Below, one piece after another: positions 1 through 33,541 of a stretch of 33,541 bases of DNA. The stretch spans positions 1 through 33,541 of the forward strand of contig CADDZJ010000041.1 of assembly GCA_902812415.1 (NCBI GenBank), read 5' to 3'. Numbering within the stretch: the stretch's first letter is position 1; the number at the start of each line of letters is the position of its first letter. The notes under the pieces are model-generated. The model searched no databases, was not told the DNA's origin, and saw only the letters and a list, made by a program, of their open reading frames with translations. A program made the position numbers and the translations under genes. The DNA is from Acidobacteriota bacterium. Lineage in GTDB: Bacteria > Acidobacteriota > Terriglobia > UBA7540.

Positions 1-119
1 TAAGTCGCGTGTTTGCACGAGTTAGGTCTGGGCATCACAAAAAAATGAGGAAAGTCCTGATAGTCATGCCCAAACCGCAGTCCCCACAGGCAAGATCTTT
101 TTTCCCATCTTGACAAGAT

Positions 120-308
120 GCTGAAAAACTGTCGCCCTAAAGAACTGAAACCGACGAACAACCTCTGTATTCGTTTGATTCTGCGAATATTGAGATGCTT
201 TGTGGAGTTTACCTGAGCCGAAATGCAGGGATTCTTCCGCTTCACTGCGCTCAGCGTCAGAATGACAGGCAAAAGGCTCAGCCCAACACCTCCAAATAGT
301 TTTTCAGC
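120..308. repeat. MITE-like element with 11-bp terminal inverted repeats
   Basis: The ends GCTGAAAAACT (120-130) and AGTTTTTCAGC (298-308) are exact reverse complements. The interior has no coding capacity. A degenerate partial copy of the right end (TTTCAGCAGCCTGTT) lies at 18999-19013, which supports a dispersed family. No target-site duplication was identified, so mobility is inferred only. Confidence 0.45.
228..267 (-). repeat. TCATTCTGA-type intergenic repeat, copy 1
   Basis: Read on the minus strand this is a GTCATTCTGA...GCGCAGTGAAG...GAATCCC element. Related shorter copies lie at 17953-17980 and 26861-26884. Such TCATYCTGAgcGcaGYGAAG elements are common between genes in environmental genomes; their function is unknown. 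Confidence 0.5.
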
Positions 309-325
309 AGTCTGTTTATAAGGAA

Positions 326-877
326 CTACGATGCTGTCGCGGCTCGCAGCTTCACGCGGCCATCCTCAACCGTCACTGAAAACTGAATGGAATCGCACTG
401 AAGGGATTGCTTAAGCTGGCGGGTCTTTTCGCGAACGAAGTCGTGAAAGAGTTGGGAGTCGATATTCTCGATGGCTTCACCGGCTTCGGATTTGGCGCGG
501 ATCACCGCCTGAAGGAGCCTTTCGACCTTCTCTTTTTCCTGATCAGGATCAGACCACGACACGCTAAAGCTTTCCGGTGCCGGTCCAGATCCATGCGGGC
601 GTTGGGCCAGGGGCAACACGCCCTCTTCCTTCATCTTCAATTTCTTGCGCCAGAGATCATTATGAACCGCATAGCTCTGCGTCAGTTGGTTGAAGCGAAA
701 CCGCTGCCGGAAACTCATCTCGATGGTTCCGCCGCTGTACAGCTTGATGGTCTTCTCCACGCGGAAAACAAGGTCATGAGGCGGGCGAGGCGAACCACCG
801 TTAAAGTAGGTCTCATACTCAATTTTCAGGCGGCGGAGATTATCTTCAAGTTTGCTTAAATCTTCATCAACCGTCAT
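326..877 (-). CDS. MXAN_5187 C-terminal-domain-like protein
   Basis: Cytosolic-looking protein of 183 residues, charged and without membrane segments or a signal peptide. The N-terminal third (LEDNLRRLKIEYETYFNGG, then RPPHDLVFRVEKTIKLYSGG) matches my memory of the MXAN_5187 C-terminal domain, a family of unknown function in myxobacteria and acidobacteria. The rest is predicted helical, ending in a charged region. The frame stays open upstream to 1000, but the ATG at 877 is preferred because AAGGAGG lies four bases before it and the upstream extension (many Ser/Arg/Asn) looks non-coding. It is transcribed away from the DJ-1 gene. No biochemical role can be assigned. Confidence 0.75.
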   Translation of the reverse strand: MTVDEDLSKLEDNLRRLKIEYETYFNGGSPRPPHDLVFRVEKTIKLYSGGTIEMSFRQRFRFNQLTQSYAVHNDLWRKKLKMKEEGVLPLAQRPHGSGPAPESFSVSWSDPDQEKEKVERLLQAVIRAKSEAGEAIENIDSQLFHDFVREKTRQLKQSLQCDSIQFSVTVEDGRVKLRAATAS

Positions 878-965
878 GAAACCTCCTTGCCCTGTGTGGT
901 GTAATCCGTTTTGTTTCAATCGGACGCCAAAATTATTATAACTGATGAGTAAACAGTCAATCGAC

Positions 966-997
966 ACGAGCCGTTTGGATTCACACCTGCGGCTCGT
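966..997. repeat. Inverted repeat / hairpin
   Basis: ACGAGCCG (966-973) and CGGCTCGT (990-997) are exact reverse complements around a 16-base loop, in the gap between two divergent genes. No T-run follows, so it is not an intrinsic terminator on either strand. Confidence 0.4.
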
Positions 998-1088
998 CAA
1001 TCGCTTCGGTCTCGCTCAGTTACGAGCGCGTTCGATCAGGACGTTCTCTTTGTGTTATGGAATTGGGGTTTTAAGAACGCGAAACCGA

Positions 1089-1117
1089 TTGTAAACGTTT
1101 ATCCAACTGACTAAACT
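1089..1117 (+). promoter_or_regulatory. Candidate sigma-70 promoter of the DJ-1/PfpI gene
   Basis: TTGTAA (1089-1094) and TAAACT (1112-1117) are separated by 17 bases. The start of transcription would fall near 1124, just ahead of the GGAGG ribosome-binding site at 1138-1142. Confidence 0.45.
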
Positions 1118-1148
1118 AGACGGTGACCATAACCTCTGGAGGTTCTTT

Positions 1149-1700
1149 ATGGATCTTCATGGAAAAAAGATTGCGGTTCTCGTGGCAGACCAATATCAGG
1201 AAATGGAGGTCTGGTATCCGCTGCTCCGCTTTCGTGAGGATGGCGCGGAAACGGAAGCCATCGGGGCTGAAGCCGGCAAAACTTATAACAGCAAGAAGGG
1301 TTATCCGGTGGTCGCAGACAGGTCCATCGGCGACGTACACGCAAGCGACTATGACGCCGTCGTTGTTCCTGGCGGCTGGGCGCCGGACACGCTGCGGCAG
1401 GACCCGCGCGTTCTGAAATTCGTCCGCGAAATGCACGAATCCGGAAAGGTTGTCGCCGCCATCTGCCATGCAGGCTGGGTGCTGGCGTCAGCGGATATCG
1501 TGCGCGGGCGCAAGGCCACTTGCTTCAAGGCGATCAAGGATGACCTCATCCACGCAGGGGCGAACTATGTGGATAGCGAGGTCGCCGTAGATGGAAATAT
1601 CATCACCTCCCGGATGCCGACTGATTTGCCGGCTTTCTGCCGGGAAATTGGCAAGGCGCTGGCCGCCCAACCCGCCGCTCGCAAGGCAGGCAAGGCATAA
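1149..1700 (+). CDS. DJ-1/PfpI (ThiJ) family protein
   Basis: A 183-residue single-domain protein of the class I glutamine amidotransferase-like fold, PfpI type. Family members include intracellular proteases, deglycases and stress proteins. The nucleophile elbow is visible as AAICHAGW, giving Cys106-His107; VVVPGGWAPD (residues 71-80) is the conserved glycine loop. In the N-terminal strand-loop the family motif F-E-D-x-E is read as Y-Q-E-M-E (16-20), so the position usually held by the Glu that contacts the cysteine is Gln17, with Glu18 next to it. The Ala/Lys-rich tail after about residue 168 is probably disordered. GGAGG lies six bases before the ATG. It stands alone, with the ThuA gene 153 bases downstream. 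Substrate unknown. Confidence 0.9.
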   Translation: MDLHGKKIAVLVADQYQEMEVWYPLLRFREDGAETEAIGAEAGKTYNSKKGYPVVADRSIGDVHASDYDAVVVPGGWAPDTLRQDPRVLKFVREMHESGKVVAAICHAGWVLASADIVRGRKATCFKAIKDDLIHAGANYVDSEVAVDGNIITSRMPTDLPAFCREIGKALAAQPAARKAGKA

Positions 1701-1808
1701 GGCACAAGGCTTCCATGAACGATAATGTGAAGTCGCGTGATGCCAAGTGAAGTTTGCGCATCCTTACAAAATTTCAGGAACGAACCCTAAGATTATGTTA
1801 ACTTAAAG

Positions 1809-1823
1809 TTTTACAATGTAAAA
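1809..1823. promoter_or_regulatory. Perfect palindrome upstream of the ThuA gene
   Basis: TTTTACA-A-TGTAAAA is a 7-1-7 perfect inverted repeat in an AT-rich stretch about 30 bases before the GTG start of the ThuA gene. This is the typical shape of a dimeric repressor operator. No cognate regulator is adjacent. Confidence 0.4.
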
Positions 1824-1853
1824 TAATTAAATAGCCTATTTGAGGAGCCATCA

Positions 1854-2633
1854 GTGCGGAAATTCAAAGTTGCCCGTGGAGTTGTGATTGTCGTTGCGCT
1901 CGTGGTTTCAGTATTGGCGCTCGTTCCACAACCGACGATGGCGCGCTCGCACAAGAAGGCGCATCTGCTTTTCTTTACCCTCTCGGCAGGCTTTAAGCAC
2001 GCCAGCATTCCCACCGCTGTCCAGGTGATTACCCAGATCGGGGACAAGTCCGGGGCATGGGATACGACCACTTCGCAGGATGTTTCCGTATTTACGCCGG
2101 AAAACCTTAAGCACTATGACGCCATCATGTTCTACACCACGGGTGAATTGCCGATGAGCGATGCAGAAAAGGCGGCGTTTATTCACTTCGTTCGGTCGGG
2201 ACACGGCTTCGTAGGCGTCCACAGCGCGACGGATACTTTCTACATGTGGCCCGATTATCTTGAATTGATCGGCGGTTACTTTAATGACCATCCCTGGCAT
2301 CAAAAAGTGACGGTGGATGTCATGGACCAAAACAGCCCTATCGTCGGCTTCCTGGGCAAGTCGTTCCAGGTTTATGACGAAATCTACCAGATCAGCGATT
2401 TTCAGTATAAGTCCTCACATGTGCTGCTGAAGCTCGACCCTTCTTCGGTCGATATTCACAACCCGCGCGTGTGGCGCAGATTCTATAGCTGGCCGCTGGC
2501 TTGGACTCGTCATGACGGCAAGGGACGCGTGTTTTACTGCGCCCTCGGCCACGAGGATTCCACCTGGCGCTCCGAGTGGTTCCAGAAACTGATGCAGAAC
2601 GGCATTGAGTGGAGCATGGGAACGTTGAAATGA
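1854..2633 (+). CDS. Secreted ThuA-like domain protein
   Basis: A 259-residue protein of the ThuA-like family (trehalose-utilisation-type, class I glutamine amidotransferase-like fold), which is frequent in Acidobacteriota and Planctomycetota and usually exported. An N-terminal signal peptide is clear: basic MRKFKVAR, a hydrophobic stretch (VVIVVALVVSVLALV), then a likely cleavage site near TMA-RS. Family motifs seen are LSAGFKHASIP (residues 44-54), GHGFVGVHSATDTF, LELIGGYFNDHPWHQ, and GKGRVFYCALGHEDSTW near the C terminus. The start is GTG with GAGGAG six bases upstream. A sugar-related role is usual for the family but cannot be shown here. The molybdenum hydroxylase genes begin 78 bases downstream, with no evident functional tie. 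Confidence 0.85.
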   Translation: MRKFKVARGVVIVVALVVSVLALVPQPTMARSHKKAHLLFFTLSAGFKHASIPTAVQVITQIGDKSGAWDTTTSQDVSVFTPENLKHYDAIMFYTTGELPMSDAEKAAFIHFVRSGHGFVGVHSATDTFYMWPDYLELIGGYFNDHPWHQKVTVDVMDQNSPIVGFLGKSFQVYDEIYQISDFQYKSSHVLLKLDPSSVDIHNPRVWRRFYSWPLAWTRHDGKGRVFYCALGHEDSTWRSEWFQKLMQNGIEWSMGTLK

Positions 2634-2692
2634 GTGTAACCCTGAGCCAGACGAGTAACGTCGAAAGCTTTTAGCAGGTTTTTTCTCTGATC

Positions 2693-2704
2693 TTCGACGT
2701 CGAA
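2693..2704. promoter_or_regulatory. 12-bp palindrome in the iorA-type leader
   Basis: TTCGACGTCGAA is a perfect palindrome seven bases before the ATG of the small hydroxylase subunit, where a ribosome-binding site would be expected but is not seen. Its half ACGTCGAA also occurs at 2658-2665, 39 bases upstream. A regulator binding here could block the operon, but this is inference. Confidence 0.35.
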
Positions 2705-2711
2705 CTTTGCG

Positions 2712-3197
2712 ATGGCAACCGAGATCGAGCTTGATATCAACGGGAAGCGGCGCGCTATCCATACCGAGCCTGACACCACGCTGCTCAGCGCCCTCCGCGA
2801 TCAACTGGACCTGACCGGGACGAAGTACGGGTGTGGGGAAGGCCAATGCGCCGCCTGCACCGTTCTGATGGATGGCTCCCCGCGCCGGTCGTGCCTGACA
2901 CGCGCAACCACCGCGGCCGGCAAAAAGATCGTCACCATTGAGGGCGTCGCACAGAATGGCCGCCTCCATCCTGTGCAGCAGGCTTTTCTTGAAGAGCAGG
3001 CTTTCCAGTGCGGCTATTGCACGCCGGGCATGATCCTGACGGCACTCGCGCTTTTGAAGTCAAATCCTGATCCTTCTGACGACGAGATTGCGCAATTCAT
3101 GGAGGGCAACATCTGCCGCTGCGGGACGTATCCGCGAATCGTGGCTGCCATTCACCGCGCCGCTCGGATGATGAGGAGTTCGGCTCATGAGTCATAA
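2712..3197 (+). CDS. Molybdenum hydroxylase small subunit, two [2Fe-2S] clusters (IorA/CoxS type)
   Basis: A 161-residue iron-sulfur subunit of the xanthine dehydrogenase/aldehyde oxidase family. It passes electrons from the Mo site to an external acceptor. The plant-ferredoxin-type cluster motif CGEGQCAACTV lies at about residues 41-51, with its fourth cysteine in RRSCLT; the second, C-terminal cluster uses CGYCTPG and NICRCGTY. Length is normal for the family. The stop overlaps the large-subunit start by 11 bases, so the two are translationally coupled. No FAD-binding medium subunit (CoxM type) is nearby, which suits the two-subunit isoquinoline 1-oxidoreductase-like group. No clear ribosome-binding site precedes the ATG. 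Confidence 0.92.
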   Translation: MATEIELDINGKRRAIHTEPDTTLLSALRDQLDLTGTKYGCGEGQCAACTVLMDGSPRRSCLTRATTAAGKKIVTIEGVAQNGRLHPVQQAFLEEQAFQCGYCTPGMILTALALLKSNPDPSDDEIAQFMEGNICRCGTYPRIVAAIHRAARMMRSSAHES

Positions 3198-5373
3198 GAC
3201 TGAGAATGGGCTGACCATCGAGCCTGAGCGCTATGAGCTCACAAGCCTTCCCCTCTCTCACCCGATCCCCCTCCGCCGTCTCGGGATTAATCGGCGACAA
3301 TTTTTCAAACGCCTCGGCGGAGGCGTTGCTGTCTTCCTGGTGCTGAGGTCAGGTGAAGCCTTTTCACAACAGCAACCGGCGCAGCGCCGCGGCGCATGGC
3401 GGGAGCCTCTGCCGCAGAATCTGGGCGCCTGGCTGCACATTGCCGAAAGCGGCGCCGTCACCGTCTATACCGGCAAAGCGGAGATGGGCCAGAACATCCG
3501 CACCTCCCTCAGCCAGGCCGTCGCTGAGGAACTGCATGCCGCTTTAGATTCCATCCGCCTGGTCATGGCGGATACTGAACTGACGCCGTTCGACCTTGGC
3601 ACCTTCGGCAGCCGCACCACGCCGACCATGGGACTTCAGCTTCGCAGGGTGGCCTCAGTTGCGCGTGACATGCTGATTGCCCTGGCGGGGAAACAGTGGG
3701 GTGTGAACCCTAAGGCGCTTGAAGCCGTGAACGGCGAGGTTCGCGATCCTGCAACCGGACGCATCGTCAAATATGGCGATTTAGCTCGGGGGCAGGAATT
3801 GGCAAAGGCCATCGTCGAAGCGGATCCTTTGACTCCTCCCAGCCAGTGGACGGTTGCAGGCAAATCTGTTCTAAAGATTAATGGCGTTGAGTTTGTGACC
3901 GGCGCGCACCGCTTCAGTCCCGACATCAAACGGCCAGGGATGCTTTATGCCAAGCTTCTGCGGCCGCCTTCATTCGGGGCGGAATTTAGTTTTGTCGATG
4001 TCCGCGACGCGCAGGCCGAGCCGGGCGTTACGGTGATTGCCGGCAACGATTTCGTCTCGGTTGCGGCTCCAACCGAGCAAGCCGCCATGCGCGCCCTTCA
4101 GAAGGTCCGCGCGCAATGGAAGACCACGCCTCAGATTTCCAGCCGCGACCTGTTCCGTTACCTCAAGGAGAATGCCGCCACGGAATCTGGCCATGACGCG
4201 AGCTTTGCGCGCACTCTGCAATCCATTCAGTCCAGCCTGGATGCCGCTGACCATCGGCTCGACCAAACTTACACGGTAGCCTACATCGCCCACGCCCCGC
4301 TTGAAACCCGCGCAGCGGTGGCCGAATGGGAAAACGGGAAAATCACCGTCTGGACGGGAACGCAGCGGCCCTTCGCCGTCCGCGATGAGGTGGCGCAGGC
4401 GCTGGACCTCCCCAAGGAAAGCGTTCGCGTCATCGTGCCGGATACCGGGGGAGCGTTCGGAGGCAAACACACCGGCGAGGCTGCGGTCGAAGCGGCGCGG
4501 CTGGCGCGCGCGGCGGGCCGTCCGGTGAAACTGGTCTGGACGCGCGAGGAAGAATTCACCTGGGCCTATTTCCGCCCTGCCGGAGTCATTGAAATCCGCA
4601 GCGGCGCGCGAAAAGACGGCAAGCTCACCGCCTGGGAGTTTCACAATTACAACTCGGGCGCGGCAGGGATTCGAACTCCGTATGAAGTCTCAACCGAGCG
4701 CATCGAATTTCATCCCTGCCAGGCTCCGCTGCGGCAGGGCTCCTATCGCTGCCTTGCTGCCACGGCCAACCACTTCGCGCGCGAATCGAATATGGATGAT
4801 CTGGCGCGGCTTGTTGGCTTGGATCCTCTGGAATTCCGGCGTCGGAATCTGGAGAACCAACGGCTGCTTGCGGTTCTCGAAGCGAGCGCCAGAAGCTTTG
4901 GATGGAGCGACCGGAAACGCTCACCCGGCCGGGGCTTCGGCCTGGCCTGCGGAACGGAAAAGGGAGGTTACGTCGCAACGTGCGCTGAAGTTCAGGCAGA
5001 TCGGTCGAGCGGAGCGGTGAAGGTGGTTCGGGTCGTCACAGCTTTTGACTGCGGGGCTATCGTGAATCCGGAGGGCCTCAAAAATCAGATCCAGGGCGCT
5101 ACGATGATGGGCCTGGGCGGAGCTTTGTTTGAAGCAATTGAATTTGAAAATGGCCGCATCCTGAATAATCGGTTTTCGCGCTATCGCCTGCCGCGCTTCA
5201 GCGACATGCCCCGGATCGAAGTGGCGCTCGTTGATCGCAAGGATCAACCTTCAGCCGGCGCTGGCGAAGCGCCCATCATGTGCGTCGCTCCGGCTATCCG
5301 CAATGCCATTCTGGATGCAACCGGCATCCGATTGTTCTCTCTCCCCATGGTCCCTCACGGCCTGAAGGCGTAG
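3187..5373 (+). CDS. Molybdopterin-binding aldehyde oxidase-type large subunit (IorB-like), Tat signal
   Basis: A 728-residue catalytic subunit that binds Mo-molybdopterin cytosine dinucleotide and hydroxylates an aldehyde or N-heterocycle. A twin-arginine signal is visible: NRRQFFK (Arg36-Arg37) followed by the hydrophobic GGGVAVFLVL, so the folded heterodimer is probably exported, the small subunit riding along. Cofactor motifs are GGAFGGKHTGEA, QGSYRCLAATANHFARES and the C-terminal GAGEAP, whose Glu694 is the conserved catalytic base. NLGAWLHIAESGAVTVYTGK and the GQNIRTSLSQAVAEEL segment are typical of the IorB branch. The substrate cannot be read from sequence. A likely partner would be a membrane c-type cytochrome, but none is in the window. 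Confidence 0.9.
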   Translation: MSHKTENGLTIEPERYELTSLPLSHPIPLRRLGINRRQFFKRLGGGVAVFLVLRSGEAFSQQQPAQRRGAWREPLPQNLGAWLHIAESGAVTVYTGKAEMGQNIRTSLSQAVAEELHAALDSIRLVMADTELTPFDLGTFGSRTTPTMGLQLRRVASVARDMLIALAGKQWGVNPKALEAVNGEVRDPATGRIVKYGDLARGQELAKAIVEADPLTPPSQWTVAGKSVLKINGVEFVTGAHRFSPDIKRPGMLYAKLLRPPSFGAEFSFVDVRDAQAEPGVTVIAGNDFVSVAAPTEQAAMRALQKVRAQWKTTPQISSRDLFRYLKENAATESGHDASFARTLQSIQSSLDAADHRLDQTYTVAYIAHAPLETRAAVAEWENGKITVWTGTQRPFAVRDEVAQALDLPKESVRVIVPDTGGAFGGKHTGEAAVEAARLARAAGRPVKLVWTREEEFTWAYFRPAGVIEIRSGARKDGKLTAWEFHNYNSGAAGIRTPYEVSTERIEFHPCQAPLRQGSYRCLAATANHFARESNMDDLARLVGLDPLEFRRRNLENQRLLAVLEASARSFGWSDRKRSPGRGFGLACGTEKGGYVATCAEVQADRSSGAVKVVRVVTAFDCGAIVNPEGLKNQIQGATMMGLGGALFEAIEFENGRILNNRFSRYRLPRFSDMPRIEVALVDRKDQPSAGAGEAPIMCVAPAIRNAILDATGIRLFSLPMVPHGLKA

Positions 5374-5433
5374 ACTTCAATCCCGAGCAGGGGCGGACGG
5401 CGTCCGCATGCGTGAAAAGGCTGGGAGACTCGC

Positions 5434-5440
5434 TGTAGCG
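5434..5440 (+). repeat. Possible half copy of the TGTAGCG repeat
   Basis: TGTAGCGGTGATATC beginning at 5434 resembles the two arms of the TGTAGCG doublet at 25695-25794 (shared core TGTAGCGnTGrynTC). The match is short and could be chance. Confidence 0.2.
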
Positions 5441-5471
5441 GTGATATCCCGCACGCCTGAACTATTGAAAA

Positions 5472-5537
5472 TGAAAACCGGCGGTGAGAGCCTGCCCTGA
5501 GCGGAGCGCAGGGACGCCACCATAAGGGCGGTTTTCA
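5472..5537. terminator. Large inverted repeat between convergent genes
   Basis: TGAAAACCG (5472-5480) pairs exactly with CGGTTTTCA (5529-5537); inside it CCCTG (5495-5499) pairs with CAGGG (5509-5513). It lies between the convergent large hydroxylase subunit and LysE genes, and the outer arm reads CGGTTTTCA on both strands. This could act as a bidirectional terminator, though the T-run is only four bases long. Confidence 0.45.
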
Positions 5538-5577
5538 CACCGATTCGGCCGCCCTAAGCGCATGCCATACGCCCCCG

Positions 5578-6195
5578 CTATTTCCCCAGATACGCAGCAT
5601 TGATGAGGTACCCGATTCCCAGTACCACCAGCAATAGATTGGCCACCAGCATGAGGCGCTGTTTGAACTTCTTATGGAGGCTAGCGCCCCAGTAAAGCAG
5701 CCAGACGGAAAAAATAGCCGCGCCGTAGTATCCGGCCAGCCCCCCAATGAAAAACGGCGCGACGCGCCAATAGCCTATGATGCGGCCTTGCGCCAGAATT
5801 GGCCCGGCGATGGTGAGCCAATATATCCAGGTTCCGGGCGCGGTGAGTTCCGTGAGCGAGGCGGCGATGACGCCGGCATAGGTGAGGCTTTCCGACTTCT
5901 CGAGTTCTTCGCGGGTTTTTCGCCGCATCTCATAGAGGGAATATCCGGCAAAAATGAGCAGAGTCGCGCCGCCGATGTAAGCCACAGCGTGAGCGATGTT
6001 GTGCGGAACATAGCGGAAGAAGAACAGGGTGACCACCAGCAGCGCGCCGTCAATGGCAAGCGGCGGGCCTACCAGAATCAGGATCGCGCGACGCCAGCGA
6101 TGAAGCGCCGCTTGAGTGATCGCGATGAGGTGGAGCGGGCTGGGCATCAGTCCCCCAACAATGCCCATCCCGACTCCGAGCAGGAATAAGTTCAT
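5578..6195 (-). CDS. LysE/RhtB-family exporter-like membrane protein
   Basis: A 205-residue inner-membrane protein with about six hydrophobic segments, the size and layout of the LysE/RhtB amino-acid exporter family. The first segment reads GVGMGIVGGLMPSPLHLIAI, and the family-type P-x-P turn (MPSPLH) is present. Next come LILVGPPLAIDGALLVVTLF and AVAYIGGATLLIFAGYSLYE, then a charged cytoplasmic loop (MRRKTREELEKSES), and three further helices, the last being VANLLLVVLGIGYLINAAYL. It stands alone on the minus strand, divergent from the aminotransferase gene 173 bases away. Substrate is unknown; homologues export basic or neutral amino acids. Confidence 0.8.
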   Translation of the reverse strand: MNLFLLGVGMGIVGGLMPSPLHLIAITQAALHRWRRAILILVGPPLAIDGALLVVTLFFFRYVPHNIAHAVAYIGGATLLIFAGYSLYEMRRKTREELEKSESLTYAGVIAASLTELTAPGTWIYWLTIAGPILAQGRIIGYWRVAPFFIGGLAGYYGAAIFSVWLLYWGASLHKKFKQRLMLVANLLLVVLGIGYLINAAYLGK

Positions 6196-6273
6196 GACTC
6201 TTTGATTTCGTCCACCGCCGCCGAATGAAAAAGCGCGAAGAGATCAGGAAACCAGAATAGCAGATGCGCTTGC

Positions 6274-6303
6274 TTGACACAGACCTTCAGCACCCCCTAG
6301 CAT
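6274..6303 (+). promoter_or_regulatory. Candidate promoter of the aminotransferase gene
   Basis: TTGACA (6274-6279) matches the -35 consensus; TAGCAT (6298-6303) at 18 bases' spacing is a fair -10. A leader of about 60 bases and a GAGGA site at 6360-6364 would follow. Confidence 0.4.
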
Positions 6304-6368
6304 GGGGCATTACGCCTGCGATATTTCATCGGCGAACGCAATTCTGAATCTTCATTCACGAGGACTCT

Positions 6369-7658
6369 ATGAAGCGCAGTGAAGTAATGCAAAAGCACAA
6401 GGATTACATCTTTCCGTGCGTGGTCAACTATTATACGGAGCCGTTGGTAGCGGATCGGGGCGAAGGGAAGTACCTTTGGGATCTTGAAGGCAGGCGGTAT
6501 CTCGATTTCTTTGGCGGCATTCTCACGATCAGCGTCGGCCATGCAAATCCGAAGGTCACGAGCCGGATCAAGGCTCAGGTGGATCGCCTTCAGCACACTT
6601 CCACCGTTTATCCCAACGAACAGATTGTCGCGCTGGCTGAAAAGCTGGCCCAGATCACTCCGGGGCGGCTTCAGAAAAGTTTCTTCACGAATAGCGGCAC
6701 CGAGGCTAACGAGGCGGCGGTTTTGCTCGCTCGCATGGCGACCGGCAGCTTTGAAGTCGTGGCGTTGCGGCACGGTTACAGCGGCCATTCGTTGCTGGCA
6801 AAATCGCTCACCGCGCAGGCTCCCTGGCGCCGCGCCGGCGTCATCAGCGTGGGCGTCACTCACGCTCTCAGCCCTTATTGCTATCGCTGCCCGCTGGGAT
6901 TGACTTATCCCGGTTGCGGAGTGGCCTGCGCCAACGACGTTGAAGATGTGATCCGCACCACGACGTCAGGCCACATCGCGGCTTTTCTCGCCGAACCGAT
7001 TCAGGGCGTCGGCGGGTTCATTACGCCGCCGAAGGAGTACTTCAAAATTGTGTTCAATATCATCAAGAAGTACGGTGGACTTTTTATCTCCGATGAAGTT
7101 CAGACCGGCTTCGGGCGCACGGGGAAGAAATGGTTTGGCATCGAGCACTGGGAAGTGGAGCCCGATATCCTCACCACCGCCAAGGGAATGGGCAATGGCG
7201 TACCGGTCGGCGCCACCGTGGCCACCCCGGAAATTGCCGACGCCTTCCAGGGCATGACCATTTCAACGTTTGGCGGTAATCCGGTCACCTCCGTGGCAGC
7301 GCGGGCCACGATTGAAGTCATTGAAGAGGAGAGGCTGCTCGACAACGCCCATGAGGTGGGAAATCACTTCCGCTCGAGACTCGAAGAATTGAAGGAAAAG
7401 CATCCGCTCATTGGCGACGTGCGCGGCAAAGGGTTGATGCAAGGCGTCGAACTGGTGAAAGACCGCAAGACGAAAGAGCCGGCGCCCCAGGAGACGAATC
7501 AGGTGATGGAACGGGCCAAAGAGCATGGCCTGCTCATCGGAAAGGGCGGTCTCTATAGCAACGTCCTGCGCATCGCTCCGGCTCTGAATGTGAGCAAGGC
7601 CGACGTGGACGAAGCCATTCAGATGCTTGACAAAGCCTTTGCGGAAGTCAAAGTGTAA
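6369..7658 (+). CDS. Class III PLP-dependent aminotransferase (AGXT2/GABA aminotransferase-like)
   Basis: A 429-residue cytosolic enzyme of fold-type I, class III, transferring an amino group from an omega-amino acid or alanine to a keto acid. The PLP-phosphate loop is NSGTEANEAA (108-117). FISDEVQTGFGRTG supplies Asp242, which contacts the pyridine nitrogen. TTAKGMGNGVPVG carries Lys272 as the Schiff-base lysine. STFGGNPV and LRIAPAL complete the active site. A four-cysteine patch, CYRCPLGLTYPGCGVAC (Cys171, 174, 183, 187), sits between the core motifs. GAGGA is four bases before the ATG. The sequence is nearest in memory to alanine-glyoxylate aminotransferase 2-like proteins, but GABA or acetylornithine substrates are not excluded. 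The following gene is 45 bases downstream. Confidence 0.9.
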   Translation: MKRSEVMQKHKDYIFPCVVNYYTEPLVADRGEGKYLWDLEGRRYLDFFGGILTISVGHANPKVTSRIKAQVDRLQHTSTVYPNEQIVALAEKLAQITPGRLQKSFFTNSGTEANEAAVLLARMATGSFEVVALRHGYSGHSLLAKSLTAQAPWRRAGVISVGVTHALSPYCYRCPLGLTYPGCGVACANDVEDVIRTTTSGHIAAFLAEPIQGVGGFITPPKEYFKIVFNIIKKYGGLFISDEVQTGFGRTGKKWFGIEHWEVEPDILTTAKGMGNGVPVGATVATPEIADAFQGMTISTFGGNPVTSVAARATIEVIEEERLLDNAHEVGNHFRSRLEELKEKHPLIGDVRGKGLMQGVELVKDRKTKEPAPQETNQVMERAKEHGLLIGKGGLYSNVLRIAPALNVSKADVDEAIQMLDKAFAEVKV

Positions 7659-7703
7659 CGGCGGCAGAATACGGATCGTTCAGCAACCTGGCAGCCTTCT
7701 GAA

Positions 7704-9065
7704 GTGAAGCCATTTCAAACCTACCTTTCATCGGCGCGCGCTGCGCTTCCACCCGATCCGCTCGCACAATGGGCTTCCCTTTTTTTCAGCGCCTCGGCGC
7801 TCACTTTTCTGCTCTCCATCGCAGCGTCCCAATCCTTCCTGGCCCTGGCGACGCTGCTTTATTTCGTCTATCTGCTTCACGCCAACCCCAAGCCGGGAAT
7901 TGCCTTTCCTCCCGTTACGCTGCCGCTCGCACTGTTCTGCTTATTCACCGTACTTTCCATCTTCTGGGCGGAGAACGAGGCTGTGGGCGGATTTGCCGTG
8001 CGCAAGCTGGCGCTTTTCCTGATTCTGCTGCTCACGGTGAATCTGGTGGTGAGCGCGCGCCATCTGAATTTCCTGCTGAAGGCGATGTTTGTGGAGGCGG
8101 CGGTCGCGGGCGTCGTGGGCGCGGTGCAGTTTGTAGAGCAGTATGAGCGGGTGCGCATCGAGCATCCCCACCGGATTTACCTGTATATGACGGTCACTCG
8201 CATTCGAGGCTTCATGGGCCACTGGATGAACTTTGGCGGACAGCAGATGCTGATATTCTGCGCGCTTCTGGCGTTCCTGCTGCTCTCGATGAAATGGAAA
8301 CCAGGCTCAGGCCCGGTAGCGAGCGTTGCGGCGGGCGAAGCGGCCGCGAGAAATCAAGGCAGCACCTGGACCGCGCGGCCTGCGAAGGTCTGGTGGATTG
8401 TGATGGCCGTGATCGCTTTATCGATCCTGCTGAATTTCACGCGCGGGGTATGGCTAGGTTGCTTTGTAGGAGCCATTTATCTGGTGGCGCGGTGGAGGGC
8501 GCGATGGCTGTGGGCTTTGCCCATCCTGGTCGGCATCACGCTGATCGCCGGGCCGCGACTTCTACGTCAGCGCGAGGAATCCGTGCTGCATCCTTCGCGC
8601 GACGCCTCGCTGGCCGTGCGGTTTGAAATGTGGCACGCAGGCTGGAAAATGATCGAGCGGCATCCGTGGGTCGGCGTAGGACCGGAGAACATTCCGGAAG
8701 TCTACGATCTTTATCTGCCTCCGGGGAAGACGCCAATTGTGGGCTATCATGCGCATCTCCACAACGATTATATCCAGCTTGCGGCAGAGCGCGGCTTGCC
8801 GTGCCTTGCAGCCTGGTTGTGGTTCATGATTGCCCTAGCCTGGGGCATCCTACGGCTTCGTCGCCGGCTGGGTTCCTCGCAATGGGTGGCTCACGCGGCG
8901 CTGGCGGGATGGCTGGCTTTCGTCGCCGAAGGGTTCTTTGAATTCAACTTCGGCACTTCGCCGGTGCTAATGGTGTTCCTGTTTGTGATGGCTACGCCTT
9001 ACGCCGCAGAACGGATCGAGGAGTGTCACAAGCAGGGGAAGGTTGCGACACCATCATCGCGGTAA
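7704..9065 (+). CDS. O-antigen ligase/polymerase-like membrane protein (Wzy_C family)
   Basis: A 453-residue inner-membrane protein with about ten to twelve hydrophobic segments and a periplasmic loop typical of the O-antigen ligase/Wzy polymerase family. The diagnostic Wzy_C region runs from FTRGVWLGCFVGAIYLVARW through RFEMWHAGWKMIERHPWVGV and GPENIPEVY to HAHLHNDYIQLAAERGLPCL, which includes the Arg and His-rich signatures used in glycan ligation. Family members join or polymerise lipid-linked sugars on the outer face of the membrane. The start is taken as GTG at 7704, the first in-frame start after the aminotransferase; its ribosome-binding site is weak. No other glycan genes lie alongside, so the glycan cannot be inferred. 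Confidence 0.85.
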   Translation: MKPFQTYLSSARAALPPDPLAQWASLFFSASALTFLLSIAASQSFLALATLLYFVYLLHANPKPGIAFPPVTLPLALFCLFTVLSIFWAENEAVGGFAVRKLALFLILLLTVNLVVSARHLNFLLKAMFVEAAVAGVVGAVQFVEQYERVRIEHPHRIYLYMTVTRIRGFMGHWMNFGGQQMLIFCALLAFLLLSMKWKPGSGPVASVAAGEAAARNQGSTWTARPAKVWWIVMAVIALSILLNFTRGVWLGCFVGAIYLVARWRARWLWALPILVGITLIAGPRLLRQREESVLHPSRDASLAVRFEMWHAGWKMIERHPWVGVGPENIPEVYDLYLPPGKTPIVGYHAHLHNDYIQLAAERGLPCLAAWLWFMIALAWGILRLRRRLGSSQWVAHAALAGWLAFVAEGFFEFNFGTSPVLMVFLFVMATPYAAERIEECHKQGKVATPSSR

Positions 9066-9072
9066 ACAATTG

Positions 9073-9141
9073 TTCACCACAGAGGACACCGAGAGATCGC
9101 AGAGCGCTTTTCTCAGTGTTCTCCGTGCTCTCTGTGGTGAA
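9073..9141. repeat. CACAGAG-type long hairpin repeat
   Basis: TTCACCACAGAG (9073-9084) and CTCTGTGGTGAA (9130-9141) are exact reverse complements. The inner arms, GGACACCGAGAGA and TCTCAGTGTTCTCC, also pair imperfectly, giving a hairpin of about 69 bases. It lies between the convergent ligase and protease genes. I recognise it as a repeat type scattered through many environmental bacterial genomes. Confidence 0.7.
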
Positions 9142-9287
9142 GTTTCTCGTATCCTTACTCGACTCGGCGCTGCCACGGCAGGCCTTAAGGGCCACCCACC
9201 CTCACGTCGGGAAGAAGGTGATGCAAAGCATCGCTCGAAGGAGCGCAGAGCTTTGCGCCCCTCCCTGCCTGAGCTTTTCAGCAAGTT

Positions 9288-10823
9288 TTACTGCCCTTCG
9301 TCTCCACCTCCGGGCGAGATGACGACAAACATCGGGAACCCCTGGTGGATCACGCGAAGCAGAGTTTGCCCGTTAGCCTCCGATGCCAGGCGATTGAAAT
9401 CCGAGACGTTCCTCACCGGCTGACGGTTGATGCTCTCGATGACATCGCCCCGTGAGAGACCCGCCTGGCCTGCCGGGCTGTTGGGATCAACGTTGGTGAT
9501 CACCACACCGCGCACTCCTTCCGGAAGGTTAAGCTGATCGCGGATATCGGGCGTCAGGTTCTGAACTGAGATGCCCTGAAGCACGCTCTGCGCGGGCGCC
9601 CGGCCCATGTTCGAGCCGCCCTGACCTTCACCAGCATTGGCCTGCAGCTCGCCGAGTTGCATCCGAACAGTCATTGGCTTGCCGTTGCGCAGGATTTCGA
9701 GCGTCACCTCAGTCCCGGGATTACTTTCCCCGACGATATAGCGCAAGTCATCCGGGGAGGTAACCACGTGGCCGTTCAATTTCCTGATGACATCCCCTGA
9801 CTTCAGTCCTGCTTTTGCGGCCGGGGAACCGGGCTCCACATCGGTGATTAATGCTCCATTGAGATCGGGGACGTTAAACTGCTTGGCGAGACCTTGATCG
9901 AGCGATTGAATCCTGACGCCCATATAGCCTCGCGCAACTTTGCCGTGCTGGATGAGATCGTTCATCACGTGCTTCGCAGTATTGGACGGAATGGCGAAGC
10001 CGATTCCAATGAACCCTCCTTCTCCGCCCGGTCCCGAGTTGGAGCTGAGGATCGCGGTATTAATGCCAATCACCTGTCCGTGGACATTCACCAGCGCTCC
10101 CCCGGAATTTCCCGGGTTAATCGCCGCGTCCGTCTGGATAAAATTCTCGTACCCCTGAGGCCCCTCGATACCTACGCTGCGACCCAGGGCGCTCACGATT
10201 CCCTTCGTCACGGTGAAGTCTAGCCCGAACGGGTTTCCAAAAGCCATCACGGAGTCGCCCACGTGCAATGTGGATGAGTCACCCAAGGGCGCGACAGGCA
10301 GATTGGAGGCGTTGATCTTCACCACGGCCAGATCGCTTTGCGGATCAGCGCCTACAACTTTGCCTTTGAAAACTCGCTTGTCCAGCAGGGTGACCTGAAT
10401 ATCTTTGGCGTTTCGGATGACGTGATTGTTGGTAAGGATATATCCGTCGGCAGAGACGATCACGCCGCTGCCCAGCGCGCGCTCCCGCTGCTCCCGCGGA
10501 ATATTGGGAAAGAGATTGCCAAAGAATTGGCGGAAGAAAGGGTCCATCATGAAAGGCGATTGTTGCACCTGGATGATGTGCGTCGATTGAATGCTGACGA
10601 CCGCAGGCTTGATCGTGTTCACGATGCGCTCGTAAGCTTTATTCATATTGGCGAGAGTCTGGATATCGGCCCCATCCAGGCCATCCCCGTTGGCAAGGAC
10701 AAAATTGCTGGAACGATGATCGTAATGAAGGGTCACCGAAAGAGCTAACAAGAGGATGCCGATGCAGGTCAGGCTCAGGCCCAGTAAATTTTCCCGCAGA
10801 AATTTTCTATTGATCCGTCGCAT
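9288..10823 (-). CDS. DegP/HtrA (Do) family serine endoprotease
   Basis: A 511-residue periplasmic quality-control protease, anchored by one N-terminal helix (LLGLSLTCIGILLLALSVTL, residues 13-32) with a basic start and no obvious cleavage site. The trypsin-like domain carries the full triad: His134 (LTNNHVI), Asp164 (SDLAVV) and Ser240 (GNSGGA). Two PDZ domains follow, the first around GYMGVRIQSLD through GDVIRKLNG, the second around VLQGISVQNLT through GDVIESINRQPV. The region before the triad (FFRQFFGNLFP, PREQRERALGSG) has the long LA loop of the Do group. A strong GAGGAGG lies before the ATG. It stands alone in its transcription unit. The gene could be called degP or degQ; sequence alone does not decide. 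Confidence 0.95.
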   Translation of the reverse strand: MRRINRKFLRENLLGLSLTCIGILLLALSVTLHYDHRSSNFVLANGDGLDGADIQTLANMNKAYERIVNTIKPAVVSIQSTHIIQVQQSPFMMDPFFRQFFGNLFPNIPREQRERALGSGVIVSADGYILTNNHVIRNAKDIQVTLLDKRVFKGKVVGADPQSDLAVVKINASNLPVAPLGDSSTLHVGDSVMAFGNPFGLDFTVTKGIVSALGRSVGIEGPQGYENFIQTDAAINPGNSGGALVNVHGQVIGINTAILSSNSGPGGEGGFIGIGFAIPSNTAKHVMNDLIQHGKVARGYMGVRIQSLDQGLAKQFNVPDLNGALITDVEPGSPAAKAGLKSGDVIRKLNGHVVTSPDDLRYIVGESNPGTEVTLEILRNGKPMTVRMQLGELQANAGEGQGGSNMGRAPAQSVLQGISVQNLTPDIRDQLNLPEGVRGVVITNVDPNSPAGQAGLSRGDVIESINRQPVRNVSDFNRLASEANGQTLLRVIHQGFPMFVVISPGGGDEGQ

Positions 10824-11221
10824 AAAACTTTTTCCTCCTCGTGTTCATCACGCGCGTTTGCCCCATGGGTCGCTCACCCACAGGCCAACTTTAAACCCTC
10901 CTCAGGATTTCTGCCGCCCGAGATGGAAATCGGTGTTTCTGATAGAGCCGTGGATACTCTTGCAGGACACCTTGCGCTGCGTCCCTTCTCTTCGGCGACC
11001 TTTCAATTCCCAATTCGCTTAGACGGGCAAACGGCGCATCTGGTGAGTCACAATCCGTCTGAGGGCTGATTAATCCTAAAATCAGGCCTCAATACTTTCA
11101 TTCTATTACGGGCAGGTTTCTGCTTCCACACGCTTTCGTTTATATAAGATGCCATCCCGGCAACTGAAGGTTTACCGTGCTCGGCCTGCGCAGAGGCTTG
11201 TCGGCCAAGGCCCCAATCGAT
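10824..11221. other. Intergenic region upstream of the protease gene
   Basis: About 400 bases without a convincing gene. On the minus strand it must carry the protease promoter, but no pair of -35/-10 boxes at normal spacing stands out. A small inverted repeat, CTGATT (11066-11071) and AATCAG (11080-11085), is the only structure noted. Confidence 0.5.
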
Positions 11222-11476
11222 TTACGACTCAATGCCCAGGTCGCGGGCGAACTTTTCAGCGTCGAATGGCGATGCGTGGAAAACCCTGCCATCCACCTCA
11301 ATGGTTGGCGTGCGCTGTTTGCCCTGATTGACGCTCTTGACGAATTCCGCAGCCTCCGGATTCTCTTCAATATCGATTTCCTGAAAAAGAATCTGCCGTT
11401 TGGCGAGGAATTCCTTCGCCGCCTGAGAATCCTCACACCAGGTTCGCGTATAGAGGCGGATGTGATGCTGAGTCAT
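11222..11476 (-). CDS. Glutaredoxin-like protein with a C-x-x-S site
   Basis: An 84-residue thioredoxin-fold protein of glutaredoxin size. The active site is TWCEDSQ (Cys14, Ser17), so the resolving cysteine of the usual C-x-x-C is serine, and Cys14 is the only cysteine in the whole protein. The cis-proline segment RTPTIEVDG follows at the expected place, then RVFHASPFDAEKFARDLGI. A single-cysteine site suggests glutathione-dependent monothiol chemistry or a scaffold role rather than disulfide reduction. A GTG start 12 bases upstream is possible, but the ATG at 11476 is better placed eight bases after GGGGTGA. It is transcribed toward the protease gene, about 400 bases away. Confidence 0.8.
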   Translation of the reverse strand: MTQHHIRLYTRTWCEDSQAAKEFLAKRQILFQEIDIEENPEAAEFVKSVNQGKQRTPTIEVDGRVFHASPFDAEKFARDLGIES

Positions 11477-12201
11477 GATCGGTGTCACCCCTTGACAAGG
11501 TTATTGCGAAACGTGAAGCGGTCTTTTTCACTGCAACGCATGGAAATGGCAAAGGCCTTCTCGCGCAAGCGCGAATTTATGAGCCCGCCCCCGCTTGCGC
11601 GCGGGTGATAACAAAAGGCGCTTGCGAGCGGAAGGCGACGTTGCACAGTTCTTTTACGCCCCTGTCAAGCTTCGCAAAATCTGCCTGCTGTGTAAATGCG
11701 CATGGCATTGTGTAAGAAATGCTGCCTGATTGTTTTCTTCTCAGGCGTTAGAAGTTTTATGCAATATCCCCCTAGCAGACTGAAAAGAGAGTGCGTAAAG
11801 GATCATGATGCAAACTGCCGCCTTTTGGCATTGGCTTTGCACCTTAGAGAATTGAACGTACGGAAGTTGAAGAGCCATGAGAGCCTGGCCCGTTGCGGCG
11901 CTGGACCTTGGTTCAATCCCCCTTCCCACCGCTCTGGCTTCGGCCAGAGAGGGCTGGCGTCGCGGCGGGTCAGGAATTTTTCTTGTGATGCTCGGATGCT
12001 CTCCGTACGCTTCCTTCAAAATGCGGAGGAACGGGTGTCGAATTCGCGCGAAGAAGAGTGCCTAACTCGCAAGGGTTTTGTGTGACACGCCGGGCGCCTT
12101 GAGGGATTGATGCCGATGTGAAATTGCCGCAACAATCCGCCAGCAGAGTTTTCAGCACGATTTGAGGACTGGCTTACAAACCAGTTCTATAACCCCAGCC
12201 G
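11477..12201. other. Long gap upstream of rimP, without a convincing gene
   Basis: About 700 bases in which all open frames are short and look random. The stretch contains a long imperfect RNA helix (11884-11974) with a closing helix around it, described separately. Further right it has a small hairpin, ACTGG-N8-CCAGT (12168-12185), whose loop happens to resemble a tRNA-Val anticodon loop, but no tRNA can be folded. Confidence 0.5.
11849..12017 (+). ncRNA. Candidate structured RNA (long G-U-rich helix)
   Basis: Read as plus-strand RNA, 11884-11907 pairs with 11951-11974: 23 of 24 positions pair and six of them are G-U, with a single A-G mismatch. Inside, 11932-11938 and 11943-11949 form a perfect 7-bp hairpin closed by a C(UUCG)G loop. 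Outside, CGTACGGA (11857-11864) pairs with TCCGTACG (12002-12009), possibly extended by short AT-rich pairs. The result is a closing stem, an open internal bubble and a long apical arm, the general plan of 6S RNA, though I cannot match 6S sequence motifs. The G-U pairs favour plus-strand RNA. A U-tract (11977-11981) directly follows the apical arm, so it might instead be a terminator stem. No good promoter was found. Confidence 0.35.
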
Positions 12202-12240
12202 AAAGGGGGCGCATGAAAAATTGCGCCCCCTTTTTATTTT
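12202..12240 (+). terminator. Strong intrinsic terminator upstream of rimP
   Basis: AAAGGGGGCGCA (12202-12213) and TGCGCCCCCTTT (12222-12233) are exact reverse complements with an 8-base loop, followed by a T-rich run to 12240. It must end a transcript from further left, although no gene is seen there. CCCC at 12193-12196 can pair with GGGG at 12205-12208, a potential competing hairpin. Confidence 0.85.
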
Positions 12241-12296
12241 GCTTACAAGGCCCTACGCTGTTGAAGACTCTTCCTGTCACATTGCTTTCTGCTGCC

Positions 12297-12325
12297 TTGC
12301 TTTTGAGCGGGGGCGGGGCTATACT
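12297..12325 (+). promoter_or_regulatory. Candidate sigma-70 promoter of the rimP operon
   Basis: TTGCTT (12297-12302) and TATACT (12320-12325) are 17 bases apart. Transcription would begin near 12332, about ten bases before the attenuator hairpin, leaving a leader of about 100 bases before rimP. Confidence 0.65.
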
Positions 12326-12341
12326 TAATCGTGAAGGGTTG

Positions 12342-12374
12342 AAGTGGGCGAAAGCCCACTTTTTTATTGTGGGC
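12342..12374 (+). promoter_or_regulatory. rimP leader attenuator
   Basis: AAGTGGGC (12342-12349), a GAAA tetraloop and GCCCACTT (12354-12361) make a perfect 8-bp hairpin followed by a T-run (12360-12365), a textbook intrinsic terminator sitting between the promoter and rimP. A second GTGGGC at 12369-12374 can pair with the same GCCCAC (12354-12359) in an alternative fold. A terminator hairpin of this kind before rimP is known in other bacteria as the rimP leader. Confidence 0.7.
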
Positions 12375-12434
12375 TGAAGTATCTCTGGGAAATGCCGGCC
12401 TCGCTTATCCAGCCTGGGCGAAGATAAGTTCTAA

Positions 12435-12893
12435 ATGACGGTCGATTTGGAAAAGATCAGGAGCATGGCCGAGCGTATTGTCGCTTCAGAAGGTCTCACG
12501 CTTTTCGACGTGGAATTGAAGGGAGGCCGGGCGAATCAACTGCTGAGGGTCTATATTGACAAGCCTCAGGGTGTTTCCCACAAGGATTGCCAGACGGTCA
12601 GCGAGCAGTTGAGCGCCATGCTGGATGTGGAAGACCCTTTTCCAGGTCGGTATACGCTGGAAGTTTCTTCACCAGGCCTGGAGCGTGAACTGGTGAAAAC
12701 GCGCGACTATGAATATTTCACGGGCCGCCTCGCTCGTCTGGTGCTGCGAGAACCCGTGGGCGGGCAGAAGGTGCTGGAGGGGCGGCTGGCCGGCTATCGA
12801 GACGGCCAGGTGCGACTGGACGTAGGCAAAGGGCAAATCCGCGCGATGGATTTCGCCAATATCGCCAGGGCGCGATTAGTGCTGGAGGAGTAG
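12435..12893 (+). CDS. rimP: Ribosome maturation factor RimP
   Basis: A 152-residue cytosolic protein needed for maturation of the 30S subunit. The N-terminal domain shows MAERIVASEGLTLFDVELKG and LRVYIDKPQGVSHKDCQTVS, followed by the signature YTLEVSSPGLERELVKTRDY that links to the small C-terminal beta-barrel (VLEGRLAGYRDGQVRLDV). Length is typical. It opens the rimP-nusA-infB operon; nusA begins 59 bases downstream. No strong Shine-Dalgarno sequence precedes the ATG. Expression is probably set by the attenuator at 12342-12374. Confidence 0.96.
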   Translation: MTVDLEKIRSMAERIVASEGLTLFDVELKGGRANQLLRVYIDKPQGVSHKDCQTVSEQLSAMLDVEDPFPGRYTLEVSSPGLERELVKTRDYEYFTGRLARLVLREPVGGQKVLEGRLAGYRDGQVRLDVGKGQIRAMDFANIARARLVLEE

Positions 12894-12952
12894 AAAACTC
12901 TGATCCCGTGTGAAAAGTCCTGAGTTCCCGAAGCGCAAGTTTCTTCGAGGGT

Positions 12953-14485
12953 ATGATCGTGACAACGAGTCTGCTTTATCAAACCATTGACCAGTTGAGC
13001 CGGGAGAAAGGCATCGATCCGCAGGTCATCATTTCGGCGGTGGAAGACGCCATCCTGGTGGCGACCCGCAAATATTACAAGACCAGCGAAGATCTGGAGT
13101 CGCATTTTAATAAAGAGACGGGCGCGGTGGAAGTGTACGCCGTCAAAAAAGTCGTCGAGCGCGTGGAGGACGAAGACCATCAGCTTTCGCTTGACGAGGC
13201 GCGGCAATACGATCCGGACGCGAGCCTGGAAGGGGAAGTCCGCATCCCCAAGGCGACGGACGTGCTGGGCCGCATCGCCGCGCAGACAGCCAAGCAAGTG
13301 ATTTTTCAGAAGGTCCGCGAGGCTGAGCGCGACACGGTTTTTGCCGAATACAACCAGCGCATCGGCGAACTGGTGAATTGCGTGGTGAAGCAACTGGAAG
13401 GCTCCGACGTGATTGTGGACCTGGGGCGCACCGAAGGCCGCATGCCACGGCGCGAGCAATCGCGCCTGGAAACCTATCAGGTCGGTGACCGGCTTCGCGC
13501 CGTCATCACGGCGGTAGACCGGGCGGCGCGCGGTCCGCAGGTGGTGGTGTCGCGCGCGGACGCCATGCTGGTGCAGCGTTTGTTCGAGATGGAAGTGCCG
13601 GAAATCTACGACGGCACGGTGGTGATCAAAGCCATCGCCCGCGAAGCTGGGGAACGAACCAAGGTGGCGGTTTATTCCAAAGACCCGGACGTGGACTGCG
13701 TGGGCGCCTGCGTCGGAATGAAGGGCATGCGGGTGCAATCCATCATCCGCGAATTGCGCGGCGAAAAGATTGACATCATCGAATATAACGAAGACCCCAT
13801 CGCTTTCGCCGCCAACGCTTTGAGCCCGGCCAAGATCAGCCACGTCTCGATTGTGGACCCGGAAGAAAAGCACCTGGAAGTGATCGTGGAGGATTCGCAA
13901 CTGTCGCTCGCCATCGGTAAGAAAGGGCAGAACGTGCGCCTAGCCGCCAAACTTCTGGGCTGGCACGTGGATATCAAGAGCGAGGAAGAGAAGCGCCAGG
14001 AAATCGAATCGCAGATGGCGGAGATGGCTCGCCGTGGCGCGGCGATTACTGAACTGGCGGGCCTGGGCGACAAGACGCTTGAACGGCTGCGGGAGCACGG
14101 CATCGAGACCGTGGAGCAGCTTGCCCAGATGACTCCCGACGATTTGACGCAGATTCCCGGCATCGGCGACAAGACGGTGGAAAAGATTCGTCGCGTGGTG
14201 ACGGAATACTTTGAAGCAGGCGGGCAAGCTTCGGGCGCCGAAGCGCCGGTTGAAGCCGAGGCGGCCGTTGCGGAAGATGCCTTGGCTTCAGAATCGGCTG
14301 GCGGCGAGGAAGCGGTTGAAACTGAGGCGGAGGCTTCATCGGAGGCGACGAGTGGAAGCGCAGCATCAGGGAGCGAATCAACTGCCGAAACCGGCGCAGA
14401 TCAAAGCGCCGAGCCCGCTGAAGGCGCTGAGACAGCCTCTTCGCCTGTTGAGGATGCCCCTGCTGTAGGAGATAAAACGGAGTGA
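12953..14485 (+). CDS. nusA: Transcription termination/antitermination protein NusA
   Basis: A 510-residue RNA polymerase-binding factor acting in pausing, termination and antitermination. The N-terminal polymerase-binding domain starts with [20 protein letters not shown]. The S1 domain spans about residues 133-200 ([20 protein letters not shown]). Two KH domains follow, with [20 protein letters not shown] and [21 protein letters not shown] helix-hairpin-helix segment ([20 protein letters not shown], then [12 protein letters not shown]) comes next. The last 90 or so residues are a low-complexity Ala/Glu/Ser acidic tail, longer than in short NusA proteins. The stop overlaps the infB start by four bases. 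Confidence 0.97.
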
Positions 14486-17136
14486 GTGGCAAGATTCGCA
14501 TCAACGATCTGGCGCGCGAGCTGGAGGTAAAGAGCAAGTCCGTGCTGGACTATCTGCACGAACTGGGCTATACGGACAAGAAGTCGCACTCCAGCGCCGT
14601 TGAGGGCGATGTTGCCGATAAGGTTCGTGAACACTTCCAGCGGCTTGCTGAACAGGAACATGTGTCGGAAACAACGCCCACCCCGGAGAAACCCTCACCG
14701 AGCGCGGCGAGCGGCGCTGAGACGGCCGTAAAAACTCAGGCGCCCAAACCCACGCTGCATCATCACGAGGCAGCGCCCCTCAGCCGCACGATTGCGCAAA
14801 TCAAAGCGGATGCGCGGAAAGCGGTGTTGCCGCCGAAGCCTGTGGCGGTTCCGCTGAAACCCGCGCCCGCGGTTGCGGAGAAAGTGAGCAAGCCGGCGGC
14901 TGCCGCCACTCCGCTCACACGTCCCGTAGCTCCGCCATCCAGCGCTCCATCGGGAATCCGCCCTCTTGTCCCCAGCCGTTCCGCCGCGCCCAGCCCCGCA
15001 ACGTCTGCGAAAGTAGGAGGCGTATCGGCTCCTTCGGAAGCTGCGGCGAAGCCGGCTGCCGCCGCAAGCCCTGCGGCGGTGAAAGCGGCCCGGCCGGCTG
15101 CGAAGAAAAGTCCGGCCTCCAATCAGCCGATATATCCTGGTGTGACCAGCCCCCGTCCTGTTGCGCAACGGCCTCTGGTGACTCGCCGCCCGGGTGAGCA
15201 CCGGCCCATGCATCCCACAGCGTCGCGTCCAGCCGCAGGAGCGGGCGCGCGAGTGGCTGAAGGCGAGCGCGCCGTTCGGCAGCAGCCTCGGCCGGCAATA
15301 TCGCCCGGCCATCCGGCTGCGCGAGCGACGCAGCCTGCCGTCCTGTCGAAACCGGCCGCTCCGGAGCCTCTCCCTATCACGCGGAAGATCGTCATCACGG
15401 AAGGCATCTCCGTGAAGGAGCTTTCCGAGAAGCTTGAAGTGCGCGCCAAGGACGTCATCAAACGGCTGCTGGAAAAGGGCATCTTCTCAACCATCAATCA
15501 GACGCTCGACAGTCAGACCGCGCAGGAAATCGCCCATGATTTTGGCGCGGAAGCCTCTGTGATCAGTTTTGAAGAAGAGGTAGTGCAGGAAGTTGAGGAG
15601 ACGGACAAGCCCGAGGATCTGAGGCCCCGTCCGCCGGTGGTCACCGTGATGGGCCACGTCGATCACGGCAAGACTTCGCTCCTTGACGCGATCCGCGAAA
15701 CCAATGTCACGGCGCGCGAAGCCGGAGGCATTACGCAGCACATCGGCGCCTATCACGTGGACGTGAGCGGGCGCAAAGTGGTTTTCCTGGATACGCCCGG
15801 CCACGAAGCCTTCACCCTGATGCGGGCGCGCGGCGCTAAAGTGACCGATGTTGTGGTGCTCGTGGTGGCGGCGGACGACGGCGTGATGCCGCAGACGGTG
15901 GAAGCCATTAACCATGCCCGCGCCGCTAAAGTGCCCATCATCGTCGCCATCAACAAAATCGACAAGCCTGATGCGAACCCCGAACGGGTGAAGAAGCAAC
16001 TTGCGGATTTGAATTTGATGCCGGAAGAATGGGGCGGCGACACGGTGACGGTCGAAGTTTCCGCCAAGCAGAAAAAGAATCTGGACCTGCTGCTCGAAAT
16101 GATCCTGCTCGTGGCGGATCTTCAGGGGATCAAAGCCAATCCCAATCGCCCGGCTTCCGGGACCGTGCTCGAGGCCAAACTTGATCGCGGCCGCGGCCCG
16201 GTGGCCACGGTGCTGGTTGAAAACGGAACGTTGCGCGCTGGCGATACTTTTATTGTCGGCGCGATCTATGGCCGAGTCCGCGCCATGCTGGATGACCGCG
16301 GCCAGCCATGCCTCGAAGCGCCGCCGGCGACTCCCGTAGAAGTCCTGGGGTTGGAGGATGTTCCCCAGGCGGGCGACAAACTGCAAGTCATCGAGGATAC
16401 CGCCAAGGCACGTCAAATTGCCATGCACCGCCAGGCAAAGGTTCGCGAGGCGGCATTGGCCAAGACCGCGCGGTTAACGCTGGACCAGTTGCACCAGCAG
16501 ATTGCCGCTGGCGACGTGAAGGAACTTTCCCTGATTCTGAAGGCCGACGTTCAAGGCTCGGTCGAGGTGCTGACGGAGACGCTCACCAAGCTCAGCGATG
16601 AGAGAGTCAAGGTGAATGTGATCGACGCCGGCGTGGGCGCGATTACAGAAACCAACGTCCTGCTGGCGACCGCATCAAATGCGGTGATTATCGGTTTCAA
16701 CGTGCGGCCTGAACGCAAGGCTGCGGAACTGGCCGCCCTGGAAAAGGTCGATATCCGCCTTTACACGGTCATCTACGAATTGGTAGATGAGATCCGCAAG
16801 GCCAAGGCCGGCTTGCTAGCGGCGAAGTTCAAGGAAACTTCGCTCGGCCACGTCGAAGTCCGCGAAACTTTCCGCATCTCCAAGGTGGGCACGGTGGCGG
16901 GTTGCTACGTTCAGGATGGCAGGCTCACCCGCGACGCCAAAGCGCGCCTGCTGCGCGATAACGTGGTGGTGTACGAAGGACGCATTCGCTCCCTGCGTCG
17001 CTTCAAGGAAGATGTGGCCGAGGTGCGCTCGGGCATGGAATGCGGCATTGCGCTCGAAAACTTTAATGACGTTAAAGTGGGCGATGTGATTGAGGCTTAT
17101 GTGACCGAAAGGGTCACAGAGGAAGCCATCGCCTGA
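14482..17136 (+). CDS. infB: Translation initiation factor IF-2
   Basis: An 884-residue GTPase that places initiator tRNA on the ribosome. An IF2 N-terminal domain ([20 protein letters not shown]) is followed by a long Ala/Pro/Lys-rich linker to about residue 300, then a second N-domain ([20 protein letters not shown]). The G domain has GHVDHGKTS (G1), DTPGHEAF (G3), NKIDKPD (G4) and SAK (G5). Domains II-IV follow, including the [14 protein letters not shown] and [20 protein letters not shown] segments. The start is GTG, inside GTGA shared with the nusA stop, giving translational coupling. Confidence 0.97.
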
Positions 17137-17166
17137 GTCGCGCGGTGAGCTGTTGCAGGTTGCCAC

Positions 17167-17448
17167 ATGCCGGTAGGGCTGCTGACGCTCGAAATCCAGC
17201 TTCCATACGTTCATTCCCTGAAGGAAAAAAGGGCCGTTGTTCAGAGGTTGCTGAATCGGCTTCGTGTGCGATTCAACGTGGCTGTGGCTGAGTTGGATCA
17301 TCAGGATACGTGGCAGCGTGCCCGATTGGGCGTGGTTTCCGTCTCAAGCAGCCAGCCGTTATTGGAATCCTCCCTCCAGCAGGTGCTCGCCGAATCCGAA
17401 AAAATACTGGGCCAGGATGTGGCAAACTACACGCTGGAGTTCTTTTGA
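17167..17448 (+). CDS. DUF503 (YlxP-like) protein
   Basis: A 93-residue small cytosolic protein of the DUF503/YlxP family, nearly always encoded between infB and rbfA. The family pattern is clear: LLTLEIQLPYVHSLKEKRAV, then RLRVRFNVAVAELDHQDTWQ and ARLGVVSVSSS. The family is linked to ribosome assembly by genomic context only, and the molecular role is not established. It lies 30 bases after infB and 71 bases before rbfA in the same operon. Confidence 0.92.
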   Translation: MPVGLLTLEIQLPYVHSLKEKRAVVQRLLNRLRVRFNVAVAELDHQDTWQRARLGVVSVSSSQPLLESSLQQVLAESEKILGQDVANYTLEFF

Positions 17449-17519
17449 GGTTCAGGGTTAGTGTGCAGGAGCGAACGGCGTGGACTCCCTCTACGGTTGC
17501 GCCACAAGGCATTGAGTCA

Positions 17520-17882
17520 ATGTCGGGTCCTTCACATCGCGTCGAACGTCTGGCAGACCAGATTCGCGGAGAAGTGGCGACCGTGATTGCCGAGGACCTG
17601 CGCGACCCGCGCATTGGTTTCGCCACGGTGACGCGCGTGGAATTGAGCGCTGATCTTCAACACGCGCGGGTGTTGGTAAGCGTGCTGGGCGATGCAGCCG
17701 CTCAGGAGCAAACGCTTCAGGGGCTGGTCTCTGCGGCGGGTTACGTACGTCACGCCGTCACCCATCGTCTGCGGATGCGCCGCTCTCCGGAACTGATTTT
17801 CGTTCTGGATCACGGGCCGGAAGAAAGCATTCGCCTGGAAAAGCTTCTTCACAACCTTCATCAGCACGATCACGAAAAATAG
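17520..17882 (+). CDS. rbfA: Ribosome-binding factor A
   Basis: A 120-residue KH-like-fold protein that binds the 30S subunit and helps late 16S rRNA processing, notably in the cold. Motifs are RVERLADQIRGEVATVIAED, LRDPRIGFATVTRVELSADL and a YVRHAVTHRLRMRRSPELIF segment, ending in LEKLLHNLHQHDHEK. The ATG at 17520 is chosen because homology begins right after it; AAGG ten bases upstream is only a weak ribosome-binding site. The frame is open further upstream, overlapping the DUF503 gene, but that part looks like non-coding sequence. Confidence 0.93.
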   Translation: MSGPSHRVERLADQIRGEVATVIAEDLRDPRIGFATVTRVELSADLQHARVLVSVLGDAAAQEQTLQGLVSAAGYVRHAVTHRLRMRRSPELIFVLDHGPEESIRLEKLLHNLHQHDHEK

Positions 17883-17952
17883 CGCAGGCTCATTTTGGGG
17901 GGCTGCGGCCTGCCAGCTTCGTTAGACACTTAGGTTGGGCAGCATAATACAG

Positions 17953-17980
17953 TGATCCTTCGCTTGCGTTCAGGATGACA
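17953..17980 (-). repeat. TCATYCTGA-type intergenic repeat, copy 2
   Basis: On the minus strand it reads TGTCATCCTGAACGCAAGCG, then AAGGATCA. It lies between rbfA and truB and ends inside the open frame ahead of the truB start, showing that the 5' extension of that frame is repeat sequence rather than protein. Confidence 0.5.
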
Positions 17981-18007
17981 AACAACGGGTCTGCGCGGCG
18001 GCGCACT

Positions 18008-18937
18008 ATGGAACAGGAAATTTCCGGGGTTCTGGTCATTGACAAGCCGGCCGGTTTTACCTCGCACGACGTGGTGGCCAGAGTGCGCCGCATCCTCAAC
18101 ATCCGTCGCGTGGGTCATTTCGGCACGCTGGATCCGTTTGCCACTGGCGTGTTGCCTCTCTCGGTGGGCAAAGCCACGCGTTTTGCGCAGTTCTATTTGA
18201 AATCGCGCAAGGCTTATGAAGGAACCATCCGTTTTGGTTTTGCAACCGACACCTACGACGCCACCGGCCAGCCGATTTCCGAGACGGTCAGTGAACGCCC
18301 TGCGCGGGAAAGCCTGGACAAAGCCTTTCAGGAGTTCACCGGAAGAATTCAACAGACGCCGCCGCCTTTTTCAGCCAAGCGTGTGGACGGGGTGCGCGCC
18401 TATGAACTGGCGCGGAAGCATCAGGAAGTTTCGCTGGCGCCGGTGGGGGTGGAAATCTATGCGCTGGAGCTTCTGAATCTTGATGCTGAAAACGGCGTCG
18501 CGCGGTTTGCCGTGGAATGCTCCGGCGGCACTTACGTTCGCTCCCTTGCCCATGACATCGGCAAGCGCGCGGGTTGCCCGGCTCATCTCGCTAGCCTGCG
18601 CCGCACCGCCGTCGCGGAGTTCCGTGAAGACCGCTCGTTTACGTTGTCGAAACTTGAGGAACTTGTCGGCGAAGGCCAGTTGATGAAAGCTATGGTTCCT
18701 CTTGAAGCCCTTCTGCCGGATTGCCCCGAATTGGTAGTGCGCGGGCGCGAAGAAAAGGACATTCGGCACGGCCATCCTTTTGAGCTTGCGCAGGCGTTCA
18801 ATCCACAACGCGGCATTCGCCCTGGCCGGTCTCCCATCATGACTGTCCTCAAAGTCCTCAACGCCGACCGCCGCCTTATTGCCATCGCTCGCCATGTTTC
18901 AGGCAGCGTCTACCATCCCGATCTGGTCCTGGGTTAA
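18008..18937 (+). CDS. truB: tRNA pseudouridine(55) synthase TruB
   Basis: A 309-residue enzyme converting U55 in the T-loop of tRNAs to pseudouridine. The catalytic aspartate is Asp42 in GHFGTLDPFATGVLPL. Also seen are GVLVIDKPAGFTSHDVV, the KAYEGTIRFGFATDTYDATG strand, TPPPFSAKRVDGVRAYELAR, VECSGGTYVRSLAHDIG, and a C-terminal PUA-like domain. The frame is open to 17975 but those 11 residues come from an intergenic repeat, so the ATG at 18008 is used; neither start has a clear Shine-Dalgarno sequence. It closes the rimP operon. ribF, which often follows, is absent here. Confidence 0.95.
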   Translation: MEQEISGVLVIDKPAGFTSHDVVARVRRILNIRRVGHFGTLDPFATGVLPLSVGKATRFAQFYLKSRKAYEGTIRFGFATDTYDATGQPISETVSERPARESLDKAFQEFTGRIQQTPPPFSAKRVDGVRAYELARKHQEVSLAPVGVEIYALELLNLDAENGVARFAVECSGGTYVRSLAHDIGKRAGCPAHLASLRRTAVAEFREDRSFTLSKLEELVGEGQLMKAMVPLEALLPDCPELVVRGREEKDIRHGHPFELAQAFNPQRGIRPGRSPIMTVLKVLNADRRLIAIARHVSGSVYHPDLVLG

Positions 18938-18998
18938 GGCTTGCCGCGAAGAAGGGATAACCGGCGAAGAGATCGGAATGACGCGTTTCGGAGATGCC

Positions 18999-19013
18999 TT
19001 TCAGCAGCCTGTT
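18999..19013 (+). repeat. Degenerate end of the CAGCAG-type element
   Basis: TTTCAGCAGCCTGTT matches the right end of the element at 120-308 (TTTCAGCAGTCTGTT, 302-316) with one difference. No partner end is recognisable nearby. Confidence 0.3.
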
Positions 19014-19205
19014 CAGGCATCGAACCTTGCCATGAAATCGTAGATCTTCCCGCCTTGCCCTTCCTCAATATCAGGGAAATTGGCCCTGAAACTCGCGCTC
19101 CGGCTGATGCGCTTGGTACAATGAAAGTCCTGGCCGCAATCGATTGATGTCGGGTTGAGAATTCCCATCCCGAACCTGGGCAGCCCTTCAACAACTTTGT
19201 CATCC

Positions 19206-20414
19206 ATGAGTACGCTCACCAAAACCGAAGTCTCAACCTTATTCACCCGGACTCAGAAGAAGATGCTTTTCGCCCTGGCGAGCGCCGTGGGTCTGCGGAT
19301 GCTGGGGTTGTTTCTGGTGCTTCCGGTCTTCACTCTTTATGGTCTGGAATTCACGCACTCGCGTTTCCTGGTGGGCACCGCGTTCGGGTGCTATGGAATC
19401 GCCGTCGCATTCACGGCCATTCCCATGGGACGCCTTTCCGACCACATCGGTCGACGCAAGGTGTTACTGCTCGGCATGACGATTTTTGGCGTGGGTTCCG
19501 CCCTGTGCGCGATCCCAGCCTGGTTTCCCGCTTCCATGCGAATCGGCGTGCTGATTGTCGGGCGTTTTATTCAGGGGTTGGGAACCATCAGCGCCGCAGC
19601 GTTTGCCACCGTGGCTGACTACGTTCCCCTTGAAAAACGCTCAACCGCAAACGCCATCCTCGGCATTCCCATCGGCGTGGCATTTGCTTTGGGAGTGATC
19701 GGCGGCCCGCTCATCGCCGGCTTTTTTCAAGTGGAATCGGTCTTCTGGCTAACCTCTGTGCTTGCCTTCGCCACGGTGTGGCTGCTGGCGCGCAATCTGC
19801 CGGATACGCCTCCGCGCCCGGAAGCCGTTGCTCCCGTCCGCGAGGTGCTGCGCGCCAAGCCTTTGCTGACGCTCGATGCGTGCGGCTTTCTCATGAACGC
19901 TTTCATGACATCCTTCTGGTTCTATCTTCCGCTCATTCTGATCCGGCAGCATCATCTGAAGATGACCCGTTTTTATATCGTCCTGCTGCCCATGCTTTTT
20001 CTGAGCGCCCTCACCATGTTTGGATTTTCGCGCAGCGCGGATCGCGGCCTGGGCAAACCGGCGGGGACGCTCGCTTTCCTGCTGATGGCCGCAAGCGGAT
20101 TGCTGCTCTTCCGGCCGGGATTCATCGGCCTCAACCCCGCGCATCTTGCCGCGGTGCTGGTTCCCGGATCGCTGTTCTTTATGGGGTTCACAGGGCTCGA
20201 ACCTATCCTGCCCAGCCTTGTCAGCAAACACGCGCATGAGACCGCTTACGGCACGGCGCTCGGGTCATTTCAGACGCTTCAATATTTCGGCAGCTTCGCA
20301 GGAGGCGCACTGGCCGGAGCCTTTTCCAACTTCCCAAGCTGGATTCCGATGACCTTCCTGATCGTGTTAGGGCTTCTTGGGTTTGTCCTTATGCTTTTCA
20401 GCCCCCACAATTAG
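19206..20414 (+). CDS. MFS transporter (YajR-like drug/solute exporter)
   Basis: A 402-residue inner-membrane protein with about twelve hydrophobic segments. The MFS motif A loop between helices 2 and 3 is GRLSDHIGRRKVLLLG. Helix 1 (LRMLGLFLVLPVFTLYGLEF) and IVGRFIQGLGTISAAAFATV with ADYVPLEKRS correspond to motifs B and C of multidrug-type antiporters. Helix 1 is close in my memory to the YajR group. The frame can be opened at a TTG (19155), but the ATG at 19206 is more natural; no Shine-Dalgarno sequence is seen for either. It is 268 bases after truB and probably separately transcribed. Substrate unknown. Confidence 0.88.
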   Translation: MSTLTKTEVSTLFTRTQKKMLFALASAVGLRMLGLFLVLPVFTLYGLEFTHSRFLVGTAFGCYGIAVAFTAIPMGRLSDHIGRRKVLLLGMTIFGVGSALCAIPAWFPASMRIGVLIVGRFIQGLGTISAAAFATVADYVPLEKRSTANAILGIPIGVAFALGVIGGPLIAGFFQVESVFWLTSVLAFATVWLLARNLPDTPPRPEAVAPVREVLRAKPLLTLDACGFLMNAFMTSFWFYLPLILIRQHHLKMTRFYIVLLPMLFLSALTMFGFSRSADRGLGKPAGTLAFLLMAASGLLLFRPGFIGLNPAHLAAVLVPGSLFFMGFTGLEPILPSLVSKHAHETAYGTALGSFQTLQYFGSFAGGALAGAFSNFPSWIPMTFLIVLGLLGFVLMLFSPHN

Positions 20415-20445
20415 CGCCCAATGGCTGATTTAAAAAGCTGGGGAA

Positions 20446-20909
20446 CTATGCCCCGGATTTAGCAGGTTCTGTCCCTGCATGCAAGACGGCCTCAATATCC
20501 CGCGCCGCCTGGCTCAAGAGATAGTCCATCGCCACCTCATGAGCCACTCGGGACCTGGTTTCACATCAGAAAGCACGCTCACATAGAAGGCGTCCATTGC
20601 CGTCTTGTCGTCGCCGTGGCGCACAATCGTATAGAGGGTGCGCTTCTCCAGGCCTCCAATCCCCACCTCGCCCAAAGAGGCGCAACTAAACCTTCCAATC
20701 TTCTTCTGAGAAGGCAGGAAGAAATAGGAGGTGAGGAACGGATCCGCGCAAAGAGTGAGATGAATATCGGTTTGCTCCGCCGATTCATCTATCCTGGGAA
20801 CTGCAAGCAATTGCGGCTTTCCCAGTGGTTCAGAATTTCCGGCGAAAGCAAATGCATATTCATTCTCGCTTTCAAACCCCCAGGATCGGCTTGCGCTGCC
20901 GGATGCCAT
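20446..20909 (-). pseudogene. Frameshifted unknown protein remnant
   Basis: From ATG 20909 the frame runs 131 codons to a stop at 20514, ending in the unnatural WLMRWRWTIS. A one-base shift near 20540 instead gives a coherent tail, AHEVAMDYLLSQAARDIEAV then LHAGTEPAKSGA, stopping at 20446. That is how a gene with a single frameshift reads. The body includes IHLTLCADPFLTSYFFLPSQ and KRTLYTIVRHGDDKTAMDAF, which I do not recognise. There is no clear ribosome-binding site and an in-frame stop lies just upstream of the ATG, so the N-terminal part may be lost too. It could also be an intact short gene with a chance downstream frame. Confidence 0.45.
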
Positions 20910-20990
20910 TCTTCAACGGGAGGAAAACTTTTCGCCGCTCGAAGGGCAACTGAATGTTGCGCGGGAGATCAAGCCTGACATTTTCATGGA

Positions 20991-21170
20991 TTATTCGTCA
21001 TAGTCTGTGCTGCTCAGCCCGAAGAGCGCTGTCGGATGATGAGGGTTCAACTGAAGCGCGCTCTTGTATTCTGCTTCTGCCGGCTTGAAGCGCTGATTTT
21101 CACGGTATAAATCCGCCAGCAACAAATGAATGCGAAATAAATCAGGTGAAGCCTGTTCCCTAAAAGCCAT
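20991..21170 (-). pseudogene. Tetratricopeptide repeat fragment (59 residues)
   Basis: A short minus-strand frame encodes LFRIHLLLADLYRENQRFKP followed by AEAEYKSALQLNPHHPTALFG, one and a half canonical TPR units with the expected L-x-x-L-Y and A-x-x-x-Y/F-x-x-A-L-x-L-x-P spacing. A stop lies directly before its ATG and another after DYDE. The lack of both flanks makes it a likely surviving piece of a larger TPR protein, in line with the permease tail next to it. Confidence 0.5.
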
Positions 21171-21425
21171 CTACGGCTGGCATGGCTGTGAGTTCAACCA
21201 AGCAGGCGTCGTCTCACTGATAGCGCCTGCCGGACTCAGGTTAAGCGAGCAGGCGGAAGCAATCGCGCCAGACTTTGGCCAGCAAAGCGCTTTGTCGATA
21301 TATCCCGCGGGCCGTGCGGCAATTGAAGCAAACACCGAGATGGGTATACGGCGAGGGAGATGGCTACACCAGTGAAAAATGCGCTGAACCGATGAGCAAC
21401 GCGGCGGCGCAGTTTACCAGCGCGC

Positions 21426-21479
21426 TTATTCGTACCGCAGAGCCTCGATAGGGTTGAGGAGAGCGGCCCCACAACCTCC
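21426..21479 (-). pseudogene. C-terminal remnant of an ADOP/MacB-type ABC permease
   Basis: The minus strand encodes AALLNPIEALRYE followed by a stop. NPIEALRYE at the extreme C terminus is the hallmark of ADOP/FtsX-like permeases that are abundant in Acidobacteriota. Upstream of about 21479 the frame no longer resembles a permease helix, so only the end survives. Confidence 0.55.
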
Positions 21480-21529
21480 TTTCAGTGGCATGGATCTGCC
21501 ACGCATCATAATCAATTGGCAAAAACCTC

Positions 21530-21556
21530 TTGACAACCGATAAGACACAATATAAA
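21530..21556 (+). promoter_or_regulatory. groES-groEL promoter
   Basis: TTGACA (21530-21535) is a perfect -35. A TATAAA at 21551-21556 gives a 15-base spacer; the overlapping ATAAAT or TAAATT give 16-17. The -10 abuts the CIRCE operator, so a bound repressor would block the polymerase. Confidence 0.75.
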
Positions 21557-21583
21557 TTAGCACTCTAGGCATGAGAGTGCTAA
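21557..21583. promoter_or_regulatory. CIRCE operator (HrcA binding site)
   Basis: TTAGCACTC-N9-GAGTGCTAA, an exact match to the CIRCE consensus. HrcA binds this element to repress chaperonin genes and releases it on heat shock. It overlaps the transcription start region of groES-groEL. The hrcA gene is not in the window. Confidence 0.97.
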
Positions 21584-21626
21584 CCTCACTTAAAAACCAA
21601 ATTTTTCATGCTGCAAATCTTTGGAC

Positions 21627-21672
21627 CTGCGGTTTTCCATAACAGAAGCCAAGTTTGATTGGAAAGCCGCAG
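21627..21672 (+). promoter_or_regulatory. Hairpin in the groES 5' leader
   Basis: 21627-21638 pairs with 21661-21672 over 12 positions (CTGCGGTTTTCC with GGAAAGCCGCAG), one of them G-U, with a 22-base loop. It lies between CIRCE and the AAGGAG site (21695-21700). It does not cover the ribosome-binding site, so a role in mRNA stability is more likely than a thermometer. Confidence 0.45.
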
Positions 21673-21707
21673 CTAACATAAATCCATGTCAGGAAAGGAG
21701 ATAGAAG

Positions 21708-22028
21708 ATGACTGTAAGACCTCTTCATGATCGGATCCTGGTGAAGCGCATCGAAGAGAAGGAAACGATCAAAGGCGGTATTATCATTCCAGATACAGCT
21801 AAGGAGAAGCCCCAAGAGGGCGAAGTGATTGCGGTGGGCAACGGCAAAAAGACGGAAGAGGGCAAAGTTGTTCCCTTGGATGTGAAGGCTGGCGACCGGA
21901 TTCTCTTTGGCAAATATTCCGGGACAGAGATCAAGATTGAAGATGAGGAATACCTGATCCTCCGCGAGGACGAGGTGCTCGGGGTCATTGAAGCCGCGAA
22001 GCATTCCGCCGCAGGAGGCAAGAAGTAA
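21708..22028 (+). CDS. groES: Co-chaperonin GroES
   Basis: A 106-residue cytosolic lid of the GroEL chamber. [20 protein letters not shown] with [18 protein letters not shown] is the mobile loop region, and [20 protein letters not shown] is the conserved C-terminal beta-strand block. AAGGAG lies seven bases upstream of the ATG. It is first in a two-gene operon with groEL, under CIRCE control. The tail after EVLGVIEA (KHSAAGGKK) is a few residues longer than in E. coli. Confidence 0.97.
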
Positions 22029-22042
22029 CCACGCGATCGATC

Positions 22043-22069
22043 TCCCGCCTACCAAGATTTCGGGCGGGA
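22043..22069 (+). promoter_or_regulatory. Hairpin between groES and groEL
   Basis: TCCCGCC (22043-22049) and GGCGGGA (22063-22069) form a 7-bp GC-rich stem in the 106-base gap, with no T-run. In some bacteria a hairpin at this place marks processing of the bicistronic mRNA, allowing unequal groES and groEL levels; the same role here is inference. Confidence 0.45.
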
Positions 22070-22131
22070 AAAGCAAATCATCCCAATCCCCTCGTTTTAT
22101 CGAGGAGGCCAAACGAATTTGGAGGTAGTGA

Positions 22132-23820
<1,689 letters not shown>

Positions 23821-23854
23821 AGACAGAAGGCGGAAAGCCGTAAGCAGCATGCTG

Positions 23855-23891
23855 AAAGGGCGGAGAAGAAACCTCCGCCCTTTTTCTTTTT
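23855..23891 (+). terminator. Intrinsic terminator of groES-groEL
   Basis: AAAGGGCGGAG (23855-23865) and CTCCGCCCTTT (23873-23883) make an 11-bp perfect stem with a 7-base loop, followed by TTTTTCTTTTT. Confidence 0.93.
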
Positions 23892-24162
23892 GTGTCAGAG
23901 AGCTTTCGTCAGGGCGCTGCCCAGTGCGCCTCTAGAATCTCCGATTTCAGATTTGCGATTCCAAGAAGCACGGTCATTCCCCGCAGACTGCTCTCACAAA
24001 GACGGGAATCTCTATGCAGCTATTTCCCGCCTTTGGATTCCCGCTTTCGCGGGAATGATATCGCTCAGTGGACAACATGCTTGCTGATTCCGATGCATAC
24101 TGTCCGGTTTCGAGAAATCGGTGTCCGGAAACGGACGCTGGGATTGTTCTTCCAAGAACAGT
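23892..24162. other. Intergenic region with a small palindromic repeat
   Basis: No gene is visible between the groEL terminator and the end of the minus-strand GH13 gene. The only structures are the ATTCCCGC hairpin at 24037-24056 and a partial related string (CATTCCCCGC near 23974). Confidence 0.5.
24037..24056. repeat. ATTCCCGC-TTTC-GCGGGAAT palindromic repeat
   Basis: An 8-bp perfect stem with a 4-base loop. This ATTCCCGC...GCGGGAAT palindrome is the same type as the dRS3 repeat of Neisseria and similar intergenic palindromes of many bacteria. Here it lies downstream of two convergent genes. Confidence 0.6.
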
Positions 24163-25671
24163 TCACCGCGCTGTGACCTCAAAGATATGGCTTTGATGAG
24201 CTTCGAGATGCACAAAGAGTCCGCTGGTTGAGAGATCGCGCCCACTCCATTCGCAAGTCCTATCGTTCAATTGATCGACGAATGTGTAGCGACAGCTCGG
24301 GTCAACATCGCGGTCCAGCATGATGCTGCCCTGGGAAGGGACAGCGCCCAAATTGGATACTACAATCTTCCACGCTTTCGCAGCTCGCCATCGGTAGGCA
24401 ATCAGGTTCTGGAATGAAGGGTCGCTGGCGGGCCGCAAATCGAGCAGCCGCCATTCGCCCTGATGGAACACATCCTCTTCCGTCAGCGTCAGGAGCTTTG
24501 CATAGAGCGCCTGAATCTCCGGCTGCGGCGGTTCCGTTGCAGCGCGGCGAAGCTGGATGGGCAGGTGCAATCGCTTTCCTTCCAATTGGCCCTGATGATA
24601 AAAGCGCATTCCGGGTAACGTTGCCAGCAGGGTGGCGACCGCAGGCAGCTTTTCTCGGCCGAACGTCTGGGCGCTGCGCGCCTCATCGTGATTTTCCAGA
24701 AACCGCGCCATGCGGCTCTGATAGGCCACATCAGCTTTCAAATGAGCGCGCACCTCTTCAGGGGAAGAGTTCAGCAGCCGGTCGTAAAGTCGCTTGTCGT
24801 AGGTGAACGTCAAACCCAATTGCTGCAAGCGCCATTCGAGGTCCCAGTAGACCTCCCCGATCCAGATGAAGCCGGGCAATGCTGCGACCGCTGACGGCCA
24901 GAATTCATCCGGAGGTGCTTTGAAGCCGGCGAGCAGCGAACCCCACGTGCGGGCGAAGACATCATTCAGGCAGAGCATCGCCATGTCACAACGCACGCCG
25001 TCGCAATGCGGGGCGATGGTGCGCAGAATATCCAGCATGGCCGCGCGTGTTGCCGGATGATAATAATTCAGTTGCGCGCTGTCTGGCCATGCGGGGAAGT
25101 AGGGGTCTTTTCCGCGCGCAATGAAGAGCGCCGAATCTTCGCCCTCAACCAGAAAGAAGGCGGAAGGGTTTTTGCGAAAGTCTTCAAGTTTGCCCTGAAT
25201 GTAATACTCCGGATGGGCGCTGATCCACGGATGATCGAGGCCCGTGTGGTTCGGGACGAAATCCAGGATCAGGCCCATGCCGCGCTGGTGCAATTGGTCG
25301 CGCGTCGCGTCGAGATCGTTCCAGCTGCCCATGCGCGGATCGGGGATGTAATCCTGAATGGCGTAGGGTGAGCCCACAACATCCGCCATCGTCCAGCCGG
25401 GCAACGCCGCATCGTAGGAAGCGAAGTAGTTGGGATCGGTGCGCATCATTCGCCTTCCGAGGGCGCTTCGCTTCCAGACTCCCATCAGCCAGATGAAGTC
25501 AAAACCGAATTCCCGGAGCTTGTCCCATTCCTCATCAGGCACAGAGCCTAGCGTAACGGGACGCCCATAACGGACCGAGAGTTCTTCCAGCCAGGCCCAT
25601 GTGTTGATCTCATAGAGGTGGGGATGCTTGCGGAATGATGGCTTAATTTGAGAGTTAGAACCCAAAGGCAT
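24163..25671 (-). CDS. GH13 alpha-amylase-family glycoside hydrolase
   Basis: A 502-residue enzyme of glycoside hydrolase family 13, acting on alpha-glucosidic bonds by a retaining mechanism. The catalytic residues are visible: nucleophile Asp229 (DGVRCDMA), acid/base Glu273 (WIGEVYWDLEW) and transition-state Asp329 (FLENHDEARS). Also conserved are LILDFVPNHTG (134-144) and the entry strand LYEINTWAWLEELS. A C-terminal beta-sandwich runs from about residue 410. No signal peptide is seen, so it is likely cytosolic; trehalose, glycogen or sucrose metabolism are all possible and cannot be separated by sequence alone. It is the last of several minus-strand genes, with the TGTAGCG repeat between it and thiE. 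Confidence 0.88.
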   Translation of the reverse strand: MPLGSNSQIKPSFRKHPHLYEINTWAWLEELSVRYGRPVTLGSVPDEEWDKLREFGFDFIWLMGVWKRSALGRRMMRTDPNYFASYDAALPGWTMADVVGSPYAIQDYIPDPRMGSWNDLDATRDQLHQRGMGLILDFVPNHTGLDHPWISAHPEYYIQGKLEDFRKNPSAFFLVEGEDSALFIARGKDPYFPAWPDSAQLNYYHPATRAAMLDILRTIAPHCDGVRCDMAMLCLNDVFARTWGSLLAGFKAPPDEFWPSAVAALPGFIWIGEVYWDLEWRLQQLGLTFTYDKRLYDRLLNSSPEEVRAHLKADVAYQSRMARFLENHDEARSAQTFGREKLPAVATLLATLPGMRFYHQGQLEGKRLHLPIQLRRAATEPPQPEIQALYAKLLTLTEEDVFHQGEWRLLDLRPASDPSFQNLIAYRWRAAKAWKIVVSNLGAVPSQGSIMLDRDVDPSCRYTFVDQLNDRTCEWSGRDLSTSGLFVHLEAHQSHIFEVTAR

Positions 25672-25694
25672 TAGCGATTTGCTTCCCTTCCCGT

Positions 25695-25794
25695 TGTAGC
25701 GTTGACGTCTCGGCGACAGCCGTCAAGATATGGCGCCCCTCATATCAGTCACGGATGGAACATCCCGTGATTGCCGGCAGATGCCAGCGCTACA
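25695..25794. repeat. TGTAGCG repeat doublet (100 bp, inverted ends)
   Basis: The element starts with TGTAGCG (25695-25701) and ends with CGCTACA (25788-25794). Read inward from each end, the arms share TGTAGCGnTGrCrTCT, so it is two diverged head-to-head copies of one unit, like a REP/BIME pair. It has no coding capacity. Confidence 0.6.
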
Positions 25795-25877
25795 TGGAGT
25801 AATCCTCGTATCAAGTAGCACCAACGTCCTCGCGCAAGGCTCAGGGCAGGCTGTGCCGGCAGAATATGTGGCCTCAG

Positions 25878-26513
25878 TCAGGGGCGGTGCGCCAAATTAA
25901 ATTGAGCGCGAAGCTCTGTCATGAGTTCCGTCAGGGATGAGGCATCCTGAAAAATTCTGATTCCAGCAATTCCTCGCGCCCCTGCCTCAAGACAGGGCTT
26001 TACGCGCTCCAAAGTGATTCCTCCGAGCGCCAGCACCGGCCCTTTCACTCTGGCTGTAACCTCTTGAAGCTTTTGTAGACCAAGAGGCGGGCCGTAAGGA
26101 AGTTTTGAGGGGGTCTCGAAAACGGGGCCGAACAGAATGTAATCCGCTCCCTTGGATTCGGCAGCTACGGCATCTTCAAGCGAGTGGCAGGAAACACCGA
26201 TCAGGAAACCAGGCGGCGCAATTGCTCGCACCGCTCGCGTGGGCATGGAATGATGGCCCAGGTGCACGCCTGCCGCGCCGACCGATAGCGCTACATCAAG
26301 CCGATCGTTGACCACGATCCGCGAGGCCGATCCGGAAGCGCAAGAAACCGCCTGCTCCGCCAGAGAAATCTGTTCGCGCGTGCTAAGGTCTTTCTCGCGG
26401 ATTTGAATGAGGTCCACGCCGGCCTGGATAGTTTCGCATAAAAACGATTCCAGCGACGAACGGCGCAGGCTCCTTCGGTCGGTGATGTAACTGAGTTGAA
26501 AGGACGGATGCAT
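25878..26513 (-). CDS. thiE: Thiamine phosphate synthase ThiE (or TenI-like)
   Basis: A 211-residue TIM-barrel enzyme that joins the pyrimidine and thiazole halves of thiamine. Family motifs are VDLIQIREKDLS (pyrophosphate-binding Arg/Lys), IVVNDRLDVALSVGAAGVHL, IGVSCHSLEDA, DYILFGPVFETPSK and PVLALGGITLERV. The sequence is slightly more diverged than typical ThiE, and the TenI thiazole tautomerase shares this fold, so that role cannot be excluded. No other thi genes or TPP riboswitch are in the window. It lies 40 bases downstream of the small membrane protein gene and may be co-transcribed with it. Confidence 0.85.
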   Translation of the reverse strand: MHPSFQLSYITDRRSLRRSSLESFLCETIQAGVDLIQIREKDLSTREQISLAEQAVSCASGSASRIVVNDRLDVALSVGAAGVHLGHHSMPTRAVRAIAPPGFLIGVSCHSLEDAVAAESKGADYILFGPVFETPSKLPYGPPLGLQKLQEVTARVKGPVLALGGITLERVKPCLEAGARGIAGIRIFQDASSLTELMTELRAQFNLAHRP

Positions 26514-26553
26514 CTCTGAGGGATAAGGTCAAACTCGGTGTTAAGTGAAATGC

Positions 26554-26793
26554 TTAGACCGGACCGGCTGAATGGCCAAGCCGGCGGACTTCATCAAGCG
26601 CCAGCCAGATATTGGTGAGGCCAATTCCGGAAACTGCTCCGCGAAAGAAGTTGTTGTGGCCCAGGGCTGAAATCCAGGAATAGTGCGCCAGAAAGAAGTT
26701 GTTATCCCAGAAGGAGAGCCAGGGTCCAAAGAAGAGTATCACTCCCAGGCCAAAGTAAATCAGAATGCGCCCCATCGTCACAATCCATTTCAT
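26554..26793 (-). CDS. Small hypothetical membrane protein
   Basis: A 79-residue protein with a basic N terminus, one strong hydrophobic segment (ILIYFGLGVILFFGPWLSFW) and a weaker second one (AVSGIGLTNIWLALDEV). The central HYSWISALGHNNFFRG is aromatic and Asn-rich. No family is recognised with certainty. The open frame, the membrane pattern and the tight 40-base gap to thiE support a real gene. Start ATG 26793; ATG 26775 is a possible alternative. Confidence 0.65.
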   Translation of the reverse strand: MKWIVTMGRILIYFGLGVILFFGPWLSFWDNNFFLAHYSWISALGHNNFFRGAVSGIGLTNIWLALDEVRRLGHSAGPV

Positions 26794-26860
26794 GAGGGTC
26801 TGAGGGCCACACAGCCTGCTATGCCCTTGACAGGATGCGGAAAAACGGTTTCACTGCCTC

Positions 26861-26884
26861 TCATCCTGAGCGCAGTGATTGAAG
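26861..26884 (+). repeat. TCATCCTGA-type intergenic repeat, copy 3
   Basis: TCATCCTGAGCGCAGTGATT followed by GAAG, in the gap between the TPR gene and the small membrane protein gene. It is a third, plus-oriented, truncated copy of the element at 228-267. Confidence 0.45.
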
Positions 26885-26915
26885 GCCACAATAAGTCAGA
26901 GGCCAGAAAACGCGC

Positions 26916-29249
26916 TCAGCCTTGTTTTTGCTGGAGCGCGTGAATTTTGTCCGCCACGTCCCGATAGTCGATATTCACGCTATAAACTTCAGAGAACTTG
27001 TCCAAAGCCGATTGGAGATCACCTGCTTGTTCATAGGCGCTGGCCAGATCATACGTCAAGGCGAGCGTGGATTCCTCATCGAGTTCGGGGGCTTCAAACG
27101 CGCGAAGAAACCATCGCGCCGCGATGCGGGGCATGCGCTTCTCCATGAACGAGAGCCCGAGAAGTGAACAGGCATCGAGAAAGTAAGGCGAGTCATTCCC
27201 TTTGCCGCCACCTTTCACAACTTTTTGGAATTCTCCGATGGCCTCATCCAGCAGCCCCATTTCGCGGAAGGCCATACCCAGATTATAGTGCGCCTGCGGA
27301 GTATCCTGGGAAGGATCTGCGCTGTGGTCGGATTCCAACTCCTTCAGAAGATCCTCGAAGAGCGGGGTCAAGGCTACCGGGCCCTGCGTTCCTGCCCGAT
27401 GCGAGTCATGAGAATGATTGGGGTTTGCCTGAGGCTCATCAAGGACATCGTTCAATCCAGAGGCCAATTCTTCGAGAAACGAACCTTTCGCTGCAACGGG
27501 CTCGGTCTCGGTCTGGGGCGCGGGTTCCTGGGCGCCTGAGTTTTCTGCAGCCTGATAGGGTTCAGGCTGTGCCCGCTGGTCTTCGGATTGCCGCTCTTGC
27601 TGAGCCGTGAAGAAGTCAGCAGGCAAGGGTTGCGTCGGCGCGCTGGGGGAAGGCGCCGGCTCCGGGACCACGGCTTGTGGTCGATCCAGTTCCATCAGGC
27701 GTGCGCGAAGTTCGGCCACCTGAGGATGATTGGGGCGCTTCGCTTCCAAAGCCTCGATGGCCTTGTGGGCCTCGGTGAAGAAACCGTAGTCGAGGTAGAA
27801 CCCGATCTCAGTTTTCTGGTCACCGAGATCCACAGGGACCGAAACGGCTTCCGATGCCTCAGGCGTGCGAGCTTCCGCGAAGGCTTTCCATTCAGCCGAA
27901 AAATCAATCTCAACTGAGGCGGGGGGCGCGGCTGCCGCCGAAACCGAAGGCGGCTCTGGCGGGGGTGGCTCTTCAAGCGCAGGCTCGCTTTCCGTCTGCT
28001 CCTTTTCGGGTGTAAACGGCTCCACAGGGGGTAAGCTCGGTTCCGGCTCTTCCGCCGAAGTTTCCGGAATCGGCGCTTTTCCCTGTTGATCCAGCGCTTG
28101 CTGAACCAATGTCTGCCAAACGCGGTTGCTGGCGTCCCGAGCGAGAAGCTCGCGGCCAATCCTTTCTGCCTTGGCCCATTGTCCCGACTCGCTGAAAATC
28201 GCGGCCAGCGATTCCAAAATTTCCGTTGAATGCTCGGCGCTTCCGGCCTGCTCGCAGAGAGCGTCGATGAAATCCAGGCTGGGGATATGGCGGGGATGCG
28301 CAGCAAGAATTCGGCGCAGCAGCTCCATGAGCCGGTCTTGATGCCCGCGCTCGAGGATCAGATCGATCAATTCGCCCAGCGGCGCGAGAGCCGCGTCCGG
28401 ATTGCCTTCGCTCAAACAATGTTTGGCGAAGCGGTCGAGCGCCTCAAAATCATCCGTCGCCTCCCGATAACGCCTGGCCGCCAGAGCCGAAGCTTCGTCC
28501 AGTCTCTGGCGATGGAGATAAACATCGAGGAGCAGCCACTGCGCTTCGCGATGGGCTTGCAATTCCGGGGTGTTGGTCAGGAGGTTTTCCGCCTCATCCC
28601 AATGTTCGCGCTCGGCGGCTAACTGCGCCTGAAGGAACAACACCTGAGGACTGCGAGGGTCGGCTTCGGCGGCCTTCTTGAGAGCCGCCTCCGCAATGAC
28701 GTAATTCTTGTGGCGGTGCGACAGGAGGGCTGCCTCCAGGTAGTGCCGTAAAGCATCCTGCTTCTTACCCGACGCCTCATAGTGTTCCGCCAGCCGCATT
28801 CGATAAGCGGCGTTCTCCGGCTCCTGCGCGATGAGCTTATTCAGAATCTGCAAGGCGGTATGGGCGAGGGAATTTTTCTGGCAGAAGGCCAGGGCCTGAG
28901 CATATTGCTCCCGGGCTTCGTGGTTTAGCCCCTGACTCGTATAGAGTTCGGCAAGTTTCAGGAGGGGATCGATGGAATGTGCGTCCAGCTTGGCAATCTT
29001 TTTGTAAATGGCAATGGACTTCAGGACGAAGCCCTCGCGGGTGTAAGCTTCAGCCAGCTTATAGAATTGCCGAAGCGCTTCAGGAATATTTCCATCTCGC
29101 ACGCAGAGATCGCCAATGGTGTTGAGAAGCGAAAGGTCTTCCGGATCCTGGTCGGCGATAGCCAGGTATTGCCTGATGGCTTGTGGAAGCTTTCGCTGGC
29201 TGACCAGCCTTGCAGCCTCTTCAAGCGCTTTCGCTTTGTTAAAAGCCAT
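26916..29249 (-). CDS. Large tetratricopeptide repeat protein
   Basis: A 777-residue cytosolic-looking scaffold protein made of many TPR helical pairs. The N-terminal half (about residues 1-370) is an unbroken TPR array; typical units include LLNTIGDLCVRDGNIPEALR and LLKLAELYTSQGLNHEAREQ. Residues of about 390-640 are Pro/Glu/Ala-rich and low in order, broken by one short helical patch (FYLDYGFFTEAHKAIEALEA). A final TPR block contains AHYNLGMAFREMGLLDEAIG and ALTYDLASAYEQAGDLQSAL. It has neither a signal peptide nor membrane helices. GGAG lies seven bases before the ATG. The layout resembles acidobacterial and myxobacterial TPR proteins tied to pili or motility, but nothing nearby confirms that. 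Confidence 0.85.
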   Translation of the reverse strand: MAFNKAKALEEAARLVSQRKLPQAIRQYLAIADQDPEDLSLLNTIGDLCVRDGNIPEALRQFYKLAEAYTREGFVLKSIAIYKKIAKLDAHSIDPLLKLAELYTSQGLNHEAREQYAQALAFCQKNSLAHTALQILNKLIAQEPENAAYRMRLAEHYEASGKKQDALRHYLEAALLSHRHKNYVIAEAALKKAAEADPRSPQVLFLQAQLAAEREHWDEAENLLTNTPELQAHREAQWLLLDVYLHRQRLDEASALAARRYREATDDFEALDRFAKHCLSEGNPDAALAPLGELIDLILERGHQDRLMELLRRILAAHPRHIPSLDFIDALCEQAGSAEHSTEILESLAAIFSESGQWAKAERIGRELLARDASNRVWQTLVQQALDQQGKAPIPETSAEEPEPSLPPVEPFTPEKEQTESEPALEEPPPPEPPSVSAAAAPPASVEIDFSAEWKAFAEARTPEASEAVSVPVDLGDQKTEIGFYLDYGFFTEAHKAIEALEAKRPNHPQVAELRARLMELDRPQAVVPEPAPSPSAPTQPLPADFFTAQQERQSEDQRAQPEPYQAAENSGAQEPAPQTETEPVAAKGSFLEELASGLNDVLDEPQANPNHSHDSHRAGTQGPVALTPLFEDLLKELESDHSADPSQDTPQAHYNLGMAFREMGLLDEAIGEFQKVVKGGGKGNDSPYFLDACSLLGLSFMEKRMPRIAARWFLRAFEAPELDEESTLALTYDLASAYEQAGDLQSALDKFSEVYSVNIDYRDVADKIHALQQKQG

Positions 29250-29408
29250 TCTGAGGCTCCGGATGAGAGGGAAGCAGTTCTGAATCAGGCTAGCACACGG
29301 AATTTGGCGAAGTCAAAAATACGTGCTGTGGCGATTCGGTGTAGTCAATCGATAATGCTAAGATGAGCGGAGGTTCTCTCAACGAAGATGAAGCGGAGGA
29401 GTAAGCCG

Positions 29409-30021
29409 ATGCAACTGACAATCCCCATCCCGGAATGCCAGAATGCAGTCCGCTTCCCTGCGGGCATGCTCAACTGGAGCGAAGACGAGTTCTTTCATTT
29501 CTGCCAGGCCAACCGTGACCTGCGGATTGAACGCTCACCCAGTGGAGAAATCATCGTGATGTCGCCTGCTGGAGGGTACGCTAGTTTTCAGAGCGGAAGG
29601 GTATTCAGCCAGTTAGGGGTCTGGGCTATCAAGGATGGAAGCCGAGTGGCCTTCGACTCCAGCGCGGGGGTTCGCCTTCCCAACGGCGCTATGCAATTTC
29701 CGGATGCCGCCTGAGTGCGGTTGCGCGGCTTGAGAAGCTGAGCCACCAGGAGAAGGAGTAATTCATTCCTCTCTGCCCTGACTTTGTGATCGAAGTCGCT
29801 TCCCCCCATCGGATGATGTTTCAAGCCTGCGCGAGAAGATGGCAGAGTACGTGGGGTGCGGCCTCTGTCTTGGATGGCTGATCCTGCCGGCGTCGATTCA
29901 AGTAGAAATTTGTGCTCCAGCGGGTCTCGAGACGCTCAACTCACCCGCAAAGCTCAGCGCCGATCCAGTGCTACCGGGGTTTAAATTGGAATTAACCTCG
30001 ATCTGGAATCCACCGTTTTAG
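29409..30021 (+). pseudogene. Broken Uma2-family (PD-(D/E)XK-like) gene
   Basis: The first 101 codons match the Uma2/DUF820 family: WSEDEFFHFCQANRDLRIER, EIIVMSPAGGY and GVRLPNGAMQFPDAA. The family then reads W-V-R-L, but here the Trp codon is TGA (29712-29714). Downstream, the family sequence continues in other frames: RLEKLSHQEKE, a TAA at about 29759, FIPLCPDFVIEVASP with the conserved D-x8-E-V pair, then a shift at a C6 run (about 29805), and SDDVSSLREKMAEYVGCG to LPGFKLELTSIWNPPF, stop 30021. That is two nonsense codons and two frameshifts. The ATG at 29409 has GGAGGAG seven bases upstream. The typical length would be about 200 residues. Confidence 0.85.
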
Positions 30022-30062
30022 TGAAAAGAGAACAGACTACGGACACGAGATGGCAGCGACAG

Positions 30063-30746
30063 TCATCTCTTCTCGGCTTGCCTGAAAACGTAGGCTTTTG
30101 TCTTGAAAAACCAGTCATCCAGCGCAGTGAGAAAGGCCCTGCGGGCAGCCTCTGCATTTCTGGACTTTATGGCTTCCACGATGGGGAGATGCGATTGCGC
30201 GTCTTCCAGCAGGTCGAAGGGGCGGCCGGAAAGAATCCGAATGGCGGAAAATGCGAAAATCGGATGAATGATCCTTCGCAATGCGACTTGCAGATATTCA
30301 TTGTTGGCAATTGCCCAGATTTTTTCATGCAAGCCGAGATCTTTCAGGATGAAAACCTGCGCGTCCTGCGAGCGGGCGGTATCCAATAAATCCAAATAAC
30401 AATCTTCCAGTTCTTGGGCCTGCTCTGAAGTCACCAAGCGCGCGGCTTCCTCGATCGTGTAGGCTTCAAGAACCCTCCTGACTGCAAAAATTTTTTCCGC
30501 TCCATCAATCGATAGTTTCGTGACGTAGGTTGCGGCGTTAGGCTTCTTGGTGATAAACCCTTCCGCTTCCAGTTGAATGAGCGCTTCCCGAACGGCTGTC
30601 AGGCTGGTCTCAAACTGTGCCGCCAGCTTACGCTCAACCAGCTTCTCGCCCTCACTGAGGACGCCGGTGAGGATCGCTTGCTGCATCTTCTCCGCTATGC
30701 GTCCGCGAAGAGTGCTATTCGGCAATTTTTCGAATACAGCCCGCAT
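30063..30746 (-). CDS. GntR-family transcriptional regulator, FCD domain
   Basis: A 227-residue DNA-binding regulator. The winged helix (about residues 13-75) shows LRGRIAEKMQQAILTGVLSE, then the helix-turn-helix KLAAQFETSLTAVREALIQL and the wing GFITKKPNAATYV. The C-terminal FCD domain binds small carboxylate effectors, with the family's D/H metal ligands in ILKDLGLHEKIWAIANNEYL and the late SHLPIVEAIKSRNAEAARRA. The frame extends to 30809 (TTG/ATG), but no Shine-Dalgarno sequence lies there and a TATAAT -10 (30798-30803) overlaps those codons; ATG 30746 is therefore used, with moderate certainty. It is divergent from the TonB-dependent receptor gene, whose promoter carries palindromes, so that gene is the likely target. 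Confidence 0.88.
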   Translation of the reverse strand: MRAVFEKLPNSTLRGRIAEKMQQAILTGVLSEGEKLVERKLAAQFETSLTAVREALIQLEAEGFITKKPNAATYVTKLSIDGAEKIFAVRRVLEAYTIEEAARLVTSEQAQELEDCYLDLLDTARSQDAQVFILKDLGLHEKIWAIANNEYLQVALRRIIHPIFAFSAIRILSGRPFDLLEDAQSHLPIVEAIKSRNAEAARRAFLTALDDWFFKTKAYVFRQAEKR

Positions 30747-30797
30747 GGCCTTAATGCATGGCTCCTCATATGCTTTCGAGAATTGCTTTATTAAATG

Positions 30798-30803
30798 ATT
30801 ATA
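30798..30803 (-). promoter_or_regulatory. Candidate -10 box of the GntR gene
   Basis: TATAAT on the minus strand, a perfect -10 consensus, overlapping the first codons of the longer reading frame. It suggests transcription starts near 30791 and that translation begins at 30746. The -35 is not clear. Confidence 0.35.
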
Positions 30804-30917
30804 CATCAACGATGATCTTACAAATTTATTAAGGAATATGATTTCCTAGCCTGCAATTCAGATATGCAAGGCTCATAGGAACAATTTCTTGTAATTCTAA
30901 TTTTGTAAAAAATTAAT

Positions 30918-30946
30918 TTGACATTTGATCGATCATCGACTATACA
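30918..30946 (+). promoter_or_regulatory. Promoter of the TonB-dependent receptor gene
   Basis: TTGACA (30918-30923) and TATACA (30941-30946) are 17 bases apart, close to the sigma-70 consensus. The start of transcription would be near 30953, followed by a short leader and GGAGG before the ATG at 30979. Confidence 0.75.
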
Positions 30947-30968
30947 AGTTTAATTACATCGGTCGATG
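30926..30968. promoter_or_regulatory. Candidate GntR operators
   Basis: TGATCGATCA (30926-30935) is a perfect 10-bp palindrome inside the -35/-10 spacer. CATCGAC (30934-30940) and GTCGATG (30962-30968) form a second inverted pair flanking the start of transcription. A related GATCATCG string occurs on the minus strand at 30809-30816 near the regulator's own start. Such placement suits repression of the receptor gene by the divergent GntR protein. Confidence 0.45.
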
Positions 30969-30978
30969 GAGGGCGAAA

Positions 30979-33541
30979 ATGTTCAAGATTCAGTTTAAAA
31001 CTCTAGGGCTTTTACTCGCAGTAGTACTGGGAACAGCGCTTTGCTGGGGCAGCGTGGGTGGCAGCATCTCCGGCACGGTGCGAGATGCCAGCGGCGGCAT
31101 CGTTCCGAAAGCTCAAGTGACGATCACCAATGTGAATACAGGGATCAGCCAGGTGGTCACGAGCAGTGATCTCGGCGTCTATTCGTTCCTCGCGTTGCCA
31201 ATAGGCACATACAAGCTAGTTGTCAGAAAGCAGGGGTTTCAGACATATCAGCGCAGTGACATCACACTGAACACCAATGATCAGTTGCGTTACGACGTGG
31301 TTTTGCAGGTGGGACAGATGACGCAGCAAGTTCAGGTGACGACAAGCATTATGCATGTCGAAACCGCGAACACGCAGTTGGGCGATGTCATCAAGAGCAG
31401 AAGCATGGAAGCGCTGCCGCTGAATGGCCGGCAGTACACGGATTTGCTGGGGCTTCAGCCTGGAGTAGTACCCGCAGATTCAGCGCCTGGCAAAACGAAC
31501 ACTTTTGACAGCACCGAGCAGGGCAACGTCTCCATCAGCGGACAGCGAGAGACGGCGAACGGTTTTCTGGTGAACGGCGCCAATGTCGATAACGCCCTCA
31601 ATAACGGAGCGACGATCATTCCCAATCTGGATTCAATCGCTGAGTTTCGCGTTCTCACAGCGGATTTCGATGCGGAATATGGCAATTACAGCGGCGGGAT
31701 GGTAAGCGTCGTGACGAAGTCGGGCACCAACGAGTGGCACGGAGATGCATTTGAATTTCTACGCAACAGTGGGATGGACTCTCGGAACTTTTATGAATAC
31801 GATCAGACGAATCCCCTAACCGGTCAGGAAATTCCCGGCTCTGCGCGCGGCACGCTGAGAAGAAATCAGTTTGGCGGCACGCTTGGCGGGCCTATCAAGC
31901 ATGACAGGATATTCTTTTTTGCCGATTATCAAGGCACTCGCCAGTCGCAAGGGGTTCCAAGCGGATTAGTCCTTGTACCCACAATGGCAGAACGAAACGG
32001 CGACTTCTCAGCCGTCGCTCCAACTCTCTTCACGGGCGCAGTAAGCGGCCCCTATTTTGCCAGTCTTCTCTCTCAGGAACTCGGTTATCCAGTCACTGCC
32101 GCCGAGCCTTACTACGCGCCGGGATGCGTTTCCTCATCGCAATGTGTTTTCCCGAATGGAATCATTCCTCAATCGGTTTTCACAGCTCCTTCAAAGACCC
32201 TCCTCAAGTATATTCCGCTGCCGAACGAAGGCCCCTACTTCGTAACTTCGGCGAATAACCAGCATACGCGCGATGACCTTGGAAGCTTCCGAATCGACGG
32301 TAACAGCAACCGTTGGGGCATGCTTTCGGCCTATTACTTCATCGATGACACTTTCCAATTGGTGCCCTTCGGGACAAATAATACCCCGGGATTTCCAACC
32401 TTCAATGGGGGCCGTTCGCAACTCATTACCCTGGGCGACACCAAATCTTTCGGGGCGACGGCCCTCAACGAACTGCATCTCAGTTGGAACCGTTACGTCT
32501 TTCATAACAACGCGCCAGCTAGTAATTTTGGCTTTCCACTCAGCCAATACGGTTTTCCGCAGGGCGTTCCCGGCGCCATCGTTCCCGCCAACTCCCAATT
32601 CTCGGGCGCACCCAGTATCGGTCTCAACAATTTTTCAATCGGCTTGGCGGGGGTGGCCTATAATCGCTACGAAGACTCGCCTTCCATTTTGGATAATTTT
32701 TCCAAGGTCCTTGGCAAGCATACGGTTAAGGCCGGAGGAGAATATACTTTCAACGATTTTTATGAGCCCATGCCGCTCGTGGGAGGCAATGGATTCATCA
32801 GTTTTTCGGGGACGGAAACAGGGAGCGACTTTGCCGATTACCTGATTGGCGCGCCAACTTCCTTTGTCCAGGAAGGCGGCTTCTGGTACGACAACCGCCG
32901 CAATTACCTGGGGTTGTACGGCCAGGATAGCTGGCGGGCAAGGCCAGACGTCACGCTGAACTATGGGTTACGCTACGAAGTCTTTCAGCCTTGGTATGAG
33001 AAGCACAACCAGTTGAGCACATTCGCGCTCGGGGCCCAATCCAAGGTCTACCCTGGCGCTCCATCCGGCTACGTTTTTCCAGGCGATCAAGTCGCTGGCT
33101 TCGGAACCATCCCCAACACCATCTCCCGCACTCCTCTCAACAATTTCGCTCCCCGTTTGGGGATCGCTTATTCACCTTCCGGAGCGGGCCATGGGCCGCT
33201 CGGCTGGCTGACTGGCGGTCCGGGCAAGTTCAGTCTTCGCGGCGGATTTGGTCTCTTTTACACGAATGTGGAGGGCGCCCAGATGCTCGATAATACCGGC
33301 CTTGCTCCCTTTGACATTTTCTACCTTGCGCCAGCGCCGCCATTGTTTGCGACTCCATACCGCAACCGCACGGACGGCGCAGTTCATTTTGAGCCGTTTC
33401 CTTACACGCCGCCACCGCCGGGCAGCACGAACTTCGTCTGGGCCAATTATCTGCCGCTTTCCGGTTATCCGGTGCCTCAGATCACTGCCCAAACTCCTTA
33501 TTCGGAGAACTATAATTTCACGCTTCAGCGTCAGTTTGGGA
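30979..33541 (+). CDS. TonB-dependent receptor with carboxypeptidase-like domain (Oar-like), incomplete at 3' end
   Basis: An outer-membrane beta-barrel transporter of the acidobacterial type; 854 codons are present and the frame is open at the window edge. A signal peptide (KTLGLLLAVVLGTALCWG) precedes a carboxypeptidase-regulatory-like domain (GSISGTVRDASGGIVPKAQV, about residues 29-105). The plug domain follows with ALPLNGRQYTDLLGLQPGV and VSISGQRETANGFLVNGANV, then SGGMVSVVTKSGTNEWHGDA and FGGTLGGPI at the start of the barrel. Barrel strands such as YLGLYGQDSWRARPDVTLNY and LRYEVF continue to the edge. These receptors typically take up plant or soil glycans or oligopeptides; the substrate is unknown. 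GGAGG lies before the ATG. The divergent GntR regulator probably controls it. Confidence 0.9.
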   Translation, partial: MFKIQFKTLGLLLAVVLGTALCWGSVGGSISGTVRDASGGIVPKAQVTITNVNTGISQVVTSSDLGVYSFLALPIGTYKLVVRKQGFQTYQRSDITLNTNDQLRYDVVLQVGQMTQQVQVTTSIMHVETANTQLGDVIKSRSMEALPLNGRQYTDLLGLQPGVVPADSAPGKTNTFDSTEQGNVSISGQRETANGFLVNGANVDNALNNGATIIPNLDSIAEFRVLTADFDAEYGNYSGGMVSVVTKSGTNEWHGDAFEFLRNSGMDSRNFYEYDQTNPLTGQEIPGSARGTLRRNQFGGTLGGPIKHDRIFFFADYQGTRQSQGVPSGLVLVPTMAERNGDFSAVAPTLFTGAVSGPYFASLLSQELGYPVTAAEPYYAPGCVSSSQCVFPNGIIPQSVFTAPSKTLLKYIPLPNEGPYFVTSANNQHTRDDLGSFRIDGNSNRWGMLSAYYFIDDTFQLVPFGTNNTPGFPTFNGGRSQLITLGDTKSFGATALNELHLSWNRYVFHNNAPASNFGFPLSQYGFPQGVPGAIVPANSQFSGAPSIGLNNFSIGLAGVAYNRYEDSPSILDNFSKVLGKHTVKAGGEYTFNDFYEPMPLVGGNGFISFSGTETGSDFADYLIGAPTSFVQEGGFWYDNRRNYLGLYGQDSWRARPDVTLNYGLRYEVFQPWYEKHNQLSTFALGAQSKVYPGAPSGYVFPGDQVAGFGTIPNTISRTPLNNFAPRLGIAYSPSGAGHGPLGWLTGGPGKFSLRGGFGLFYTNVEGAQMLDNTGLAPFDIFYLAPAPPLFATPYRNRTDGAVHFEPFPYTPPPPGSTNFVWANYLPLSGYPVPQITAQTPYSENYNFTLQRQFG

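Follow-up and report, generated by a model that had tools for sequence, protein, structure and literature searches.

A strand-biased, single-copy hairpin upstream of rimP in a soil acidobacterium as a candidate lineage-restricted non-coding RNA

Introduction

6S RNA (RF00013, SsrS) is a small non-coding RNA with a closing stem, a large central bubble and a long apical arm, and its gene adjoins zapA in E. coli. It binds to the sigma70 form of RNA polymerase and serves as template for product RNA. Other small RNAs are orphans, e.g. the UCCC-motif RNAs of staphylococci, which are intergenic and carry C-rich loops. Long intergenic hairpins can also belong to dispersed palindromic repeats or MITEs, which occur in several copies. 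Finally, the leader of rimP has been named as an attenuator (PMC5391140; PMC5955585).

Here, we analyse a hairpin that lies upstream of rimP in a soil acidobacterium (genome G000). All coordinates refer to the window, i.e. the whole stretch of DNA that was analysed (33,541 nt). A first-pass annotation had described the segment 11849–12017 as a long, G-U-rich RNA helix in a gene-free gap, with an overall plan like that of 6S RNA.

Results

The segment is located in a gap of 946 bp (11489–12434) that separates two divergently oriented genes:

11222–11488, − strand: glutaredoxin gene (PF00462 match)
12435–12893, + strand: probable rimP, with probable nusA and infB coming next (the three names are read from sequence and gene order)

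Codon scores are negative for the ORFs of this gap that surround or cross the hairpin, none of these ORFs matches Pfam, and the gap is therefore taken as non-coding, as the first-pass annotation had it. Rfam searches of the window (gathering threshold) and of the gap (E ≤ 10) returned nothing relevant, and a search for tRNA and tmRNA genes returned none. A T-loop-like sequence (GGUUCAAUCC) was considered and rejected, because the T-stem is unpaired and no Rfam model matches. The ideas of a retron or a Y-RNA were rejected likewise, there being no Rfam model match and no reverse transcriptase in the ORFs scanned.

Within the segment, the following elements are recognised or predicted:

11857–11864, + strand: closing stem, 5´ side (CGTACGGA), from sequence and fold; extends to 11854–11867 with small bulges
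11872–11909, + strand: 5´ arm of a long rod, including 11884–11907 with six G-U pairs, from the fold and the arm alignment
about 11912–11931, + strand: C-rich lateral loop (UUCAAUCCCCCUUCCCACCG), predicted to be unpaired in the centroid; its role is putative
11932–11949, + strand: 7-bp hairpin without mismatches, capped by a cUUCGg tetraloop, read directly
11950–11993, + strand: 3´ arm of the long rod, from sequence and fold
12002–12009, + strand: closing stem, 3´ side (TCCGTACG), read directly

The pairings claimed earlier were borne out. In an ungapped register, 11884–11907 pairs with 11951–11974 at 23 of 24 positions, six of the pairs being G-U and the sole mismatch A11905-G11953. The 8-bp closing stem (11857–11864/12002–12009) is perfect, and so is the UUCG-capped hairpin (11932–11938/11943–11949, CTCTGGC-TTCG-GCCAGAG), the loop of which has the RNA-stable cUUCGg form. 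The predicted fold is in fact stronger than first described, namely a near-continuous rod of ~50 pairs, interrupted by small bulges, a single 4x4 internal loop and the C-rich lateral loop. On the + strand, the MFE of 11849–12017 is −86.6 kcal/mol (z −5.9, or about −6, against dinucleotide shuffles), a value that was unmatched among the shuffles (0/8,000; lowest −80.0). The − strand of the same segment, at −62.1 (z −1.75), is weakly better than its shuffles. That the fold is far below shuffles on the + strand and not on the − strand counts for an RNA made from the + strand.

One part of the earlier description did not hold. The large bubble is absent from the predicted fold, since base pairs fill most of that region in both the MFE and the centroid structure, with 11872–11883 joined to 11980–11993. 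The likeness to 6S RNA is limited to a closing stem, a long apical arm and a similar length, and the proposed resemblance failed on other grounds as well. RF00013 has no match at E ≤ 10 in 11500–12450. A model built from 12 aligned 6S genes of the class (R1) gives true members 98–146 bits (mostly from the training set, two not), whereas the segment scores 4.2 bits, which is background. In the three members of the class examined (G004, G018 and G043), 6S sits between zapA and a ymdB-like phosphoesterase gene, whereas the present element is found upstream of rimP; the zapA–ymdB site is a habit of the class and not a defining trait of 6S RNA.

It is conceivable that a 6S RNA has moved here and diverged strongly, so as to replace the standard copy missing from this family. 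With model R1, 6S is recognisable in only 2 of the family's genomes examined, and most of them, G000 included, are without a recognisable 6S at the zapA–ymdB site or elsewhere. In G000, this site (L086, contig C6; compared with L066, L067 and L062) keeps its gene order and has palindromic repeat DNA inside, with no recognisable 6S. The best RF00013 match in G000 (C109:10360, 20.3 bits) is not among the hits of the acidobacterial model and was rejected. A closing stem and a size of 153 nt are roughly what a 6S RNA would have, but the absence of an Rfam score, the background score with R1, the lack of a large central bubble and the absence of the element from sister genomes that are also without 6S make this explanation highly improbable.

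To place the hairpin in its genomic context, its strength, corrected for length and GC, was compared across 433 kb of the same assembly (a 400-kb sample and the window). Approximately 15 loci, this one included, have an equal or stronger hairpin, i.e. ~1 per 30 kb, and all but two or three of them are dispersed palindromic repeats with sequence common to several other places in the sample. Dispersed intergenic palindromes that form long hairpins are abundant in this genome (GTCATTCTGAGCGAAGCGAAGAATC and TGTAGCGCCGGCG types; L123:13656, L111:13109, L112:6975, L105:14328 and others). A group II intron match is also seen, near the start of contig C6 (RF00029, 56 bits; L111:53–126). The repeats of the GTCATTCTGA...GAAGAATC and TGTAGCGCCGGC types are long intergenic hairpins of a stability similar to that of 11849–12017. 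They are multi-copy and mostly of similar strength on both strands, whereas the present hairpin is biased to the + strand, single copy across the whole assembly and assignable to no recognisable repeat family. Classification as a dispersed palindromic repeat or MITE, for which several copies are needed, was therefore rejected. The other strong near-single-copy hairpins, L120:11093 and L115:10337, are near-perfect palindromes and fold strongly on either strand; that at L120:11093, single copy and with ~24 bp per arm (GGGATGGTCGCAGACATGGCGTAC), lies towards the end of a long ORF. In the 433-kb sample, 11849–12017 is the sole single-copy hairpin of such strength with a clear strand bias, which counts for an RNA gene.

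The G-U pairs had been taken by the first-pass annotation as a sign of + strand RNA. When the arms are aligned without regard to strand, 40 Watson-Crick pairs, 8 G-U and 0 A-C are counted, together with 7 other mismatches that fall mainly within the internal loop. Neutral decay of a palindrome would yield a ratio of 8:0 with a chance of ~1 in 256, so that the pattern is unlike passive decay and counts for + strand RNA. The bias itself is thus upheld. It is suggestive rather than proof, since the dispersed-repeat pair at L123:13656 shows a similar one (11 G-U, 0 A-C).

These comparisons bear on a second explanation, that of a hairpin without function. The fold could have arisen by chance in a long spacer, or could be what is left of an old inverted repeat; palindromic intergenic repeats abound in this genome. 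The frequency of equally strong hairpins, nearly all derived from dispersed repeats, counts for such an origin, but the absence of any other copy, the G-U to A-C ratio and the scarcity of near-single-copy hairpins of this strength, the others of which are strong on both strands, count against it. We consider a non-functional hairpin almost as likely as a lineage-specific transcript.

Conservation of the helix in close relatives, to which the first-pass annotation had tied its proposal, was absent in all searches; the nearest relatives compared are distant (RimP 70–74% identical). In a blastn search of the gap in 61 genomes, relatives match only 12293–12374 upstream of rimP and never the helix. 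The helix itself has no blastn homologue in 39 genomes of the family and 399 genomes of the class, nor in the phages and plasmids searched. A structure model of the helix, run over the 39 family genomes, matched only itself and loci in G029, which were dismissed as unrelated perfect palindromes. In 28 relatives, the gaps upstream of rimP lack a + strand hairpin like this one at the corresponding position. Among three members of the genus, the genes upstream of rimP differ and nothing there is similar to the hairpin, which counts for a hairpin without function. Recurrent 21-nt matches of 11966–11986 in relatives mostly lie in APC-type permease genes, where they correspond to the motif GSGIFLV (read from the translation), and were taken as coincidence. 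Conservation or covariation would support an RNA gene and is not strictly needed for one. The lack of a homologue in any search, and so of covariation, counts against an RNA gene and for a hairpin without function, although a fast-evolving RNA could escape such searches given that the nearest relatives share only 70–74% of RimP.

Signals that may govern transcription were found on both sides of the hairpin:

11825–11852, + strand: putative weak sigma70-like promoter (TTGGCA-16-GAGAAT) with a predicted start at ~11858–11860, the foot of the closing stem
11977–11984, + strand: U-tract (TTTTTCTT) two bases past the 3´ end of the long arm, a possible terminator of a ~125-nt transcript
12201–12234, + strand: strong intrinsic terminator, a 13-bp stem followed by TATTTT, with no same-strand protein gene before it

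Besides the first of these, neither strand of 11450–12500 has a promoter-like site (0.3 are expected by chance); its −10 element is poor. The terminator at 12201–12234 is among only 8 of this strength on both strands of the 433 kb, and the sole same-strand ORF upstream of it is the spurious one that crosses the hairpin. A strong terminator after a non-coding gap and a lone promoter-like site at the foot of the stem count for an RNA gene; the weakness of the promoter counts against one. Together, a terminator that no gene precedes and a weak promoter-like site with a start that would fall on the closing stem point, as judged from sequence, to an RNA gene. The surroundings resemble a transcription unit, and transcription itself is something we infer.

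Alternatively, the long arm and the U-tract could act together as an intrinsic terminator of unusual size. It would be one of several on the + strand that keep upstream transcription from reaching rimP and its promoter. The location of the U-tract directly beyond the arm and the presence of more + strand terminators at 12201–12234 and 12341–12362 are in keeping with this. However, an ordinary intrinsic terminator is a compact, GC-rich stem-loop behind a gene, with the U-tract right after the stem. The hairpin that precedes the U-tract here spans ~90 nt, far exceeding this size, no + strand gene upstream needs a stop, and the closing stem, which lies outside the U-tract, would be superfluous. 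We regard this role as unlikely.

The sequence that is shared with relatives, 12293–12374, is a conserved rimP leader in which a promoter-like TTGCTT...TATACTT is followed within ~20 nt by GAAGTGGGCGAAAGCCCACTTTTTT. It has blastn matches in 40/60 relatives across the class and adjoins rimP where checked. From its sequence, rimP in this class appears to carry a strongly conserved promoter-proximal terminator hairpin. The leader resembles the gammaproteobacterial rimP leader attenuator (RF01770); the RF01770 model gave no match to it.

Discussion

Our leading interpretation, held tentatively and with rather less than even confidence, is that 11849–12017 makes up the structured portion of a non-coding RNA that is restricted to this lineage and transcribed from the + strand. 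The structure and the terminator are read from the DNA, and transcription we infer. An RNA-level reading of the hairpin is plausible. The transcript would begin near 11858, at the base of the closing stem; its 3´ end would fall either at the U-tract near 11984 (~125 nt) or, more likely, at the terminator 12201–12234 (~380 nt). The RNA would fold into a rod of ~50 pairs, capped by the cUUCGg hairpin, such that the C-rich loop is exposed sideways. Its likeliest action would be that of an ordinary small RNA, in which the rod shields against decay and the C-rich loop is a candidate for pairing with G-rich ribosome-binding sites. This mechanism for the loop is a guess. A bolder variant seems improbable: the segment would represent a new family of lineage-specific structured RNA in a clade that has lost its recognisable 6S RNA, and the rod and the C-rich loop would control translation or serve to bind a protein.

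Among described systems, orphan intergenic sRNAs with C-rich loops provide a close parallel in that the locus is a candidate for a single-copy intergenic transcript, has a terminator of its own and has a C-rich loop that is predicted to be unpaired. It differs from them in its unusually long and continuous stem and in having no relatives.

If transcribed, the hairpin would add one more to the orphan small RNAs of the acidobacteria, a group in which few have been examined. Two side results weigh at least as much, namely that 6S RNA appears to be missing or unrecognisable in most of this family, and that the class appears to have a conserved promoter-proximal terminator hairpin at rimP.
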